A stretch of DNA of 62,055 nt from Nanohaloarchaea archaeon B1-Br10_U2g19 (GTDB lineage Archaea > Nanohalarchaeota > Nanosalinia > Nanosalinales > Nanosalinaceae), in contig LKMO01000003.1 in assembly GCA_001563905.1 (NCBI GenBank), forward strand, positions 1-62,055, given 5' to 3'. The notes below the pieces were generated by a model, which ran no database searches, was not told the DNA's origin, and saw only the letters and a list, made by a program, of their open reading frames with translations. This document shows positions 1 to 62,055 of the stretch, piece by piece. Positions within the stretch are counted from its first letter, which is position 1, and each line of letters opens with the position of its first letter. The position numbers and the translations under genes are program-made.

Positions 1-2
1 CA

Positions 3-635
3 TACCTAGTAAACCTAGGAACACCTAAAGACGACCTGTTCAAAAAATCCTTGAACTGTCTACAGAAAGAGCTTGATGCAGCAGAACAGCTCGGAGTAGA
101 ATACGTAGTATTCCATCCAGGAGCACATACAGGCTCAGGAAGAAAAAACGGTATAGAAAGGATAGCAGAAGGAATCGATGAACTGGACATACCTGAAAAC
201 GTTACACTCCTACTCGAAAACACAGCAGGTAAAGGAACAACATTAGGCAAAAGCTTCGGAGAGCTCCGACAGATGATAGAACAAGCTGAAACCTCTGAAG
301 ACAAAGTCGGTGTATGTATCGATACCTGTCACGCACACGCAGCAGGCTACGAACTAAGAGAGGAAGAAGGCTTCCAAGACTTCCTACAAGAAATAAAAGA
401 AGATCTAGGACTTGAAAAAGTAAAAGTCTTCCACTTAAACGATTCAAAAGATGAGAGAGGAAGCGAAAAAGACAACCACGAACATATAGGAGAAGGCAAT
501 ATCGGAGAGAAAGGCTTCAGCAACATCGTGAACTGCGAACTGTTTGAAGAGCTGCCTATGGTTTTGGAAACACCGAACACAGATGAAAAAGGGTACAAAG
601 AAAATATAGAGAAGATAAGAGAGCTGAAAAACTAG
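3..635 (+). CDS. nfo: Endonuclease IV (AP endonuclease), 5'-truncated by the window edge
   Basis: Base-excision repair enzyme that cuts DNA 5' to abasic sites. The frame is open from base 3, so the true start lies outside the window; a TTG at 51 is internal. All metal-site motifs of the second half of the family are visible: VFHPGAH (His), LLLENTAGKG (Glu), CIDTCHAHAAG (Asp, His), VFHLNDSK (His), DNHEHIGEG (Asp, His) and VLETP (Glu). About 211 codons are present, so roughly the first quarter is missing. A T-rich stretch follows the stop codon at 661-705. The family assignment is secure. Confidence 0.95.
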   Translation, partial: YLVNLGTPKDDLFKKSLNCLQKELDAAEQLGVEYVVFHPGAHTGSGRKNGIERIAEGIDELDIPENVTLLLENTAGKGTTLGKSFGELRQMIEQAETSEDKVGVCIDTCHAHAAGYELREEEGFQDFLQEIKEDLGLEKVKVFHLNDSKDERGSEKDNHEHIGEGNIGEKGFSNIVNCELFEELPMVLETPNTDEKGYKENIEKIRELKN

Positions 636-660
636 TAAAAACCTGGAGAGCACTCTTCTA

Positions 661-705
661 AAACTTTTTTCAGTCTTTCAGCCTCTTTTTACTTCTTTTT
701 TACAC
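661..705 (+). terminator. T-rich terminator-like stretch
   Basis: Several runs of five or six T lie just after the endonuclease IV stop codon and before the promoter region of the next gene. Archaeal RNA polymerase commonly terminates at such oligo-T tracts. No strong hairpin is seen. Confidence 0.4.
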
Positions 706-773
706 AGGTACACCTTACTGACAGACCAAGATAATCTACCAAATTAATAAACCAGCCTACATCAACGTTTAAT

Positions 774-1742
774 ATGCCTTCTCACGGCCTCAAAGCAGAC
801 TTAGAGCTTTTAACACTTGTTATCACGGCAGGTATAGCTGCGTACTTATTTACAGATCAAGTAGTTTCAAACGCGCTTTTCACAGGACTGATATCTATAC
901 TGTTTTTCCTTACAGGCCTACAGATAAACTCTAAACTAATGAGAAAAACCGTTCTAAAGAAGAATCAGATACTTCTAGGTCTTGCAACAGTCTTCATATT
1001 TACTCCGGCACTTGCCATAGTTTTCGGAAATATCTTCCCAGGCTTCAAAGAAGTAATACTTGCTATAGGGTTTTCTGCAGCCGCAGTAGGCTCCACGAAA
1101 ATATGGTCGAACATGACTAACTCGGATGGAGAGCTAGCTGCAAAGATAGGTATAATCTCAATTTTCGCGTCAGCAATCTTTGTACCTATATTAATACTGG
1201 TATCTGGACTAGATATAGATCTTGAATTACTATTCAAAAACGCATTGATACCTTTAACAGCACTGTTTTTAGGTGTGGCCACGAGAGGTGTAGGAAACAG
1301 TTTTGTAGAAGATTTGAGACTTCATTTCTCTAAACTTTCGTTCTGGCTTATTGTACTTATCACAGGTATACAGACCCAGATACTTTTAGAGGCAGAAGGC
1401 TTCAGCATACTCTACACGTTTGGTTATGCTGCCCTGATTTTCACAGCTTTCAGTTTCGCCTGTTTCGGTTTAGGCTACTTCACAGGAAGACTCTCTGATC
1501 TATACGAGAAAGAAGCAAGAGCCCTAGGATTTGCCTCAGGATCTAAAAACATTGCAGTAGCCTTTCTGATAGCGCTGCATATAGATGGTTTAGCTGTAGC
1601 CTTAGTAGGACTTTACTACTTTGTAAGACAGATTTCCGGCGTTGTTATAGTAGATTTGATGGTGCACGGCGAGTTTAGAACTTTAAAACGGATACTGTTA
1701 AAAGGCTCATCGCCACTTAGTAAATTTAGAGTAAATACATAA
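774..1742 (+). CDS. Bile acid:sodium symporter (BASS/SBF)-like membrane transporter
   Basis: A 322-residue integral membrane protein with about nine or ten hydrophobic segments. The N-terminal GLQIN segment with its following basic loop, the central GFSAAAVGST segment and the late GFASGSKNIAVAF segment resemble the two crossed discontinuous helices of the BASS fold, which bind sodium and an organic anion. The substrate cannot be told. No Shine-Dalgarno sequence precedes the ATG; an AT-rich TATA-like stretch lies about 30 bases upstream. Other secondary transporters of similar fold, such as ACR3-like proteins, are possible. Confidence 0.7.
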   Translation: MPSHGLKADLELLTLVITAGIAAYLFTDQVVSNALFTGLISILFFLTGLQINSKLMRKTVLKKNQILLGLATVFIFTPALAIVFGNIFPGFKEVILAIGFSAAAVGSTKIWSNMTNSDGELAAKIGIISIFASAIFVPILILVSGLDIDLELLFKNALIPLTALFLGVATRGVGNSFVEDLRLHFSKLSFWLIVLITGIQTQILLEAEGFSILYTFGYAALIFTAFSFACFGLGYFTGRLSDLYEKEARALGFASGSKNIAVAFLIALHIDGLAVALVGLYYFVRQISGVVIVDLMVHGEFRTLKRILLKGSSPLSKFRVNT

Positions 1743-1771
1743 CTAACTTCTAAACAGAGGTTCTAATTTTA

Positions 1772-2275
1772 ATGTCAGAAATACACGATAATCAAAGAGT
1801 AGGCGTCTATGTAGACGTCCAAAATATGTACTATAGTGCAAAAAACCTATACAGTTCTAAAATAGACTTTGACAAGCTTTTAGACGCAGCTGTAATGAAC
1901 AGAGATCTTATAAGAGCATCAGCATACGTAATAAAAGCCGATACGCCAGATGAAGAAAACTTCTTCGAAGCATTAAGACGCATGGGCTATGAAGTCAAGA
2001 CAAAAGAACTAAAAGAATTCTATGGAGGACAGAAGAAAGGTGACTGGGATCTAGGAATGACTGTAGATATGATACAGCAAGCCAAAAAACTAGATACTAT
2101 AATCCTTGTAACTGGAGACGGAGACTTCGCAGTACTTGTAGACCATCTCAAATCAATGGGATGTAGAGTAGAAGTCATGAGCTTCGGAAAGTCATCTGCC
2201 AAAGAGATCAGAGAAGCATGTGACAACTTTATCGACATGGACGAAAACCCTAACAAGTTCCTAGTTGATAGGTAA
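1772..2275 (+). CDS. NYN domain (LabA/DUF88-like) PIN-fold nuclease
   Basis: A 167-residue single-domain protein of the NYN/DUF88 family, a PIN-like fold thought to act as a metal-dependent RNase. The conserved acidic residues are visible in YVDVQNMYY near the N-terminus, DWDLGMTVD mid-protein and TGDGDFAVL near residue 110. The gene ends five bases before the start of the CBS-domain gene, so the two are probably cotranscribed. The RNA substrate is unknown. Confidence 0.85.
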   Translation: MSEIHDNQRVGVYVDVQNMYYSAKNLYSSKIDFDKLLDAAVMNRDLIRASAYVIKADTPDEENFFEALRRMGYEVKTKELKEFYGGQKKGDWDLGMTVDMIQQAKKLDTIILVTGDGDFAVLVDHLKSMGCRVEVMSFGKSSAKEIREACDNFIDMDENPNKFLVDR

Positions 2276-2280
2276 AAAAA

Positions 2281-3453
2281 ATGAGCTCTCTAAACGAGAT
2301 ATCCGCGACCTCAATCATAAACGAAGATCCTGAAACCGTTACAGAAGATCACAGCCTAACACAGATCAAAAACGTGATGGAGGACAATAATCTGAGAACA
2401 GTTCCTGTACTGGATAACGAAGAAAACCTTGTAGGAGCAGTAAGCTACAGAGATCTTATCAGATTTATCCAGTTCAATCCTGAACAGACAAAGATAAAGA
2501 AGGTAATGCATCAGCCACCAAAGTTCAAAGAAGATGCTAGTATAGTTGAACTTGCCGAGCTTAGAATCAACTCAGGTAAGAAAATGCTTGTGAACACTGC
2601 AGGAAAAAAGCTTAAAGGCGTAGTAACTGATCAAGAGTTCCTACAAGCGTTCCAAGAAGCAGATGAACTAGAAAAGATAAATACTGATGATTTAGATATA
2701 GAGAATCTTGTAACAGTCTTCGAACAAGACTCGTTAGAAGAAGCAAGACATAAGATGCTTGACGAAAACATTTCACGGCTCCCTGTACTTGATAAAAACG
2801 GGAAGCTGACAGGAATACTCCGAAGTACAGAGATTCTGGGTACTATGGTCAAACGTGAAAGAATTAATACCGGAGGTAGAAGCGGAGACCGTACCGGAAA
2901 CGAAATAAAAGTTGCTGGCGGTGTTGAAAAAGAAAAGATGTCAGAGATCCCGGTAGAAGAACTTATGGAAAGAAACTTTTTGACATCACAAGAACATTTC
3001 ACAGCTAAAAAAGCCTCTAAAAAGATGATAGAGAACGAGAAAGACGAGATGGTCTTTGTCGAAAACAAGTATCCGAAGTCGATTATCGCTGTAAAAGACA
3101 TTATCGACTACGTCTCAGGTTTCGCACCAGGACAGACAATCTTGGTCAGTCTCACCGGGATAGAGGTTGACGAAGAGAAAGCTGCAGTTCATAACAAGAT
3201 AAGAACTCAGTTACAAGGATCTATTGGAAGAAAGATTAAGAGACCTAGAGAGCTACGTATGAGATTCAAGAAGAAAGATCAGGACGGTAAAAAACACCGT
3301 TATGAATTAGATACAAGACTTGACTGCGAGTACGGGCTTATCAGTATAAACGAGGAAGGCTGGGATATGCTAGACACAGTTGATAGATCGCTTGATCAGC
3401 TGAACAAGGTCTTGAGAAAGAAAAAAGAAAAGAAATCTGAACACAGGGCTTAA
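2281..3453 (+). CDS. Four-CBS-domain protein with a C-terminal HPF/RaiA-like domain
   Basis: A 390-residue protein with tandem CBS motifs (about residues 1-125 and 130-280), seen as repeated LRTVPVLD, SRLPVLD and LVGAVSYRDL-type strands. CBS pairs usually bind adenine nucleotides. The last ~100 residues (from GIEVDEEKAAV) form a basic beta-alpha domain ending in a long helix rich in Lys, resembling ribosome-associated hibernation factors of the HPF/RaiA type; this part is inference from pattern. If correct, the protein could link nucleotide state to ribosome inactivation. It follows the NYN nuclease by five bases and overlaps the converging downstream gene by four bases. Confidence 0.7.
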   Translation: MSSLNEISATSIINEDPETVTEDHSLTQIKNVMEDNNLRTVPVLDNEENLVGAVSYRDLIRFIQFNPEQTKIKKVMHQPPKFKEDASIVELAELRINSGKKMLVNTAGKKLKGVVTDQEFLQAFQEADELEKINTDDLDIENLVTVFEQDSLEEARHKMLDENISRLPVLDKNGKLTGILRSTEILGTMVKRERINTGGRSGDRTGNEIKVAGGVEKEKMSEIPVEELMERNFLTSQEHFTAKKASKKMIENEKDEMVFVENKYPKSIIAVKDIIDYVSGFAPGQTILVSLTGIEVDEEKAAVHNKIRTQLQGSIGRKIKRPRELRMRFKKKDQDGKKHRYELDTRLDCEYGLISINEEGWDMLDTVDRSLDQLNKVLRKKKEKKSEHRA

Positions 3454-3809
3454 CCGCCCAACTCTTCATTCTCCATTTTCTCCAACTTTTTATCTTGTGA
3501 TACGCCGTAAGACGATGCTATACTTTCGAACGCCATCGCTGCATAGATCAGATAGATGAACACGAAAGCCAGTATTATGTACATAGGGAATCTGGCGATT
3601 GATGAACCAGCTAGCATTGTGTTGTACAGCATCAAGTAGGATACGTAGAGTAAGAGCACTGCTATAGCCATTAAGAACCTTCTTGAGAATTCGTGTATCT
3701 TCTCGTCTTGAATATCTTTCAACGTTGTGTATACGATGAAGAACGTTATTGTTCCAATGGCTAATGTTCCTGCCGTGTTTACGGCTAGGACGAGTTCTTC
3801 AACACTCAT
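3450..3809 (-). CDS. Small three-helix membrane protein, unknown function
   Basis: 119 residues with three clear hydrophobic segments (about 9-28, 45-65 and 72-95) and an acidic C-terminal tail. No family is recognised. Its stop codon overlaps that of the convergent CBS-domain gene through a shared TTAA. Confidence 0.75.
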   Translation of the reverse strand: MSVEELVLAVNTAGTLAIGTITFFIVYTTLKDIQDEKIHEFSRRFLMAIAVLLLYVSYLMLYNTMLAGSSIARFPMYIILAFVFIYLIYAAMAFESIASSYGVSQDKKLEKMENEELGG

Positions 3810-3841
3810 AGACCCAATTTAATAAACCTTTTTTAAATAGA

Positions 3842-4990
3842 TTATTTACTGGTCTCAAGACTTATAATCTCGACTTCAAACTCTCCATCCACTTTATTTT
3901 CAAACTCTGTAGAGTTAACGTCTTCAGAAACATATATAACTGCTTTATTGTCTTCAAAATTAGTTTCAACCAATTTTAAACCGAAATATTCTTCTGCTTC
4001 CGACACCAGATCTTCTTCACTATACCGGTCTATATCGTATGCTGTGAAGAGAATAAGTAGACAGAAAACATTAAGAACCACTGGCACAAGATACCTTATT
4101 TTGTGAGCCTGTCTCTGTTTATAGTATGTTGAAAGTTCAAAATTGAGAGCCCAGAATGTTGCAAAACTTGCCAAAATTACTGCCGACATGTTCATAAACG
4201 CAACAGTCAAAGAATTGAGAACTATAACAAAATCTAAGAGCCTTAAACCTATACCTACAGAGGCTAAAGGAGGTATTAATGCAATTGCTACTGCAACTCC
4301 TGCAATCTGGTCTCTTAATCCTGTAACAAATGTCAGTGCTGCCGCCACTCCTACGAATAGTGACAGAAGAATGCTGTACATGGTTGCGGAAGTGATTAAG
4401 TATATCAGTTCGTTCGGCTGGATACTGAAAGGTAAAAGCGCTACTGTTGCTGCAGAAACCGATATTAATGCGCTTAGTAAACCAGTTTTTAACGCTTTCA
4501 TCATCAAACTTTTATCTCCTACATTCAATGATAATGCGCCTGAAACAAAAGGCGCTAGTATAGGCGAGAGCATCATTGCGCCGATAACAACTATTATATT
4601 ATTTGAAACAAGACCATAAGCTGCTATAACTGCAGATATACCTATTAAAGCCCATTCCGCAATATTGAATGTTGCAGACTCTTTAGCCTTACTATAAACT
4701 TCTTCATGGGATAGCATCGTACCTGAACCTTCGGTAGCCCTACCTTTCTTTATGAGTGATTCTTGCTTCAGAACACTTATAGACAAATCTCCGGACTCTA
4801 TATCCTTTAAACTCTTTAACTGGTCAGTAAGCTCGTCTATCTGTTCAGATTTAACTGTTAAAGTAAACTGTGCTATATTTTTATCGTTTTTCTCAGCATC
4901 AGATACCGAGATTTCTGAAGAATAATCTTCTAGAATCTCTTGAACAGTCTCTTTTGTTTCTAGAGGTACAGATATCTGTAACTGTTTCAC
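3842..4990 (-). CDS. DUF389 / TIGR00341 family membrane protein
   Basis: 382 residues. The first ~75 form a soluble alpha/beta domain resembling an ACT or ferredoxin-like fold, followed by a hydrophobic core of about eight helices with the family hallmark IGAMMLSPILAPFV around residue 140 and a second copy-like segment (ALIPPLASVG). A short soluble tail follows. DUF389 proteins are widespread in haloarchaea and their transport role is not established. It reads in the same direction as the PIN-ATPase gene, 32 bases downstream of it. Confidence 0.9.
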   Translation of the reverse strand: MKQLQISVPLETKETVQEILEDYSSEISVSDAEKNDKNIAQFTLTVKSEQIDELTDQLKSLKDIESGDLSISVLKQESLIKKGRATEGSGTMLSHEEVYSKAKESATFNIAEWALIGISAVIAAYGLVSNNIIVVIGAMMLSPILAPFVSGALSLNVGDKSLMMKALKTGLLSALISVSAATVALLPFSIQPNELIYLITSATMYSILLSLFVGVAAALTFVTGLRDQIAGVAVAIALIPPLASVGIGLRLLDFVIVLNSLTVAFMNMSAVILASFATFWALNFELSTYYKQRQAHKIRYLVPVVLNVFCLLILFTAYDIDRYSEEDLVSEAEEYFGLKLVETNFEDNKAVIYVSEDVNSTEFENKVDGEFEVEIISLETSK

Positions 4991-5022
4991 AAGAATACTT
5001 TTCGCTGTCTTTGGTTAAAAAG

Positions 5023-6846
5023 TTAGATTCTGATATCTAGTTTTCCAGACTGGCAGGATCCTAGTATCTGTCCTGCAAGATCTGATTCTTTAGTTAGAGC
5101 TATTTCTCCGTTTTTGCCTACAGTGGCTGTGAAAAGAAAGTTGTCACCGTTGTATACGTCTACTTCGTCTCCTGCGTTTTCTGAGCCGACATCTATTACT
5201 AAGGAGTTTCCTCTTTCTTCTATCTGGTACTGTATACCGCTTTTCATCGTTCTTTTCCGTGGTTCTACAGTTATATCGAGTCCGAGCTCTTCTTCTAGAC
5301 GGTCTATGTTTTCTCCGCCTTGGCCTATTATATGGGAGATATCGTCTTCGTCTACCATCAGTCTGATATGGTCGTTGGAGATAAACTCTATCTCAGGGTT
5401 GCTGACCTTGCCGCTTAGCTCGTGTTCAAGTTGTTTTCTTGCGTATTTCTCGGCACCTGATTCTTCTGTGTTGCCGTCCACCGGTATTACTACTGTTTCC
5501 TCTCCGTAGGTATAGATCTCGTAGACTGGTTTATCGTTTTCCAGTTCAGATATCTGTACAACTGGTCTTGCTAGGTCTTCTTCAGTCATTCCGTGAGGTA
5601 CTTTAACAGTTAACTCAAGCTTGTAGACGTCTGCTACATCTGCGTTCCTGATATGGATAACTGTGTCAACGATCTGCGGTATCATTCCTAGCTCTACTCT
5701 ACCGATTAAACGTTGTACGGCGTCAACTGCTTCGGATGCGTGTACAACTCCTACCATTCCTACTCCGGCCATACGCATATCAGAGTAGACTTTGAAGTCA
5801 GAAGTCTTTCTAACCTCGTCGTAAACCGTGTAGTCCGGTCTTACAAGTAGTAGGAAGTCTCCGGTACTCTCCATCTCTCCATCAAGCTCAGAGTACTGTG
5901 TTATATCGGAGCCTACATCAAGATCTCTTGGTTTTTCCATCGTCTTCATTATCTTGCCTTGTTTCTCGTAATGTTCGGCTAAAGCCTGGGCAAAAGTGGA
6001 TTTTCCGTGGCCTGGTGCTCCTGCAATCAGGATTCCTTCAGCCTTCTGGTTAAGTCTTTCCAGAAGCTTTTCTGACAGGTTGTAGTCTTCTAAACTTACT
6101 TTGGAGACAGGTCTTACTGCTGTTATCTCTGGTGCTTCTGAGAAAGGTGGTCGGGCCATAGCAATTCTGTAAGGACCGATCTGTACTACTGTGGCGCCTT
6201 CACCTTCCATCTCTACTAATCCTTCGTCCGACATCTCAGCTGTTTCAATAGTTTCGTGTATTAACTGGTTTATTTCGTCTTTAGTAAGTGGTACGTCTCC
6301 TATATCTTCGAGTTCGAACTGGCCGGGCATACCTCTCTTGGCTTTTGGTACCGAGCCTTGTTTGAGGTGTATGCTCATGGTTTCATCGTCAAAGTATTTT
6401 TCAAGTGAGAACTTTTCTACACGTTCTTTTTCGAACAGGTTGACGTCTATTCCTTTGGCTTCAGCTATCTTTGCCTGTACTATGTCTCCGGTGTACAGTG
6501 TTCCTTCCTCTTCCTCAGCTATATCACGGATTAATGCGTCGATTCTTCCGCTTGAAGCCATTTTGATCTCTTCATCTGTTGGTCTGCGTCCTGTGAACTT
6601 TACTTTGAAACCTTTCTCTTCTCCTAGTTCACGTATATTTTTGATCTCTTCTATTCCGGCGTATCCTATTTCTAGGCCTTTGTTTGCCTGATTTTCAACT
6701 TCATCCACGACGAACTCTGGTATTATGATGTCTCCGTCTATTTCACCTTCCTCTGCTAGTTCTGAAAGCTTTCCGTCTATAAGGATCGAAGTGTCAGGAA
6801 TGATTTTCTTTGTCATATAATATTTAGTTTTAACGCCAATTTTCAT
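5023..6846 (-). CDS. PIN domain - ATPase - KH protein (PINA-like)
   Basis: 607 residues with three parts: an N-terminal PIN domain (IIPDTSILIDG, acidic residues through TGDIVQA), a VirB11/PilT-type ATPase (Walker A GAPGHGKST near 277, Walker B-like LLLVRPDYTVYDEVR) and a C-terminal KH/R3H-type nucleic-acid binding region (IIGQGGENIDRLEE). Archaeal homologs such as SisPINA form hexamers and promote Holliday-junction branch migration; that role is known for the family and inferred here. The first ATG is used, but the ATG ten codons later (6816), directly before the PIN strand, is equally plausible. It lies 19 bases after an unrecognised gene in the same direction. Confidence 0.9.
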   Translation of the reverse strand: MKIGVKTKYYMTKKIIPDTSILIDGKLSELAEEGEIDGDIIIPEFVVDEVENQANKGLEIGYAGIEEIKNIRELGEEKGFKVKFTGRRPTDEEIKMASSGRIDALIRDIAEEEEGTLYTGDIVQAKIAEAKGIDVNLFEKERVEKFSLEKYFDDETMSIHLKQGSVPKAKRGMPGQFELEDIGDVPLTKDEINQLIHETIETAEMSDEGLVEMEGEGATVVQIGPYRIAMARPPFSEAPEITAVRPVSKVSLEDYNLSEKLLERLNQKAEGILIAGAPGHGKSTFAQALAEHYEKQGKIMKTMEKPRDLDVGSDITQYSELDGEMESTGDFLLLVRPDYTVYDEVRKTSDFKVYSDMRMAGVGMVGVVHASEAVDAVQRLIGRVELGMIPQIVDTVIHIRNADVADVYKLELTVKVPHGMTEEDLARPVVQISELENDKPVYEIYTYGEETVVIPVDGNTEESGAEKYARKQLEHELSGKVSNPEIEFISNDHIRLMVDEDDISHIIGQGGENIDRLEEELGLDITVEPRKRTMKSGIQYQIEERGNSLVIDVGSENAGDEVDVYNGDNFLFTATVGKNGEIALTKESDLAGQILGSCQSGKLDIRI

Positions 6847-6865
6847 AAGCGGTTGGTCTCAGATT

Positions 6866-7678
6866 TTATAGGCCTAGCTCATCAAGTTTTACCCTGCGGT
6901 AGAGTGCTTCCCCATCGTAGTTTAATTCATCTCCTTCTAACAAGCCGTTTAAACCTTGTTCGTATGTTTCTTGGTTCTCCTCCAGAACTCCTTCCCCTTG
7001 TTGGAGCTGGTAAAGCTGTTCGACCGACTGGCCTATAGGAGCCTCTTCACTGTATAAAACCGAGGTGATTTCGTAGAACTCGTCCTCTGCATTGTATCCT
7101 CTGACCCAGTTTCTTTCCGCTCTGTCTCTATCTCTCAGAAAATGGTGTATGCTGGTATCGGTGTCGGTGGTTGTGTTTATGAATTTGGCTACTTCCGGAT
7201 CCCTTAGGTCTTCTGTTATTTTTTTGTACCGTTCTTCGTTTGAGAGGTAATCTTGGAATCCTTTCCAGTTCTGGTAAATGTTTTTTCCGGTATCTGACAG
7301 TTTTATAACGCCTTTCTGCGACTCTACAAGGTTGTGGTTTTCTGCTAGAGATGTGAGTGCGGGCAAATGTGTTTTGTAGTCGTCTTCGTTTATTGCACCG
7401 TAATTTTCTATATGATCTATTAGTTCGAATCCTCCAAAGTTGAAAAGAACGTCATAACGTGATTCTAGTATCTGTGCGTTTACAGGGTCGATAGGTTTTC
7501 CAGTTTCAACTGTTTTTTCGGTTTCTTCAGGCTCAAAAGTTATATTATCGGGTATGTTGGAGGTTGTCTCGGTTCCGTTTTCTCTTTTTATGTTTTCTGT
7601 TGACTCTAAAGTGTTTTCAACCTGATTTAGTTGTTTTCTCTGTCTTAATTTTTCAGCGTCTGTAGCTCTACCAACCAT
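6866..7678 (-). CDS. Hypothetical acidic protein with possible winged-helix core
   Basis: 270 residues, not recognised. The first ~65 residues are low-complexity and polar (Thr/Glu-rich) and probably disordered. Residues ~75-140 (NFGGFELIDHIENYG ... VIKLSDTGKNIY) have the helix and wing rhythm of a winged-helix domain. The rest is helical. It is the upstream partner of the PIN-ATPase gene, with 19 bases between them. Confidence 0.7.
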   Translation of the reverse strand: MVGRATDAEKLRQRKQLNQVENTLESTENIKRENGTETTSNIPDNITFEPEETEKTVETGKPIDPVNAQILESRYDVLFNFGGFELIDHIENYGAINEDDYKTHLPALTSLAENHNLVESQKGVIKLSDTGKNIYQNWKGFQDYLSNEERYKKITEDLRDPEVAKFINTTTDTDTSIHHFLRDRDRAERNWVRGYNAEDEFYEITSVLYSEEAPIGQSVEQLYQLQQGEGVLEENQETYEQGLNGLLEGDELNYDGEALYRRVKLDELGL

Positions 7679-7768
7679 ATAATCAAGTAGTTATAACATG
7701 AGATATATTAACTTTCGGGTGTTTTGTTACTGTTTAATGAATATTCTTCTATTTCCAACACGGCAGAG

Positions 7769-7779
7769 TTTATAATAAG
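7769..7779 (+). promoter_or_regulatory. TATA box of the nrdR-nrdJ unit
   Basis: The sequence TTTATAATAAG lies about 110 bases before the nrdR start codon. Transcription is expected to begin near 7797-7803, just before the first NrdR-box-like site, so bound NrdR would block initiation or escape. Confidence 0.6.
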
Positions 7780-7806
7780 TCGGTGTCTATATTGAGGTAA
7801 AGCCAA

Positions 7807-7822
7807 ACACTACATGTTGTGG
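7807..7822 (+). promoter_or_regulatory. NrdR-box-like operator 1
   Basis: ACACTACATGTTGTGG fits the bacterial NrdR box (ACACWAYATVTWGTGT pattern) at 14 of 16 positions. It lies at the expected transcription start of the gene for NrdR itself. Confidence 0.65.
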
Positions 7823-7840
7823 GGGAGGGGGATTGGTTCT

Positions 7841-7856
7841 CCACAACATCTAGTAT
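7841..7856 (+). promoter_or_regulatory. NrdR-box-like operator 2
   Basis: CCACAACATCTAGTAT matches the NrdR box at about 14 of 16 positions and starts 34 bases after site 1, close to three helical turns, as is usual for paired NrdR boxes. Nine bases of it (7841-7849) are also the exact inverted complement of 7814-7822, so the leader RNA could form a hairpin. Confidence 0.6.
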
Positions 7857-7880
7857 TATTGACTAGAGGTAGCTATAGCT

Positions 7881-8321
7881 ATGCAATGTCCATACTGCAG
7901 CAACAACAAAACAAAAGTAATCGACAGCCGGGAAACAGACAAGAAAGTCCGGAGAAGAAGAGAATGCTCAAGCTGCGAAAAACGGTTCACCACATACGAA
8001 ACCGTAGAACGTTTCGACGTCAAAGTAAAGAAAAGAGACGGCGAAACACAGGACTTCAACAAAGAAAAAATACGTGAAGGCATAGCTAAAGCAGTAAAAA
8101 AGACTTCGGTATCAGACCAAGTAGAAGAAATTGTAGAAGAAGTAAAGACCAGTATACTTGGAAAAGATGAAGTAAAAGCCGAAGAAATAGGTGAAGCAGT
8201 TAAAAACTCGTTGAAAAAACGGGACGAAGTAGCCTACATGAGATTTGCCTCAGTCTACGACTCTTTCGAAGACGCAGAAAGTTTCAAACAAGAAGCAGAA
8301 TCTCTTCGAGACTCAAAATAA
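7881..8321 (+). CDS. nrdR: Transcriptional regulator NrdR
   Basis: 146 residues with the full NrdR layout: a zinc ribbon (C3-C6 and C29-C32, with the basic [12 protein letters not shown]-binding stretch) and an ATP-cone domain from about residue 47 ([16 protein letters not shown]). NrdR senses ATP/dATP and represses ribonucleotide reductase genes. GAGGT ten bases before the ATG serves as ribosome binding site. The gene sits directly upstream of nrdJ (50 bases), and two NrdR-box-like sites lie in its own leader, indicating autoregulation of the whole unit. Confidence 0.95.
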
Positions 8322-8371
8322 TACTTTCCAATCTATACTTCGAACGAAAAAACACAAGGTGCAACCAATTA

Positions 8372-11296
8372 ATGTCTAACACTGTTACGAAAAACGAGTT
8401 CCGACTACCTGTAAAAAGGGTAACCGGAGAAACTGTTCAAGAAAGACTAACCGAAAACGCATACGAAAGAATCCTACCGGCACGTTACCTCCTCAAAGAC
8501 GAGGAAGGAAACGTTGTCGAAACAGTCGAGGAGATGTTCGAACGTGTCGCAAAGAACGTGGCACAGCCGGACAAAGAGTACGACGATGTGGACTACGAGG
8601 AGTCATGGAAAGAGTTCTACGACATGATGACCAACCTCGAGTTCATGCCTAACTCTCCAACACTGATGAACGCAGGAGCAGAGCTACAACAGCTCTCAGC
8701 CTGTTTCGTAGTTCATCCGGAGGACGATATGGACTCTATTTTCAACAAGGTCCACCACGCTGCGAAGATCTTCCAAAGCGGAGGAGGAATGGGATATCCG
8801 TTCCATTTATTAAGACCTAAAGGGGATACAGTCAAATCAACCGGAGGAATCGCATCAGGACCATTAAGCTTCCAACAAGTATTCGACACAATGTGTGGGA
8901 CAATCAAACAGGGAGGTAAGAGACGTGGTGCACAGATGGGAATCATGCGTGTCGACCATCCTGACGTCCTAAGATTCATAACTTCAAAGAGAAAAGAAGG
9001 AAACCTATCCAACTTCAACATCTCCGTAGGAATAACCGACAACTTCATGGAAGCCGTCAAAAACGATGAAGAATACACACTGATCAACCCTAGAACTGGA
9101 GAGCCTTTCACAGTCTCACAACAGACCGCAGAGTTCTACAACAGTGACGAAGACTGGTATCCACAAGCACAAGGAAGCGATTCAGGTAAAGACGACAACT
9201 TCTGGAGAGACTTCGCACACACATTCTCCGACGAGGTTAAAGAGTTCGATATAGAGCTAGAGCCTGGAGAAGATATGAAGCTTCCAGCAAGATTCATCTG
9301 GGAGACACTTATCGACGGTGCATGGAGAAACGGAGAGCCAGGACTGTTCATGTATGACGAAGCCAACAAACAGCACAGCTTCGACATCGAAAAACATCCG
9401 GAACACCGAATCGAAGCCACAAACCCTTGTGGAGAACAGCCATTAGAGAACTATGAGGCCTGTAACCTTGGACACATCAACTTAAGTCTTCTAGCAGAGG
9501 ACCACGGAGACGGAAAAGGACTCAACTGGCAGGAATGGAAGAAAGAAAACAACGAATATGACTACTCCACACAAGAAGGTCTAGAACAGGCGATGAACGC
9601 TTTCATGCAGGAAGCACTTCGAATGGACAAGTTCGAAGAAGTAGCAAAGACAGGGACACGTTTCCTTGACAACGTTGTAACCATGTCCGACTTCCCGCTT
9701 GAAGAGATCGAAGAAAAAGTAACAAGCCTAAGAAAAGTCGGTCTAGGACTTATGGGATTCGCACAGCTAATGATGCAGCTAGGAATCCGTTACGGAAGCG
9801 ACGAATCAATCGTAGCAGCAAAAGAAATCCAAAGACTGATCACACTATTCTCAATCGAAGAAAGCAACCGGTTAGCAGAAGTAAGAGGAACGTTCACAGA
9901 ATGGGAAGACAGCAAATGGGCTAACCCAACAGAACACGAAGAATGGTTCAGCCAGTACACCGGAGGACTTGACGCCTCAGACTTCGAAGAAGGACTAGAG
10001 ATGAGAAACCACAACACGGTTACAATCGCACCAACAGGAACCACCTCCATGATAGGAAACACTTCAGGAGGATGTGAACCAGTCTACTCCCTAGCCTACT
10101 TCAAAAACGTAGCGAAAGATATCCAGGGAGAAGACATGCTTGTAGAGTTCGACGACTACTTCATCCGTGCATTAGAAGCAAACGGAATCGATGTCGAACA
10201 AGTAAAAGAAGAAGCAGAAGAACTGATGCGGAACAACGAATGGGAAGGAGTAGAAAGTATTTCAGACGAAGTACTTCCTCCACAGATCAAAAAACTGTTC
10301 GTAACAACCAACGACATCAAAGCAGAAGAGCACGTCAGAATCCAAGCAGCATTCCAGAAACACAACCACTCAGCAATCTCCAAAACATGTAACTTCCCTA
10401 ACGAAGCCACAAGAGAAGACGTTAGAGAAGCCTACAGGCTAGCATACGATCTAGGAATCAAGGGGATGACCGTATACAGAGACGGAACACGAGACGTCCA
10501 AGTCCTACAGACCAACCAAGAAAACACTTTAACCGACATGGACAAAGTCGACGTAATCTCCGAACTCATAGAAGAAGAAGGAGGCCTAGAAGAACTAGTC
10601 TCCTCACAAGAGTTCGCTGAAGCAGCAGGATTCGAAGAAGAAACCGGACTAGTAATCAAGACAGAAGACGAACTAGAAGAAGAAAAAGAAGAGCTTGAAA
10701 AAGAAGTAACACAAGAAAACGTCGAAGCAGATCCAGAAGGAAACGGCAAAAACACCTCGATAAACGAAGCACGGAAAAGACCGAAAGTAATCACAGGAAC
10801 CACACAAGAAATCGAGACAGCCTACGGAGACCTCTACGTCACAATCAACGACGACCAGACAGGACCGTTCGAAGTCTTCGCACAGGTAGGAAAATCCGGA
10901 GGATACACACAAAGCTTCACAGAAGCATTAGGACGAACAATCAGTCTAGCACTAAGAACAGGCGCAGACTCAGAAGACGTCATCAACCAATTAGACGACA
11001 TCCGGAGCCCTCAGATCAGCTGGGACCAAGGAACACAGATCCACTCAGTTCCTGACGCAATCGCAGAAGCAATGAAACGACACGTCAAAGGAGGACAAAC
11101 ACCTCAACAGACAGTCGACAACTTCTCAGAACAACAAAAAGGCATGACACAGCCAAAAACAGAGCAAGAAGAACAAGCAGACACCGCAGCAATCATCAAT
11201 GACGGCGACAACCCAGAATGTCAAGAATGTGGAGGAATGCTCGAACTCCAAGAAGGATGCAAGAAATGCCCTCAGTGTGGATGGTCAAAATGTTAG
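8372..11296 (+). CDS. nrdJ: Adenosylcobalamin-dependent (class II) ribonucleotide reductase
   Basis: 974 residues. It reduces ribonucleotides to deoxyribonucleotides using a B12-derived radical. The redox cysteine pair is C111 (LSACF) and C363 (EACNLG); the thiyl-radical site is N350-P-C352-G-E354. A TSCPD domain follows at about residues 800-910, then a C-terminal tail with CxxC motifs (CQECGG, CPQCGW) likely used for re-reduction or zinc binding. A long Glu-rich linker (about 745-800) separates the barrel from TSCPD. Directly downstream of nrdR, so probably NrdR-repressed. No B12 riboswitch is seen; such switches are not expected in archaea. Confidence 0.97.
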
Positions 11297-11311
11297 GAGG
11301 AAACTCCTAAC
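11292..11311 (+). terminator. Hairpin terminator over the nrdJ stop codon
   Basis: A perfect 8-bp inverted repeat GTTAGGAG/CTCCTAAC closes a GAAA tetraloop, followed by TTCTTATTTATTTTTAT. The stop codon of nrdJ lies inside the left arm. It resembles an intrinsic terminator. Confidence 0.65.
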
Positions 11312-11340
11312 TTCTTATTTATTTTTATAGAGATTCGAAA

Positions 11341-11814
11341 CTAGCTGCCAGTGCTGAAAGAGTTCATCTTCGAACCACATCTACCGCAACGATACTTCTC
11401 TATGTTTTTAACAGTCTTACTTTTTCTGTATCTACCAAATCTGAAACTGCAGTCGCTATTAACACATTCAACAATATACTTATAATCTGTAAGCTGAATT
11501 TGATGACATCTAGAAGGATTTTTTACACCTAGCTCGTTCATAGCGGCTTTCCATTCTGGTCCATGAGGCTTTACCTTTCGTCTATATCTTCGGTCTACTA
11601 CAGCATGACCTAGTTCATGTTTTACTGTCTCCAACAGTTTTTCGGGATGGTTTTCAAACAGGTATCTAGAAATCCTTATTTTCTGGTCAGAATGATGGTA
11701 TTGGCCTGCACAACGTTTAAGATCAGCTATCTCAATAGATATATCTAAATCTAAACAATGTTTTTCTATAAGCTCATCTACTATTTTCTCCGCATTCTGT
11801 TGGAAAGATGTCAT
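11341..11814 (-). CDS. SprT-like zinc metalloprotease
   Basis: 157 residues with the SprT signature HELGH (H66, E67, H70) and a third likely ligand in KPHGPEWK (H84), followed by a zinc ribbon (CVNSDC and CGRCG). Relatives (SprT, Spartan) cleave DNA-crosslinked proteins; the role here is inferred. It lies 21 bases downstream of the VRR-NUC gene in the same direction, so both may serve DNA repair. It converges with nrdJ. Confidence 0.88.
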   Translation of the reverse strand: MTSFQQNAEKIVDELIEKHCLDLDISIEIADLKRCAGQYHHSDQKIRISRYLFENHPEKLLETVKHELGHAVVDRRYRRKVKPHGPEWKAAMNELGVKNPSRCHQIQLTDYKYIVECVNSDCSFRFGRYRKSKTVKNIEKYRCGRCGSKMNSFSTGS

Positions 11815-11835
11815 ATCAAGAATTGGTTAAACCCG

Positions 11836-12405
11836 TTAATCCGTATCTAGTTCTAGTACGGATCTATTTTGGATACTCCAGTTTACTTTGTCTCCTTCTT
11901 CTAGTTGCATCATTGCTGCCAGTGTTTCTGGTATCTGTACACTTAAGAAACCATTTTTCTCCGAGCTTTCAACCTCTGCTTCTCCTCGGTTAGCTGTCTT
12001 TGGTTTTGCTAGGCTGTATGCTTCTAGTTTGTTGGAGTTCATTTTTTCTGTGATTCCTTGGTTTGAGTCGGTGAACCAGATTTCGGATTTAACTCTTTGA
12101 AAATCTTTGAACCATTTAAGTTGGCTGTGTCTTAAGCCGTCGCCTTCGCCTTTGACTTCGATGAATCTGTAGTCTCCGTTGTCGTCGAATGCTAGGAAGT
12201 CGGGTACTCCTGGCCTGAAGATGTTGCTTAGATCTTTGATTCCTTCTTGCTGTACTTTCTGGTTTACTAGTTGGCATAACTGGGGATACTGTTTTTCGAA
12301 CTGTTCTATTGCTTTGGGCGTGGTTCTTATGTGGTTGTCCCAGTTGGCTTCGATCTTGTCTAAAGCTATTTTTTCGGTGTCAGTGATTTTGTCTCTTAGA
12401 GTCAT
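11836..12405 (-). CDS. VRR-NUC-like nuclease fused to an AbrB-like domain
   Basis: 189 residues. A VRR-NUC-type PD-(D/E)XK nuclease core is seen as GVPDFLAF (D69) and FIEVKGEGDGL (E83, K85), with the family LRHSQLKWFKDF helix after it. Residues ~143-187 (NGFLSVQIPETLAAMMQLEEGDKV) look like a SpoVT/AbrB beta-barrel, usually DNA-binding or dimerising. The fusion is uncommon. The upstream ATG is preceded by no clear Shine-Dalgarno sequence. The SprT-like gene follows by 21 bases. Confidence 0.8.
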   Translation of the reverse strand: MTLRDKITDTEKIALDKIEANWDNHIRTTPKAIEQFEKQYPQLCQLVNQKVQQEGIKDLSNIFRPGVPDFLAFDDNGDYRFIEVKGEGDGLRHSQLKWFKDFQRVKSEIWFTDSNQGITEKMNSNKLEAYSLAKPKTANRGEAEVESSEKNGFLSVQIPETLAAMMQLEEGDKVNWSIQNRSVLELDTD

Positions 12406-12460
12406 ACAAGAGTTTTTTCAGGTTTTAATGTTCTTGACTCTTACCCTTAGGCGGAAACTG

Positions 12461-12467
12461 GTTTAAG
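12461..12467 (+). promoter_or_regulatory. TATA-like element for the gene at 12495
   Basis: GTTTAAG is centred 31 bases before the GTG start codon, a spacing consistent with a leaderless transcript. Confidence 0.4.
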
Positions 12468-12494
12468 CTTCAGACATACTAACCTCTTATTATT

Positions 12495-13025
12495 GTGACA
12501 GAGTTCAATGATGACTTGCTTTACGAGTTTCAAACCTTGAGAAGTGTGGACAACCAGTTAGAGGACAACGATTATATCACCGGTACTTTTGGTTATAACG
12601 GGTGTAAAGCTGTTGTTCATTCTGAGAGAGGAGGTTTCAGTATATATTCTTCGACAGATAGGTGTCCTGAAGAGGTTATGAAGCTTTTTGAAAGTAGGTA
12701 CAGTATACCTGAGATTTATGTTACAGATGGTGATGTAAGAGATTTTGAGAAAGTGTTTCCTAACCATTACAACGATGATTGGGATGTAGAGGCGGTTAAA
12801 GGTCTTGCAAATGATTTTGGTTTCTGTGCTTCAGAGCGTTCTCGACCAGAGTTCAAAGGAAGTACTTGTTTCTGGATTTTTAGTGACGACAGTTTTGATT
12901 ATACTGCGGAGTCGGTTAGACCTGTATATGAGGAGTTTGCAGAGCTTATAGAGGCAGGTGAAGAAGAAAGAGTCTTACTCGAACAAATCACAAGCTTTGC
13001 TTTAGATAGTCACAGTAGTCTTTGA
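12495..13025 (+). CDS. Hypothetical acidic soluble protein
   Basis: 176 residues starting with GTG; no family recognised. It is soluble, acidic and rich in aromatic residues (FDYTAESVRPVYEEF), with no signal peptide. It is a single-gene unit with its own TATA box, divergent from the nuclease gene at 12405. Confidence 0.7.
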   Translation: MTEFNDDLLYEFQTLRSVDNQLEDNDYITGTFGYNGCKAVVHSERGGFSIYSSTDRCPEEVMKLFESRYSIPEIYVTDGDVRDFEKVFPNHYNDDWDVEAVKGLANDFGFCASERSRPEFKGSTCFWIFSDDSFDYTAESVRPVYEEFAELIEAGEEERVLLEQITSFALDSHSSL

Positions 13026-13059
13026 AGAACTGCGGTAGATCTCCATAAAAACAAACCTG

Positions 13060-13067
13060 TTTATATA
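13060..13067 (+). promoter_or_regulatory. TATA box for the secreted protein at 13094
   Basis: TTTATATA lies about 30 bases before the ATG, which fits a leaderless transcript; no Shine-Dalgarno sequence is present. Confidence 0.5.
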
Positions 13068-13093
13068 CTTCGAGTTGTATAAACGTAATTATT

Positions 13094-13564
13094 ATGAACC
13101 GTCTCGTATTCCTAGGGCTTTCATTAATGTTTCTGACAGGTCTATCTGTAGCGTTCTCAAGTTCTACAGAATTTGTGCAGGAAGAGCCTGGCTGTAACGG
13201 TGTAGATGTGAATAACTATGAAACAAATGTTTCAGTCAATGATACAATAGATTTTACAGGTACTTACTGTGCTAATACCGGAGGATACACTGTCGTTGAG
13301 GAGTCTGTGGAACGAGAAAACGGCGAAGTAGAAGTAATTGTAAGTATTGAAGGACCGAGTGAAGGAGATATGGTTACCCAGGTTATAACTCCTGTTGACT
13401 TCAATGTTTCTGAAGAGGTTCAGTCCGGAGATGAGGAGCTGAACTATGAGTTAGAGCTTTATAATGATACTCTTGAATCTGGGGAAGAGGTTATTCAGGC
13501 TACAGATTCTGAGGAAACCGGTTTTGTGGTACGTTTCAGAGAATGGTTTACAGGTTTTTTCTAG
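13094..13564 (+). CDS. Secreted protein with PrcB-C-like domain
   Basis: 156 residues with a signal peptide (hydrophobic residues 4-20, cleavage near SVAFS). The mature part contains ANTGGYTVVEESVEREN and MVTQVITPVDF, the pattern of the PrcB C-terminal domain family. The protein ends in REWFTGFF, much like the end of the protein at 60390. It is probably exported and folded on the cell surface, where two cysteines (near residues 34 and 58) could pair. The molecular role is unknown. Two related proteins are encoded at 59804 and 60390. Confidence 0.65.
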   Translation: MNRLVFLGLSLMFLTGLSVAFSSSTEFVQEEPGCNGVDVNNYETNVSVNDTIDFTGTYCANTGGYTVVEESVERENGEVEVIVSIEGPSEGDMVTQVITPVDFNVSEEVQSGDEELNYELELYNDTLESGEEVIQATDSEETGFVVRFREWFTGFF

Positions 13565-13627
13565 AAAGCTTCTAAACTGTATATTTGGAGCCTTTAACCG
13601 TCTATATAGCTATCCAAAACATCTATA

Positions 13628-13645
13628 ACATAATATGTTATATAG
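13628..13645 (+). promoter_or_regulatory. TATA region for the gene at 13660
   Basis: Overlapping TATA-like motifs (CATAATATG, GTTATATAG) lie 15-32 bases before the GTG at 13660. They make it unlikely that an upstream TTG at 13585 is used, because translation from there would read through the promoter. Confidence 0.45.
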
Positions 13646-13659
13646 TATATTGTGGTACC

Positions 13660-14202
13660 GTGGATAACTATGAGACCTTAGAACATCTAAACAGATCACC
13701 AAACATCGAACAAGGCGTATTCTCCTCAGGAGACCAGGAAATATTCGTACAAAACTGGGAAGATGCCTACGAAACAGTCTGGTACTCGGATACAGACCCT
13801 TTAGACTTTCTAGATGCTTCAAACCTTGCATACCCCATCAAAAAAGGAGTAGACTGTACTATAGAAAGCTCAGACTACCAAGCCTTTCCACGTGCCAGAG
13901 ATCTAAAAGAATATATACAAGACCATGGGCTCGAAGACTGCGAGAAGATAATCCTTGAATACTCAGAAGAATTTAACCTAGCCTGGGAAAATGAAGGAGA
14001 AGTAAGAACAGAAAGAGACGGAGGCAAAGTACACGAAATATCTGTCTACAGTGAACAGCCAGACCCCAGACCTTTCCAAAATATTTACAGCCAGATACCT
14101 TACTCAGAACTAGAAGAGAGAAGACAGGATATACTACTCTCTGAGGTAACCAACTATCTAAGCCAAGATAATCTACCGGACACCTACAGAGAAACCATCT
14201 AG
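13660..14202 (+). CDS. Hypothetical acidic protein
   Basis: About 180 residues, no family recognised. The GTG at 13660 is chosen because an AT-rich promoter-like stretch lies directly before it; the frame is open back to a TTG at 13585. The protein is soluble and acidic, with a central YQAFPRARDLKEYIQ helix. Its stop codon shares CTAG with the converging permease gene. Confidence 0.6.
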   Translation: MDNYETLEHLNRSPNIEQGVFSSGDQEIFVQNWEDAYETVWYSDTDPLDFLDASNLAYPIKKGVDCTIESSDYQAFPRARDLKEYIQDHGLEDCEKIILEYSEEFNLAWENEGEVRTERDGGKVHEISVYSEQPDPRPFQNIYSQIPYSELEERRQDILLSEVTNYLSQDNLPDTYRETI

Positions 14203-15203
14203 TCAAGCTTCTCATAGTTCTGTGTGAAGACCTCCGTAATAGTCTTAGTTAGTCCGAATATTACAGGACCTATAAACAGTCCTATAGCTCCAAACAGGTA
14301 TACTCCTCCTATAACTCCTATCAGTATTACTGCTGGCTGAAGCTCTGCCTTCTTATCTACCAAATAAGGTCTTAAAAGGTTGTCTGCAAGTGAGATCACG
14401 ATAAGTCCGTAAAGCGCTAGGAAGATACCTGCTGTTACCTCGTTCATCAACAATAAGTAGATGCTTGCCGGAGCCCAGATAAGGAACGCTCCTACTACAG
14501 GAATGAAACAGAGAATTATCATTATGAAGGTCCAGAATGCTGCGTTCGGAATACCTGTAAGGTATAGTGCTAGTCCTCCAATCAATCCTTCAGCTATAGC
14601 CACCAATACATGACCTTTAAGCACAGCATTAGTCATTATGCCGGCTCTATTATACATTTGGTTCTGTATATTTTCTTTTACAGGTGTTACAGATCTTATC
14701 CATCCGTAAAGTCTGTCACCATCTTTCAACAGATAGAAAAGCGAGAAAGACATAATCAAAAGTCCTATAAGTAATGAAGTGAGTACTCCTAGTATCTGTG
14801 ATACCCCTCCAACTGCTATCGCTGTAAAGCTTTCAAGAACATCCTGTAACTCCTGTTCTATATCAACTTCTTGACCAGTAAGTTCGAAAATCTGATCTTG
14901 AAGTGCTTCAAAGTCCACGAACTCAACTTCTCCGACATTGTCCACGAGCTCAAGCGCATCGGTAGCTACAGTGCCTACAGCTAAAGCAAAAGGTAATGCA
15001 ATTAAAACGGTGAAACCAGTGATTATTAGAATAGCGGAAAGATTCTTACCGATCTTAGGCTGCAGTCTCACTTGAACAGGTCTCAAAACAAAAGCAAGTA
15101 TTATCGCAGTTATTATGTAAGTTAAGAACGGTGCAAGCATTAGAAGTGAGAGAAGCAGAAAAAATAGTACTGTTCCGCCTAGAAAAGTTTTCTGTATATC
15201 CAT
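14199..15203 (-). CDS. AI-2E family (UPF0118) permease
   Basis: 334-residue membrane protein with the family pattern: two N-terminal helix pairs (about 8-75), an extracytoplasmic helical region (about 85-140, very acidic here), then a cluster of helices including GGLALYLTGIP, FIPVVGAFLIWAPA and DNLLRPYLV. The last motif is typical of the family. Characterised members export autoinducer-2 or act as sodium/proton antiporters; the substrate here is unknown. Confidence 0.88.
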   Translation of the reverse strand: MDIQKTFLGGTVLFFLLLSLLMLAPFLTYIITAIILAFVLRPVQVRLQPKIGKNLSAILIITGFTVLIALPFALAVGTVATDALELVDNVGEVEFVDFEALQDQIFELTGQEVDIEQELQDVLESFTAIAVGGVSQILGVLTSLLIGLLIMSFSLFYLLKDGDRLYGWIRSVTPVKENIQNQMYNRAGIMTNAVLKGHVLVAIAEGLIGGLALYLTGIPNAAFWTFIMIILCFIPVVGAFLIWAPASIYLLLMNEVTAGIFLALYGLIVISLADNLLRPYLVDKKAELQPAVILIGVIGGVYLFGAIGLFIGPVIFGLTKTITEVFTQNYEKLD

Positions 15204-15295
15204 AGAAAGCTCTTAGTATTAAAATAAATAAAATACTTGGGATATTCAAGCATACCGTTCACCACTTTTGGTTGTTCTGAACCAATACAAACCTG

Positions 15296-15303
15296 TTTTT
15301 AAA
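15296..15303 (+). promoter_or_regulatory. TATA box for the gene at 15328
   Basis: TTTTTAAA is centred about 28 bases before the ATG and no Shine-Dalgarno sequence is present, so the transcript is probably leaderless. Confidence 0.5.
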
Positions 15304-15327
15304 GACCGGTAGAAACTTCTAGAGCAT

Positions 15328-15804
15328 ATGTCCGACTTCGTCTATCTACCTATCGATATGGAGGAGTATATCGAAGGTGCTTTATCATACAGGAAAGGAA
15401 AAGATCTTGACTGGAAAATACTGGATCAGAACTGCTCATGGAAAGAGTTAAAGGATCTAACCAAAAACAAGGAAGGCAAAGTAAAGTACTGTGAGATAGA
15501 TAAAAACGGGCGTCAAAACAACTGGAACAAGTTTAAGATAGATAATGTTAAGCAGTACTTAGAGTGGAGATATCTTGAAGATGAGTTGGACTCAGTCATG
15601 AGTCTAGAAGGAAGGTATGGAGACGAGAAAGACTGTTTCCACGCAGTTTTTGGTTATGACACCGATGATATTGAAGAAGTTGAAGAACTAGGTTTTGATA
15701 GTCCTAGAGTAGTTGTAACACTTCTTAAACACTCTAATAACTCTATCTCAGAGTTGTTCACCGGAAGCGAGCACCCTTCATCACATCTGAAAGACTTGAA
15801 GTAG
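15328..15804 (+). CDS. Hypothetical acidic protein
   Basis: 158 residues, unrecognised. It is soluble, charged and rich in Lys/Asp in the first half, with no transmembrane segment. It is the first of two small unknown genes in tandem, each with its own TATA box. Confidence 0.65.
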   Translation: MSDFVYLPIDMEEYIEGALSYRKGKDLDWKILDQNCSWKELKDLTKNKEGKVKYCEIDKNGRQNNWNKFKIDNVKQYLEWRYLEDELDSVMSLEGRYGDEKDCFHAVFGYDTDDIEEVEELGFDSPRVVVTLLKHSNNSISELFTGSEHPSSHLKDLK

Positions 15805-15820
15805 ACGTAAAATGTTTAAT

Positions 15821-15827
15821 GTTATAC
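15821..15827 (+). promoter_or_regulatory. TATA box for the gene at 15848
   Basis: GTTATAC lies about 24 bases before the GTG at 15848. An ATG at 15812 precedes this element and is therefore unlikely to be the start codon. Confidence 0.45.
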
Positions 15828-15847
15828 ACTTTATTTGTATAATCTTG

Positions 15848-16339
15848 GTGACTGAACTGAACACCTTAACTCGGCAAGAAAAAGATAAAGAAACTATCAC
15901 TGCAGAGTTCAGTAGAGACTACTCGCACATAACTTTGAAAGCAACAGAACAAACCTACAGATTCGAATGGTTGACTAGCCAAGACTTCTATGATGTTGCA
16001 GAGACAATTGACAAAGAGTACCCAATCAGAAATAAGGTACAGCTACAGAGAACCGGGCCTGAATGGAGAAACATAGTGCGCTACAGAGAAAAACCTTTGA
16101 GAGAGATAGAGTCACCTGAAAAATACGACAGACTCGACATCATTTTCGAGGACTTTCTAGTATCCTGGGAGGAAAACTACTCTGAAAGAAGAATTGATGA
16201 ACCTAACCAGGTAAGATTATACTCGTCAGGAGCCGGTATATGGCCGTTTGAACATCTTTACGCAGAAACAGCTGAACGTGACGAAAAAGATGTTTTAGAG
16301 CTTTTAAGAGATGTGGAAAGCTTTTTAGGAGTTAACTAG
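15848..16339 (+). CDS. Hypothetical acidic protein
   Basis: About 163 residues with a GTG start chosen from the TATA spacing; the hydrophobic leader that would result from the upstream ATG at 15812 is a translated promoter. No family recognised. Its stop codon shares CTAG with the converging gene. Confidence 0.6.
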   Translation: MTELNTLTRQEKDKETITAEFSRDYSHITLKATEQTYRFEWLTSQDFYDVAETIDKEYPIRNKVQLQRTGPEWRNIVRYREKPLREIESPEKYDRLDIIFEDFLVSWEENYSERRIDEPNQVRLYSSGAGIWPFEHLYAETAERDEKDVLELLRDVESFLGVN

Positions 16340-16668
16340 AGATTTTGCTCCAGCTCTTGCTGGTGGTAAGGATTTATACCAAAGTCTACAGGGTCTTCAT
16401 AACCTTTTGAGCTGAGATACTCTATAAGCATATCTTGTTCGCTCTGCGGCAGCTCTTTAGGATCAAAAGTTTCTCCTCTATCTATATAAGCAAAAATTTG
16501 TGTAGAAGAGTTTTCATATTCTATAAATACAACTCCTGTATCTTGGTTTAGTAGTTCGTAGTCCGATTCAGGTTCAAGATAGCTTCCTAGACTCTCGTCG
16601 TAAACCGGTTTATCTAGCTCTAAACTTTCAGATATAGTCTTCCCTAGTTTTTCAGTCTCTGTAAACAT
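16336..16668 (-). CDS. Hypothetical small acidic protein
   Basis: 110 residues, no recognised family. A beta-rich middle (GVVFIEYENSSTQIFAYI) is followed by a helical, acidic C-terminus. Same strand as the gene upstream at 17403, 57 bases apart. Confidence 0.6.
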   Translation of the reverse strand: MFTETEKLGKTISESLELDKPVYDESLGSYLEPESDYELLNQDTGVVFIEYENSSTQIFAYIDRGETFDPKELPQSEQDMLIEYLSSKGYEDPVDFGINPYHQQELEQNL

Positions 16669-16725
16669 ACAGTAGAAAGCATAAACGAACTGAAAGAAAA
16701 GGATTATTTTACAGTAGAACCTATA

Positions 16726-17403
16726 TCAGTCCGTATAGGTTAGACGGGTGATCTCCGGCTTTTCTATACCTAGCTCCTCATGAACATACTCAAGTGTGTC
16801 AGCGGAAGAGGTTTCAGCATGGTAGAAACTGGCTTTACCTCCAATATATGTTACCTCTGTCTCCTCAACTAGATCGTCTACTAAAGGCTCTACACACCCA
16901 TCAAAATCAAGGTCCAGTCCTTTAACATATATTTCAGAGGTTGCATCGGTAGACTCATCGTCGATACTGTTTACCGGCATACTAAGCAACGCGTTAACTG
17001 TCTCTTTCGGCTTGTCGGCTTCAACACCTATAGACTCTAATACTTCTTTACAAGACTTTTCTTCCAGGTCTTGGAGAGACTTGTCTTCTCTGTAGCTCCA
17101 AGGCTTAACCATAGAGCCGTTTACAACGTTGTCGAAAGGAAGTTCATGAGTTTTCTCAGGATCTGTAAGACCTAGTTTCTTTGAATGCTCTTCGGTCGAG
17201 TAAGTTAGAATATCTCCGTTACTGGCTTGGTAGCCTGAAAGTGTTAGGTAGCCTTTCAAGCTGTTTTCTCCTCTTGCACCGAACTCTACAGCTTCACGTT
17301 GTCTCTGCCAAGGCTTGACACGGTAGCCTTCTACTACGCCTCTCTCATCTTTTTTGACTTCTTCGTAGGTATCAGAGTCGAAACGGTGCTCTTCCAGTAT
17401 CAT
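16726..17403 (-). CDS. Hypothetical acidic protein
   Basis: 225 residues, not recognised. KPWQRQREAVEFG near the N-terminus and VKPWSYREDKSL in the middle look like two copies of a degenerate KPW-centred motif. No signal peptide or membrane segment is visible. Confidence 0.6.
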   Translation of the reverse strand: MILEEHRFDSDTYEEVKKDERGVVEGYRVKPWQRQREAVEFGARGENSLKGYLTLSGYQASNGDILTYSTEEHSKKLGLTDPEKTHELPFDNVVNGSMVKPWSYREDKSLQDLEEKSCKEVLESIGVEADKPKETVNALLSMPVNSIDDESTDATSEIYVKGLDLDFDGCVEPLVDDLVEETEVTYIGGKASFYHAETSSADTLEYVHEELGIEKPEITRLTYTD

Positions 17404-17452
17404 ACAAAACGGTTTTCAGTTGAAGCTACTACTTATTGATTATTCGGCTACA

Positions 17453-17758
17453 CTACAGGTATTTTGTGTATAGGAATCTTCCTAAGCCGTATATCATAAG
17501 CGGTACAGGTATTACTGAAGCCGCTAAAAACAGTCCGGCAAACCTTATTCCTTCAAAAGTTCTAGCATACTCAGACCTCATCACCGCTATCAGGCCTCCT
17601 ATAGGCATGACAACTAGAGGAACCAGTAGCTCAAGATTAGGATGAGGACTTCCTTGTAGAATAATGTAAAGATTTCCTATAACTATCCCGACTACCAGTT
17701 GTATGAGGAATGAGACTCCGCCTATTCTAGCGAACTCTAAACCGTTTTGAGAACTCAT
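17453..17758 (-). CDS. Small membrane protein
   Basis: 101 residues with three hydrophobic segments (about 12-33, 42-60, 72-92), very little polar sequence, unknown function. Confidence 0.65.
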   Translation of the reverse strand: MSSQNGLEFARIGGVSFLIQLVVGIVIGNLYIILQGSPHPNLELLVPLVVMPIGGLIAVMRSEYARTFEGIRFAGLFLAASVIPVPLMIYGLGRFLYTKYL

Positions 17759-17835
17759 GTAGAAACTAAGGTTTAACCAGTGTTAAAAGTGTTGTCGAGT
17801 CTTGAAAAACAGTTTTTCTGAACTAATAGAAGTTA

Positions 17836-17995
17836 TGGGGGCACAGGGATTTGAACCCTGATCTTCGGATATCTCCGATAAATAGCCAGTTAAACGGCTC
17901 ATATCTGTTTCAAATCATCGGAAAACAGTTGTTTTCCTCATAACTCCAGTTCCATTTTTGGAGTCCGATATGATGCCAGGTTACACCATGCCCCC
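17836..17995 (-). tRNA. tRNA-Trp (CCA) with an 87-base intron
   Basis: The acceptor GGGGGCA pairs with TGCCCCC; the T arm is CAGGG-TTCAAAT-CCCTG; the anticodon loop is CTCCAAA with anticodon CCA at 17959-17961. Exons are 17958-17995 and 17836-17870; the intron is 17871-17957. The junction forms a canonical bulge-helix-bulge: anticodon stem UCGGA/UCCGA, 3-base bulge AUA, 4-bp helix CUCC/GGAG, 3-base bulge AAA, giving cleavage after position 37, as in other archaeal tRNA-Trp genes. The mature tRNA has 73 bases; CCA is not encoded. The intron carries a box C/D-like guide toward C34. Confidence 0.93.
17871..17957 (-). ncRNA. tRNA-Trp intron with box C/D-like guide element
   Basis: The intron contains UGGAGU, complementary to exon ACUCCA across the anticodon, followed at once by a D'-like UAUGA, then a 7-bp hairpin (GGAAAAC/GUUUUCC) and a C'-like GAUGA. 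Counting five bases upstream from the D' box lands on the base paired to C34. In haloarchaea the tRNA-Trp intron guides 2'-O-methylation of C34 and U39; only the C34 guide is evident here. Confidence 0.6.
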
Positions 17996-18033
17996 TAGCA
18001 AAAAATACGTGGTGGTCTAAGTTTTAATAAGGG

Positions 18034-18333
18034 TCAACATGCGCACACTACGGAAAGTAGTGCGGCCATGTATGCTGCAGCGAGCACGGAACCCAGTAAT
18101 GTTACTACAGATATTAACTGCATAAAGTTGTTCCAGTCTTCTGATAATGCGTCAGATATTCCTGCGGAGATAAAGCTGACTGCTGCCATAACAGCTATAC
18201 CAGACATTGTGCCTGCGTAGTTAGGTAGGAACGCTACCATCACACCGGCTAAAAACGTGTAGCCGTAGAACAAGGGTTTTGCGATATTTATCAAGACTTC
18301 TTCATCTACAGAAAGTGCTTTTTCATCTATCAT
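18034..18333 (-). CDS. Small membrane protein
   Basis: 99 residues; an acidic N-terminus (1-15) is followed by three hydrophobic helices and a Cys-containing C-terminus (VVCAC). No family recognised. Confidence 0.65.
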   Translation of the reverse strand: MIDEKALSVDEEVLINIAKPLFYGYTFLAGVMVAFLPNYAGTMSGIAVMAAVSFISAGISDALSEDWNNFMQLISVVTLLGSVLAAAYMAALLSVVCAC

Positions 18334-18385
18334 AAGGATACAGGTATAAAGTATTGAAGACTTCTAATTAAAACCAACGGCAGAA

Positions 18386-19336
18386 ATGATAAGGAAAAAA
18401 GACGGAATCCATGTATACCAAGATGTAAAACATGTTTTGGACAGCCGTAACAGTATAGGAGACACTAACTTTGTCTCACATGCTCACTCTGACCACGCAT
18501 TCAAGAAAAACGGAGAAATCATATGCTCAAAGCTTACAGAGAAGCTTCTACAGAAACGTTTCAACGCAGATGTAAAACGTGTAGAACACGACTCCATACA
18601 GCTTATAGACTCCGGGCACATCCTAGGATCGTCAGCAGCACTTATAGACGGCAAAATTCTTTATACAGGCGATGTTTCAACCCGGGACAGAGCCTATATC
18701 GAAGGATTCCAGCCTGTTGAAGCTGAAGAACTTATTATAGAAGCAACTTATGGTATACCGGCTTACAGATTTCCAGACCAAGAAGAGATAGAGAGAAGTA
18801 TACAGGACTGGGTAGAGGAAAACAGTAATCCCTTGTTTCTTTTTGCTTACGCCTTAGGCAAGGCTCAGAAGATACAGTACCTAGTCCAGGAAGTAACTGA
18901 AAGACCTATAATCGCACACGGCTCCGTACTCAAAATGAACAACGTCCTAGAAAAACATACCGACCTAGAGTTCAACACCTTACCTTACAAGGAAAACAAA
19001 GATCTGTTAAAGGAGGACGGAATCTATATAGGGCCTACAAGCACCAGCAAAAAACAGTATATAAACAAGCTTGTAAGCCAAAACAACGGTTTGAAAGCCG
19101 GTTTCTCAGGCTGGGCTTTACACAACTCGATGGGTTACAGCCGTTACGACAAAGCATTTCCTTTCTCTGACCACTGCGACTTCAACGAACTTGTTGAGCT
19201 AGTGGAACAGGTTGAACCTGAAAAAGTCTATACACACCACGGCTTTGACGAACAGTTCGCATCATACTTGCGAAGAGAGAAAGGATTCAATGCACGAGCA
19301 CTGAAAAACAACCAAAGCTCTCTAACCGATTTCTAA
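18386..19336 (+). CDS. Metallo-beta-lactamase RNA-processing exonuclease (Ysh1-like)
   Basis: 316 residues of the MBL/beta-CASP superfamily. The first metal motif is SHAHSDHA (residues 31-38), with GSSAALIDG and YTGDVS following and a second histidine in FSDHCDFNEL near residue 270, then YTHHGF. The layout matches archaeal mRNA 3'-end processing-type proteins (COG1236). Likely a cytoplasmic nuclease; the exact substrate is unknown. A TATA-like TCTAATTAAAA precedes the ATG closely. Confidence 0.85.
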   Translation: MIRKKDGIHVYQDVKHVLDSRNSIGDTNFVSHAHSDHAFKKNGEIICSKLTEKLLQKRFNADVKRVEHDSIQLIDSGHILGSSAALIDGKILYTGDVSTRDRAYIEGFQPVEAEELIIEATYGIPAYRFPDQEEIERSIQDWVEENSNPLFLFAYALGKAQKIQYLVQEVTERPIIAHGSVLKMNNVLEKHTDLEFNTLPYKENKDLLKEDGIYIGPTSTSKKQYINKLVSQNNGLKAGFSGWALHNSMGYSRYDKAFPFSDHCDFNELVELVEQVEPEKVYTHHGFDEQFASYLRREKGFNARALKNNQSSLTDF

Positions 19337-19341
19337 ACAAT

Positions 19342-19776
19342 TTATTTGTTGAGGAACAGTCCATCTAACGCTGCGTCTACAAACTTGTCGAACTTTGACC
19401 GGAACAAGGGTTCAGCGTCTTCTATCGCCATTCTCCCTGTTGATGTGAACTGGGCTCCAAACTGTTTACGGGAGCTGTTTATTACATCGATATCTCTTTC
19501 TTGAAGCGCCTGGTTTATCTTCTTGTTTTCGTCTTTACCGTGTTGATCGAAATCGGTCAGTATTACTGTTCTAAGACTTCCTCTCTCTAAGTCTTCTGCT
19601 AAGTCTTCCAGTGTTTTTTCGGCTGAGAGAAAGATTTTGCCGTCAAAACCAAGTTTTCTGAGAACTCTTTTGTCATCTACTCCTTCAACTACCGCAGAGT
19701 CTACATCCTGGTTCAGTTTCTCCACCTCTTTCTCTAAAAGCTTTCTCTCTTTAAAGTTCTCGGGACTGGGATCCAT
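19342..19776 (-). CDS. Toprim domain protein (UPF0292/small-primase-like)
   Basis: 144 residues. VVEGVDDKRVL gives the Toprim glutamate and ILTDFDQHG the DxD motif, as in the small primase-like or RNase M5-like Toprim proteins common in archaea. The catalytic role is not known. Five bases separate its stop codon from that of the converging MBL gene. Confidence 0.85.
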   Translation of the reverse strand: MDPSPENFKERKLLEKEVEKLNQDVDSAVVEGVDDKRVLRKLGFDGKIFLSAEKTLEDLAEDLERGSLRTVILTDFDQHGKDENKKINQALQERDIDVINSSRKQFGAQFTSTGRMAIEDAEPLFRSKFDKFVDAALDGLFLNK

Positions 19777-19810
19777 AACCGGGTTATAGTTTCAAAACTT
19801 AATATCCGTT

Positions 19811-20395
19811 ATGAACTCCAACACCGAACTCATAAACTATCTAAAGACCGGCGGCTACATCACATCTAAACGTGTAGAGGAGGCTTTCAGACAGGTTGAT
19901 AGATCAAAGTTCGTACCGGAAAAACATAAGGAGAGTCCTTACAAGGACTTACCTCTTTCTATAGCTGAAAACGCTACGATCTCTGCACCTCATATGGTCG
20001 CAGTAAATACAGAACTACTAGAAGTTAAACCTGGAAACACGGTTCTGGAGATAGGTTCAGGCTCAGGCTACCAGGCAGCAGTGCTTGGAGAGCTTGCTGA
20101 AAAAGTAGTCGGTATTGAAGTAAATCCGGAGCTTGTTGAAGAGTCAAGAAAACGCTTACAAGAAACAGAAAATGTTGAAATCATTGAAGGCTCAGATCTA
20201 AAACCTGTAAAAACAGTTTTTGAACGTATACTTTACTCTGTTGCAACAGAGTCTATAGAAAAATCTAAACAGTATTTGAAAGAAGATGGAGTCATAGTTG
20301 CTCCTATAAAACAGAACGGCTACCAAACATTAACTAGTTATAGAGACGGTGAAACCTCCGAACATGGAAGAGTAAGATTTGTTGAGATGGTTTAA
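19811..20395 (+). CDS. pcm: Protein-L-isoaspartate O-methyltransferase
   Basis: 194 residues. It repairs damaged aspartyl residues by SAM-dependent methylation. The AdoMet motif VLEIGSGSGYQAA (about 76-88), the upstream RSKFVPE and the SAPHM motif before it are all characteristic. The short ATG start has no Shine-Dalgarno sequence. Its stop shares TTAA with the converging nuclease-like gene. Confidence 0.95.
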   Translation: MNSNTELINYLKTGGYITSKRVEEAFRQVDRSKFVPEKHKESPYKDLPLSIAENATISAPHMVAVNTELLEVKPGNTVLEIGSGSGYQAAVLGELAEKVVGIEVNPELVEESRKRLQETENVEIIEGSDLKPVKTVFERILYSVATESIEKSKQYLKEDGVIVAPIKQNGYQTLTSYRDGETSEHGRVRFVEMV

Positions 20396-21606
20396 ACTTC
20401 TACTTTCTTACTTAGTTCAGGATTAACTGACTTACGGTAAAGGCTTTTCACAGAGTCTTTGTAGGCGTCATACGATTCAGTTATACCGTTATACTCTACT
20501 TTGAATCCTTGTTTAACTTTTACTTTGTGTTGGAAAATGTTCCCGTTTATTGTTCCTAGCTCTTTCCGGGAGTTGATCATCGCATCTTTCATCTTGGAGG
20601 CAGCTTTCTCAGGCATAACCACTTTAACAGCATGATCTATATCGTTTGAGCTTCTTACCTCCATCCTGTATCCGAAGCCGTGTTTGTCCCGTATCTTTAT
20701 CCCGTTGTCAGTATACTCTTTCTCTGTCTTTACCTTGGGTAGGAAGAGATCAGCTATCCTGTCAGGAGATATTATACCGGCTGTCTCCATTATCTCTTTC
20801 TCTACTTCTTCCGGCTGTAAGACATACCTTGATTCATGGTTTTGGAACGTGTTTATCGCGGCATAGTAGACCTGTTTATCCATTTTATCCAGTCTTTTCT
20901 TCACTTCCTCTACCTTGTTGTCCACGTTCTTTACAGCCTCCCAGGAGTAAGGTATATCGAACAGAAATGCTTTGTCTCGGTCTTTGTGAGTTACTACAGC
21001 GTCAACCGGTAGTTTGAAGTCATAACTGCTTAAAGGAGGTTTCTTGACTTGTAGGCCGATGTAGTCTGTCTCTATTTTTTCCAGTATATCTAATGCTTGG
21101 TTGAGTCTCTGTTCGAACGGTTTTACTGATCTGAACAGTAGTCTTGCCTGGCTCTGTGTCAGCTGTTTTCTTTCAATCATCTTTGATAGATCGCGGACTA
21201 CTTTATCTGTATCTGTGTATATTAGTTCTTTCTGTAGGAACTGGTGGAAGCTGTTGAACTTTACTGTTTCATAGTTTTCCAGTCTTTCGTTGCCGTTTGA
21301 GGTTACGAATATTCCTCGGAACCTGTAGTCTGAGAGCTCTCCTATCTCTAGTCCTATATCTATTGGATTGGATTTAAGCATGTCAATGTATTTCAGCATT
21401 CTTTCTCTGTCTTCTGAGTCCACTTCGGATTTGTTTTTTGCGTCTATTATCCAGATCTCTTTCTTGTTTTCTCGTGTGATTCGTGCGAAGCAGTCAGGTC
21501 TTGAGTCGTCGCTGAGGCTGCCTACTCTTTCAAAGAAGCTGAAGTATCCTTCGTACTGTCTCAGTACGTCTAGTACATCTCTTTGGAATACTTCCCAGTC
21601 GCTCAT
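20392..21606 (-). CDS. PD-(D/E)XK nuclease-like protein, unknown system
   Basis: 404 residues. The N-terminal ~110 residues carry a restriction-endonuclease-like core: helix, SRPDCFA (acidic Asp), then strand EIWIIDAKNK (D-x-K). The rest is helical followed by a beta-rich basic C-terminal part (about 290-404). Full-length homologs are not recognised. The start overlaps the stop codon of the upstream regulator by four bases (ATGA), so the two are translationally coupled. Possible roles are DNA defence, repair or processing; this is inference. Confidence 0.65.
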   Translation of the reverse strand: MSDWEVFQRDVLDVLRQYEGYFSFFERVGSLSDDSRPDCFARITRENKKEIWIIDAKNKSEVDSEDRERMLKYIDMLKSNPIDIGLEIGELSDYRFRGIFVTSNGNERLENYETVKFNSFHQFLQKELIYTDTDKVVRDLSKMIERKQLTQSQARLLFRSVKPFEQRLNQALDILEKIETDYIGLQVKKPPLSSYDFKLPVDAVVTHKDRDKAFLFDIPYSWEAVKNVDNKVEEVKKRLDKMDKQVYYAAINTFQNHESRYVLQPEEVEKEIMETAGIISPDRIADLFLPKVKTEKEYTDNGIKIRDKHGFGYRMEVRSSNDIDHAVKVVMPEKAASKMKDAMINSRKELGTINGNIFQHKVKVKQGFKVEYNGITESYDAYKDSVKSLYRKSVNPELSKKVEV

Positions 21607-22526
21607 TTAACTCCCTCTTTCTCTAGAACTTCGTAGCTGTCGATTTCTCCGTCACCATCTATGTCCTGTCCTTTAACTATGATGTAGGCCTCTTGGTTCA
21701 TGTATTGTTCTATAAGGTTTTCCAGGTTTTTGAATGCTATAACAGCTGCTTTCGTACCTTCGTTTCTTACACCGGCTACAAGGAAGAGTGAGCAGCTACT
21801 TTTTTCGGGGTGAACGGTTTTTGCGATTATACCTACTTTTTCTCCGGTGAAGCTTGATCTAGGTGTTTTTATCTCTCTGTAGGGGAACTCTTCTCCTTCG
21901 AAGCTTGCGGAGAACTCGTGGTTAAACTTTTTTGAAACAGTATTTGTCAGGACTCCGCCTAAGAGCAGCATGTTCTGGCTGTAGTTAGAGGACTTTACAA
22001 GCTCCGTATCTTTCACTACCACCTCATTTTTGGTTGTGGCGTAGCTTCCTAGTTTGAAACCTATTTCTCCTGCTAGATATCCGTCTCGTGCTCTTACTTG
22101 GTCTGGTCCGTGTCTGTCAGGTGATCCTACTACTATCTTACCGTTCAGCTCTCCGTTTTTTATCAACGGGTTAAGGAATTTTTTGACCTCCTCGCTTCTT
22201 TCTTTGAAGTCTGTCTTCTCTCCTTTTCCTCCGAAGTCGAGTATGAATCCTCCTGAAACCGGTCTGTAGTACGTGGCTAGCCCTCCTGAATGTTTTTCTT
22301 CACGGACTTTCTCTATTATCTCTGCCTGTTTCAGTATTTTGAAATGGTAGTGTGCTTTCTGTTTGCTTATACCAAGTTTTTCAGCTATGTTAGAAGGGTA
22401 GTCAGGTTTTTTGGCGAGGTTTTCCAGTATTTTTCTCCGTGTACCGTCTTTTACGGCTTTGAGTTTTTCTTGGTCTAGCTCTTTAGTGTCTACTAGTTCT
22501 CCGTTCTCTCTCAGAAACCCAGCCAT
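21603..22526 (-). CDS. ArsR-type winged-helix regulator with a large C-terminal sensor-like domain
   Basis: 307 residues. Residues ~20-95 are a winged helix (DGTRRKILENLAKKP, IAEKLGISKQKAHYHFKIL). The remaining ~200 residues include KIVVGSPDRHGPDQVR, NMLLLGGVLTNTVSKKF and an EF-hand-like calcium loop DIDGDGEIDSYEV near the C-terminus; the pattern recalls S-layer-type C-terminal domains, but this is uncertain. First gene of a two-gene operon with the nuclease-like protein. Two palindromes cover its promoter and start site, suggesting autoregulation. Confidence 0.75.
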   Translation of the reverse strand: MAGFLRENGELVDTKELDQEKLKAVKDGTRRKILENLAKKPDYPSNIAEKLGISKQKAHYHFKILKQAEIIEKVREEKHSGGLATYYRPVSGGFILDFGGKGEKTDFKERSEEVKKFLNPLIKNGELNGKIVVGSPDRHGPDQVRARDGYLAGEIGFKLGSYATTKNEVVVKDTELVKSSNYSQNMLLLGGVLTNTVSKKFNHEFSASFEGEEFPYREIKTPRSSFTGEKVGIIAKTVHPEKSSCSLFLVAGVRNEGTKAAVIAFKNLENLIEQYMNQEAYIIVKGQDIDGDGEIDSYEVLEKEGVK

Positions 22527-22528
22527 TA

Positions 22529-22550
22529 AAACATGTTTAATACCGGTATT
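22529..22550. promoter_or_regulatory. Paired palindromic operator over the regulator promoter
   Basis: Two perfect palindromes sit side by side, AAACATGTTT (22529-22538) and AATACCGGTATT (22539-22550), just before the regulator start codon at 22526. A minus-strand TATA-like element (CTTATAATACC, 22546-22555) overlaps the second. Position and symmetry suggest binding of the dimeric regulator. Confidence 0.6.
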
Positions 22551-22624
22551 ATAAGTGTTTTACTGTTGGTGTTGAAACATTAATAAACAAGGCCTGAACC
22601 GGTAAAAACAGTTTGTTAGACGTA

Positions 22625-22634
22625 TTTTATAATA
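22625..22634 (+). promoter_or_regulatory. TATA box of glmS
   Basis: TTTTATAATA is centred about 30 bases before the glmS ATG. Confidence 0.5.
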
Positions 22635-22659
22635 TCTCAGCATCAAAAAGAAAGGTATA

Positions 22660-24390
22660 ATGTGCGGGATAGTCTGTTACACCGGCGAAAAAAACGCTTC
22701 TAAAGTAATAAAGAAAGGTCTGGAGAAACTGGAGTACAGAGGCTACGACTCCGCAGGCATAGCCACCGTAGGAAACCCTTCCCTCAAAGTAAGTAAAGGT
22801 GAAGGCACAATAAACCAGGTTCTCAACAAAGAACTTGACGGAAACACAGGAATAGGACATACAAGATGGGCGACACACGGAAAAGTAAACAAAACCAACG
22901 CACACCCGCATACCTGCAGTAAAGAAAAGATAGCTGTCGTACACAACGGGATAATAGACAACCACGAAGAACTTAGAAAAGAGCTAGGTGAGGAACGTTT
23001 CAAGTCCGAAACAGATACAGAAGTAATACCTCACCTCATAGAAGAACAACTAAAAAAGACAGACGACCTGGAAAAACTCTGTAGAAACGTTATAAATAAG
23101 TTAGAAGGATCTTATGCAGCAGTAGCAGTTCTAGATACGGGAGAAAAAATAGCTTTCAGAAAAGGATCGCCGTTAGTACTAGGCGTGGGAGAAGACGAAT
23201 ACTTCCTAACATCTGACGTAACACCTTTCCTTGAACATACACGGAAAGCAGTCTTCCTAGAGGAAGAAGACTACGTAATAATAAAAGACGACTACCAGAT
23301 CTACAACTCCGGAGAAAAAATAGATAGAGAAGTAAAACAGGTTGACTGGAACGCTGAACAAGCCTCCAAAAAAGGCTACGACCACTACATGCATAAAGAG
23401 ATAGAAGAACAGACAGAAACCGTTAAACGCGCAGCATTCCAAGACAGGAAAGACCTTCAGAAAGCTGTAAAACTTATTGAAGAAGCTGAAAAAGTCTACA
23501 TAACAGGCTGCGGAACATCAAGCTTCGCAGCTGAACTCGGAGCATCCTATCTAAGAGAAACCGGTACCGATGTGGAGGTAGAGCAAGCTCACGAACTAGA
23601 GTACAGAAAAGACGAGATCAGTGAAGACGATTTAGTTATAAGTATGAGTCAGAGCGGTGAGACCGCTGACCTACTGTCACTTCTAAACAAGGTTGATGCG
23701 GAAACACTCGCCATAGTAAACGTTGTAGGCTCGACACTTGACAGAAACTCCAGACAGTCTCTCTACATAAATGCAGGCCCAGAGATCGGAGTAGCCTCCA
23801 CAAAAGCATTTACCGGACAGTTAACAGTGCTGAAACTTTTACAGTATGCATTAGAAGATAAGACAGAAGAGGGAAGGAAAGAACTAGTACAAACATCTGA
23901 AAAGATAAGTGAAACACTTGAAAACAGTAGAGAAACCGTAAGAGAAGCTAGTAAATACCTCAGCGACAAAGAAGACGTATACTTTATAGGACGTCATAGA
24001 TCTCGTTTCGTAAGTAAAGAAGCCTCTCTAAAACTGAAGGAAATATCCTACATCCATTCAGAGGCTTTCCCTGGCGGCGAGTTCAAACACGGAACCTTGG
24101 CCTTAGTAGAACAAGGAACTCCTGTAATCGGTATCCTCACAGGTAAAGGAGAGAACGACACCCTTTCCAACCTAGTTGAAGCTAAAAGCCGTGGAGCCGA
24201 CATAATAGGTATAGGAACCGAAGAAAAAACCGGTTTCAAACATTTCATAGAGATTCCTGAAGATTCCAACACCGAGATACTTGAAACAGTTGTCTTCCAG
24301 CTTCTAGCATACCGTACAGCTTTGAACCGTGATAAAGATATCAACCCGGACAGACCTCGAAACCTGGCTAAAAGCGTAACAGTAAAATAA
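22660..24390 (+). CDS. glmS: Glutamine--fructose-6-phosphate aminotransferase
   Basis: 576 residues. It makes glucosamine-6-phosphate, the first committed step to UDP-GlcNAc. The N-terminal glutaminase begins MCGIVCYTG with C2 as nucleophile; TRWATHGK and HNGIIDNHEEL are present. Two SIS sugar-isomerase domains follow (ITGCGTSSFAAELG; EISYIHSEAFPGGEFKHG), and the C-terminus LAKSVTVK is intact. The other steps of the route are encoded at 48642 (GlmU) and probably 50319 (phosphomutase). The downstream gene follows after 23 bases. Confidence 0.97.
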   Translation: MCGIVCYTGEKNASKVIKKGLEKLEYRGYDSAGIATVGNPSLKVSKGEGTINQVLNKELDGNTGIGHTRWATHGKVNKTNAHPHTCSKEKIAVVHNGIIDNHEELRKELGEERFKSETDTEVIPHLIEEQLKKTDDLEKLCRNVINKLEGSYAAVAVLDTGEKIAFRKGSPLVLGVGEDEYFLTSDVTPFLEHTRKAVFLEEEDYVIIKDDYQIYNSGEKIDREVKQVDWNAEQASKKGYDHYMHKEIEEQTETVKRAAFQDRKDLQKAVKLIEEAEKVYITGCGTSSFAAELGASYLRETGTDVEVEQAHELEYRKDEISEDDLVISMSQSGETADLLSLLNKVDAETLAIVNVVGSTLDRNSRQSLYINAGPEIGVASTKAFTGQLTVLKLLQYALEDKTEEGRKELVQTSEKISETLENSRETVREASKYLSDKEDVYFIGRHRSRFVSKEASLKLKEISYIHSEAFPGGEFKHGTLALVEQGTPVIGILTGKGENDTLSNLVEAKSRGADIIGIGTEEKTGFKHFIEIPEDSNTEILETVVFQLLAYRTALNRDKDINPDRPRNLAKSVTVK

Positions 24391-24413
24391 GAGCGTCTAC
24401 AAAGACTTGGTTA

Positions 24414-24902
24414 ATGAAAGGAAAAAAGAAACTTTCCGTACTTCTAATCGTTTCAGCAATGTTTACTTTAACGGTTTCAGCTGAAACAGTGGACTGGACG
24501 GAGTCTGACTTCGAATATATCCATGATAATCTTGAGGTAACTGAGCTACAGGAAGAGATAAACAGTAACCAAGATGATATACCAAGTTTTGCTGCCCGTA
24601 TCATAGGAGACCAGAGAATGAATATCTACTTCCAAGAGACAGGAGCTGTCTACTCAGCAGTTATGGATGGGACAGAAGTTGAACAGCTTCAACGGGAAGC
24701 GGTTGAAGACCCTACCTTAGAGGTAGAGGTTGATGAGTCGAGTGTTGACGCGATTATTTCCTCTGAAAGCTCTATAGAAGAGCTTAAAAACCAGTTAGAT
24801 GACGGAGGAATAAGTTACGAAGCTAAAACACGGACCAACCAAGTTAAAATGTTTATAACTGAAAGAGTTGTAGATATTCTTTCAAGGTTCAGCGTCCTGT
24901 AA
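24414..24902 (+). CDS. Secreted protein, possibly SCP2-like fold
   Basis: 162 residues with a signal peptide (hydrophobic 7-23, cleavage near SAET). The mature part (MNIYFQETG, DPTLEVEVDESSVDAI, SSIEELKNQLDDGGISYEA) resembles archaeal SCP2-type lipid-binding domains; this is a weak, pattern-based assignment. It follows glmS by 23 bases and is probably cotranscribed, hinting at an envelope role. Its end overlaps the converging MBL gene by 21 bases. Confidence 0.6.
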   Translation: MKGKKKLSVLLIVSAMFTLTVSAETVDWTESDFEYIHDNLEVTELQEEINSNQDDIPSFAARIIGDQRMNIYFQETGAVYSAVMDGTEVEQLQREAVEDPTLEVEVDESSVDAIISSESSIEELKNQLDDGGISYEAKTRTNQVKMFITERVVDILSRFSVL

Positions 24903-25550
24903 AACCAGTACCTCTTTCTCTACATTTTCTTTAAACTTTTCAGGATCTGCCTCTGTACCGTCAACCACGCCGTAATGCATAGGAACAACTCTTTCAGGTT
25001 CAATCATGTCTACAGCTTCCAAAGCCTCTTCTTGGTTCATTGTATACTTTCCTCCTATAGGCAGAAAAGCTAAACCAATATCTTCATCTTTAAGCTGCTC
25101 CATCTCCGGCACCGAATCAGTATCTGAAGCATAGTATATCTTCAAACCGTCTAGCTCAAAGACTAGTCCTACACAGAAGCCTTTAGGATGGAAAGGCATG
25201 TTCTCTTCTCTAAACTTGTCTATATTGTATGCTTCAACGCCTCTGAAAACTACGCCTCCAGCTTCTACACTGGATCCTGTCTCAATAATTTTATGCTCTA
25301 AATCTTCCGGAACACTGTCTTCAGACTGTTTAGTACACAACAAGAGAGTATCTTCTTTTCTAAGCTTCTCTATAGCCTCTAAATCGAAATGGTCAAAATG
25401 GTCGTGTGTAGATACAATAATATCCGCTTTCTCAAACTCGTCTATTACTTCCAACCACGGATCGATATAAACTGTTTTACTCGGAGTTTGAAGCTTTATA
25501 CTGGCATGGCCTAGAAGCTCTACTTCAACACCGTTGACTTCTGTCTTCAT
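24882..25550 (-). CDS. MBL-fold hydrolase (UlaG-like)
   Basis: 222 residues of the beta-lactamase-like superfamily. The metal motif THDHFDHFD (near 47-55), ASDTDS and MHYG are all intact, so it is probably an active metal-dependent hydrolase. The substrate is unknown. A related but degenerate copy lies 48 bases upstream on the same strand. Confidence 0.88.
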   Translation of the reverse strand: MKTEVNGVEVELLGHASIKLQTPSKTVYIDPWLEVIDEFEKADIIVSTHDHFDHFDLEAIEKLRKEDTLLLCTKQSEDSVPEDLEHKIIETGSSVEAGGVVFRGVEAYNIDKFREENMPFHPKGFCVGLVFELDGLKIYYASDTDSVPEMEQLKDEDIGLAFLPIGGKYTMNQEEALEAVDMIEPERVVPMHYGVVDGTEADPEKFKENVEKEVLVLQDAEP

Positions 25551-25598
25551 CTACTCATACCTCTAACAAAGTTTTAGTTCCGAGTTAATTTCAATCCC

Positions 25599-26231
25599 TT
25601 ATGTATGAGACCTCAAGAGTTTACATCCAATACTTCTATCCTCTAGCTCGGCTTTCAAAACGTTTACATCAACTTTTTCACTGAAGAACGGCTCGCCGTA
25701 ATGATACGGCACTACTACACGGGGTTTGATTCTAACTGCGGCGTTTACAGCACCGTCCAAATCCATGGTGTTTACACCGTCTACAGGCAAGAAACAGATA
25801 TCTACACGTCCTTCTAAATCATGCATACTTTCTGTAGAACGTATATCTCCTGAGACGTAGAAGCTTGTACCTCTCATTACGAAACGGTAGCCTATACCTT
25901 GAGACTCCTGGTTTTCAAGCGGTACTGCTTCGATTTCGATACCGAAGATATCTATAACCTCGTTCTCCTCTATATACTCAACATCGTTACAAGGAACACT
26001 GTAAGACTCCATAGACTTCGGGGCTACAACACAGGTTCTGTCTGTACAAAGTTTTTCAACAAGGTCCCGGTCGTAATGTTTCTCATCAGGCTGAGTGATC
26101 AAGACTAGATCTGCTTCCTCAACATCGGAAACCTTTGAATGCGGATCTACAACAACAGTAAATCCTTCATCAACTATCTTTACCGATCCATGTCCCTCCC
26201 AGTAGACTTCAAAACCTTTGTACTCGAACAA
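25599..26231 (-). CDS. MBL-fold protein with a degenerate metal site
   Basis: 210 residues, paralogous in layout to its neighbour at 24882 (shared EGHGSVKI-type start, FLPVDGVNTMDLDGAV and YHYGEPFF). In place of the HxHxDH motif it has ITQPDEKHYDRD, with only one histidine left, and GDIRSTE instead of SDTDS. It may have lost hydrolase activity or bind metal differently. It is upstream of the intact paralog on the same strand. Confidence 0.8.
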   Translation of the reverse strand: MFEYKGFEVYWEGHGSVKIVDEGFTVVVDPHSKVSDVEEADLVLITQPDEKHYDRDLVEKLCTDRTCVVAPKSMESYSVPCNDVEYIEENEVIDIFGIEIEAVPLENQESQGIGYRFVMRGTSFYVSGDIRSTESMHDLEGRVDICFLPVDGVNTMDLDGAVNAAVRIKPRVVVPYHYGEPFFSEKVDVNVLKAELEDRSIGCKLLRSHT

Positions 26232-26340
26232 GAACTGTTTTACCCCTCCTACTCGAAGTTTTTTGTCCGGATTTTAAATCCGTTGCCCGAAAAACCTCTT
26301 TCTAAAAAATCGAGCAAGGGATGTGATTAAAAACCTTTAC

Positions 26341-26359
26341 TGTAAAATACTGTTTTACA
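26341..26359. repeat. Inverted repeat upstream of tRNA-Leu
   Basis: TGTAAAA (26341-26347) and TTTTACA (26353-26359) are exact inverted copies, ending nine bases before the tRNA. They sit in the likely promoter region; function unknown. Confidence 0.4.
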
Positions 26360-26367
26360 CACAGCAC

Positions 26368-26450
26368 GCGGGGGTAACCAAGTGGCCAAAGGTGCAGGAT
26401 TTAGGCTCCTGTCCGTTAGCGGTTCGCAGGTTCGAATCCTGTCCCCCGCA
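26368..26450 (+). tRNA. tRNA-Leu (TAG)
   Basis: 83-base class II tRNA. The acceptor GCGGGGG pairs with CCCCCGC; the anticodon stem is CAGGA/TCCTG with loop TTTAGGC (anticodon TAG); a long variable arm follows, and the T arm is CAGGT-TCGAA region. CCA is not encoded. No intron. Confidence 0.95.
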
Positions 26451-26544
26451 CTCTAAGTATTTTGTAATTGTTAACTAGTCTGAAGTTAGACATAGTTTTT
26501 TCAACCGTTTTAACTATCACCTACTACTGAGTTATTAGTTGATT

Positions 26545-26874
26545 ATGGAGTCAGAGTCAGTTATTTTCGGTAAATGGGATAACCACGGCAACAGTATGAA
26601 TCTAAGGTTATCAGCACAGAACAGTCAGAAAGTCGGTGAGGACGTACAGCTTGTTTTCAAACACGGCAACAAACAGGTAAAAAGTGTGGAGAAAGCAAAA
26701 AATATCCGTTATATCATAAAGTTTACTTTACTCCGTTCAGTAGATGAGTTCGATATGGATAAGTCTGTTGAAGCAGTTGAACTTTTCAACAAGCACCATA
26801 ATTTTGAGATAGATCCTATGAAAGCTATCAAAGACTGGGGACTTGAAGAAGAGATTCGTAACAACCCGGAATAA
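26545..26874 (+). CDS. Hypothetical small protein
   Basis: 109 residues from the ATG at 26545 (MESESVIFGKW); a TTG two codons earlier is less likely. No family recognised. Soluble, with a central basic patch (FKHGNKQVKSVEKAKNIRY) and an acidic helical C-terminus. Confidence 0.6.
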   Translation: MESESVIFGKWDNHGNSMNLRLSAQNSQKVGEDVQLVFKHGNKQVKSVEKAKNIRYIIKFTLLRSVDEFDMDKSVEAVELFNKHHNFEIDPMKAIKDWGLEEEIRNNPE

Positions 26875-26920
26875 CTAGCAACTCTATCCTACATCCGGCT
26901 AAAACATACTAGTTTTCATC

Positions 26921-27454
26921 TCAAGCAGTTACGTTTCTACAGTTCCATAGTCCTTTTTCTTGTTCTTGGGCTTTCTGCTCTGCTTCTTCAAAACTTTCTT
27001 TTCCATCAAACTCTACAGGAAACACGTTCGCATAACCTTTCTCAACCAGTTTATAATTCAGAGTGTTGTTCGTGTCTTGTAAGTGTATATGTGCTCTTAG
27101 TCGTCCGTACTGGTCTCTTCTGTCACCTTCAAACTCTAGTTCTATTTTGTCTCCCGGACTTACTTCTTGTTTGACGTAGCTTGTTGATTTTTCTGCCCAT
27201 ATGTAGAGACACTGTTCTGTTTCCGGCGTATCTTCTAGTCCGAAATGTAAGGGGTTGTTTCCGCCGTGTATCTCCGGTGTGTCCATACCTATAAACCGTA
27301 CTGACTCGTTTCTGTCATGTATATTTACTTTTATGGTGTCTCCGTCGATCACTCTTACTAGTTCTGCCTCAGTTTTATCTTCTGGAGAGTAGTTCTGGTC
27401 GAGAAGAAAAACAGAAACTGTTATGATTAGAGCTAGTATTACTGCTTTCTTCAT
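26921..27454 (-). CDS. Secreted thermonuclease (staphylococcal nuclease homolog)
   Basis: 177 residues; hydrophobic N-terminus (3-19) acts as signal peptide or anchor. The SNase core is intact: VIDGDTIKV (Asp), VRFIGMDTPEI (Arg and Glu) and RDQYGRLRA (second Arg). It probably degrades extracellular DNA or RNA, a plausible source of nucleotides for a host-dependent or scavenging archaeon (inference). The membrane-protein gene 13 bases upstream is on the same strand. Confidence 0.92.
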   Translation of the reverse strand: MKKAVILALIITVSVFLLDQNYSPEDKTEAELVRVIDGDTIKVNIHDRNESVRFIGMDTPEIHGGNNPLHFGLEDTPETEQCLYIWAEKSTSYVKQEVSPGDKIELEFEGDRRDQYGRLRAHIHLQDTNNTLNYKLVEKGYANVFPVEFDGKESFEEAEQKAQEQEKGLWNCRNVTA

Positions 27455-27467
27455 TCTTTTTCAGTCC

Positions 27468-27833
27468 TTAGGTTCCCGGTACTCCTACTGAGCCTTGTAC
27501 TGGTAGTCCTATGGCTTGTAGAATGAACAGTACGACAAGAGTTGCTATCCAGGCTGTGAAACCTATTAGTGCTGCGTCTATCCATCCTCCAGGGTAACGC
27601 CAGTTGATAACAGCAATCCATGCTATCAGTGTTGCTAAAGGACCTATTAACGGTATCCAGCCTATAGTTATGCCTACAATCGCTCCTACTAAAGCTCCTA
27701 TCAACGCGGTTCCTACGGCGTAGAAGTAGTCTTTTTTGTCTGTTATAATGCTAGCTGCTATATAGATACCTACTGCGCCTATAAGCAGGCTTACAAGAAA
27801 AACTGTGAAAGCTGCTACTAGTACCATAAACAT
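27468..27833 (-). CDS. Small polytopic membrane protein
   Basis: 121 residues with four hydrophobic helices, rich in Gly/Ala/Ile (ALIGALVGAIVGITIGWIP). No function recognised. Upstream of the secreted nuclease on the same strand, 13 bases apart. Confidence 0.7.
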   Translation of the reverse strand: MFMVLVAAFTVFLVSLLIGAVGIYIAASIITDKKDYFYAVGTALIGALVGAIVGITIGWIPLIGPLATLIAWIAVINWRYPGGWIDAALIGFTAWIATLVVLFILQAIGLPVQGSVGVPGT

Positions 27834-27945
27834 TTTTGGATACTACTTGTTTATACAGTTTATTGAACTCTATTGCATGGTTTGGACAGTTTGTTTCGGT
27901 TAAATACATATCTGTTTAATTTAACTGGCTTTCAACTCATTTTCT

Positions 27946-28467
27946 ATGGTTCTCGGCACTTTTGAAACCGCTTTCCAACAGTTTATCCAGAACATAGTAA
28001 ACATACTACCCAACCTTTTATCCGGAACAATATTTCTTCTAACCGCTTACCTAGGCATAAAACTAGTTCTGAAAGCAGTTAGCCTATCTCTCAACAAGCT
28101 GTATGAAGAAGAAATAATTGTAAGCCTTGGAAAGACTGTTGTAGCAATATTTCTATGGTTCGGTGCCGCACTCGTATTCCTAAGTATTATGGGTCTAGGA
28201 GAGATTGCAGCAAGCCTAGGAACCGCAACAGGATTCATAGCGTTAGGTGTTGCTTTCGCTGTCTCCGACATGCTTGCAGACGTAGTAGCAGGATTCTACC
28301 TCTTAAGAGACCCCGATTTCAAAAAAGGCTATATAATCCAAGTAGAAGACACGGAAGGAGAAATACAGGAAGTAGGACTTAGAAAAAGCCGTTTAAAACT
28401 TGAAAACAACGATATTTCTGTACTGTCTAACAGTCAGATAGAACAAGGCTGGACACATAAAACATGA
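27946..28467 (+). CDS. Short MscS-type mechanosensitive channel protein
   Basis: 173 residues. Three transmembrane segments lead into the MscS pore-helix region (LGTATGFIALGVAFAVSDMLADVVAGFYLL) followed by a short beta domain (GYIIQVEDTEGEIQEVGLR). The large C-terminal vestibule domain of typical MscS is missing, so this is a minimal member. It would release osmolytes during hypo-osmotic shock, useful in saline habitats. Confidence 0.85.
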   Translation: MVLGTFETAFQQFIQNIVNILPNLLSGTIFLLTAYLGIKLVLKAVSLSLNKLYEEEIIVSLGKTVVAIFLWFGAALVFLSIMGLGEIAASLGTATGFIALGVAFAVSDMLADVVAGFYLLRDPDFKKGYIIQVEDTEGEIQEVGLRKSRLKLENNDISVLSNSQIEQGWTHKT

Positions 28468-28532
28468 TCTTTACAGACTTGTCTTGCATTTATTAAGATT
28501 GGAAGTTTCTAATACTAATTAGAGCATCAGTT

Positions 28533-29663
28533 ATGAGGAAGACAGTAGATCTCGGTGACAAGAAAGTAACCGTGCTCGGTACCGCACACGTCTCTGAAGA
28601 AAGCCGGAGAGACGTTATAGATCTTGTAGACGAGATAGAGCCTGACCTCATAGGCGTCGAACTCGACCATAAACGTTTCGACTCAATGAGAAACGAGTCC
28701 GGCTGGAAAGATCTCGATGTTGTTGAAGCCATAAGAGATGGAAACGGATATCTACTACTTTTCAATCTTATACTAAGCATCTACCAGAGAAAGATCGGTT
28801 TAGAAGAAGGAGTTAAACCTGGTGCAGAGATGCTTGAAGCGGTTAAACAGGCTGAGGAAAGAGATATAGAGTACAGCCTAGTCGACCGTGATATAACAGA
28901 GACCTTCGAACGGTTAAGAGAAGAGCTAACTCTCTGGGAAAAACTCAGAATAGTTAACATTTTCCAGGCCGACCAGGTAGACGTTTCGATCGAAGAACTC
29001 AAACAGGAAGACATGATCGGAAGCATAGTAAAAGACTTGGAAAGAGATTTCCCGACAGTTAAGCAGGTCTTCTTAGATGAAAGAAATGCTTACATGGTAG
29101 ACAAACTACAGGAAAAAGAGTTTGACCATGCTTTACTTGTAGTTGGAGCAGCACACGTTGAAGGAATAGTTGAAGAGCTTAAACAGACAGCTCCAAAAAT
29201 TCCGGAGCCTAGAGAGAAGTTTATTCCATGGCTGAAAATTCTGAACTACGGTATCCCATTCGTTATAATCTCAATGATTGCATATACCTTCCTCTACATA
29301 GGTTTTGATACCGGTGTAGAAGCCACGTTATTCTGGGTAGCTGCCAACGGACTTGCAGCGCTTACAGGCGCTATAATTGCCCGTGCACACGTACTTACAT
29401 GGGTTGTTGCATTCCTTAGCTCGCCTCTAACATCTTTAACGCCTATAGTCGGGGCAGGAATGGTTGCCGCATATGTAGAAGGCAGGTTCTATCCTCCGAA
29501 GGTGAGTGAGTTAGAGGATATTGTGTATATCCAGAGCTACAAAGAGCTGTGGCACAACCAGGTAGGTAGAATACTGCTTACATTCGCATTGGTATCCACA
29601 TTAGGAGCTACGGCAACATTCGTAGGCGCAGGATATATAGCGTCTTTGATAGCAACAGTATAA
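28533..29663 (+). CDS. TraB/PrgY family membrane protein
   Basis: 376 residues. The N-terminal TraB domain carries GTAHVSEES (about 16-24) and the later GAAHVEGIVEEL; four or so transmembrane helices make up the last ~140 residues. The fold is related to TIKI/ChaN-type proteases with conserved GxxH motifs. In bacteria PrgY/TraB modulate peptide pheromone; archaeal function is not known. Confidence 0.92.
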   Translation: MRKTVDLGDKKVTVLGTAHVSEESRRDVIDLVDEIEPDLIGVELDHKRFDSMRNESGWKDLDVVEAIRDGNGYLLLFNLILSIYQRKIGLEEGVKPGAEMLEAVKQAEERDIEYSLVDRDITETFERLREELTLWEKLRIVNIFQADQVDVSIEELKQEDMIGSIVKDLERDFPTVKQVFLDERNAYMVDKLQEKEFDHALLVVGAAHVEGIVEELKQTAPKIPEPREKFIPWLKILNYGIPFVIISMIAYTFLYIGFDTGVEATLFWVAANGLAALTGAIIARAHVLTWVVAFLSSPLTSLTPIVGAGMVAAYVEGRFYPPKVSELEDIVYIQSYKELWHNQVGRILLTFALVSTLGATATFVGAGYIASLIATV

Positions 29664-29702
29664 CAAAGAGGTTTTAAACCGTCGACAGCCTTACTAGTAG
29701 TT

Positions 29703-30104
29703 ATGAACGAAAAAGTTGGAAGACATAAAGGCGCAGTTGAGACACTTCTACACGAACAGAAAGAGCTATCACGGCTTCTACAGATAGTACAACAACAGTT
29801 ACAACGCCACCTCTCAGAACTGGAAAAAGAAGGTATAGACGCAGACCAGTTTATAGAAGATTTCCAGCATAGAGAACAACAGAAACAACAAGATATGCAG
29901 AGACAGCAGAACCCTCAGCAGCAACAGCCACAGCAAAGACAAGGAAACCAACAGCAGAGAACTAACCAAGGCCAGAGAGATAACAGTCAAAGCCGGCAGA
30001 GAAGAGATACTTCTCAAACAGATAGAAGACAGGGTAACGACAGAGGCTCTCAAAATAATCAAGAGGAAGAAAGCTCAGATAAAAGAGACTTCAACCCCCT
30101 ATAA
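29703..30104 (+). CDS. Coiled-coil protein with Gln/Arg-rich disordered tail
   Basis: 133 residues. Residues ~5-60 form a coiled coil (LHEQKELSRLLQIVQQQ); from ~62 the sequence is almost only Gln, Arg, Asn, Asp and Ser and is probably disordered. No family recognised. TATA-like GTTTTAAAC (29670-29678) lies about 30 bases before the ATG. The converging rhomboid gene ends 9 bases away, with a T7 run between them. Confidence 0.65.
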   Translation: MNEKVGRHKGAVETLLHEQKELSRLLQIVQQQLQRHLSELEKEGIDADQFIEDFQHREQQKQQDMQRQQNPQQQQPQQRQGNQQQRTNQGQRDNSQSRQRRDTSQTDRRQGNDRGSQNNQEEESSDKRDFNPL

Positions 30105-30113
30105 ACTCTTTTT

Positions 30114-30731
30114 TTATTTCATCATCCATTTTTCTTCCCATTCACGTATCTTTTTCTCCCAGTCATCAAACTCTTCAGAGGTCTCCTCAACTTCTTTACC
30201 GTCTCTAAGATTATAGCCTACGAATCCTCCTGCCAGTATACCAAGTAGATGTGCTTCGTTTGCAACATTGTTTGCGGCTGTCAAACCAGCAAAATCAATT
30301 AGTATATAGATTACAAGAGCTGCCCACATAGGTACAGGTACACCCATTGCTAGTCCGACGTTGTTAGGTTTGTAAACCGCTAACGCTGCCATTATACCCA
30401 TTCCTCCGCCTGAAGCACCGATAATGTATGATGTTGGGAAGAATATGAATGCGGAGAAGTTGGCGAACAGAGCTGAGCCTAGGAAAATTTTCAGAAATGT
30501 TTTTCCTGACGTATATCTTTCAAGCAGAGATCCGAACAGCGCTATAAAGAAGATATTGTTCAGTAAGTGTTGAAGGCTGCCGTGTCCTAGAATTGATGTG
30601 AAGAACTTCCAGAAAGGAGATTCTGAAGCGTTAAAACCTGGGTTGAAGCCTGTTGCAAGCTGCAAACCATATATTAAGGCGAGTAGTCCACAAAGCTTCA
30701 ACGCAACGTAGTTGTATTTTTCGGTCTCCAC
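30114..30731 (-). CDS. Rhomboid family intramembrane serine protease
   Basis: 205 residues with about six transmembrane helices. The catalytic serine is S107 in GASGGG and the histidine H161 in NEAHLLG; HLLNN in helix 2 is also typical. A charged cytoplasmic tail ends the protein. Substrates are unknown. Confidence 0.92.
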   Translation of the reverse strand: METEKYNYVALKLCGLLALIYGLQLATGFNPGFNASESPFWKFFTSILGHGSLQHLLNNIFFIALFGSLLERYTSGKTFLKIFLGSALFANFSAFIFFPTSYIIGASGGGMGIMAALAVYKPNNVGLAMGVPVPMWAALVIYILIDFAGLTAANNVANEAHLLGILAGGFVGYNLRDGKEVEETSEEFDDWEKKIREWEEKWMMK

Positions 30732-30833
30732 AGTAATTATTTTTAGAGAAAGAAAGTATTTTTTAACACCGGGTTTAATGTTAGCCGATAAAATAACTGT
30801 TTTTAAATACTTTGAGGTGAAAATGAGATTTAA

Positions 30834-31475
30834 ATGCTTTCAGAAGCTCTAGAGTATCCGATAAAAGGTAAAGAAGTAGCTAGAACCTATACTATTGCAG
30901 GTTTCCTATGGTTAATCAATGCACTGATTATACCGTCTATATTCTTCTCAGGATACCTAGTGAAAGTATCTAAAAGTACTCTGGAAGGCGAAACCGAGCT
31001 TCCAAGATTTTCAGATCTAAGAACGCTCTTCGTAGACGGACTGGTCTACAAAATAATCTTAGTAGCCTACCTACTTCCTTCAATAGCATTACTTTTATCA
31101 TTAGAGTTTGTATACAACCAGTCGGATCTTGCAGGACATCTAGTATTTTTCACAGGTTTCTTACTGTTTTCAATACTGCTTTCTCTATTCCCTATGGCTA
31201 TAGCTGCTTTTGCAGATAAAAACAATGTTGCAGCAGCATTCCGATTAAAGAACCTTGAATACCTAACCAGAAAACCTTACTGGATCGCAGCCATATCCGC
31301 ATTAGGAGTCTCTATCTTAAGTCTTGCAGCCTTAGGCACAATCGTAATGACACTACTATTTACAGTAATAGGAATACTTCTAATACCGGTTGTTATCCTG
31401 GTATGGCCGGTTTACATGTACGTATTTATCTTCAGAATCTTCACCGAAGCCTACAGAGAGATAGAAGAAGTTTAG
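30834..31475 (+). CDS. DUF4013 family membrane protein
   Basis: 213 residues, about five or six transmembrane helices. FFSGYLVKVSKSTLEGETELPRF (paired helix and loop) is the hallmark of DUF4013, a family frequent in haloarchaea. GAGGTGA (30814-30820) is a strong Shine-Dalgarno sequence 13 bases before the ATG. Function unknown. Confidence 0.85.
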   Translation: MLSEALEYPIKGKEVARTYTIAGFLWLINALIIPSIFFSGYLVKVSKSTLEGETELPRFSDLRTLFVDGLVYKIILVAYLLPSIALLLSLEFVYNQSDLAGHLVFFTGFLLFSILLSLFPMAIAAFADKNNVAAAFRLKNLEYLTRKPYWIAAISALGVSILSLAALGTIVMTLLFTVIGILLIPVVILVWPVYMYVFIFRIFTEAYREIEEV

Positions 31476-31511
31476 AAAAAGAAGGAGAAGAAGTTTCGGA
31501 ATAACTATCTC

Positions 31512-33116
31512 CTACTTAATCTGTTGAAGTATCTCCACTGTTTCTTCCTGCCCTATTGAAAGTATTAGACGAGAAAGTCTAGGACCTTGTTCTCTTGAAA
31601 GCAGTATCGTGTATGCTGTATTGAAGAACTCTCCTGTTCCTAGCTCTGATTCTTTCTTAGCGTCGAAAATCTTTTTGTCGAGAGTATCTGTCTCTTCAAA
31701 CTCTTGTTCCTCAAGCTTTTCAATAAGTAGGCTGATTGCGTCTACTTGTTCTGTTGAAAGCTCTTCAGCTAGGTCTTCAGGAACTTCGAAGTTGATTGAG
31801 TACTTGTAGTCTTCTGGTGCGTGTTCTTGACCCCAGTTCTTTGCTCTTTCCAGCCTGTTGAGAACTCTTTGAATGTTCTGTTCAGATACGTCTTCTGGTA
31901 CGTGTCCTGTTCTTTGGAGAGATTTTATTCCTTTGGTTTTCCAGTCTTCTTCTGGTACGGTCTGTGCTACGAATGCTGCATGCTGGAAAGGAACTCTTAC
32001 AGGCTGCTCCCCGGGGATATCTACCATTGCTAGTTCGTAGACTCTTTTCCAGTGTTCTCTTTTCCTGTCGTTATCCATTTTATCCGGGTTGAAGTATGCG
32101 TCTTCGATCTTGTCAAACTTCTCGTACCGTTGGAAGATATCTTCGTCGAAAGGTATGGAGAACTCTTTGTTAGGCTTGGTTTCTGAGAACAGGAACCGGA
32201 CTATCTCTGGCGAGTAAACTTTTTTCAGATCTGTAAGTGTTAACGTGTTTTCTCCGGCGCTGGAAGAGATCTTCTTGTCTCCTCCTTTCGGTGTTATAAA
32301 GTCATACATCTGGTATACCGGAGGTTCATCGTTGTAGACCTGTTCTACTATTTCTGCACCTGTATCCCGTGAGCTTCCCGCCGCGGAGTGATCTTTTCCT
32401 CCTGGTTCGAAGCTGACTTGTTCGTAGTGCCATCTCATCGGCCAGTCTACTCTCCAAGGTGGTTTCACTAGTCCTTCCTCGCTGAAATCTACTTTCCCTG
32501 TTTCTTCGCATTCTTCACAGTAATATTCTACAGTGTACTCTCCGTCGTAACTCTTTATTTCTGTGAAGTCTTTTTCGCATTCTTTACAGTATACTCTTAG
32601 AGGATACCAGTCTTGAGCAAGCGGTTCTCTGCGATACTGGTTAAGTATTTCACGGATATTCTCCCTGCTGTTCATCGCTTCTTTGATTAAGTCAGCGTAT
32701 TCACAGTTTTCGAACATCTCTGTCTGTCGGATGAACTCTATATCCATATGCATATCTTCAAGCTCTTCTTCTAGACGGGACTCGAAGTAGTCTGCGTAAG
32801 AGTCATAGCCTTCTTCAGGGCTTGGAACCTTGCTCAACGGAAGACCGATATACTGTTCGAACTCGTCCGGAACGTTTTCAGGTACTTTTCTGAAACGGTC
32901 GTAGTCGTCCCAGGAGTAGATAAAGCGAACATCCTCTCCCCTGTTTTTCAAGGATTTTACTACGAAGTCTGTTGTTATTATCTCTCTAAAGTTTCCGGCG
33001 TGTACTATTCCTGATGGAGAGATACCTGAAGCACATACATAGGTGTCTCTATCAGAAAACTTTCTTGTGACTCCGAAGGCCAGCTGATCTGACCAGAAGA
33101 TTGGTTGTTCGCTCAT
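31512..33116 (-). CDS. lysS: Lysyl-tRNA synthetase, class I
   Basis: 534 residues. Class I LysRS is typical of archaea. The HIGH-type motif is GIVHAGN (36-42), the KMSKS-type motif KISSSAG (about 284-290), and a zinc-ribbon insertion with two CxxC pairs (CKEC, CEEC) lies in between. The C-terminal alpha-helical anticodon-binding cage is complete. It charges tRNA-Lys. Confidence 0.97.
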   Translation of the reverse strand: MSEQPIFWSDQLAFGVTRKFSDRDTYVCASGISPSGIVHAGNFREIITTDFVVKSLKNRGEDVRFIYSWDDYDRFRKVPENVPDEFEQYIGLPLSKVPSPEEGYDSYADYFESRLEEELEDMHMDIEFIRQTEMFENCEYADLIKEAMNSRENIREILNQYRREPLAQDWYPLRVYCKECEKDFTEIKSYDGEYTVEYYCEECEETGKVDFSEEGLVKPPWRVDWPMRWHYEQVSFEPGGKDHSAAGSSRDTGAEIVEQVYNDEPPVYQMYDFITPKGGDKKISSSAGENTLTLTDLKKVYSPEIVRFLFSETKPNKEFSIPFDEDIFQRYEKFDKIEDAYFNPDKMDNDRKREHWKRVYELAMVDIPGEQPVRVPFQHAAFVAQTVPEEDWKTKGIKSLQRTGHVPEDVSEQNIQRVLNRLERAKNWGQEHAPEDYKYSINFEVPEDLAEELSTEQVDAISLLIEKLEEQEFEETDTLDKKIFDAKKESELGTGEFFNTAYTILLSREQGPRLSRLILSIGQEETVEILQQIK

Positions 33117-33174
33117 AATGTTTGACTGTTAAGTAATGATTTTTAATAGAGTTTACTAGGAACTGTAGACGTGA

Positions 33175-33182
33175 TTTTTAAA
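33175..33182 (+). promoter_or_regulatory. TATA box of the site-2 protease gene
   Basis: TTTTTAAA is centred about 31 bases before the ATG at 33210; no Shine-Dalgarno sequence is seen, consistent with a leaderless mRNA. Confidence 0.5.
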
Positions 33183-33209
33183 CCTGAACATTCCTGTAAA
33201 TAAACATAT

Positions 33210-34418
33210 ATGTTTGAACTAACTCCAAGACTAGTTTTCGCAATAATTTTCGTAACAGGTCTCGCAGCACTGATGTACTGGGACCGTAAAAACGTTGAAA
33301 GACACTTCATACTTTTCTATAGAAGAACAGATAAAGGCCTAGAGTTTATAGACCGTGTAGCAAACAGGTTTCCCCGTTTCTGGAAAGTATACGGTGCAGC
33401 CGGAGTAGTTGTCGGTCTGTTAAGCCTAGTACTGATCACAGGTCTAACCGGATATATCTTCATGGATATGTTTACTAACCAGGCTATAGACGATGGATTC
33501 GCAGTAGTACTTCCTGGTTTAGAGACACCTGAGACAGGTACCGGTATGAGCGAGCCAACTTCCGGAGCTATATTCGTGCCGATAGAGTACTGGGTTATCG
33601 CAATCGGACTACTAATGTTTGTACATGAGATGAGTCACGCCGTTGTTGCACGTACTGAAGGCTTTGAGATTAACTCGGTAGGCTGGATCGTACTCGGAAT
33701 TCTTCCCGGAGCCTTCGTAGAGCCTAAAGGAGAAAACATGCTTCCCGGAGGAGAAGCTCAAGACACCGAGTCACATACTATCTGGGAGGGCGGAGACTGG
33801 AAATCCCGGCTAAAAGTTTTATGTGCTGGAAGCTGGGCTAACTACCTGACAGCAGGAATTCTCTTGGTGGCTTTAATGGGTGTGACTACAGCTATCTCAG
33901 ATATTGCTACAGAACAGACCGAGTTCATTAACTATGAAGCAGAAGAAGGCTATCCTGCTTATGAAGCAGGTATGACTGAAGGAGAGCTCTATAGTATAAA
34001 CGGTGAGAACATCAGTACAGAACAGGAGCTTAGAGACGTTCTCAGCATCGAACCAGGCGACCAAGTAACTTTGGAGACTTCTGAAGGAACATTTACTTTG
34101 GAAGCTGTTGAAAGAGAAGGCTTTGAAGGCGGTTACATCGGTATAAGATTTACTGATACGGTTTGGAAAGAAAGCTACGAGCCTTACCAGGGTGCAGCAC
34201 AGTGGTTTACATCACTGCTGTTTGTAGTAGCTATGTTGAATCTGTTTATAGGAATGTTCAACATGCTGCCGATAAAGCCTTTAGATGGAGGACTCTCGGT
34301 AGAGACCTTTATAGTAGAGTTTTTAGGTGAAGATAAGGTTACCTACCTGAACAAGTTCTCGTTGGCGGGCTGGGCTTTAATCCTAGGTACAATCATTCTA
34401 TCACTTCTAGGATTCTAA
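33210..34418 (+). CDS. Site-2 protease (M50) with PDZ domain
   Basis: 402 residues, multi-pass membrane metalloprotease. The zinc motif is HEMSH (H139, E140, H143), and the second half of the site is in PIKPLDGG near residue 355. A PDZ domain (about 240-305: AYEAGMTEGELYSINGENIS) sits between the catalytic helices. It probably cuts membrane-anchored regulators within the bilayer. Confidence 0.93.
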   Translation: MFELTPRLVFAIIFVTGLAALMYWDRKNVERHFILFYRRTDKGLEFIDRVANRFPRFWKVYGAAGVVVGLLSLVLITGLTGYIFMDMFTNQAIDDGFAVVLPGLETPETGTGMSEPTSGAIFVPIEYWVIAIGLLMFVHEMSHAVVARTEGFEINSVGWIVLGILPGAFVEPKGENMLPGGEAQDTESHTIWEGGDWKSRLKVLCAGSWANYLTAGILLVALMGVTTAISDIATEQTEFINYEAEEGYPAYEAGMTEGELYSINGENISTEQELRDVLSIEPGDQVTLETSEGTFTLEAVEREGFEGGYIGIRFTDTVWKESYEPYQGAAQWFTSLLFVVAMLNLFIGMFNMLPIKPLDGGLSVETFIVEFLGEDKVTYLNKFSLAGWALILGTIILSLLGF

Positions 34419-34471
34419 GACCTCTCTTTTTTTCTTAACTTATTTTATTTTTACCTTGTCAAAAGATTACT

Positions 34472-34777
34472 ATGGCTCATACAATTGAAATCATTGATAG
34501 AGATCAAGAGGTCGAAGCAGAAGATGGCCAAGATATTCTAAACGCTTTGTTGGAAGGTGGTGTAGAGTGGTTGCATGCCTGTGGAGGTTTCTGTAACTGT
34601 ACAACTTGCCGGGTAAAGGTAGAGGAAGGTATGGACAATCTTTCGGAACGGCAGAAGGATGAAGAAAATACGTTGAAACGTTTCCAAGGCGAGGAAGTAC
34701 TTGACGGACCTTTCCGTTTGAGCTGTCAAGCCAAGGTCTACGGCGATGTCAAGATTTCTGAGCCTGAATGGATATAG
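34472..34777 (+). CDS. [2Fe-2S] ferredoxin
   Basis: 101 residues. Cluster ligands C37, C43, C46 and C85 follow the C-x5-C-x2-C-x38-C spacing of adrenodoxin/Isc-type ferredoxins (HACGGFCNCTTC ... LSCQAK). An extra Cys (C41) lies inside the loop. Very acidic, as for halophilic ferredoxins. Electron carrier; partner unknown. Confidence 0.9.
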   Translation: MAHTIEIIDRDQEVEAEDGQDILNALLEGGVEWLHACGGFCNCTTCRVKVEEGMDNLSERQKDEENTLKRFQGEEVLDGPFRLSCQAKVYGDVKISEPEWI

Positions 34778-34828
34778 GATTCGGAAGGATTAATTAAAAA
34801 AGGATTTTTAGATATCTGTCATATTATA

Positions 34829-35494
34829 ATGCATCTAGGTATTATTCCTGATGGAAACAGAAGATATGCTTCAGATAAAGAGTTGAGTAAACGAGAAGCA
34901 TATGAACAGTCTAAAGAAGTTTTAAAAAATATTTTTGAAGATCTAGATGATTATCCTGTAGAAATAGAGGAAGTAACACTATATCTACTTTCTGAAGAGA
35001 ACCTAGATAGGAGTAAGACCGAACTAAGGATGCTGTTCAAACTTTTAGACAGCCATATTGAGCCGGTAGTTGAAGAGTTTGGTGAATCCGATTTCAGTTT
35101 CAATCTGGCTACTACTAAGCCTTCTGCTCTTCCGTCCAATATAGTTGAAAGACTTGAAAGCTTGGAAAACAGGTTTAGTGAAGGAGAGAAGACTCTTAAC
35201 CTACTGATTTCCTACTCAGGTAAAAAGGATATTGTTAAAGCCGCCAACAGTGTCGACTCAAAAAGTGTTGATATTGAGAGTCTGGAGGACGAACTACAAG
35301 TTAAAAACGATATAGATTTCGTTATTAGAACAGGCAGGAATCCTAGTAGAGAATGTATATCAGGTTTTGCGCTCTGGAATGCTTCCTATGCAGAATACTA
35401 TCATTTAAAAAAGAATTTTCCTGAAGTAGAGAAAGATGATATTGATGGAGCTTTAGAGCACTTCAAAGATTTACGGAGGAATAAAGGAGAGTGA
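34829..35494 (+). CDS. uppS: cis-Prenyltransferase (undecaprenyl/dolichyl diphosphate synthase family)
   Basis: 221 residues, slightly short for the family. IPDGNRRYA holds the catalytic Asp (D8); YLLSEENLDRS, LISYSGKKDIV, DFVIRTGR and the C-terminal AEYYHLKKNFPEV are all family motifs. It makes the long cis-polyprenyl carrier lipid for surface glycan assembly. The stop codon overlaps the start of a 35-residue zinc protein (GTGA). Confidence 0.92.
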   Translation: MHLGIIPDGNRRYASDKELSKREAYEQSKEVLKNIFEDLDDYPVEIEEVTLYLLSEENLDRSKTELRMLFKLLDSHIEPVVEEFGESDFSFNLATTKPSALPSNIVERLESLENRFSEGEKTLNLLISYSGKKDIVKAANSVDSKSVDIESLEDELQVKNDIDFVIRTGRNPSRECISGFALWNASYAEYYHLKKNFPEVEKDDIDGALEHFKDLRRNKGE

Positions 35495-35598
35495 CTTCGT
35501 ACACTTGTTGGAACTGTGGCTATGAAATGGAAGATTATGTTGACTGTGAGATTAAGTGCTTTAACTGTGGTTTTATTAGAGACTGTAGTGATCCTTAA
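35491..35598 (+). CDS. 35-residue zinc-ribbon protein (Rpo12-like?)
   Basis: GTG start inside the overlap GTGA with the prenyltransferase gene, with GGAG just upstream. Six cysteines form YTCWNCGYE and IKCFNCGF knuckles, the layout of Rpo12/RpoP, but the usual basic C-terminus after the second knuckle is replaced by RDCSDP. Possible RNA polymerase subunit P or an unrelated zinc micro-protein. Confidence 0.6.
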   Translation: MTSYTCWNCGYEMEDYVDCEIKCFNCGFIRDCSDP

Positions 35599-35975
35599 AA
35601 ATTTTTGTTTACTCTTTGAGAAGTACATTTGTTGCATAGACCTAACATAGTTACTCTATCGCAGTTTTGGTTTGCACATTTTCTCCAAATCAAAGATGAA
35701 CTCCTCAGACGTATAAAGGGAAATTTAAATTATTTAAAACAGTCTTATATACTCGACAACCACTCTTCTATATGCTTGACACCACTATAGTTCTTTAAAA
35801 AAGCCTAAATATGTTTTAACAGTTTTTAAAGACCTGAAAAATAATATAGACTGTTTAAATCACTGATAGATGCTCGGAAATACGTCACAAACCTTTATAA
35901 ACCGTTTATTATGTCTAAAAAGCCGTCTAAAACTTACTACAGATTTAAAAGACTAGTTAATAACATTTCTTACAT
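35599..35975. other. AT-rich 377-base gap without a recognisable gene
   Basis: No open frame, tRNA or other RNA gene is recognised here. It holds many TATA-like runs (TTTAAATTATTTAAAA, TTTTTAAAG, CTTTATAAACC) and two CTAAATATG/TTATGTCTAAAA tracts. An unstructured RNA or several weak promoters cannot be excluded. Confidence 0.4.
35943..35950 (+). promoter_or_regulatory. TATA box for the gene at 35976
   Basis: ATTTAAAA is centred about 29 bases before the ATG. Confidence 0.5.
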
Positions 35976-36704
35976 ATGTCAGAGAAGGATTACAAAGATA
36001 TCCTGGATCAGAACGTTGACGAAGCTAAGAAATCTATTGAAGAGCTTGAAGATCCGAACTACAAGGAACTACTAGAAGCAGAGAAAGATGGAAGAAACAG
36101 AAAAACCATCAAAGAGTTCCTACAACCTAAAGTAGACAGTTCTAACCAAACAGAAGAAACTGAAGAAGACACAGAAACTTTCACAGAACAGTCTAACTCC
36201 TTCCTAGAAGGTTACAGCCGTAACCAGATTCTATCCGGAGGTCTTGTAGGAGGACTACTTCTAGGACTTATCCTAGGATTCGGTTTCACAATGACCGACT
36301 CTCCACAAGTAACACCTGACCAAGTAGAAGACTCTCTAATGAGTCTATTCGAAGCGACAGGTGAAGAAGATATGATAGAGATTACAGATGTCACAGAGAC
36401 AAACGGAATGTACTATGCATCAATGGAAGTAACAGCAGAAGTAGAGAACGAGACACAGACACAAGAAGAAAACTTCTATGTCTCACCTGACGGACAGCTT
36501 CTGTTCCCAGAAATTCAAGACATGATGATGCAGAACCCTATCAATATCGAAGAAACTATCCAGCAGATGGAACAGATGCCGGAAGAAGATATGATGGAAG
36601 AACCAGGTGACCAAGAACTAGAACTTGATGAAGAAGACATTCAAATGGAAGAACCTGAAGGAGAAGAACTAGAGCTAGAGGAAGAAGATCTGCAGCTTGA
36701 GTAA
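35976..36704 (+). CDS. Membrane-anchored acidic protein with C-terminal repeats
   Basis: 242 residues: an acidic helical N-terminus (1-80), one transmembrane helix with glycine-zipper spacing (GGLVGGLLLGLILGFGF, about 88-104), an extracellular domain (115-180, SMEVTAEVENETQ) and an extremely acidic tail with repeated ELELDEED/ELELEEED units. The domain orientation is inferred. No family recognised. A palindromic terminator-like repeat overlaps its end. Confidence 0.7.
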   Translation: MSEKDYKDILDQNVDEAKKSIEELEDPNYKELLEAEKDGRNRKTIKEFLQPKVDSSNQTEETEEDTETFTEQSNSFLEGYSRNQILSGGLVGGLLLGLILGFGFTMTDSPQVTPDQVEDSLMSLFEATGEEDMIEITDVTETNGMYYASMEVTAEVENETQTQEENFYVSPDGQLLFPEIQDMMMQNPINIEETIQQMEQMPEEDMMEEPGDQELELDEEDIQMEEPEGEELELEEEDLQLE

Positions 36705-36720
36705 ACAGGTTTAACCTGTT
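36704..36720 (+). terminator. Inverted repeat after the acidic membrane protein
   Basis: AACAGGTT and AACCTGTT are exact inverted copies around one T, followed 20-40 bases later by T7. It overlaps the stop codon at 36702-36704. Confidence 0.5.
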
Positions 36721-36822
36721 CAACGTTCAAAAAAATCCATATTCACTCTTTTTTTCTTTCTATCGCTAAATAAGAAGCAAACAACTTTATTCTCTGAACC
36801 CACAGTACCTTACTGTGATAAA

Positions 36823-37425
36823 ATGACAGAACAAGAACTAATCGAACTACCTTACAACCATGAAGATTTAGAGCCCGGAATCTCCGCACAAGTAGTTGAA
36901 TGGCATCACAAAACACACCACCAAAGCTACGTCAACGGCTGGAACACTGCTGAAGAAAAGCTTGAAAAACAGAGAGAAACTGGAGACTTCTCAAGTACAG
37001 GAAGCCTACTAAGATCTTTTACCCACAACTTCTGTGGAAACATTTTACACGATGTTTTCTGGAGCAATATGAGTCCTAACGGCGGCGGAGAACCAGAAGG
37101 CGCTTTACGTGAAAGAATAGAAGAGGAGTTCGGAAGCTACGAAAACTGGAAAAAAGAGTTTGAAGAGGCAGCAAAAGCGGCTGGAGGCTGGGCATTACTA
37201 GTCTACATACCTTACAGCAATGAACTTCACAACGTAGCTGTCGACAAACATGACCAAGGCGCTGTCTGGGGAGCACATCCTGTACTAGCTTTAGACGTCT
37301 GGGAACACTCTTACTACCACGACTACGGACCTAAAAGAGGAGGATTTATTGAAAGCTTCTTTGATCTAGTAGACTGGGAAGACGTACAGAACAGGTACGA
37401 AGACGTTGTTGGAAAGTTTGAATAA
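36823..37425 (+). CDS. sod: Superoxide dismutase (Fe/Mn)
   Basis: 200 residues. The four metal ligands are visible: His in VEWHHKTHH, His in GNILHDVFW, and Asp/His in ALDVWEHSYY; GGGEPEGAL and GGWALLVY are typical. Detoxifies superoxide in the cytoplasm. Metal choice cannot be told for certain from sequence. Confidence 0.96.
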   Translation: MTEQELIELPYNHEDLEPGISAQVVEWHHKTHHQSYVNGWNTAEEKLEKQRETGDFSSTGSLLRSFTHNFCGNILHDVFWSNMSPNGGGEPEGALRERIEEEFGSYENWKKEFEEAAKAAGGWALLVYIPYSNELHNVAVDKHDQGAVWGAHPVLALDVWEHSYYHDYGPKRGGFIESFFDLVDWEDVQNRYEDVVGKFE

Positions 37426-37434
37426 CTCTTCCAA
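37409..37434 (+). terminator. Hairpin over the superoxide dismutase stop codon
   Basis: TTGGAAAGTT pairs with AACTcTTCCAA (one bulged C), followed by T-rich tracts (TTCTTTCCTGTTTTTT). Confidence 0.55.
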
Positions 37435-37530
37435 AAACACTTCTTTCCTGTTTTTTCCTATCTTTTTCTCAGAACATAAGCTCTACTGCATATATCAATT
37501 TATTTATAGAAATCAAATTTCCGGCTGTAT

Positions 37531-37878
37531 ATGGCTTGGAACCAGTTAAACCCTTTCTTCACTAGAACATATACCTCAGAACAGGTCTTAGAAGAAAAAG
37601 AGGGAACAGAGTTCGAAAACCAGGAAGAACATAGAGAAGAGTTACAAAAATACTTACTGTTTCTGTCATCATCAAGAGTTGATAGAAATATAGAGATTCT
37701 GAAGAGATCAGGCGACAAAAAAGGTTCAGGAATAGCCCATGAAATAGACTATGATATAACCTCTAACCATGTAGGTGTCCTGAGAAACAAGTACATGCGC
37801 AAAGGTTTGCTAGATGAAGAAAAAATTATGACTCCATTAACGGAAGAGATACTAGATGTTTTCGAAGAATATAGATAG
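37531..37878 (+). CDS. Winged-helix-like protein, possibly 5' half of an interrupted gene
   Basis: 115 residues; residues ~50-105 (RVDRNIEILKRS ... ITSNHVGVLRNKYMRKGL) look like a winged helix. It ends at a TAG, and the same frame continues open through the next 99 codons (to 38175), which also resemble a winged helix. TATA-like TTTATTTA lies about 28 bases upstream. Either two adjacent genes or one gene with an in-frame amber codon. Confidence 0.6.
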   Translation: MAWNQLNPFFTRTYTSEQVLEEKEGTEFENQEEHREELQKYLLFLSSSRVDRNIEILKRSGDKKGSGIAHEIDYDITSNHVGVLRNKYMRKGLLDEEKIMTPLTEEILDVFEEYR

Positions 37879-38175
37879 GAATATAACGAGATAGAACATG
37901 AACATTCTTTTGGAAATCTTTTGGAAGCCTCCCGTCATGGAAGTGCTCTAGAAATCTACAACCTATATGATGAAAATGAAACCGTAACTGCTTCCGAGAT
38001 ACCGAAGAATGTAACACACCACAGAGTCACACTGTATCAAAACACTTTACCTAACCTGTCAAACGTTGATCTCGTAGAATGGTCGGGTTCAATGTCTTCA
38101 GAAGTCACAATGAAACAGCCTTATGGTTTTGTAGAAGAGTTTCTAGCAGAAATAGAGAGTGCTATAGAGAAATAA
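37879..38175 (+). pseudogene. In-frame continuation after TAG: winged-helix-like second half
   Basis: Frame-identical to the gene at 37531, directly after its TAG. The only in-frame start candidate is a TTG at 37921, with no Shine-Dalgarno sequence. Residues from LEASRHGSALEIYNLYDENETVTASEI read as a winged-helix domain. It may be the second domain of a two-wHTH protein lost to a nonsense change, or a separate TTG-initiated gene. Confidence 0.45.
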
Positions 38176-38363
38176 ACTGTTAATGAGATATCAAACATGT
38201 CTACAGCCTTCTTTACATATAGATGTCTTGTTGTACCAGGACAGGATACGAAATAAGCCATAACTGGTTGTATATTAGTCGAGATAGATATAGATCACTC
38301 AACAAATAAGACTGTTCGAATAAAAACAACTCGGCTTAGAAAGGTATTGGATCGATAATAAAG

Positions 38364-38438
38364 CGCGGAGCGCGGGATTTGAACCCGCGTCATCACCGTG
38401 ACAGGGTGATATGATGGGCCGGACTACACCAGCTCCGC
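38364..38438 (-). tRNA. tRNA-Asp (GTC)
   Basis: 75 bases. The acceptor GCGGAGC pairs with GCTCCGC, discriminator G; the anticodon stem is TCACC/GGTGA with loop CTGTCAC (anticodon GTC); the T arm is CGCGG-GTTCAAAT-CCGCG-type. No intron; CCA not encoded. Confidence 0.95.
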
Positions 38439-38545
38439 TGTATAGAGAGTGTTAACCGTTAAGACTTTTAAACACTATCTATGTCTAGATTTCTGAAATT
38501 AGACTGGAACGGTTTAAAGTTTAAGAAAGCTATCCTTTACCTGTA

Positions 38546-39736
38546 ATGTCTGAAAAATATTTGATTATAGGTGACGGTATTGCTGGAGCGACTGCGGCTA
38601 AAACTATTAGAGACAAGGATGAAGATGCAGATATTAAAGTCTTTACGGATGATTCAGAGCCACTTTACAACCGTATAATGCTTAAAACGTATATGAAAGG
38701 CCGTCTACCTAAACAGTATACTCGGATGCATGATAAGTCTTGGTATGAGAAAAGAAACATAGATCTACATCTAGATACTAAAGTAGAAAGTGTTGATACA
38801 GAATCTAAAGTTGTTGAAACATGTGAGGGATTTAGTTACAGATTTGATAAAGTATTAGTTGCTACTGGCGGAAGCCCACGTAAGCTTCCTGAGGATGAAG
38901 GCTTTGAAAACATTCATTACATGTGGACAATAGATGATGCGGAACGGATAAAGAACGATGCTGAAGAAGTTGATAAAGCCGTTGTTGTAGGAGGCGGTCT
39001 TTTAGGCATAGATCTAGCGGTTGCTTACGCGGAAAACGATGTTGAGACATACTATCTTATTAGAGGTGAGAACTGGTGGAGTCGTGGGCTCGATACAGAA
39101 GGTGCTTCTATAATACATGATAGGCTTGAAGAGAAAGGCTGTAATGTTTTAACCGAAACTAGTGTTTCGGAGCTTGAAGCTTCTGATGGAGAAGTAGAAA
39201 CGGTTTTGACTGATAGCGGAGACCGGATTGAGTGTGACTCTGTTGCTGTTGCTATAGGACAGACTCCTAACTCTGGTCTGGTGGATGTCACTAAGAACGA
39301 TAAAGAGATGGTTATAACCGATGAGTATCTTCAGACTTCTAACAGTTCTGTTTATGCTGCCGGTAATATGGTGGAGTATAGGCACCGGATCTTCGGTGAT
39401 AAGACCGTGAACGGTTCATGGGATCACTCTGAGAGAATGGGAGAGTGTGCCGCAGAGAACATGCTCGGGGAAAACAACGAGTTCGACTACATTAATACAT
39501 ACGGTGTAGGACATTTCGATGCACAGTTCTTAGCCATAGGAGACTGGACCGGTGAACCTGTGTCCAGAAAGTACAATGATAGTCATTACCGTAGACTTTT
39601 CTTCAATGAAGACAGAGTTGTCGGTGCTGTGCTTGTAGGTTTTACAAAAGGTCAAGAGAGGATTAAAGAGATGATTAGGACGCAGGAGAAGATTGAGGAT
39701 AAAGAGGAGTTGTTGGATAAGGAGTACTGGAAGTAA
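38546..39736 (+). CDS. FAD-dependent pyridine nucleotide-disulfide oxidoreductase
   Basis: 396 residues. N-terminal FAD Rossmann GDGIAGATAA, NAD site VVGGGLLGIDLA near 150-161, and VYAAGNMVEY near residue 270 replacing the usual AxGD. The layout follows NirB-N/rubredoxin-reductase-type enzymes; the electron acceptor is unknown. The gene is followed by a run of eight C (39740-39747). Confidence 0.85.
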   Translation: MSEKYLIIGDGIAGATAAKTIRDKDEDADIKVFTDDSEPLYNRIMLKTYMKGRLPKQYTRMHDKSWYEKRNIDLHLDTKVESVDTESKVVETCEGFSYRFDKVLVATGGSPRKLPEDEGFENIHYMWTIDDAERIKNDAEEVDKAVVVGGGLLGIDLAVAYAENDVETYYLIRGENWWSRGLDTEGASIIHDRLEEKGCNVLTETSVSELEASDGEVETVLTDSGDRIECDSVAVAIGQTPNSGLVDVTKNDKEMVITDEYLQTSNSSVYAAGNMVEYRHRIFGDKTVNGSWDHSERMGECAAENMLGENNEFDYINTYGVGHFDAQFLAIGDWTGEPVSRKYNDSHYRRLFFNEDRVVGAVLVGFTKGQERIKEMIRTQEKIEDKEELLDKEYWK

Positions 39737-39779
39737 AAACCCCCCCCTGCAATAGTTTTTCACTTACTGATCACAACAG

Positions 39780-39788
39780 TTTAAATTA
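39780..39788 (+). promoter_or_regulatory. TATA box of the phosphoesterase gene
   Basis: GTTTAAATTA-type element about 26-30 bases before the ATG at 39810. Confidence 0.45.
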
Positions 39789-39809
39789 GTTTGGCGTTAA
39801 AACCTAAAC

Positions 39810-40709
39810 ATGACTGAAAAAATCCTTGGAATCGGAGACCCGCATCTACGAGAATACTCAGATCTAGGTCCTGACTTCGAAAACAAGATAAGAAGAATAA
39901 CCGAACAAAAAGGTATAGATGCCATAATAACTGTAGGCGACATACTAGACAAGCTACCCGAAGACAGAACCGAATCAGATATAGAGGTAGGAAGAAAATT
40001 CTTCGAAGCACTAAACACAACAGAAATACCTGTTCTGACAGTTGGTGGCAATCACGACTACGACGCACATACAGAGATAGTCGAAGACTTCGAAAACGTA
40101 ATAGACCTAGACCACAATACAGCTACATACGATTTAAACGGGACAGAGTACTCTTTCATAGGTAGAGGTGCAACAAAGTTCGATCAAGGACCGGAAATAC
40201 CTTTAGACATACTCAACAAGTACTCTGAAGAAACCGAAGACTATACTGAAAATACTTGGGAAGAGCTTGAAGAAGACCTAGAACATATACAAGAAGATGT
40301 TTGGTACAGCGATCTAGAAGAATATTTCGAAGTTGAAAATGACGACCGTAAAGAGTTCAGAAACAGCATAGATTTTTTCCTAGAAGAGTACAATCAAACA
40401 GCAGACATGTTTGATCTTGCTACAGGCGATAAAACAGTTTATGTTAATCATTCACCGCCATTCAATACAGAAGTAGATATAAACCTATCCGGAAACAACA
40501 ACGGATCTTTGGTTGATAAAAGGATAATAAGAAACTACAAGCCAGACTTAGCAGTATCAGGCCACTTACACGACGGTGGAGAATTTTATTTAGAACAAGA
40601 TGATACTACAACTACTATAGCCAATCTGGGTAAAAGACATCTAGTAGAACTGGAGTCTTCTGAAGGACAAGCTGTAACCTACCGTCCACTAAACAGACCT
40701 GACATATAA
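39810..40709 (+). CDS. Calcineurin-like metallophosphoesterase
   Basis: 299 residues. All five motifs are present: GDPHLRE (D10, H12), TVGDILD, GGNHDYD, VNHSPP and SGHLHDGG. Two-metal phosphoesterase of unknown substrate; a helical insertion (about 145-185) lies before the fourth motif. Confidence 0.88.
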   Translation: MTEKILGIGDPHLREYSDLGPDFENKIRRITEQKGIDAIITVGDILDKLPEDRTESDIEVGRKFFEALNTTEIPVLTVGGNHDYDAHTEIVEDFENVIDLDHNTATYDLNGTEYSFIGRGATKFDQGPEIPLDILNKYSEETEDYTENTWEELEEDLEHIQEDVWYSDLEEYFEVENDDRKEFRNSIDFFLEEYNQTADMFDLATGDKTVYVNHSPPFNTEVDINLSGNNNGSLVDKRIIRNYKPDLAVSGHLHDGGEFYLEQDDTTTTIANLGKRHLVELESSEGQAVTYRPLNRPDI

Positions 40710-40734
40710 GCTGTTTGAATATAATTCGTTTGAA

Positions 40735-41190
40735 TTAACTCCAAGGCATCTCTGTATCGTCATAATACTGTGAAAGCTCCTCTTTTTTAAGAGATGATAA
40801 ACTGTTGTCTATAAATCTACGGAAGTAAGAGTCTTCCTCTAGTTCTTGAGAAAATCTACGAGGGTTAGAACGTCTATAGTCTTCTACCATAACGTCCGGA
40901 TCAACTAAGTTTACACGATCATACGGAAACGCAGAAGGCGTATAATCCGAATGTAGAAGGTATAACTCTTGATCGCCTTCAGGCAGGTCCCATCCTTCAT
41001 TACGTAGTAATTCATCTAAGCAGCCCTCATTTTTGCTTGGGACATCGAGGTATGCCATTAAACCTTCTTGTTGTCTTATATCTCTCTTAGCTGTAATATG
41101 TTCTACTGCAGATGCACCAGTAAATCTAAGTCTATCAAGATAATCTGGTGATATTCTTTCAATACTGGTTCCAACTACTTCGTAATCCAT
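40735..41190 (-). CDS. Hypothetical protein downstream of a nucleotidyltransferase
   Basis: 151 residues, unrecognised, acidic, no membrane segment. It lies 63 bases after the AbiEii-like gene on the same strand, with its own TATA-like GTTTTAAAG. It could be a partner protein; this is speculation from position. Confidence 0.55.
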   Translation of the reverse strand: MDYEVVGTSIERISPDYLDRLRFTGASAVEHITAKRDIRQQEGLMAYLDVPSKNEGCLDELLRNEGWDLPEGDQELYLLHSDYTPSAFPYDRVNLVDPDVMVEDYRRSNPRRFSQELEEDSYFRRFIDNSLSSLKKEELSQYYDDTEMPWS

Positions 41191-41253
41191 CTAACTATCG
41201 ACACCTTTTCTTTACGTAACAATCTTTAAAACTTGATAATGTACCGGAGTGAT

Positions 41254-42099
41254 CTAAAAATCTATGTAGTCTTCGGAAGGTGCGTAGTTCCCTGAAGCTT
41301 TTCTAAAAGGTATATCCTCCTCTATCTGGTCTAAGGCTTCTAAGTACTCGTCTCCCAGACCTTCTTCTTCACAAATTTCGTATAAATCTTTAGAGTCTAG
41401 ATCTGTTTCCTCTCTTCTGTTTCTCTGTTCTTGAACGTAGAGTAGGCTGGCCATATCGCCTTTATCTTTTTCTCTACCGCTATCAAAGTAGGTTGTTAAC
41501 TTGGATACAAACAAGTCCTCTAGCTTAGGTACTTCTATAGAAGTATCTGCGACAGCTAACTCTTCCGTGTTGTGATAGTCGAACTCTTCATCTTCTTGAG
41601 AATGAGGTCTCATTAAGTCAAGCTCTACTTGTTCTCCAGGCCTAGTTGAAAGTCTGACAGTGTATTTCTCTCCTTCATGGCGTGAGTTTCCGGTATGGGT
41701 GACTGTCCTTCCTTTTTCATTTCTAGGTCCGTATGTTTCTTCGATTATTCTTTCTATATCTCTATATCCGCCTTCTGTTCCTTCTGCAGCTATTCTTTTA
41801 TCTGAGTCTCCTGTTCCTCTCCACTGTTCAAATGCTTCTGGACCTTCTTCATCCAGTAAGTAGTTTAGAACTGCGCCACCACCTATTTCTAAAGGGCGTA
41901 GGTTTTGTTCTTTTAGAACTTCGTTTACGGCTAGCGATGCGGTATATATCTGGAACTGTTCTTCGACAGTTTCTTGGTTGCTGGAATCTGTTTCTTCTAG
42001 TATTTCTTTCCAAAAACTGTTGAGTCCTAGTTGTTCTGCTTGGTTTCTTAGCTGGTAACCTTGAACTTCGGCTCTTTGACGAGATTCCGATACCCTCAT
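41254..42099 (-). CDS. AbiEii-like nucleotidyltransferase
   Basis: 281 residues. EIGGGAVLNYLL and the following WRGTGDSDKRI give the GG...(R/T)xDxD nucleotidyltransferase pattern of AbiEii/AbiGii toxins; VELDLMRP may supply the third acidic residue, and VPKLEDLFVSKLTTYFDSGREKDKGDM matches the family region that ends the domain. In bacteria AbiEii inactivates tRNA or nucleotides in abortive infection. A long inverted repeat covers its TATA box. No classical AbiEi antitoxin is seen. Confidence 0.72.
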   Translation of the reverse strand: MRVSESRQRAEVQGYQLRNQAEQLGLNSFWKEILEETDSSNQETVEEQFQIYTASLAVNEVLKEQNLRPLEIGGGAVLNYLLDEEGPEAFEQWRGTGDSDKRIAAEGTEGGYRDIERIIEETYGPRNEKGRTVTHTGNSRHEGEKYTVRLSTRPGEQVELDLMRPHSQEDEEFDYHNTEELAVADTSIEVPKLEDLFVSKLTTYFDSGREKDKGDMASLLYVQEQRNRREETDLDSKDLYEICEEEGLGDEYLEALDQIEEDIPFRKASGNYAPSEDYIDF

Positions 42100-42126
42100 A
42101 TTGTTACTATGTGGTCGTAACTATAT

Positions 42127-42172
42127 AATAGTTTGGTTTTTGAAGGTATTTCCCGCATTATTCCAAACTATT
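42127..42172. promoter_or_regulatory. 10-bp inverted repeat over the nucleotidyltransferase promoter
   Basis: AATAGTTTGG (42127-42136) and CCAAACTATT (42163-42172) are exact inverted copies separated by 26 bases. The proximal arm overlaps a minus-strand TATA element (TATTATATAG, 42122-42131) about 26 bases before the gene start. Likely operator. Confidence 0.6.
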
Positions 42173-42241
42173 CTACAAGCTCCTATAAAAAACTAGGTCT
42201 TCTAAAGTCCTCCGTTATTCTAAAAATGATGAAAGACAAAC

Positions 42242-43249
42242 TTAATCTTCCATATCCAACTCATCCAGAACTTGGAGCGCTCTCGGCGATACAAAAGCCA
42301 TATCTCTCCAGTCTTTTGTCATCCTCGGACACGCACAGTTAACATAGATATCGATACCATAACCCTTGTAGTCCGATTCAAAGATACGGTCTTCCACAAA
42401 GATATATACCTCTTTATCATACTTCTCCAGCTTCTCTTTCGCTATCTCTACAGCCCTCATATAGTTCTGGCCTTTTTTACTTGAGGTTACGATACCCCAT
42501 TTCTTCTTGTCTTTATGTTTGATAACTCGGGCATGTTCTGCTCTCATCTCATCGTCTAGAGAGTTTGCTGGCTCTATCCAGATATGTTCTTGGTAAGGAT
42601 CTACTACATACACTTTTTTACCTGCTTCAGATACTTGTGAGGGATGGAAATGTCCTGAACCTAGGAATACGAAGGCATCTACTTTATGAGATATATTGTG
42701 TGCTGCTCCGGCGTCACATCCTAGTACTTGTCCGGCCTCAGAAGTTCGTAGTCCTGTTGTTCCTTCAACAACATCATATCCTTTACTTTCTAGGAACTCA
42801 CGTGCTTCTTCAGCTCTGTCCATATACTGTGTGACGCCTACAAGCCCAAGAGTTTCATCTTCATCTATCTCGTTGTAATGTTCTTCTAGAACCGTCATTA
42901 TCTCTCTATCTTCTCTGTAAGGAAGGTAGTAGACATCATAGTCTTTCATATCGGCTTTCTCAGGATGTAAGAATCTCGTATGCCCGATATGGATTAATGC
43001 GTCAGCACCCATCCTCTCTACTTTTTCATCTGCTATACCACAGGCTCCAAAGGTTGATGCTCCTACAATAACTGTTTCAAAACCTTTCTCTCTAAGCTTG
43101 TCTGCATACTCTATAACTTTAGGCTTGATTCCGTCAGGTCCTTGCAGACCTATACAGTCGTAGTCTTTGTCTTCAAGCTCTTCTACTACTTCTTCAAAGC
43201 TTTCGTAGTTCCATTTACTTCTCTCGTCTTGTGTTTCGGACTGAGTCAT
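42242..43249 (-). CDS. dph2: 2-(3-amino-3-carboxypropyl)histidine synthase, diphthamide step 1
   Basis: 335 residues. This radical SAM-type [4Fe-4S] enzyme starts diphthamide synthesis on elongation factor 2. The three cluster cysteines are at C70 (TFGACG), C178 (VLGCDAG) and in VNCACPR near residue 305. Archaeal homodimeric form. Same strand as the PEP-synthase-like gene upstream, 31 bases apart. Confidence 0.95.
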   Translation of the reverse strand: MTQSETQDERSKWNYESFEEVVEELEDKDYDCIGLQGPDGIKPKVIEYADKLREKGFETVIVGASTFGACGIADEKVERMGADALIHIGHTRFLHPEKADMKDYDVYYLPYREDREIMTVLEEHYNEIDEDETLGLVGVTQYMDRAEEAREFLESKGYDVVEGTTGLRTSEAGQVLGCDAGAAHNISHKVDAFVFLGSGHFHPSQVSEAGKKVYVVDPYQEHIWIEPANSLDDEMRAEHARVIKHKDKKKWGIVTSSKKGQNYMRAVEIAKEKLEKYDKEVYIFVEDRIFESDYKGYGIDIYVNCACPRMTKDWRDMAFVSPRALQVLDELDMED

Positions 43250-43280
43250 AAAGTTTAGATTGAAGCTTAAGCTTTTTTAG

Positions 43281-44786
43281 TTAGAGCTCTTGAAGCTTAT
43301 CCAACATAAACTTTTTCTCGGCTTTCAGTACTTTTTCCTCAAGACCTTCTAGATCTTCTCTAGATGCAAAAACATCGAAACCGTTCTCTACAGCATTTAA
43401 AACATCTTCCTGAGTTGCTTTATCAGCCACAAGTATCTTTTTTTCAGCGCTGAGATACTTCATTACTTTCTCTCTAACATCTTCCTCAATCCTTTCTAGA
43501 TCTAGAACGGCCGTATCCCCTTCAAAACGGAAAACATCAGCGCAGGTCTCCAAGTAGTTTTCTTGAGGTATACCATCTCTGTCTCTTGAGATTCTGTAGC
43601 CTTCTCCGAACGGTGGAGCTGTGAAAACACCTTTACCTCTGGAAGGGTTTAACGGAAGAACTTCCGAACCTGTTAAACTGTTAGATACTTCTTCTGTTTC
43701 TTCTCTCTGGAAAGGATTTCTATCACGAGATGTTTCTGTAACCGAACCTTGTGCTAAATTGATTCTTTCGCCGGAGCTCAGACTTTCAGAGTAGCTGAAC
43801 AGAGCCGTCTTATTCTTTTGGCGTGCAAGTTGAGCGTCTTTAGAAGTGTATCCTCCTTTTTCCGATATTAAGACTCTATCATATTTTTCAGGTGAAAGAG
43901 TGGTCTCCGAATAAGTTATCTCTCTCCCTACTACTCCGGAAATACTACCTTTAGAAACTTTAAGGCCTTCAAAGTCATCTAGATCAGTGACTTGGTTGTT
44001 TTTAGGCCGCCAAATATCTACTATATGGAACGTTCCTCGTTTGTAGACAAATTTGAAGTTAACATTGTTCTCTTCAGCTTTGTTATATACTTCTTCAATC
44101 TCTCTATCTGTAAATGGCTTGTTAGGATTTCTTATCTTTTTACGTTTCTTCTCTCCGTTTATAGGGTTTCTAGTTATTTTTAACTGGGTTTCAGGAGTTA
44201 TTACTTTCTCCGGTTTACTGTTCCTGAAGAAGTAGAGATGTGGTTTCGTATTACCTTCTTCTAAAGAGTATCCTAGTCCTTCAACCACCTCAATAACTGT
44301 TGAGTTAGGATAGTCTCTGATAACCGCGCCTGTGTACTCAGGTTCAACCATTTTCTGGATAATTACAGGAGGAAACTCCTGGTTTCTTTTGTAGTATGTT
44401 GATACAACTTTCTTCAGTGAGTTAAACAGGTTTGACGAACCTATGTTTAGTCCGAACTCGTTTACACCGTTCTCATGTTCAGAGACTCTTACAGAGACTT
44501 TCTGTCCATTACGTTGTCCTCCGACCAGGCTTTTGGCTTTACCTGCTGCCTTACGTACTTCAGAAGTCATGCCAATATCTTTGTAAGCGTTCTCTATCTC
44601 CTCTTTTTTACCGGTCTCAAGACCAGTATTTAGAATCTCTTCACTAGTTTCAGAGCCTTTGAAAAGTCTTCTGAACTCTTTAGAAGTTATAACGAAAAAG
44701 TTTGGTACATTAAAATTGTCTACTTTGTCTAAGTTCTCTGCTTTGCTTCCTACATCTCCTTGAAGTTTACCTTTCCACTGAACCAT
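43281..44786 (-). CDS. PEP-synthase/PPDK-like protein with a degenerate swivel domain
   Basis: 501 residues. The start (GSKAENLDKV, VPNFFVITS) and VIIQKMVEPEYTGAV ... VVEGLGYSLEEG match the ATP-grasp part of PEP synthase/pyruvate phosphate dikinase. The phosphohistidine segment reads ISEKGGYTSKDAQLAR where active enzymes have GGxTSHAAIVAR: the catalytic His is Lys. The PEP-binding barrel is absent. It may be a regulatory or repurposed ATP-grasp protein. Confidence 0.75.
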   Translation of the reverse strand: MVQWKGKLQGDVGSKAENLDKVDNFNVPNFFVITSKEFRRLFKGSETSEEILNTGLETGKKEEIENAYKDIGMTSEVRKAAGKAKSLVGGQRNGQKVSVRVSEHENGVNEFGLNIGSSNLFNSLKKVVSTYYKRNQEFPPVIIQKMVEPEYTGAVIRDYPNSTVIEVVEGLGYSLEEGNTKPHLYFFRNSKPEKVITPETQLKITRNPINGEKKRKKIRNPNKPFTDREIEEVYNKAEENNVNFKFVYKRGTFHIVDIWRPKNNQVTDLDDFEGLKVSKGSISGVVGREITYSETTLSPEKYDRVLISEKGGYTSKDAQLARQKNKTALFSYSESLSSGERINLAQGSVTETSRDRNPFQREETEEVSNSLTGSEVLPLNPSRGKGVFTAPPFGEGYRISRDRDGIPQENYLETCADVFRFEGDTAVLDLERIEEDVREKVMKYLSAEKKILVADKATQEDVLNAVENGFDVFASREDLEGLEEKVLKAEKKFMLDKLQEL

Positions 44787-44894
44787 ACTACTGTATTGTA
44801 GAGTGCCGGATTAATAGATTTTCGAAAAAAAGTGTCCAAGAACTCTTGGTTATCTAAACAGTATAGGAAGTAAAAGTAAAGGAAAAATTAAGTG

Positions 44895-44910
44895 CGAGTA
44901 GTTTTACTCG
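44895..44910 (-). terminator. Hairpin over the L10e stop codon
   Basis: On the coding strand CGAGTA-AAAC-TACTCG forms a perfect 6-bp stem and is followed by CACTTAATTTTTCC. The stop codon lies in the loop. Confidence 0.6.
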
Positions 44911-45434
44911 TCGTCGATAAGTACTCGACATGAGACAGGCATCTTGTGGTTAGCTCTTTCAAGAGCTTTCTTTGCTTCCTGTACATCATCTTTATCTACT
45001 CTTACTCTGTATAGTACCTGTCCTTCATCTACGATTGATGCTCTTCCGATCGGTCGTCCGAAAGGTTTACGCATACCTTCGTAGTAACGGTCTGCCTGTG
45101 CTACACCTGCTAATGGGTGGTATCTGAGGACGTGGTGCGGGTAAGGATAGATCTTTAGGAAGTAGTCTTCTTCAGGATCTAAGACTTTGCTTAAGTATGA
45201 GTTTGCTGCGATACGTCCTGACTCTAATGCTTCGCTTCTGATCGAACAGTCTTCACCAGCTCTCAATACTACTGATGTTTCGAAGTCATGTTCTTTTTTC
45301 TGTGCTCCTTGCTCGTAACGTGTTATTCGTGGAGCTGGAGCTCCTTTTATGTAGTTATCGTTCTTTCTCTGTGACTGCCTTGTGTAAGGCTGGCCTGGTT
45401 GTTCTCTGTATATTCTTGCAGGACGATCTCCCAT
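44904..45434 (-). CDS. rpl10e: Ribosomal protein uL16 (L10e)
   Basis: 176 residues of the archaeal/eukaryotic L10e form of uL16, a large-subunit protein near the peptidyl-transferase and tRNA sites. FLKIYPYPHHVLRYHPLAGVAQADR and GMRKPFGRPIGRAS are diagnostic. AGAGGT precedes the ATG by 9 bases; TATA-like TATTTAAAAC lies further upstream. Confidence 0.97.
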   Translation of the reverse strand: MGDRPARIYREQPGQPYTRQSQRKNDNYIKGAPAPRITRYEQGAQKKEHDFETSVVLRAGEDCSIRSEALESGRIAANSYLSKVLDPEEDYFLKIYPYPHHVLRYHPLAGVAQADRYYEGMRKPFGRPIGRASIVDEGQVLYRVRVDKDDVQEAKKALERANHKMPVSCRVLIDDE

Positions 45435-45488
45435 TTTTGAAAACCTCTATAGTTAGACGCTGTAACTTAAGTTTTAAATAGGGTAGGA

Positions 45489-46094
45489 CTATAAGGAGAT
45501 GTCTTCGTCCAGTTTTCCTTCTGTGAAGTAGTTTTCTAGGTAATCTTCTACCTCTTCAACAATCTGTTTCTCGCCTTGGTACTGTGCAAACGTCTTAAAC
45601 TTCCGCATAAAACCTATGGTCCCTATCACAAAGTCCTCTTTACTGGTGTAGATACTGTCCTGTTTATGAGTCAGCATTCTGTCAACAAGAGTCAACTGTT
45701 GCTCCACATCAGACCTCCATAGTCTTTCTTCAATCTCCTCTTCGCTCCTACCTTGTTCTATATACTTCTTCTTTCTTTCATAGTCCTCATCTACCGATAG
45801 ACGTCCAAACTTCTGGGCATAATAACTGGTATCTGCGAACAGATCTACAGCTTTACTTTCCGCCATAACTTCATCTTCCTCCAACAGTTCTCTCTCAATA
45901 ATATTTAGTTCAGATATTCTCTGTTCAAGTGTAGGATCTACCGAGAACCCTTTAGACTCATTTGCACTGCTTAAAGCCGCAGAAACTAGCTCTCCTATAT
46001 TTTCGGCGTAACCCTCATCTCTTAGTCTTCGAAGCTTGTAGATCTCGTTCTCTTCAAAACCCAAATCTATCTCTTCAAACTCGTCGCCAGACAT
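45489..46094 (-). CDS. Hypothetical acidic helical protein
   Basis: 201 residues. LRDEGYAENIGELVSAAL near the N-terminus has a ribbon-helix-helix-like ring but this is weak. The rest is acidic and helical. Upstream TATA-like TATAAATAT. Divergent from the sugar operon. Confidence 0.6.
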   Translation of the reverse strand: MSGDEFEEIDLGFEENEIYKLRRLRDEGYAENIGELVSAALSSANESKGFSVDPTLEQRISELNIIERELLEEDEVMAESKAVDLFADTSYYAQKFGRLSVDEDYERKKKYIEQGRSEEEIEERLWRSDVEQQLTLVDRMLTHKQDSIYTSKEDFVIGTIGFMRKFKTFAQYQGEKQIVEEVEDYLENYFTEGKLDEDISL

Positions 46095-46154
46095 ACCGTT
46101 TAACTGCGGTCTAAGAAACTAACTATATTTATACACCTAAGCATATACATCGGT

Positions 46155-46164
46155 GTTTTAAAAC
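46155..46164 (+). promoter_or_regulatory. TATA box of the nucleotide-sugar operon
   Basis: GTTTTAAAAC is centred about 27 bases before the GTG start at 46186. Confidence 0.5.
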
Positions 46165-46185
46165 AGCAGACATAGTTTCTATAAT

Positions 46186-47451
46186 GTGAAGCTTGCAGTA
46201 TACCAGATTGGTTTAGGAAGTTTCGGAAGATACGGTTTTGAAAAGTTCTTAGAGATGCATAACCATTTCGAAGAAGTTGATATCGAGTTCAAAGGACTCT
46301 GTGACACAGACTTCGATAAGAGAGAAAAGGCAGAAAGATTTGCTGAATCACAAGGAGTTAATATAGAAATCTACGACAAAGTCGAAAACTTGTACTCCGA
46401 CGCATCCCAACTCGATCAAAATATTTTAATCTACGACGCAGGTCCTACAGACACTCACGCAAGCAATATCTACCGTTCTATGAGCCATGGCTTCTACCAT
46501 CTAGCAGAGAAGCCTCCCTCAATGAAACGACAACAACATCTGAAAGAGAAACAGCTAGCAGAAAAAAACAGTGTTATGTGGAAAGTAGACTTTGTTGAAA
46601 GAGAGAACCCGGTAGTAAAAAAGACAAGAGAACTTCTAAAAGGAAAAGAACTGGAAAGAATCAAAGTATTTAGAGAAAGCTCTGTAGGCATAGAAAAACT
46701 GATTAAACCTGCCGAAAAACACGGTATAAAAGGAGGAGATATACTCGACAAAATGATACACGAAGTATACATACTTGACTTCCTTGAAAGCGCAGAGAAA
46801 GATACCAATATAGAGCTAAAGGAAGCGAACACCAAGTACTTCATGCCTTGGAAACCAAGCTCCCAGAAAATGCTTGGCTTAAACGGAGGCTACACAGAAG
46901 AAATCAGTTACAACACAGCTACAGCTCAGACCCAAGCAGTACTGGAATCAGAAGATACAGAGATAAGCCTTAATTCTAGCTGGTTAGGACTAAGCAAGGA
47001 GTGCCGTATAGAAGCTAAGAAAGCCGAAGAAGAACTAGGTGTAAAAGTTGTAGATAGCGAATACTCCGAAACAAAAGATACTGCATTTATCAACGAAGAA
47101 GCCAGATTCTTTATTATAGAAGGAGAAACCTATCTATTAGGCGATATGCTGCATAAAAAACTTTATGACCTAGATAAAGGAGAGAAGATAGAGCTAGACT
47201 ACTATTTACATGATCAGCTTTACCGAGTTATACGTAAAGCAGTTTTAGATGCTTCTAAGAACAAAGATTCCAAAACATCTCTTTCTAAAGACACAGATAT
47301 CTTCATGAACACAATATTCGATATCAAAGAAAACATTATAGAAGGAGACTATCTAGAAGAGCTGGATAGCTCGCTTGAAAGATTTGAAAGCTTAGTTGTT
47401 GAAGACGGAAAGGTTCTTGAAACTAAGGAGCCTGAACTAATACTAAGCTGA
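46186..47451 (+). CDS. Gfo/Idh/MocA family oxidoreductase
   Basis: 421 residues from a GTG start. QIGLGSFGRYG is the NAD(P)-binding loop; HLAEKPPSMK is the family EKP motif, and GGDILDKMIHEVYILDFL supplies the conserved substrate-site His. First gene of the sugar operon; it could oxidise a nucleotide-activated or free sugar. The next gene follows after 26 bases. Confidence 0.85.
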   Translation: MKLAVYQIGLGSFGRYGFEKFLEMHNHFEEVDIEFKGLCDTDFDKREKAERFAESQGVNIEIYDKVENLYSDASQLDQNILIYDAGPTDTHASNIYRSMSHGFYHLAEKPPSMKRQQHLKEKQLAEKNSVMWKVDFVERENPVVKKTRELLKGKELERIKVFRESSVGIEKLIKPAEKHGIKGGDILDKMIHEVYILDFLESAEKDTNIELKEANTKYFMPWKPSSQKMLGLNGGYTEEISYNTATAQTQAVLESEDTEISLNSSWLGLSKECRIEAKKAEEELGVKVVDSEYSETKDTAFINEEARFFIIEGETYLLGDMLHKKLYDLDKGEKIELDYYLHDQLYRVIRKAVLDASKNKDSKTSLSKDTDIFMNTIFDIKENIIEGDYLEELDSSLERFESLVVEDGKVLETKEPELILS

Positions 47452-47477
47452 ACACTTTTTTCCAGAGAGGCCAATCT

Positions 47478-48581
47478 ATGAAAGCAATTATACCTTGCGC
47501 AGAGAAAGAAGAATCACTATACCCTTTCACAGAGTCTAAACCAACCGCCTTAATACCAATAGCAGGAAAACCGTTGATCAAACATATTATCTCGGACTTA
47601 CAGGCCCAAGGAATAGACGACATCTATATTGTTACTAACTATATGGAAGAAAAGTTCATAGACGAGTTTGACGGATACACAAATGTAAATACAGTAACTC
47701 AAGAAGAACTAAACGGTACGGGCGGAGCTTTAGAAACCTGTGACTTCATTGAAGATGATTTCTTGGTGATCAACGGCGATGTAGTAGTTTCAGAGAACGA
47801 TATCAAGAAGCTTATAGAGAAGCATGAAAGCTCTGACTCCTCAGCCACAATACTTGCAACAACAGAAGATAAACCGGAAAAATTCGGTGTTCTAAGCATA
47901 GAAAATGATAGAGTAACCAAGATCAGCGAAAAACCTGAAGAACCCGAAAACCCGTTGGTAAACACAGGAGTCTACGTTTTTAATCCTGAAATATTCGATA
48001 TTTTAAACTCTATTAGCTCTGAAGAGAAAAATCTGACGGAAGCCGTCCAAAAAATTGTTGAAAAAGATAAAGCCTGCTTTGAGCTTGCAGAAGACTACTG
48101 GATAGATATTGGAACGGTTAAGAAGCTCTGGAAAGCAGATGAAACAAAGAGATATAATTTAGTAACTGAAACAGAGATAAGTGAAGATGCTGATATAGCA
48201 GAAAACGTTAACATATTAGGGAACGCTGTAGTGGAGAAAGGTGCTGAGATAAAGCCCGGGACAGTTATAGAAGGAAACGTGTTTATAGGAGAAAACTGTA
48301 TAATAGGTCCTAACACCACACTTAGAGATGTAACTGTTAACAAGAGTTCTCAAGTCCGTTCATGCGGCCTAGAATCCACACTTCTGTTTGAAAAGAATAT
48401 TGTAGATCATTCAACGTTTATAGAAAACTCTGTTATTGCAGAAGAATCGGACATAAAATCTAATACAACTATACGAGAATGCTTTATAGGGCCTAGAAGC
48501 TTTATAGAGATGAATAACTCGGTTTATGGAGTAAAGTTTGTTCCTGATGCAAGAACAGATCTTTCAGAGATCAGTAAATAG
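47478..48581 (+). CDS. Sugar nucleotidyltransferase paralog with a degenerate catalytic signature
   Basis: 367 residues: an N-terminal nucleotidyltransferase fold and a C-terminal left-handed beta-helix of hexapeptide repeats (VNILGNAVVEKGAEIKPG). Aligned residue by residue with its neighbour GlmU, the signature AAGKGTRMKPLT reads CAEKEESLYPFT: G9, G11 and R13 become Glu, Glu and Ser, and the conserved K23 becomes Thr. NGDV and the DYWIDIGT motif are kept. It may be a non-catalytic, regulatory subunit, as GMPPA is to GMPPB in eukaryotes (inference). Confidence 0.82.
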   Translation: MKAIIPCAEKEESLYPFTESKPTALIPIAGKPLIKHIISDLQAQGIDDIYIVTNYMEEKFIDEFDGYTNVNTVTQEELNGTGGALETCDFIEDDFLVINGDVVVSENDIKKLIEKHESSDSSATILATTEDKPEKFGVLSIENDRVTKISEKPEEPENPLVNTGVYVFNPEIFDILNSISSEEKNLTEAVQKIVEKDKACFELAEDYWIDIGTVKKLWKADETKRYNLVTETEISEDADIAENVNILGNAVVEKGAEIKPGTVIEGNVFIGENCIIGPNTTLRDVTVNKSSQVRSCGLESTLLFEKNIVDHSTFIENSVIAEESDIKSNTTIRECFIGPRSFIEMNNSVYGVKFVPDARTDLSEISK

Positions 48582-48641
48582 AACCAACCGCAGAAAACCT
48601 AATCAATACCGGTCTTCTGAAATAGATAATATAGCGGAACC

Positions 48642-49844
48642 ATGAAAGCAGTGATCTTAGCAGCAGGTAAAGGAACACGGATGAAGCCTCTAACAGAGGA
48701 CACTCCTAAACCACTTCTAAACGTAGCAGGTAAACCGATAATAGAGCATACTATAAACCGTATAGAAGACTATGTTGAAGAAATAGTTATTGTTGCAGGT
48801 TACAAGATAGAGCAGTTCGAACGGTACTCCGAAACAAGAGAAGAAGTAACTATTGTCGAACAAGAAGAGGCTTTAGGAACCGCAGATGCAGCTCTACAAG
48901 CCAAACCTTTTATCGAGGATAAAGCCTTAATTCTGAATGGAGATGATCTTTACGGAGAAGACTTAGAGGAAATACTTGAGTTAGATACAGCGGTTCTAGC
49001 TGCAGAAGTAGAAGATCCTGCCAAGTACGGCGTATTCACTGTAGAAGACGACAAGGTCACAAGTATAGAAGAGAAGCCTTCGAACCCCGACTCAAATCTA
49101 GTGAACATAGGATGTTATCTTGTGAAAGAAAGTTTTTTCGAACTGCTCGAGAACGTTGAAAAGTCAGAGAGAGGCGAGCATGAGATCACCGACGCTCTCA
49201 AAGAATACATAGAAAAAAACAGTTTAAACTACAGGAAGACTGACAACTGGACGCCATGTAGCTATCCTTGGCAACTGATAGAAGCTAATGAAAAACTGGT
49301 CAACGAAGTTGACAGAGACATAAATGGAGACGTCGCGTCCAGCGCCAAAGTTAAAGGAAGAGTAATAATTGAAGAAGACGCAAAAATCAGAGAAAACTCT
49401 GTAATAAGAGGACCTGCAATCATAAAAGAGAACGCAAAAGTAGGACCCAACGCATATATCCGGAAAGGAACCGTAATAGAAGAGAACGCACATATAGGTA
49501 GTTCAGAGATCAAAAACAGTGTTGTTGGAGAAAACTCTAAACTACCTCACTTCAACTATGTCGGTGACTCCTATATACAGGAAGACGTTAATCTAGGGGC
49601 AGGCGCTAAAACCGCCAACATGAGAAACGATAAGAAAAACGTATCTATGAAGGTAAAAGGAGATCTCCTAGACACAGGTAGAAAAAAGCTAGGCGCAGTA
49701 ATAGCCTCTGGAACAAAGATAGGTGTAAACAGCTCTATTAAACCAGGAAGAAAGATAGGTAGAAACGTAGCTACCGACGTAAACGAAAAGATAACAGACA
49801 ACATCTCTTCTAACAGCGTTTTCAAAGACGGTGAAGAGGTTTGA
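48642..49844 (+). CDS. glmU: GlmU-like bifunctional UDP-GlcNAc pyrophosphorylase/GlcN-1-P acetyltransferase
   Basis: 400 residues. AAGKGTRMKPLT and PKPLL of the pyrophosphorylase are intact, followed by NGDD, EEKPSNP and the NWTPCSYPWQLIEAN region typical of archaeal GlmU. The beta-helix (hexapeptides from SSAKVKGRVII) carries the acetyltransferase, with HFNYVGDSYI and GAGAKTANMRND. It makes UDP-GlcNAc. The next gene starts within its stop codon (TTGA). Confidence 0.93.
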   Translation: MKAVILAAGKGTRMKPLTEDTPKPLLNVAGKPIIEHTINRIEDYVEEIVIVAGYKIEQFERYSETREEVTIVEQEEALGTADAALQAKPFIEDKALILNGDDLYGEDLEEILELDTAVLAAEVEDPAKYGVFTVEDDKVTSIEEKPSNPDSNLVNIGCYLVKESFFELLENVEKSERGEHEITDALKEYIEKNSLNYRKTDNWTPCSYPWQLIEANEKLVNEVDRDINGDVASSAKVKGRVIIEEDAKIRENSVIRGPAIIKENAKVGPNAYIRKGTVIEENAHIGSSEIKNSVVGENSKLPHFNYVGDSYIQEDVNLGAGAKTANMRNDKKNVSMKVKGDLLDTGRKKLGAVIASGTKIGVNSSIKPGRKIGRNVATDVNEKITDNISSNSVFKDGEEV

Positions 49845-50326
49845 AGATAGGACTAGACTTTGATAGAGTACTTTTTGATACAGACGGATTCAAACAACAC
49901 TTGTTTGAAGAGATAGAAGGATTCGACAGAACTTATTCAGAGGCTAAAGAGAAAGTCTATAGCCCTGAAAGACATGCAGAAATACTGGGAATAAGTTCCG
50001 GAAAGATCTACAGTATCTTGGAGGATGCTGAAAACTTTCTTTACCCTGATATAGAGAAGCTTGATACCTTAGAACACACCTTCATTATTGTGTCTAGAGG
50101 TGACAAAAAGTTTCAGAATATCAAGATTGAGAAGTCCCGCGCAATCGAACATGTCGACGGACTTTATATTGTACAGGATGATCCGAAAGATGTTACAGAT
50201 ATAGATTTCTTAGTTGATGACTCAAAGGAAGAACTTGAAAACGTGGATATACCAGGATTTCATTTCGACAGAGAAAAACACGATATAAACGATATAATAA
50301 AGAAGGCAGAGGAGCTCGATGGATGA
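49841..50326 (+). CDS. HAD-like phosphatase
   Basis: 161 residues with a TTG start overlapping the glmU stop by four bases. HAD motifs: DFDRVLFD (D6, D8), FIIVSRGD, a Lys in IKIEKSR, and FLVDDSKEEL. Probably dephosphorylates a sugar phosphate in this operon. Its end overlaps the next gene by eight bases. Confidence 0.82.
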   Translation: MKIGLDFDRVLFDTDGFKQHLFEEIEGFDRTYSEAKEKVYSPERHAEILGISSGKIYSILEDAENFLYPDIEKLDTLEHTFIIVSRGDKKFQNIKIEKSRAIEHVDGLYIVQDDPKDVTDIDFLVDDSKEELENVDIPGFHFDREKHDINDIIKKAEELDG

Positions 50327-51629
50327 GGAAAAAGTCTTCAAAAGATACGATATAAGAGGAGTCTACCCTGAAGAATTAGATGAAAAGTTTGCAGAGCTAC
50401 TAGGTAAAAGTCTAGGAACTTTCATACAGAACAAAGAATACAGCAAGAAATTAGTTGTATGCAGAGACAACAAAAACAGTTCAAAACCGTTGAAAAGCAG
50501 CTTTATAGACGGAGTTCTAGCCACAGGAATACAGGTCATAGATATCGGTACAGGTCCAACAGATTTTGCAGCTTTCTCCGGAATGAAAAAAGACTGCGTA
50601 TCCGTCCAAGTCACTGCCTCTCACCTGTCTTTAAAGTTCAACGGCTTCAAATTCATGTATCCTCAAGGAAACGGCTTTGTCAACGAAGACCTGAATAAGG
50701 TAAAAACTATTTTCCGGGAAAGAAACTTTTCACAAAGTCCTGAAGCCAAGCTGAAAAAAGATAGAGCTCTCTCAAAAAGTTACAGAGAGGATTTAAAGAG
50801 TTTTGCAGAGTCCAAAGGAGAAGAATGGGATAAAAAGATAGTTGTTGACACTATGGGAGGTGCGACAAGCTCCTTCCTACCATCTTTACTGAAAGGTCTT
50901 GGTGCAGAAGTAGTAGATCTAGGAGATTCAAAAGACAGAATGCCTTACAGAGATCCTCCTAATCCTAAACCCGGAAAACTTTCTGAACTTAAACAGGCTG
51001 TAGAAGAGAACAATGCAGATATAGGCTTAGCAACAGATATGGACGGTGATAGAGTAACGCTTTACAAAAACGGCTTTATCAGCGGGAACAGTGTTTTCAC
51101 AGTGTTCACAAAGCTTTTTGACGGTGATAAGGTTGCTTCTTTAGATACTTCAAAGGCTGTAGAACAGGTAGCAGAGTCTAAAGGTGAAGAAGTTTTCTAT
51201 ACCCGTGTTGGAGATCCTTTTGTACTGGAAAAAGCTTTAGATGTAAAGGCTTCTCTTGCCGGAGAGCCTAACGGCCATTATGCTTTCCTCGGTTTTACAG
51301 CTTACAGTTCCGGTATACTTTCCGCTCTTATACTGTCTGGTTTAGATCTTGAAGCTTATCTGGAGGATTTACCTAGGTATTATAGTGAGAGACGGAGTAT
51401 CTCTGTAAAGAATAAAGAGGAAAGAATGAGAGAGTTGGAAAAGATTATAGAGAAACAGTACACTATTACTTCGAAAACTGACGGTTTGAAGATTGAGGAA
51501 GAGAATTTTCAGGTAATGATTAGGCCTTCAGGATCGTCCTCCAAGATACGTGTTATAACCGAGTCAAAAGATCAGAACACGGCTTCTGAAGTCATTGAAC
51601 GTTTCGAGAAACTGGTCCGGAATTCATAA
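50319..51629 (+). CDS. Phosphohexomutase (phosphomannomutase/phosphoglucosamine mutase family)
   Basis: 436 residues, four-domain alpha-D-phosphohexomutase. The phosphoserine loop is TASHLSLKFNG (consensus TASHNP...NG, serine kept), the metal loop DMDGDR is intact, the sugar-binding loop GEPNGHY departs from GEQSGH, and the phosphate loop is RPSGSSSKIR. Given GlmS and GlmU here, conversion of GlcN-6-P to GlcN-1-P is likely. Overlapping start with the HAD gene. Confidence 0.88.
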   Translation: MDEEKVFKRYDIRGVYPEELDEKFAELLGKSLGTFIQNKEYSKKLVVCRDNKNSSKPLKSSFIDGVLATGIQVIDIGTGPTDFAAFSGMKKDCVSVQVTASHLSLKFNGFKFMYPQGNGFVNEDLNKVKTIFRERNFSQSPEAKLKKDRALSKSYREDLKSFAESKGEEWDKKIVVDTMGGATSSFLPSLLKGLGAEVVDLGDSKDRMPYRDPPNPKPGKLSELKQAVEENNADIGLATDMDGDRVTLYKNGFISGNSVFTVFTKLFDGDKVASLDTSKAVEQVAESKGEEVFYTRVGDPFVLEKALDVKASLAGEPNGHYAFLGFTAYSSGILSALILSGLDLEAYLEDLPRYYSERRSISVKNKEERMRELEKIIEKQYTITSKTDGLKIEEENFQVMIRPSGSSSKIRVITESKDQNTASEVIERFEKLVRNS

Positions 51630-51655
51630 AATATCATCAGACATAATAACTGTTT

Positions 51656-51871
51656 ATGAGCGAACTACTTCACAAGTTTGAAGAAGGACCTTACGATGTC
51701 TTAGAGTTTACAACTCGTACTAAAGACGGTAAAGCAATAATCGAAATAAACGACGGAGATCTTGGAAGACTACCTATAGAAGATTTAGAAACTGTAGAGA
51801 ACCTGAGAGAGTCTCTGAACAAGGTTGAAGAGTTTCTGAATGAAGTTGAAAGACGGCAAGAAGAGCTTTGA
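51656..51871 (+). CDS. Small hypothetical acidic protein
   Basis: 71 residues: a short beta segment (DVLEFTTRTKDGKAIIEIN) and a C-terminal coiled-coil helix. Last gene of the sugar operon, 26 bases after the mutase. Function unknown. Confidence 0.65.
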   Translation: MSELLHKFEEGPYDVLEFTTRTKDGKAIIEINDGDLGRLPIEDLETVENLRESLNKVEEFLNEVERRQEEL

Positions 51872-51897
51872 AATAAAAATTAGAGAAAAATGAGATC

Positions 51898-51913
51898 GGG
51901 GTATTCTTACCCC
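51898..51913. terminator. Hairpin between convergent genes
   Basis: GGGGTA-TTCT-TACCCC is a perfect 6-bp stem with a TTCT loop, followed by CCAACCCCCTTTTAATT. It sits between the small sugar-operon gene and the histone-like gene. Confidence 0.55.
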
Positions 51914-51936
51914 CAACCCCCTTTTAATTGAGTTTT

Positions 51937-52104
51937 TTATACGTCTCTTGACTTTACAGTCCTTCGTCCGTTAGCTTCTGCTCTTTCTACAGCTCTCTCA
52001 ATCAGCTCTTTTACTGATTCATCTAGAGCGTCGTAGAAGTCAGATCCAACATTGACGCCATCTGCAGCGTCACGAACGCCAGACTTCTTTAGTACGTCTA
52101 CCAT
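51937..52104 (-). CDS. 55-residue histone-fold protein
   Basis: A single histone-fold unit: VRDAADGVNVGSDFYDALD, then VKELIERAVERAEANGRRTVKSRDV. It resembles small archaeal histone-like/NFYB-type proteins (DUF1931-related). SD GGTGA (52112-52116) lies 7 bases before the ATG, and TATA (52138-52146) about 38 bases upstream. Probably dimeric DNA-binding. Confidence 0.8.
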   Translation of the reverse strand: MVDVLKKSGVRDAADGVNVGSDFYDALDESVKELIERAVERAEANGRRTVKSRDV

Positions 52105-52137
52105 GGTCAATTCACCAAGAACGTATTGTCTGGGCTC

Positions 52138-52146
52138 TTTTTTATA
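52138..52146 (-). promoter_or_regulatory. TATA box of the histone-like gene
   Basis: TATAAAAAA on the minus strand, 34-42 bases before the start codon; with GGTGA between, the transcript has a short leader. Confidence 0.5.
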
Positions 52147-52297
52147 GGTATGGGCTTTTCGACCCGAAATCAGTATCCAGACGCCCTGTATAACAGGTTT
52201 TACTATTAAAGTGTTGTCAAATATAACTGTTTTTGTTCGGTATTTTTCGAACGGTTCAATTTAGAAATAAAAGCTGGGATGTCGTAAACTACTTTTT

Positions 52298-52825
52298 ATG
52301 GAGATAGATTTCAAAACAGTAAGAGCTCTTTCATCACCTACAAGAGTTAGGATACTTCATGAACTTTTGGAGAAAGAGTCTACACCTACAGGACTAAGCA
52401 AGAAAACCGGTAAAAGCAAGTCTACTGTCTCAGCACATCTATCTACTCTCCATGAGTCAGGGCTGATAGATAAAGATTCTAAGGAAGGTAGGAAAAGAGT
52501 TGTTTACAGTCCAACAGATAAGGCTAAAGCAATAGTGAACGGTAAAGAGAGAAAAGTTAAGTTCTCAATAGCCTCGTCTATTATTTCAGCATTCACAGGT
52601 TTAACCTTGGCATATGAAGGAGTAAACCGTTTGAACTTTCTGGCAGATGATGCTATGGAGTCAGTAGACATGGAGGCAGAGATGGCTGCAGACACTGCTG
52701 CAGAAACAGGTTTTGAAACCGGATCCATGCTGTTTTCCGGAGAGATATTCCTGTTTATCGGTTTCGGACTACTTACTTTCTCGGTACTGGCATTCCTTTA
52801 TGGATATACGGTTAGAAAAATATAA
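52298..52825 (+). CDS. ArsR-type regulator with a membrane anchor
   Basis: 175 residues. Residues 1-75 form an ArsR winged helix (ALSSPTRVRILHELL, LSKKTGKSKSTVSAHLSTLHES). Two hydrophobic helices follow (about 90-105 and 148-170), with an acidic extracellular loop (ESVDMEAEMAADTAAETG) between them. A membrane-tethered transcription factor is implied; the signal is unknown. Confidence 0.8.
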   Translation: MEIDFKTVRALSSPTRVRILHELLEKESTPTGLSKKTGKSKSTVSAHLSTLHESGLIDKDSKEGRKRVVYSPTDKAKAIVNGKERKVKFSIASSIISAFTGLTLAYEGVNRLNFLADDAMESVDMEAEMAADTAAETGFETGSMLFSGEIFLFIGFGLLTFSVLAFLYGYTVRKI

Positions 52826-52829
52826 AGAG

Positions 52830-52851
52830 AAAAAAGGGTTCTCCCTTTTTT
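52830..52851. terminator. Bidirectional terminator hairpin
   Basis: AAAAAAGGG-TTCT-CCCTTTTTT is a perfect 9-bp inverted repeat between the convergent ArsR and carbonic anhydrase genes, with a T6 or A6 run on each side for either direction. It overlaps the carbonic anhydrase stop codon. Confidence 0.75.
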
Positions 52852-53665
52852 ACATAGAAGAGTCTTGTCTCGAAATTTCTATATCCTGGTAGCGGGACAG
52901 CTGCTCTTTTAGCTTTCTAATATCGGTCTCTGCATTTAAATTGGTTAAGTAGAGTCTTCCAGGATCTCCGTATGTCCCGTCCATATCATAAACTGCTCCA
53001 AGCACATCTGTATCTGAATAAGGACTGTTTTCTAAAAGAAACTTTACTTGATTATCAACGTTGTACTCGACTAGTCTGTTGATTTCTTCCTGTTCTGTAA
53101 GGTCTTCACCCATTATTTCTTCGTAAGCTGTGTCTATACCGGACTCTAGTAGGAGATAGATATCTGTTGTTATACCTTCTGTTTCTGAAGTGTAATCTTC
53201 TATAGAGAACTCTCCTTGTTCTTCATGTCTTGTTAAGATATCTGTTGGTGCTTGAACAGAGTTTTCGTCTTCCAAAATCTTATTCATAGTCTTATAGGTT
53301 GCTGTAACTGCTCCACAACCGGTATGACCTATTATTACAATACCTGTAGGTGTATCACTGTGTTCTGGTATATAGTCTATGCTTCCAGAAGTCACAATCT
53401 CGCCGTTTAATGAAACAGTATTAACATGGTTTCCTATTACTTCATGAGCGAACTCTCGTCCTATACCATGATTTTCCCATATATCTCCTTGTAGAACACG
53501 GGAATCACAACATGTAACAGTTGTTAATTCCGGGTCTTGACCATCTAAATGGTTCTCTAGTTCTTTTGAAAGTTTTTCTACGTGTTTATCGTTATTTTTG
53601 TAGAGTTGGTTGAAAAATTCGAAAAGCTTCTCCGCATCATCTATATTTGAGTAAGATTTAGTCAT
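52850..53665 (-). CDS. Beta-carbonic anhydrase
   Basis: 271 residues. Zinc ligands are C52, D54/R56 dyad (CCDSR) and H114, C117 (GHTGCG). Longer than usual beta-CAs, with an acidic insertion (about 140-180). Interconverts CO2 and bicarbonate in the cytoplasm. Confidence 0.93.
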   Translation of the reverse strand: MTKSYSNIDDAEKLFEFFNQLYKNNDKHVEKLSKELENHLDGQDPELTTVTCCDSRVLQGDIWENHGIGREFAHEVIGNHVNTVSLNGEIVTSGSIDYIPEHSDTPTGIVIIGHTGCGAVTATYKTMNKILEDENSVQAPTDILTRHEEQGEFSIEDYTSETEGITTDIYLLLESGIDTAYEEIMGEDLTEQEEINRLVEYNVDNQVKFLLENSPYSDTDVLGAVYDMDGTYGDPGRLYLTNLNAETDIRKLKEQLSRYQDIEISRQDSSM

Positions 53666-53893
53666 TGAAGAAGTTAGACGTGTATCAAACTATTAAACAG
53701 TTCCTAAACTGTCGTAGAAATCTTGTTTATCAATTTTTTGTAGTATCTATGAGAGACAACATATAATTTGAGAATCTTGTGACCCTTGAAAAGAAAGGTT
53801 ATTAAATGCTCTGTGTAATATCAAGGATACATACAACAAACACGCGTTCAAACAATCTATGTTTTGACAAAAAAGATTTCTATATGACCTAAA

Positions 53894-54343
53894 ATGGCAT
53901 CATGCGAACTATGCGGTAAGGAAACTGATTCAGTCAAGAAAGCTAAAATCGAAGGAGCGGTTCTAAAAGTCTGTGACTCATGCGCTAGCATGGGAGAAGA
54001 GCTTTCTCAGACCTCCTCAAGAAAGAAAAAGAAGAGAAAGAAGACTCCTAAGAAAAGGAGTAGTGATGAAGTTCTAGTACCTAAATACGGAGAGAAGCTG
54101 AAGGAAGCTAGAGAGTCTGAACAGCTATCTATAAAGGAAGTTGCCAACGACTTAAACGAGAAAGAGTCTCTTATCAGTAAGATTGAGAAACAGGATCTGA
54201 AACCGGATAAGACTCTGGCGAAGAAGCTTTCAGAGAAGTTCGGGATAACTCTTTACACCAATCCTGAGGTTTCAGATTACGGTAAGTCTGAGAGAGGTAA
54301 CCAGAAGAAAGCTACTCTTGAAGATGTTGCAGATATAAATTAG
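53894..54343 (+). CDS. Multiprotein bridging factor 1 (aMBF1)
   Basis: 149 residues. N-terminal zinc ribbon (C4-x2-C7 ... C28-x2-C31), a Lys-rich linker (KKKKRKKTPKKR, about 46-57) and a HTH_3 domain (about 65-120, YGEKLKEARESEQLS ... IEKQDLKPD). Archaeal transcription/translation-linked factor. Its stop codon shares TTAG with the converging gene. Confidence 0.92.
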   Translation: MASCELCGKETDSVKKAKIEGAVLKVCDSCASMGEELSQTSSRKKKKRKKTPKKRSSDEVLVPKYGEKLKEARESEQLSIKEVANDLNEKESLISKIEKQDLKPDKTLAKKLSEKFGITLYTNPEVSDYGKSERGNQKKATLEDVADIN

Positions 54344-54807
54344 AACTTGAACTCTCTATCCAGAACCAAGTGAGAAAGTATACCGAGACCTAATGCTATG
54401 CCTGGTACCGCTGTCTGAAGAAACAGTGTGGATAGGAGTATCGTGAAAGAGGTGACCAAGGTACAGAAAGTAATTGTATGAGTGAAGCCTCTATGCTTTA
54501 TCTTTATCTTCGATATACCTAGGTAGACCGTTATAAAGGTGATTGCGGCAGCCATATAACGGTATAGAAAGTCTAGAGGAGCTATAATGCTTATAGCTAG
54601 TGCGGCAGTTATACTTGTGAATGCTTTAACTGCTCTATGAACATAAGAGTTCTTGTGATCTATATCAGGCATTACTGAGCCTAAGAAAATCATTATAAAT
54701 CCTAGAGATATTTCCCAGGTGGTTAGGCTTACTACTTCTTTCAAGAGATACATGAAGATCATTGCGAAGAATAAGCCGAAAAGTACGTGTTCTTTGAAAT
54801 CCCCCAT
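54340..54807 (-). CDS. YdjM/DUF457-type membrane metal-dependent hydrolase
   Basis: 155 residues, four or five membrane helices. GSVMPDIDHK, HRGFTHT and LSHLVLD give the Asp/His-rich membrane site of this family. Function unknown. Confidence 0.85.
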   Translation of the reverse strand: MGDFKEHVLFGLFFAMIFMYLLKEVVSLTTWEISLGFIMIFLGSVMPDIDHKNSYVHRAVKAFTSITAALAISIIAPLDFLYRYMAAAITFITVYLGISKIKIKHRGFTHTITFCTLVTSFTILLSTLFLQTAVPGIALGLGILSHLVLDREFKF

Positions 54808-54844
54808 CTATCTTTCTAAAAAATACTTATAGGGATAGAGCTTG

Positions 54845-55705
54845 TTAAGCTTCTCCGTTACATACCGCTCTCAAACCGTGTAGAACCGACTGTTCTTCTA
54901 GGCTTGTAGTCTCTATCTTCGGAGATCTGTTTACAGTTTTGACGTCTACCTCCTCTTCCAATCCTTCAACCACTAAGTCAGGATGGTTTAACGCTACTGC
55001 TCCACCTACAACCACTTTTTCAGGATTGTACAGGTTTACTAAGTTGGCGAAGCCTCTGGCGTTGTAATCCTTCATCTTTTCTATTGTTTTTGTTGCATCT
55101 TCGCAGCCTTCACGATACTTGTCGAAGACTTCTCGGGCATCTTCAAACCTTTTACCGGTAAGTTTCTCTGCCATCTTTGGAAGGTTGTTTCCTGAGCAGT
55201 AGGCTTCCCAGTGTCCTTCAGCTCCGCAGCCGCAGCTTACACCGTTATCTGCTATCTTCATATGGCCTACTTCTCCGAAGTTGCCGTCGGAGCCTTCTAT
55301 CAGGTTTCCGTGTAGTACTACTCCCGCACCTATTCCTGAGCTTATAGTTACGTAGACTAGATCGTCACAGTTGTGTTCGCCGTAATGGTACTCTCCTAGT
55401 ACTGCCGAGGTACAGTCGTTTATTATCGATACATCTCCGTATCTCTGTAACGGCTCTGTTATATTGACTTTCTCTATAGCCATATTTGGCGGGTAGAAGA
55501 CGCCTTCCGACTTGTTCATAGGTCCTGCAGCTGCTACTGCAACTTTTTCAATAACCGTATCGGTTTCTTCTATAATTTGGTCTATATGTGAACTAATGTC
55601 TTTGAGGAACTGTTTGCTTGAGTATTTTTCAACGACTTTGAACTCGCCGTTTCCTACTCCTACTAATGTGTTGGTTCCTCCTATATCAATACACAGAAAA
55701 CCCAT
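54845..55705 (-). CDS. ROK family sugar kinase (glucokinase-like)
   Basis: 286 residues. ATP site DIGGTNTLVG, zinc motif CGCGAEGHWEAYCSG (His in place of the third Cys, as in many ROK glucokinases) and EVGHM with the catalytic region. VINDCTSAVLGE holds the catalytic Asp. Phosphorylates glucose or a hexosamine; feeding GlmS/GlmM is plausible. Confidence 0.9.
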   Translation of the reverse strand: MGFLCIDIGGTNTLVGVGNGEFKVVEKYSSKQFLKDISSHIDQIIEETDTVIEKVAVAAAGPMNKSEGVFYPPNMAIEKVNITEPLQRYGDVSIINDCTSAVLGEYHYGEHNCDDLVYVTISSGIGAGVVLHGNLIEGSDGNFGEVGHMKIADNGVSCGCGAEGHWEAYCSGNNLPKMAEKLTGKRFEDAREVFDKYREGCEDATKTIEKMKDYNARGFANLVNLYNPEKVVVGGAVALNHPDLVVEGLEEEVDVKTVNRSPKIETTSLEEQSVLHGLRAVCNGEA

Positions 55706-55812
55706 AATACAAAGTATTACGTTACGGTGTTTTTGAATACTTCCTCTATAATATTCAAAAACCGGTTTAAAACATTACAGAAAAAGAAAAATATAGAGGT
55801 CTCCAAAAAACA

Positions 55813-57111
55813 ATGACAGAAATAAACAGTCTGAAAGGATTTTACGACCGTTATCCTGAAGATTACGTCTCATTCCGAAAACTTGTAGATACCGTAGAAG
55901 AAACAGCTAAAGAGTTTGGTTTCCGAGAGATAAACACTCCCAATGTTGAGAAAACAGATCTTTACAGAGTGAAATCCGGAGATGAGCTCCTAGACCAGAC
56001 ATACTCCTTCAAAGACAAAGGAGACCGCGAAATAACACTTATACCTGAACAAACACCTACGAGAGCAAGACTTGTACAACAGAGAAAAGATCTGAAAACA
56101 CCGATCAAATGGTATGATACATCGAAGAGATGGCGTTACGAAGATGTTCAGAAAGGACGTGACAGAGAGTTTTTCCAAGGAGACTTCGATATCTTCGGAG
56201 TAGAGTCTGTGGAAGCTGACGCAGAAGTAATAGCTGCAGCAGCAACAATATACAAGAAACTCGGAGTTGAAAAACGAGTAAACTTCCTAGTGAACGATAG
56301 GAAGTTGCTGGAATCTGTTCTTAACTCTCAAGGAGTTGAGAAAACTGAAACAGCAATGAAGATAATTGATGATAAAGAGAAGATGACCGGAGAAGAGTTC
56401 TTAGAAGAACTCGAATCAGAAGGTCTAGACACGAGAGAAGCTGAAAAAGTAGATGAGGTAACCAGTATCTCCGGTCCTATAAAAGAAACTGTTGAAGAAC
56501 TCAAAGAGAAAACACCTGAAGCCGCAGAAGAATCTGTGAAGAGAATGGAAGACCTGGCAAACGCTTTAGAGGCCTACGGAGTTGAAGACTTATGTAGACT
56601 GGACCTCTCAATCGTTAGAGGATTAGCGTACTATACAGGTCTAGTGTTCGAAGCATTTGATACCGAAGGAGAGCTGAGAGCATTGTTCGGAGGCGGTAGA
56701 TACGACAACTTGGTCGGTCTTTTTGGAGACCGTGAAGTTCCTGCAGTAGGGTTTGCTTTCGGTTACTCACCTACTATAGAACTACTAAAGAAAGAGGATA
56801 AATGGCCTCTAAAAGACGTTGAGACTGATGTATACGTCTTGACAGTATCTGAAGATGTAAGAGATACCGGATTAGAGTATGCTAAAAAACTTAGAGACCA
56901 CGGTCTTTCTGTTGAAACAGATCTAACCGGCAGAGGTTTTGGAGGGCAGCTAGGTTATGCTGACAGTATCAACGCTGAACGTGTTTTAATAATAGGTAAG
57001 AGAGATCTTGAAAACAACGAGGTAACTATGAAACATATGGAATCTGGTGAAGAAGAGAAGCTTGACAAAAACGAAGTGATTAACCACTTGGAGTCTGAGA
57101 ACTTTGTTTAG
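55813..57111 (+). CDS. hisS: Histidyl-tRNA synthetase
   Basis: 432 residues, class II. Motif 2 RWRYEDVQKGRDREFFQ, HisA GLAYYTGLVFE and GGGRYDNLVG are all present, with a C-terminal anticodon-binding domain (from DVYVLTVSED). Stop codon shares TTAG with the converging gene. Confidence 0.97.
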   Translation: MTEINSLKGFYDRYPEDYVSFRKLVDTVEETAKEFGFREINTPNVEKTDLYRVKSGDELLDQTYSFKDKGDREITLIPEQTPTRARLVQQRKDLKTPIKWYDTSKRWRYEDVQKGRDREFFQGDFDIFGVESVEADAEVIAAAATIYKKLGVEKRVNFLVNDRKLLESVLNSQGVEKTETAMKIIDDKEKMTGEEFLEELESEGLDTREAEKVDEVTSISGPIKETVEELKEKTPEAAEESVKRMEDLANALEAYGVEDLCRLDLSIVRGLAYYTGLVFEAFDTEGELRALFGGGRYDNLVGLFGDREVPAVGFAFGYSPTIELLKKEDKWPLKDVETDVYVLTVSEDVRDTGLEYAKKLRDHGLSVETDLTGRGFGGQLGYADSINAERVLIIGKRDLENNEVTMKHMESGEEEKLDKNEVINHLESENFV

Positions 57112-57488
57112 AACTCAGATATCTTCTTCTGCCTCTCCTCTTTTTCCTGTAGATAGAAGTTATGTTCTCTTACTATCCAACGTACAATAAGGTTAACAAC
57201 TGACTCTATCTGGCTATCTGTCAGCTCTTTACCCGCAGGGATTTTATGTGCTCTAGAAAGATTTTTTCTTGAATCTACGTGGCATGCGTGCATAGCTTTG
57301 TATACCGGGTTTCCCGCACCAGGCGTCTGACTCCCGTCGTTTTCAGGCTGTTCTCTAAGCTTTTTCTCTGCTATCAGCCGTGCTTGTTTCTTGAGCTTCT
57401 TTATACCTAGCTCTTCTATTAGCCGGATATCTTTTTCGTTTAGTCGGGGACGTGTTTCGTCCCTTCCTGGGAGTTTTAACTTTCTCAT
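57108..57488 (-). CDS. DUF4186-like protein
   Basis: 126 residues. GAGNPVYKAMHACHVDSRKN ... HKIPAGKELTDSQIESVVNLIVRWI matches the pattern of DUF4186 (His/Cys-rich core). Basic N-terminus. Role unknown. Confidence 0.6.
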   Translation of the reverse strand: MRKLKLPGRDETRPRLNEKDIRLIEELGIKKLKKQARLIAEKKLREQPENDGSQTPGAGNPVYKAMHACHVDSRKNLSRAHKIPAGKELTDSQIESVVNLIVRWIVREHNFYLQEKEERQKKISEF

Positions 57489-57544
57489 AACACGGTTTAG
57501 AAGACGAAAGTTTTAAGAATAACATATAGAGGGTTACAGGTCTT

Positions 57545-58078
57545 TTATCCTTTCCAGCGATCGTCGTCGTGTTTCCGAGACTTTGCCATTTTTTCTCTTT
57601 CCTTTCTATTCATCTCTGCGATATCTTCGTCAATATAAGTCTTGATTTCATCGGAAAGACTGCTGTTTGGAGATCCATCTCTAATGTCTCCTGTGCTTAA
57701 AAACTCTTCTATACACTGGGCTAAAGCCTCTATAAAATTGATTTCGGCTCTAAGCTGTTTATCTCCACCTTTTTCATGGTAGACTTCTTTTAAGTGTCTA
57801 TCAAGTTCTTTTATGTCATTATCAATAGACTGCAGATTCTTTACAACTTCTTTCTTAATTCTATTGTAGTTCTTTTTTCTCTTCTCTAAATCAACTTTGT
57901 CAGACTTAACTCCCGAAGGCATCTTCTTTTCTGCCTCCTTCATCTTCTCTATAGCTCTTCCTGCCACAAAGTATGCTGCAAGTATATGGGCAACAGACTC
58001 CTCTAACTTCTTTGAATCACGTTGAAGAAAACTCTCTACCTCTTCACGGTTACTTGGAGATTTCTCAAGGCTTTTCAC
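57545..58078 (-). CDS. Hypothetical coiled-coil protein
   Basis: 177 residues from GTG. Long Lys/Glu-rich helices (about 60-110) suggest a coiled coil. Overlaps the upstream 52-residue gene by 14 bases, so both are coupled. Confidence 0.6.
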   Translation of the reverse strand: MKSLEKSPSNREEVESFLQRDSKKLEESVAHILAAYFVAGRAIEKMKEAEKKMPSGVKSDKVDLEKRKKNYNRIKKEVVKNLQSIDNDIKELDRHLKEVYHEKGGDKQLRAEINFIEALAQCIEEFLSTGDIRDGSPNSSLSDEIKTYIDEDIAEMNRKEREKMAKSRKHDDDRWKG

Positions 58079-58223
58079 CTCTTGCTTTAATATGAGACCA
58101 TGTTTCTCCTAGGTCATCGAATCTTCGGGATCCTTTTCCATTTACCGCCTCTATAATATCTCTGGCTACTCCTAGTTCAAACTCTGCTTCTTCCCATAGA
58201 CGATATCCTTCAACCTGTTTCAT
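58065..58223 (-). CDS. 52-residue hypothetical protein
   Basis: Starts MKQVEGYRLWEEAEFELGVA and ends GEKP. Two helices joined by a Gly/Lys-rich loop. It overlaps the start of the coiled-coil gene by 14 bases, and GGTT precedes the ATG. No family recognised. Confidence 0.6.
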   Translation of the reverse strand: MKQVEGYRLWEEAEFELGVARDIIEAVNGKGSRRFDDLGETWSHIKARGEKP

Positions 58224-58272
58224 ATTAACCTGTTAACTGATTTACAAAGCTTCATTAATAATACGCTCGGTG

Positions 58273-58470
58273 CTACATCTCTCTAACTCCGCCATAATAA
58301 AACAGTAATGCGCCTACAGCCGCAACTAACGCAACCAGTATAGTTGATTCAGGCTGCACAATAAAAGACTGATTGAACTCCACCTGAAGCACATAAATTA
58401 TTGAAAGTATTATTGCTCCAAGCACTGAGACGCTGAAGCCTATCCGTCCATGATCATCTTTTGATACCAT
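58273..58470 (-). CDS. Two-helix small membrane protein
   Basis: 65 residues, two hydrophobic helices (about 12-30, 40-58), function unknown. Confidence 0.6.
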   Translation of the reverse strand: MVSKDDHGRIGFSVSVLGAIILSIIYVLQVEFNQSFIVQPESTILVALVAAVGALLFYYGGVREM

Positions 58471-58584
58471 AGTTCTTGATTCAAGACTCTCGGAATTTAA
58501 ACAAGTCTGTACAACACCTTAACAATACAACTACAGAAACATAATCATCTGGATTAAAAAACTTTTAGCTCGGTTAACTCTTTC

Positions 58585-59781
58585 ATGGCTTATAAAATCG
58601 GTTTAGTAGGTAAACCTTCAGTAGGAAAATCAACATTCTTTAACGCAGCAACAATGAATGAAATAGCAGAAGGTAACTACCCCTTCACAACTATAGATCC
58701 TAGTGTTGGAGAAGCCTACGTAAGAGTAAAGGATGCAGCCCCAGACTTCGATGAAACCAGCGATCCTAGAGTAGGATTTGTTAATGAAGGTACACGATAT
58801 GTGCCGGCAAAACTTGTAGACGTTGCAGGACTTATTCCGGGGGCTCACGAAGGTAAAGGATTAGGCAACCAGTTTCTAACCGATTTAAATGAAGCCGATG
58901 TGCTTATACATATAGTTGATTTCTCAGGTAAAACAGATATAGAGGGAGAGCCTACAGAAGACCACGATCCTAGAGAGGACATAGAGTTCCTTAAAGAGGA
59001 ACTGAATATGTGGTACCTAGAAATTCTTAGAAAAGGTATTGAACGTTTCGAAGGAAAAGTAAGACAGCACGACGTTAAAATCGAGGAAGAATTAGCTGAA
59101 CAAATGTCTGCATTCAAAACAAACAAGAATGAGATAAAACAAGTAATACTTTCTCTTGATTTGGAGCTTGATCCAAGTACTTGGACAAAGGACGATGAGA
59201 AAATGCTTGCAGCCAAAATAAGAGAAAAAACCAAGCCGATGGTAATCGCTGCTAACAAAATGGATGATGAAAAAGCTCAAGAGAATTTTGAAGAGATTAC
59301 TAACGACCCAGACTACCAAGATTTAGAGATTGTTCCTTGTAGTGCGCACGCGGAAAAAGCTTTAAAAAATGCTGCAGAGCAAGACGTAGTGGAATATTAT
59401 CCCGGAGATAAAGAATTTAATATAGTTGGAGACCTCTCTGAAGATAAAGAAGAAGGTCTCAAAAAAATAAGAGAGTTCATGGAAAAATACGAGGGTATAG
59501 GTGTTCAAAAAGCACTGGAATCTGCATTATTCAAGGAACTAGGCGTTATAGCCGTCTTTCCTGGAGGAGCCGATGGATTAGGAGATGAACACGGCAATAT
59601 TTTACCAGACTGTTTCCTAATGCCTGAAGGTACAACCGCCGAAGATTTTGCTTATCATATCCACTCCGATATTGGTGAAGGATTTCTACACGCTATAGAC
59701 TGTAGAAATAATAGGCAGATAGGTGCAGATCACAAGCTCGAGCATAGAGATGTTATAGAAATAGTTTCCGCCAATCAATAA
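58585..59781 (+). CDS. ychF: YchF/Obg-like GTP-binding protein
   Basis: 398 residues. G1 GKPSVGKST (9-17), G3 DVAGLIPGAHEG, G4 NKMD, and a C-terminal TGS domain (from IGVQKALESAL to HRDVIEIVSANQ). Archaeal OLA1/YchF type. Ribosome-associated NTPase role inferred from the family. Confidence 0.95.
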   Translation: MAYKIGLVGKPSVGKSTFFNAATMNEIAEGNYPFTTIDPSVGEAYVRVKDAAPDFDETSDPRVGFVNEGTRYVPAKLVDVAGLIPGAHEGKGLGNQFLTDLNEADVLIHIVDFSGKTDIEGEPTEDHDPREDIEFLKEELNMWYLEILRKGIERFEGKVRQHDVKIEEELAEQMSAFKTNKNEIKQVILSLDLELDPSTWTKDDEKMLAAKIREKTKPMVIAANKMDDEKAQENFEEITNDPDYQDLEIVPCSAHAEKALKNAAEQDVVEYYPGDKEFNIVGDLSEDKEEGLKKIREFMEKYEGIGVQKALESALFKELGVIAVFPGGADGLGDEHGNILPDCFLMPEGTTAEDFAYHIHSDIGEGFLHAIDCRNNRQIGADHKLEHRDVIEIVSANQ

Positions 59782-59803
59782 AAAAAGAAAATGGAGGGAG
59801 GGT

Positions 59804-60274
59804 TTAAGAAGAGTTTATAGACTCTAAAGATTCCCCGTTATGCTTAATATGTAGTGTGAAAGGTTCTTCTGCTTCAAACTTGGCTTCATACGTTATGCCG
59901 CCTATACACTGTATACAGACTTCGCTCCCATCAGGCACAGTTACGATATCTACAGCATAATGTCCTTCATCCTCCTCTGAGACATCATAAGCTACCGTAT
60001 AGCACGGTGTAGGCGTCTGTATAAGACCTGTAAAATTTACTCCTTCTACATCAGTGTCACTGTAGTTTTCAACTGAAAGTATTCCTTCTTCTTGGTCCCC
60101 AGACATACAACTGGCATCTACTAAGCCAATCTTAGAGTAGATTTCATTGTATTGACTGAATTCTGTAGAGTTACAGCTAAGCTCAGACTTATCTTGCTGA
60201 GAGTAGTTTTCGGCGACTGCCACAGCCATGCTTGTCAAGACAATAGCAGATAGTAGGTATACTACTGTTTTCAT
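59804..60274 (-). CDS. Secreted protein, PrcB-C-like family, paralog of 60390
   Basis: 156 residues with a signal peptide (5-20). TPTPCYTVAYDV, CIQCIGGITYEAKFEAEEPFTL and HIKHNGESLESI align with the protein at 60390 (PTPCHTLIED, ITYQKYEASFDAEKPYSL, VHEGETVEVI). Several Cys could form disulfides. Lacks the WFxGxF tail. Surface protein of unknown role. Confidence 0.65.
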   Translation of the reverse strand: MKTVVYLLSAIVLTSMAVAVAENYSQQDKSELSCNSTEFSQYNEIYSKIGLVDASCMSGDQEEGILSVENYSDTDVEGVNFTGLIQTPTPCYTVAYDVSEEDEGHYAVDIVTVPDGSEVCIQCIGGITYEAKFEAEEPFTLHIKHNGESLESINSS

Positions 60275-60389
60275 TGTAACTACTTTTTTACCTTTAGAAC
60301 TAGATAAAATAGATGATGGTTGATAACATTCTATGTTCTACATTTTATACTATCTAATAGAGAAATAAAGAGGAAATAAAAAGTATTTC

Positions 60390-60905
60390 TTAGAATAGTC
60401 CTCTAAACCAGTTAATCACTGAACCGAGTAGCGAACCTTCTTCAGTCTCGGTTTCTTCATCCTCAGAGATTTCTATAACTTCTACAGTCTCGCCTTCGTG
60501 AACTATTTCAAGGCTGTAGGGTTTTTCTGCATCAAAGGAGGCTTCGTACTTCTGATAAGTTATTACTTGGGGACATGCCTCTTCTTCATCAGCATCATCT
60601 TCGACTGCTATATTGAACAGATAACTCTCGTCTATATCCTCTATGTCTTCAATTAGAGTGTGGCATGGTGTAGGCATCTCTAAAACTCCTCTGAACTCAA
60701 TTTTACCTTCTTCTACCTCGTAATCAGTTACTCCGGTATCTGTTTCGTTCATATCTTCCTCGACTACTTCAAAGCTATACTCGTAGTTTTCTGGTTCCGC
60801 AGATGTAATCGCCATGTCACCTTCTTCCGGTTCAGGTTGGTCGACAACCGCTAATGCTACTCCCGTCATTAATAGGAGTATTGCTAATGCTACTATTTTC
60901 TTCAT
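60390..60905 (-). CDS. Secreted protein, PrcB-C-like family
   Basis: 171 residues with a signal peptide (3-20). Paralog of the 59804 product; ends in INWFRGLF, like the REWFTGFF end of the 13094 product, after an Asp/Glu-rich spacer (SEDEETETEEG). The tail could be a surface-attachment element. Confidence 0.65.
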   Translation of the reverse strand: MKKIVALAILLLMTGVALAVVDQPEPEEGDMAITSAEPENYEYSFEVVEEDMNETDTGVTDYEVEEGKIEFRGVLEMPTPCHTLIEDIEDIDESYLFNIAVEDDADEEEACPQVITYQKYEASFDAEKPYSLEIVHEGETVEVIEISEDEETETEEGSLLGSVINWFRGLF

Positions 60906-60979
60906 AACAGTTCTAAATTTTGATATTTGACTTATATAGAGGCATGAATTTGTTCGGAAAATAACGAATTAGAAGGCTT

Positions 60980-61963
60980 TTATCGAGATTTCTCTACCTC
61001 TTCGCTGATACCTAGCGCTTCAGCTATTTCTCTATAGTTCTTCCTTATTGTCACAGAGGTCACTCCTACAGTATCTGCAACTCTCTTCTGAGTCATCTGT
61101 TCTCCCTCAATAATTGCTGCAAGGTAAAGTACCGCCGCTACGACTGCTTTTGGACTTCTTCCCGCAAGTACTTTATTTTTTCTTGCCTCTTGAACGTATT
61201 TTTTGGCTGTTGCCTGTGTTTTTCCTGAAAGGTTTAATTCGCTGGCGTAACGTGGAATAAAGTCTTCTGGACGAGCAGGCTTGATATCCATTCCTAGTTC
61301 TCTTGCAGTATACCTGTAGGTTTTACCTAGTTTTCTTTCAGATATTGAGGCCACTTCTGCTACTTCTTCAAGTGTTCTTGGAACATCTTGTTTTCTTGCT
61401 ACCAGATATGCCAGAGCTGCTACTGTTGGTTCGATTCCTCTGCCTTTTATGATTCCTTTCTCTCGTGACTTCTCTGTAAGTCTTGCTGCTTCCTCATAGA
61501 CAGACTCCGGCAGTTTTAGATCGGATATAATTTTTTCTAGTTCTGATAGCGCATTTTGTAGGCTTCTGCTTTGTGAGTTGGCTGCTCTTCTATCCCATTT
61601 TCTCATTCGGAAGTATTTGCCTCTTTTTGCTCCTGAAACTTTGCTTAGTTCGCCTCCGTAACCTATCTGTGTGCTTATTCCTTTGTTTGCTTTTGTGTAT
61701 GTTATAGGGCTTCCTGCACGGGATTTTGTATTTTTTTCGTCTGCGCTAAATGCTCTCCATTCTCTTGAGACGTCAATTTGGTCTTCATCTATTACGGTTC
61801 CACAGTTTCTACAGTATATCTCTCCGACGGCCTCATCTTTCCCTAGGTTTGTCGAGTTGCAGTTAGGGCATCTGTTCTCTTCAGGGTTCTGTATCTGGCT
61901 TTTTTTAACCGGTATTGTATCGTTTTTACCTATACTTATTGTTCCGTTTTCTACATTATTCAT
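60980..61963 (-). CDS. tfb: Transcription initiation factor TFB
   Basis: 327 residues from the ATG at 61961-61963; a TTG six codons upstream is in the frame but falls within the promoter spacing. Zinc ribbon CPNC/CRNC, B-finger, and two cyclin-like repeats with the C-terminal HTH (VADTVGVTSVTIRKNY). TATA at 61986-61993 is about 26 bases before the start: leaderless. Recruits RNA polymerase to TBP-bound promoters. Confidence 0.96.
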   Translation of the reverse strand: MNNVENGTISIGKNDTIPVKKSQIQNPEENRCPNCNSTNLGKDEAVGEIYCRNCGTVIDEDQIDVSREWRAFSADEKNTKSRAGSPITYTKANKGISTQIGYGGELSKVSGAKRGKYFRMRKWDRRAANSQSRSLQNALSELEKIISDLKLPESVYEEAARLTEKSREKGIIKGRGIEPTVAALAYLVARKQDVPRTLEEVAEVASISERKLGKTYRYTARELGMDIKPARPEDFIPRYASELNLSGKTQATAKKYVQEARKNKVLAGRSPKAVVAAVLYLAAIIEGEQMTQKRVADTVGVTSVTIRKNYREIAEALGISEEVEKSR

Positions 61964-61985
61964 ACCCCATGAATTATACAAAAAA

Positions 61986-61993
61986 ATTTAAAT
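61986..61993 (-). promoter_or_regulatory. TATA box of tfb
   Basis: ATTTAAAT is centred about 26 bases before the ATG at 61963, fitting a leaderless transcript. Confidence 0.55.
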
Positions 61994-62055
61994 ACTAAAT
62001 GCTGATTAAAGGCGTTGGAATAACAGCTTTAAAGCCCTATAAAGCGGTTAAACAC

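Follow-up and report, generated by a model that had tools for sequence, protein, structure and literature searches.

A widespread archaeal gene switch stands back to back with the gene for glutamine-fructose-6-phosphate transaminase, glmS, and has apparently not been described in the literature so far. Its regulator, a winged-helix protein here called REG, was studied in a 62,055-nucleotide stretch of a Nanohaloarchaea genome (the window; Table 1), where it shares an operon with a nuclease-like protein, NUC. We estimate at roughly 70% the probability that REG regulates the UDP-GlcNAc pathway as an autorepressor and, most likely, as an activator of glmS, with NUC as a lineage-specific passenger. 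The glmS product catalyzes the first committed step in making UDP-GlcNAc, a pathway that leads to N-glycans, S-layers and other surface glycans. In bacteria, glmS is under well-studied RNA and protein switches. To our knowledge these have no archaeal counterpart, and a literature search covering few subscription journals found neither a published description of the REG family nor any described control of archaeal glmS. With its one regulator gene and a defined operator, REG makes the control of archaeal amino-sugar flux directly testable; it is found across DPANN and Bathyarchaeota, and the usual genetic models are without it.

Table 1. Features of the REG locus, with positions in the window
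Feature	Position	Strand	Remarks
Small Toprim protein, PRK04017-like	19342..19776	-	in relatives, often directly follows NUC
NUC, nuclease-like protein	20392..21606	-	404 aa; 4-bp overlap with REG
Putative PD-(D/E)XK active site of NUC	21436..21531	-	E26, R36-P37-D38, D55-A-K57
REG, winged-helix regulator gene	21603..22526	-	307 aa; start end at 22526
DIDGDGEID loop of REG, EF-hand-like	21639..21665	-	residues 288-296
REG-specific conserved sensor motif GSPDRHGPDQVRARDGY	22077..22127	-	residues 134-150; conservation in orthologue alignment
Operator site 1 AGCCATTAAAACATGTTTAATACCGGTA	22521..22548	.	spans the start codon and the inferred transcription start of REG
Operator site 2 TACCGGTATTATAAGTGTTTTACTGTTG	22541..22568	.	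20-bp offset; covers REG TATA box
Inferred REG TATA box CTTATAAT	22548..22555	-	consensus scan
Operator site 3 AACCGGTAAAAACAGTTTGTTAGACGTA	22597..22624	.	weaker right half; ends about 1 bp before glmS TATA
Inferred glmS TATA box TTTATAAT	22626..22633	+	consensus scan
glmS, glutamine-fructose-6-phosphate transaminase	22660..24390	+	576 aa; divergent to REG; TIGR01135

The architecture of REG is conserved and is that of a probable one-component sensor-regulator. Its N-terminal part is an ArsR-type winged helix (residues 27-74 by Pfam profiles) that exceeds the curated cut-offs of the DNA-binding profiles HTH_20 (41.8 bits, cut-off 27) and HTH_5 (35.4 bits, cut-off 22), and all 29 orthologues searched have a winged-helix profile match; the profile of the metal-sensing ArsR/SmtB subfamily, NF033788, was not reached (36.3 bits, cut-off 55). 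The original prediction, made from the DNA alone, had left a domain of about 200 residues unassigned. This can be identified as an S_layer_C-type domain (PF05124; residues about 113-303, 27.8 bits, cut-off 23.9), which is matched at E <= 0.1 by 28 of 29 diverse REG orthologues. REG probably senses its signal through a domain related to S-layer proteins, which would be unusual for a transcription factor. REG does not look like an S-layer protein in its own right, which would be secreted to the surface with a signal peptide and a large extracellular part; it has 307 residues and its N terminus, MAGFLRENGELVD, passes at once into the winged helix. An AF2 model from 32 orthologues reached a pLDDT of 85.1. 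Among the fold matches of the sensor domain are GH67 alpha-glucuronidase and BcsB, with low TM and E 4e-4 to 9e-4; they were not taken as evidence for a ligand. Within the motif GSPDRHGPDQVRARDGY, H139 and D148 are invariant and position 150 is H in 31 of 32 orthologues; two S-layer proteins used for comparison have no counterpart in their aligned parts. The EF-hand-like loop noted earlier is real, with the DxDGDGxxD pattern (D288, D290, G291, D292, G293 and D296) invariant in 32 of 32 aligned archaeal REG orthologues. In some paralogues, such as L069, the DxDGDG loop is degenerate.

The constant partner of REG is glmS, a gene that the original prediction did not mention. In the window its identity is given by TIGR01135 (618 bits, equivalog cut-off 418), and it shares with REG an intergenic region of 133 bp. 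REG is present in 96 of 394 sampled archaeal genomes; those hosts that have names come from Nanohaloarchaea, Aenigmatarchaeota, Woesearchaeota, Diapherotrites, Nanoarchaeota, Bathyarchaeota, Caldarchaeum and Pelearchaeum. Synteny is conserved, with 80 of 119 non-redundant copies immediately divergent from glmS and 102 near glmS, glmM or glmU (the identities of glmS, glmM and archaeal glmU were checked); the remaining 17 are without a nearby pathway gene. Some loci have REG on one side and glmS-glmM-glmU in order on the other. In one genome (locus L198), the gene for an 845-aa S-layer protein lies directly beside REG and glmS.

The operator is conserved as well. A 28-bp palindrome, AACCANTAAAAAANNTTTTTTANTGGTT, is present in two overlapping copies at the REG promoter and recurs from DPANN to Bathyarchaeota. 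It was derived by EM from 40 intergenic regions, with a log-likelihood ratio of 439 against 71-90 in shuffles, and among 33 intergenic regions outside the training set a site with p <= 0.05 was found in 27, with no significant site in the other 6. A double palindromic operator had been predicted from two short palindromes, AAACATGTTT (22529-22538) and AATACCGGTATT (22539-22550). These do adjoin directly at REG's own promoter, within the region shared with glmS, but they are not an independent pair; together they make up the centre and one half-site of the longer operator, and this half-site is common to the first operator and the second operator 20 bp away. In the 663-kb genome AATACCGGTATT is unique, with 0.07 occurrences expected from base composition, whereas AAACATGTTT occurs 6 times (1.6 expected) and is not special alone. 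When the matrix comes from other genomes in the family, sites 1 and 2 rank first and second genome-wide (23.6 and 20.3 bits) and site 3 ranks 15th (14.0 bits); the archaea-wide matrix gives 20.1 bits for site 1 and 15.9 for site 3. The third-best site (L215:7170, 20.0 bits), just before a tRNA-Met gene, is probably a chance match, and the sites ranked next lie inside coding sequences; a wider REG regulon was rejected. In this genome the operator looks almost limited to a single intergenic region. A strict pattern search of the same genome gave no match, the pattern being too strict.

Operator positions relative to the promoters are likewise conserved. In most loci the predicted sites cover the TATA box or start of REG (TATA boxes being consensus calls), and the 20-bp offset is seen again in relatives. 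From the position of its TATA box, the REG transcript in the window would be leaderless. On the glmS side, operators lie mostly upstream of the TATA box. Of the 27 cases no more than 60 nt away, 15 are placed 19-22 nt before it (4/61 expected for each), as are 5 of 10 in an independent set. In the mechanism that we favor, REG would be a one-component transcription regulator that controls the UDP-GlcNAc (amino-sugar) pathway in archaea. We infer that its winged helix binds the 28-bp palindrome between glmS and REG, probably as a dimer, while the S_layer_C-type domain probably binds a signal, for which a product of the pathway, Ca2+ or another divalent ion, and a ligand related to the S-layer are candidates. 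On its own TATA box and start, REG would repress the REG-NUC operon, and just upstream of the glmS TATA box it would most likely activate glmS, or otherwise control it, like CopR of Pyrococcus furiosus, which with the same geometry represses its own gene and activates the divergent one (copR/copA; PMC7830388). The fixed spacing of 19-22 nt suits an activator.

Alternatively, REG might repress both itself and glmS, with UDP-GlcNAc or a sugar phosphate as the repressing end product, an arrangement that we regard as possible but rather unlikely. It would agree with operators that span the whole short intergenic region and with ArsR-type proteins being mostly repressors, but in most lineages the glmS-side operator keeps its fixed distance upstream of the TATA box and does not lie over the TATA box or start. 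The window is less clear: site 3 ends about 1 nt from the glmS TATA box, not 20 nt, which counts against activation. Lying right against the TATA box, this site would cover the BRE, and its right half is weak, so that glmS repression is possible there. A wider version of the favored reading makes REG an ancient sensor with a captured S-layer-protein domain, which would read, within the cell, how surface building stands (from an S-layer glycan donor, a precursor or Ca2+) and adjust the supply of UDP-GlcNAc to the assembly of S-layers in lineages from DPANN to Bathyarchaeota; this we consider doubtful. Of the envelope-stress role once suggested for the REG-NUC pair, an envelope link is plausible, but by way of UDP-GlcNAc supply and the S-layer-related sensor.

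NUC is an add-on to the REG switch, restricted to one family. A lack of conserved pairing in relatives would have refuted the original prediction, but NUC lies directly downstream of REG in 15/15 cases (gap -8 to +29), with the four-base overlap, confirmed in the window at 21603-21606, present in most members. It was found in 15 of 394 archaeal genomes, all in the window's family and none outside it. Genomes with NUC carry one copy, always at the same syntenic site, and one gain with one loss would account for its pattern on the REG tree. The predicted sensing switch controlling a nuclease is borne out as far as a probable sensor with an operator and a nuclease-like partner are concerned, but the idea that nuclease control is its point is not supported: REG is present in 96 genomes against 15 for NUC and is divergent from glmS in 80 of 119 copies. 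It is very improbable that the pair forms a defense or stress module, the view taken originally. Strict adjacency, the overlap, the conserved putative active-site residues and weak Csa3/CARF-type PADLOC matches of REG, confined mainly to the HTH, would speak for such a module. However, REG is without NUC across most of its range, its constant partner is glmS, and NUC has no PADLOC family (best DpdE, E 0.026), sits at its one site family-wide and was seen with no mobile or defense neighbors. An anti-phage defense system was rejected on the PADLOC result and the single syntenic site, and a toxin-antitoxin module on protein size (307 + 404 aa), the fixed locus in the family and the spread of REG without NUC.

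NUC is probably a PD-(D/E)XK protein, a putative nuclease with an unproven fold. All 15 orthologues, with identity to the window's NUC down to 39%, share E26, R36, P37, D38, D55 and K57 without exception, so that E, PD and (D/E)xK are all conserved; the PD...DAK residues picked out originally hold up, with one DMK among the 15. The alignment to PDDEXK_7 (PF04411) spans the catalytic part with PD...DAK, and PDYSI...HFDAKYR is seen in those archaeal members of that family that were inspected, but the match stays at 15.4 bits (E 0.02, cut-off 22.1). It is sub-threshold in 7 of 15 NUC members, and a profile-profile comparison (hhalign) with only three template sequences gave no match. PHROGs and NCBIfam searches of NUC returned no credible match, and an AF2 model from the single sequence was unusable (pLDDT 32). 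The poor model and the missing profile-profile match, together with the strict linkage to REG, would be consistent with a NUC that is without nuclease activity, whether by loss or from the outset, and serves REG as a cofactor or anti-regulator; this is improbable, as invariant E26, D38, D55 and K57 are the pattern expected for an active site. In the window, a PCMT gene lies on the opposite strand between the NUC and Toprim genes. There is a nearly even chance that NUC is an enzyme of DNA repair or nucleic-acid processing that landed downstream of REG and shares its promoter by accident. A Toprim gene lies within three genes after NUC in 11/15 loci, a metallo-beta-lactamase exonuclease of the ligase-associated type is close by (TIGR04122-like, 174.8 bits, below the 325 cut-off), and the distribution of NUC fits one gain in one family; the tight overlap and 15/15 retention argue instead that being co-expressed with REG is of some benefit.

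Several known systems can be compared with REG. Bacterial glmS control, by the glmS ribozyme-riboswitch, the GlmY/GlmZ small RNAs and NagC, acts on the same enzyme and step, but is RNA-based or relies on ROK-family regulators, none related to REG. The winged helix has its best PDB sequence match in PH1932 of Pyrococcus horikoshii (1uly, 2cwe; E 5.8e-16), also the best fold match (Foldseek E 8e-5, 0.8 A over 75 columns, 33% identity); likeness to this ArsR-like archaeal regulator stops after the winged helix, and PH1932 did not match the S_layer_C domain. That domain has a profile match to the S-layer protein 9fsa (E 1.2e-5) and has LxGGPxxN and a downstream G(L/I)I...NP...AG in common with PF05124/TIGR01564 S-layer proteins, for instance of Methanocaldococcus. 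Unlike S-layer proteins, REG is short and has its DNA-binding domain at the very start, and its invariant HGP...D.H and DxDGDG are absent from the aligned stretches in a comparison of two S-layer proteins only. A parallel in geometry is CopR of P. furiosus, where the regulator gene is likewise divergent from the main target, a semi-palindromic motif stands directly upstream of the BRE, and operators lie over its own TATA box or start and upstream of the target's TATA box. This CopR has about 10 target promoters and copper as its ligand, and the T. onnurineus CopR is reported to repress both genes (PMC7830388). REG differs from CopR in protein family, ligand and motif, and in an operator that, in this genome, looks nearly limited to a single intergenic region.

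The constant partner of REG, the winged-helix regulator of this locus, is glmS, which is transcribed divergently from it across a gap of 133 bp. Neighbourhoods of REG were examined at 33, 38 and a further 60 loci; once near-identical copies had been dropped, 119 REG genes with a readable upstream neighbour remained, and glmS was immediately divergent in 80 of these. For 102 of the 119, glmS, glmM or glmU lay within the fetched stretch. The order REG, glmS-glmM-glmU occurs at several loci, and a sub-group of REG paralogues (L069, L087, L194, L195, L201 and L203) adjoins glmU and glmM in place of glmS. NCBIfam was used to check the assignments of glmM and of the archaeal type of glmU: some members exceed the cut-offs, and others fall short of them but have the same best family. 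The DxDGDG loop is degenerate in at least some members of the glmU/glmM-side clade, and both paralogues are found together in some genomes. Two adjacent metal-dependent-hydrolase genes also recur beside glmS across the family.

REG, carried here by a DPANN archaeon, is widespread, its profile being found in 96 of 394 archaeal genomes (E <= 1e-20). Named hosts include Nanohaloarchaea (70% identity in the closest named relative, Nanohaloarchaea archaeon B1-Br10_U2g1), Diapherotrites, Aenigmatarchaeota, Woesearchaeota, Nanoarchaeota, many Bathyarchaeota, Caldarchaeum and Pelearchaeum. Among 14 control genomes, only the two of Thermotoga maritima and Methanocaldococcus jannaschii gave a match to PF05124 (S_layer_C). 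Haloferax volcanii, Sulfolobus acidocaldarius and Methanosarcina acetivorans therefore probably lack REG, and this would account for its never having been encountered in genetics.

Features of the window around REG, glmS and the nuclease-like gene NUC
Feature	Position	Strand	Remark
Exonuclease, ligase-associated type	18386-19336	+	TIGR04122, 174.8 bits (cut-off 325)
Small Toprim protein	19342-19776	-	PRK04017-like
NUC	20392-21606	-	404 aa; shares 4 bp with REG
REG	21603-22526	-	307 aa
Predicted operator site 1	22521-22548
AAACATGTTT	22529-22538
AATACCGGTATT	22539-22550
Predicted operator site 2	22541-22568
Inferred REG TATA box	22548-22555
Predicted operator site 3	22597-22624
glmS	22660-24390	+	TIGR01135, 618 bits (cut-off 418)
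Metal-dependent hydrolase	24882-25550	-	PRK00685-like, 133.9 bits, slightly below cut-off 144
Metal-dependent hydrolase	25599-26231	-
Putative small exported thermonuclease-like protein	26921-27454	-	VIDGDTIKV motif, judged by eye
Second winged-helix protein	52301-52726	+	25% identity to REG residues 16-161

The winged helix of REG is ArsR-type (HTH_20 41.8 bits, HTH_5 35.4) and is followed by an S_layer_C domain (27.8 bits, Pfam cut-off 23.9); among 29 diverse orthologues HTH_20 was matched in 29 and S_layer_C in 28. A solved S-layer protein, 9fsa, is likewise matched by the REG profile (E 1.2e-5). In an AF2 model built with 32 orthologues (pLDDT 85.1, pTM 0.65), Foldseek matched the winged helix to Pyrococcus horikoshii PH1932 and other ArsR proteins, and the second domain weakly to BcsB and GH67 alpha-glucuronidase (E 4e-4 to 9e-4, low TM). 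Invariant in 32 orthologues are G134-S135-P136, H139-G140, D148, D173, N195, N202 and the DxDGDGxxD loop (residues 288-296). REG and both S-layer proteins used for comparison have an LxGGPxxN stretch; neither of those two proteins shows a counterpart of the HGP or DxDGDG motif, so these motifs look regulator-specific and can be proposed as a candidate ligand site. Besides the window's second winged-helix protein, other family genomes gave weak HTH-only matches that may be relatives. An 845-aa S-layer protein with a split S_layer_C domain (57-838) directly adjoins REG and glmS at one locus (L198:1268-3805, -), the only such case among Pfam-scanned neighbours, and the window's own genome carries a 224-aa open frame with S_layer_C (G000:C21:62201-62653), a candidate S-layer gene fragment.

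Palindrome-constrained EM on 40 REG-glmS intergenic regions recovered AACCANTAAAAAANNTTTTTTANTGGTT, with a log-likelihood ratio of 439 against 71-90 in shuffled sequences, and in 27 of 33 intergenics from loci outside the training set the best site reached p <= 0.05 against shuffles. With a matrix trained on the family's other genomes, the window being left out, sites 1 and 2 were the two top-scoring in the entire 663-kb genome (23.6 and 20.3 bits). Their 20-bp offset, two helical turns, is seen again in relatives. The two palindromes of the original prediction are real and lie in the REG-glmS intergenic region beside the REG start codon, but they are not separate elements: one is the middle of site 1, the other a half-site common to sites 1 and 2. 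At 20.0 bits, the genome's third-best site (L215:7170-7197) immediately precedes a tRNA-Met gene and is probably due to chance.

Of 394 genomes, 15 carry NUC, every one of them in the window's family, and the pairing is conserved, NUC lying directly downstream of REG in all 15 (gaps of -8 to +29 bp). On the REG tree its distribution takes two state changes, consistent with a single gain plus one loss (G005). Residues E26, R36-P37-D38, D55 and K57 are invariant in the 15 sequences, consistent with a putative PD-(D/E)XK site. The only profile match was PDDEXK_7 (15.4 bits, below the 22.1 cut-off; sub-threshold in 7 of 15 members); no match emerged when NUC was compared profile to profile with three PDDEXK_7 proteins, and a single-sequence AF2 model was unusable. 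At 11 of 15 loci a small Toprim protein is encoded within three genes after NUC. An exonuclease of the ligase-associated type is also encoded nearby. Given these neighbours, and with nothing in favour of the defence role first suggested, a part in nucleic-acid processing is more likely than one in defence. The Toprim and exonuclease genes remain near REG-NUC in most family genomes, a possible nucleic-acid-processing cluster.

Sites 1 and 2 span the inferred REG TATA box and start codon, and the REG transcript looks leaderless. Binding there would block basal factors, leading to autorepression of REG and, with it, repression of NUC. On the glmS side, predicted operators are mostly upstream of the inferred TATA box; of those within 60 nt, 15 of 27 in the first set fall at 19-22 nt, where about 1.8 would be expected, as do 5 of 10 in an independent set. 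Such a constant distance would suit an activator. This arrangement, over the regulator's own promoter and upstream of the divergent target's TATA box, resembles that of Pyrococcus furiosus CopR, which displaces basal factors at copR and activates divergent copA from a footprint upstream of them (PMC7830388). In the window's genome, repression of glmS is possible, since the site on the glmS side nearly abuts the inferred TATA box, at a distance of about 1 nt, and has a weak right half. Candidate signals for REG are a pathway product, an S-layer-related ligand, or a divalent ion acting at its DxDGDG loop.

REG is worth testing by specialists in archaeal transcription or surface biology; NUC, from which the finding started, carries less weight. 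Searches of the open-access literature on an archaeal glmS regulator, PF05124 and related subjects found no description, which is not proof of absence. One-component winged-helix regulators divergent from their target are of an already known kind; new here are the putative S-layer-type sensor, glmS as the probable target, and a range that takes in both DPANN and Bathyarchaeota.
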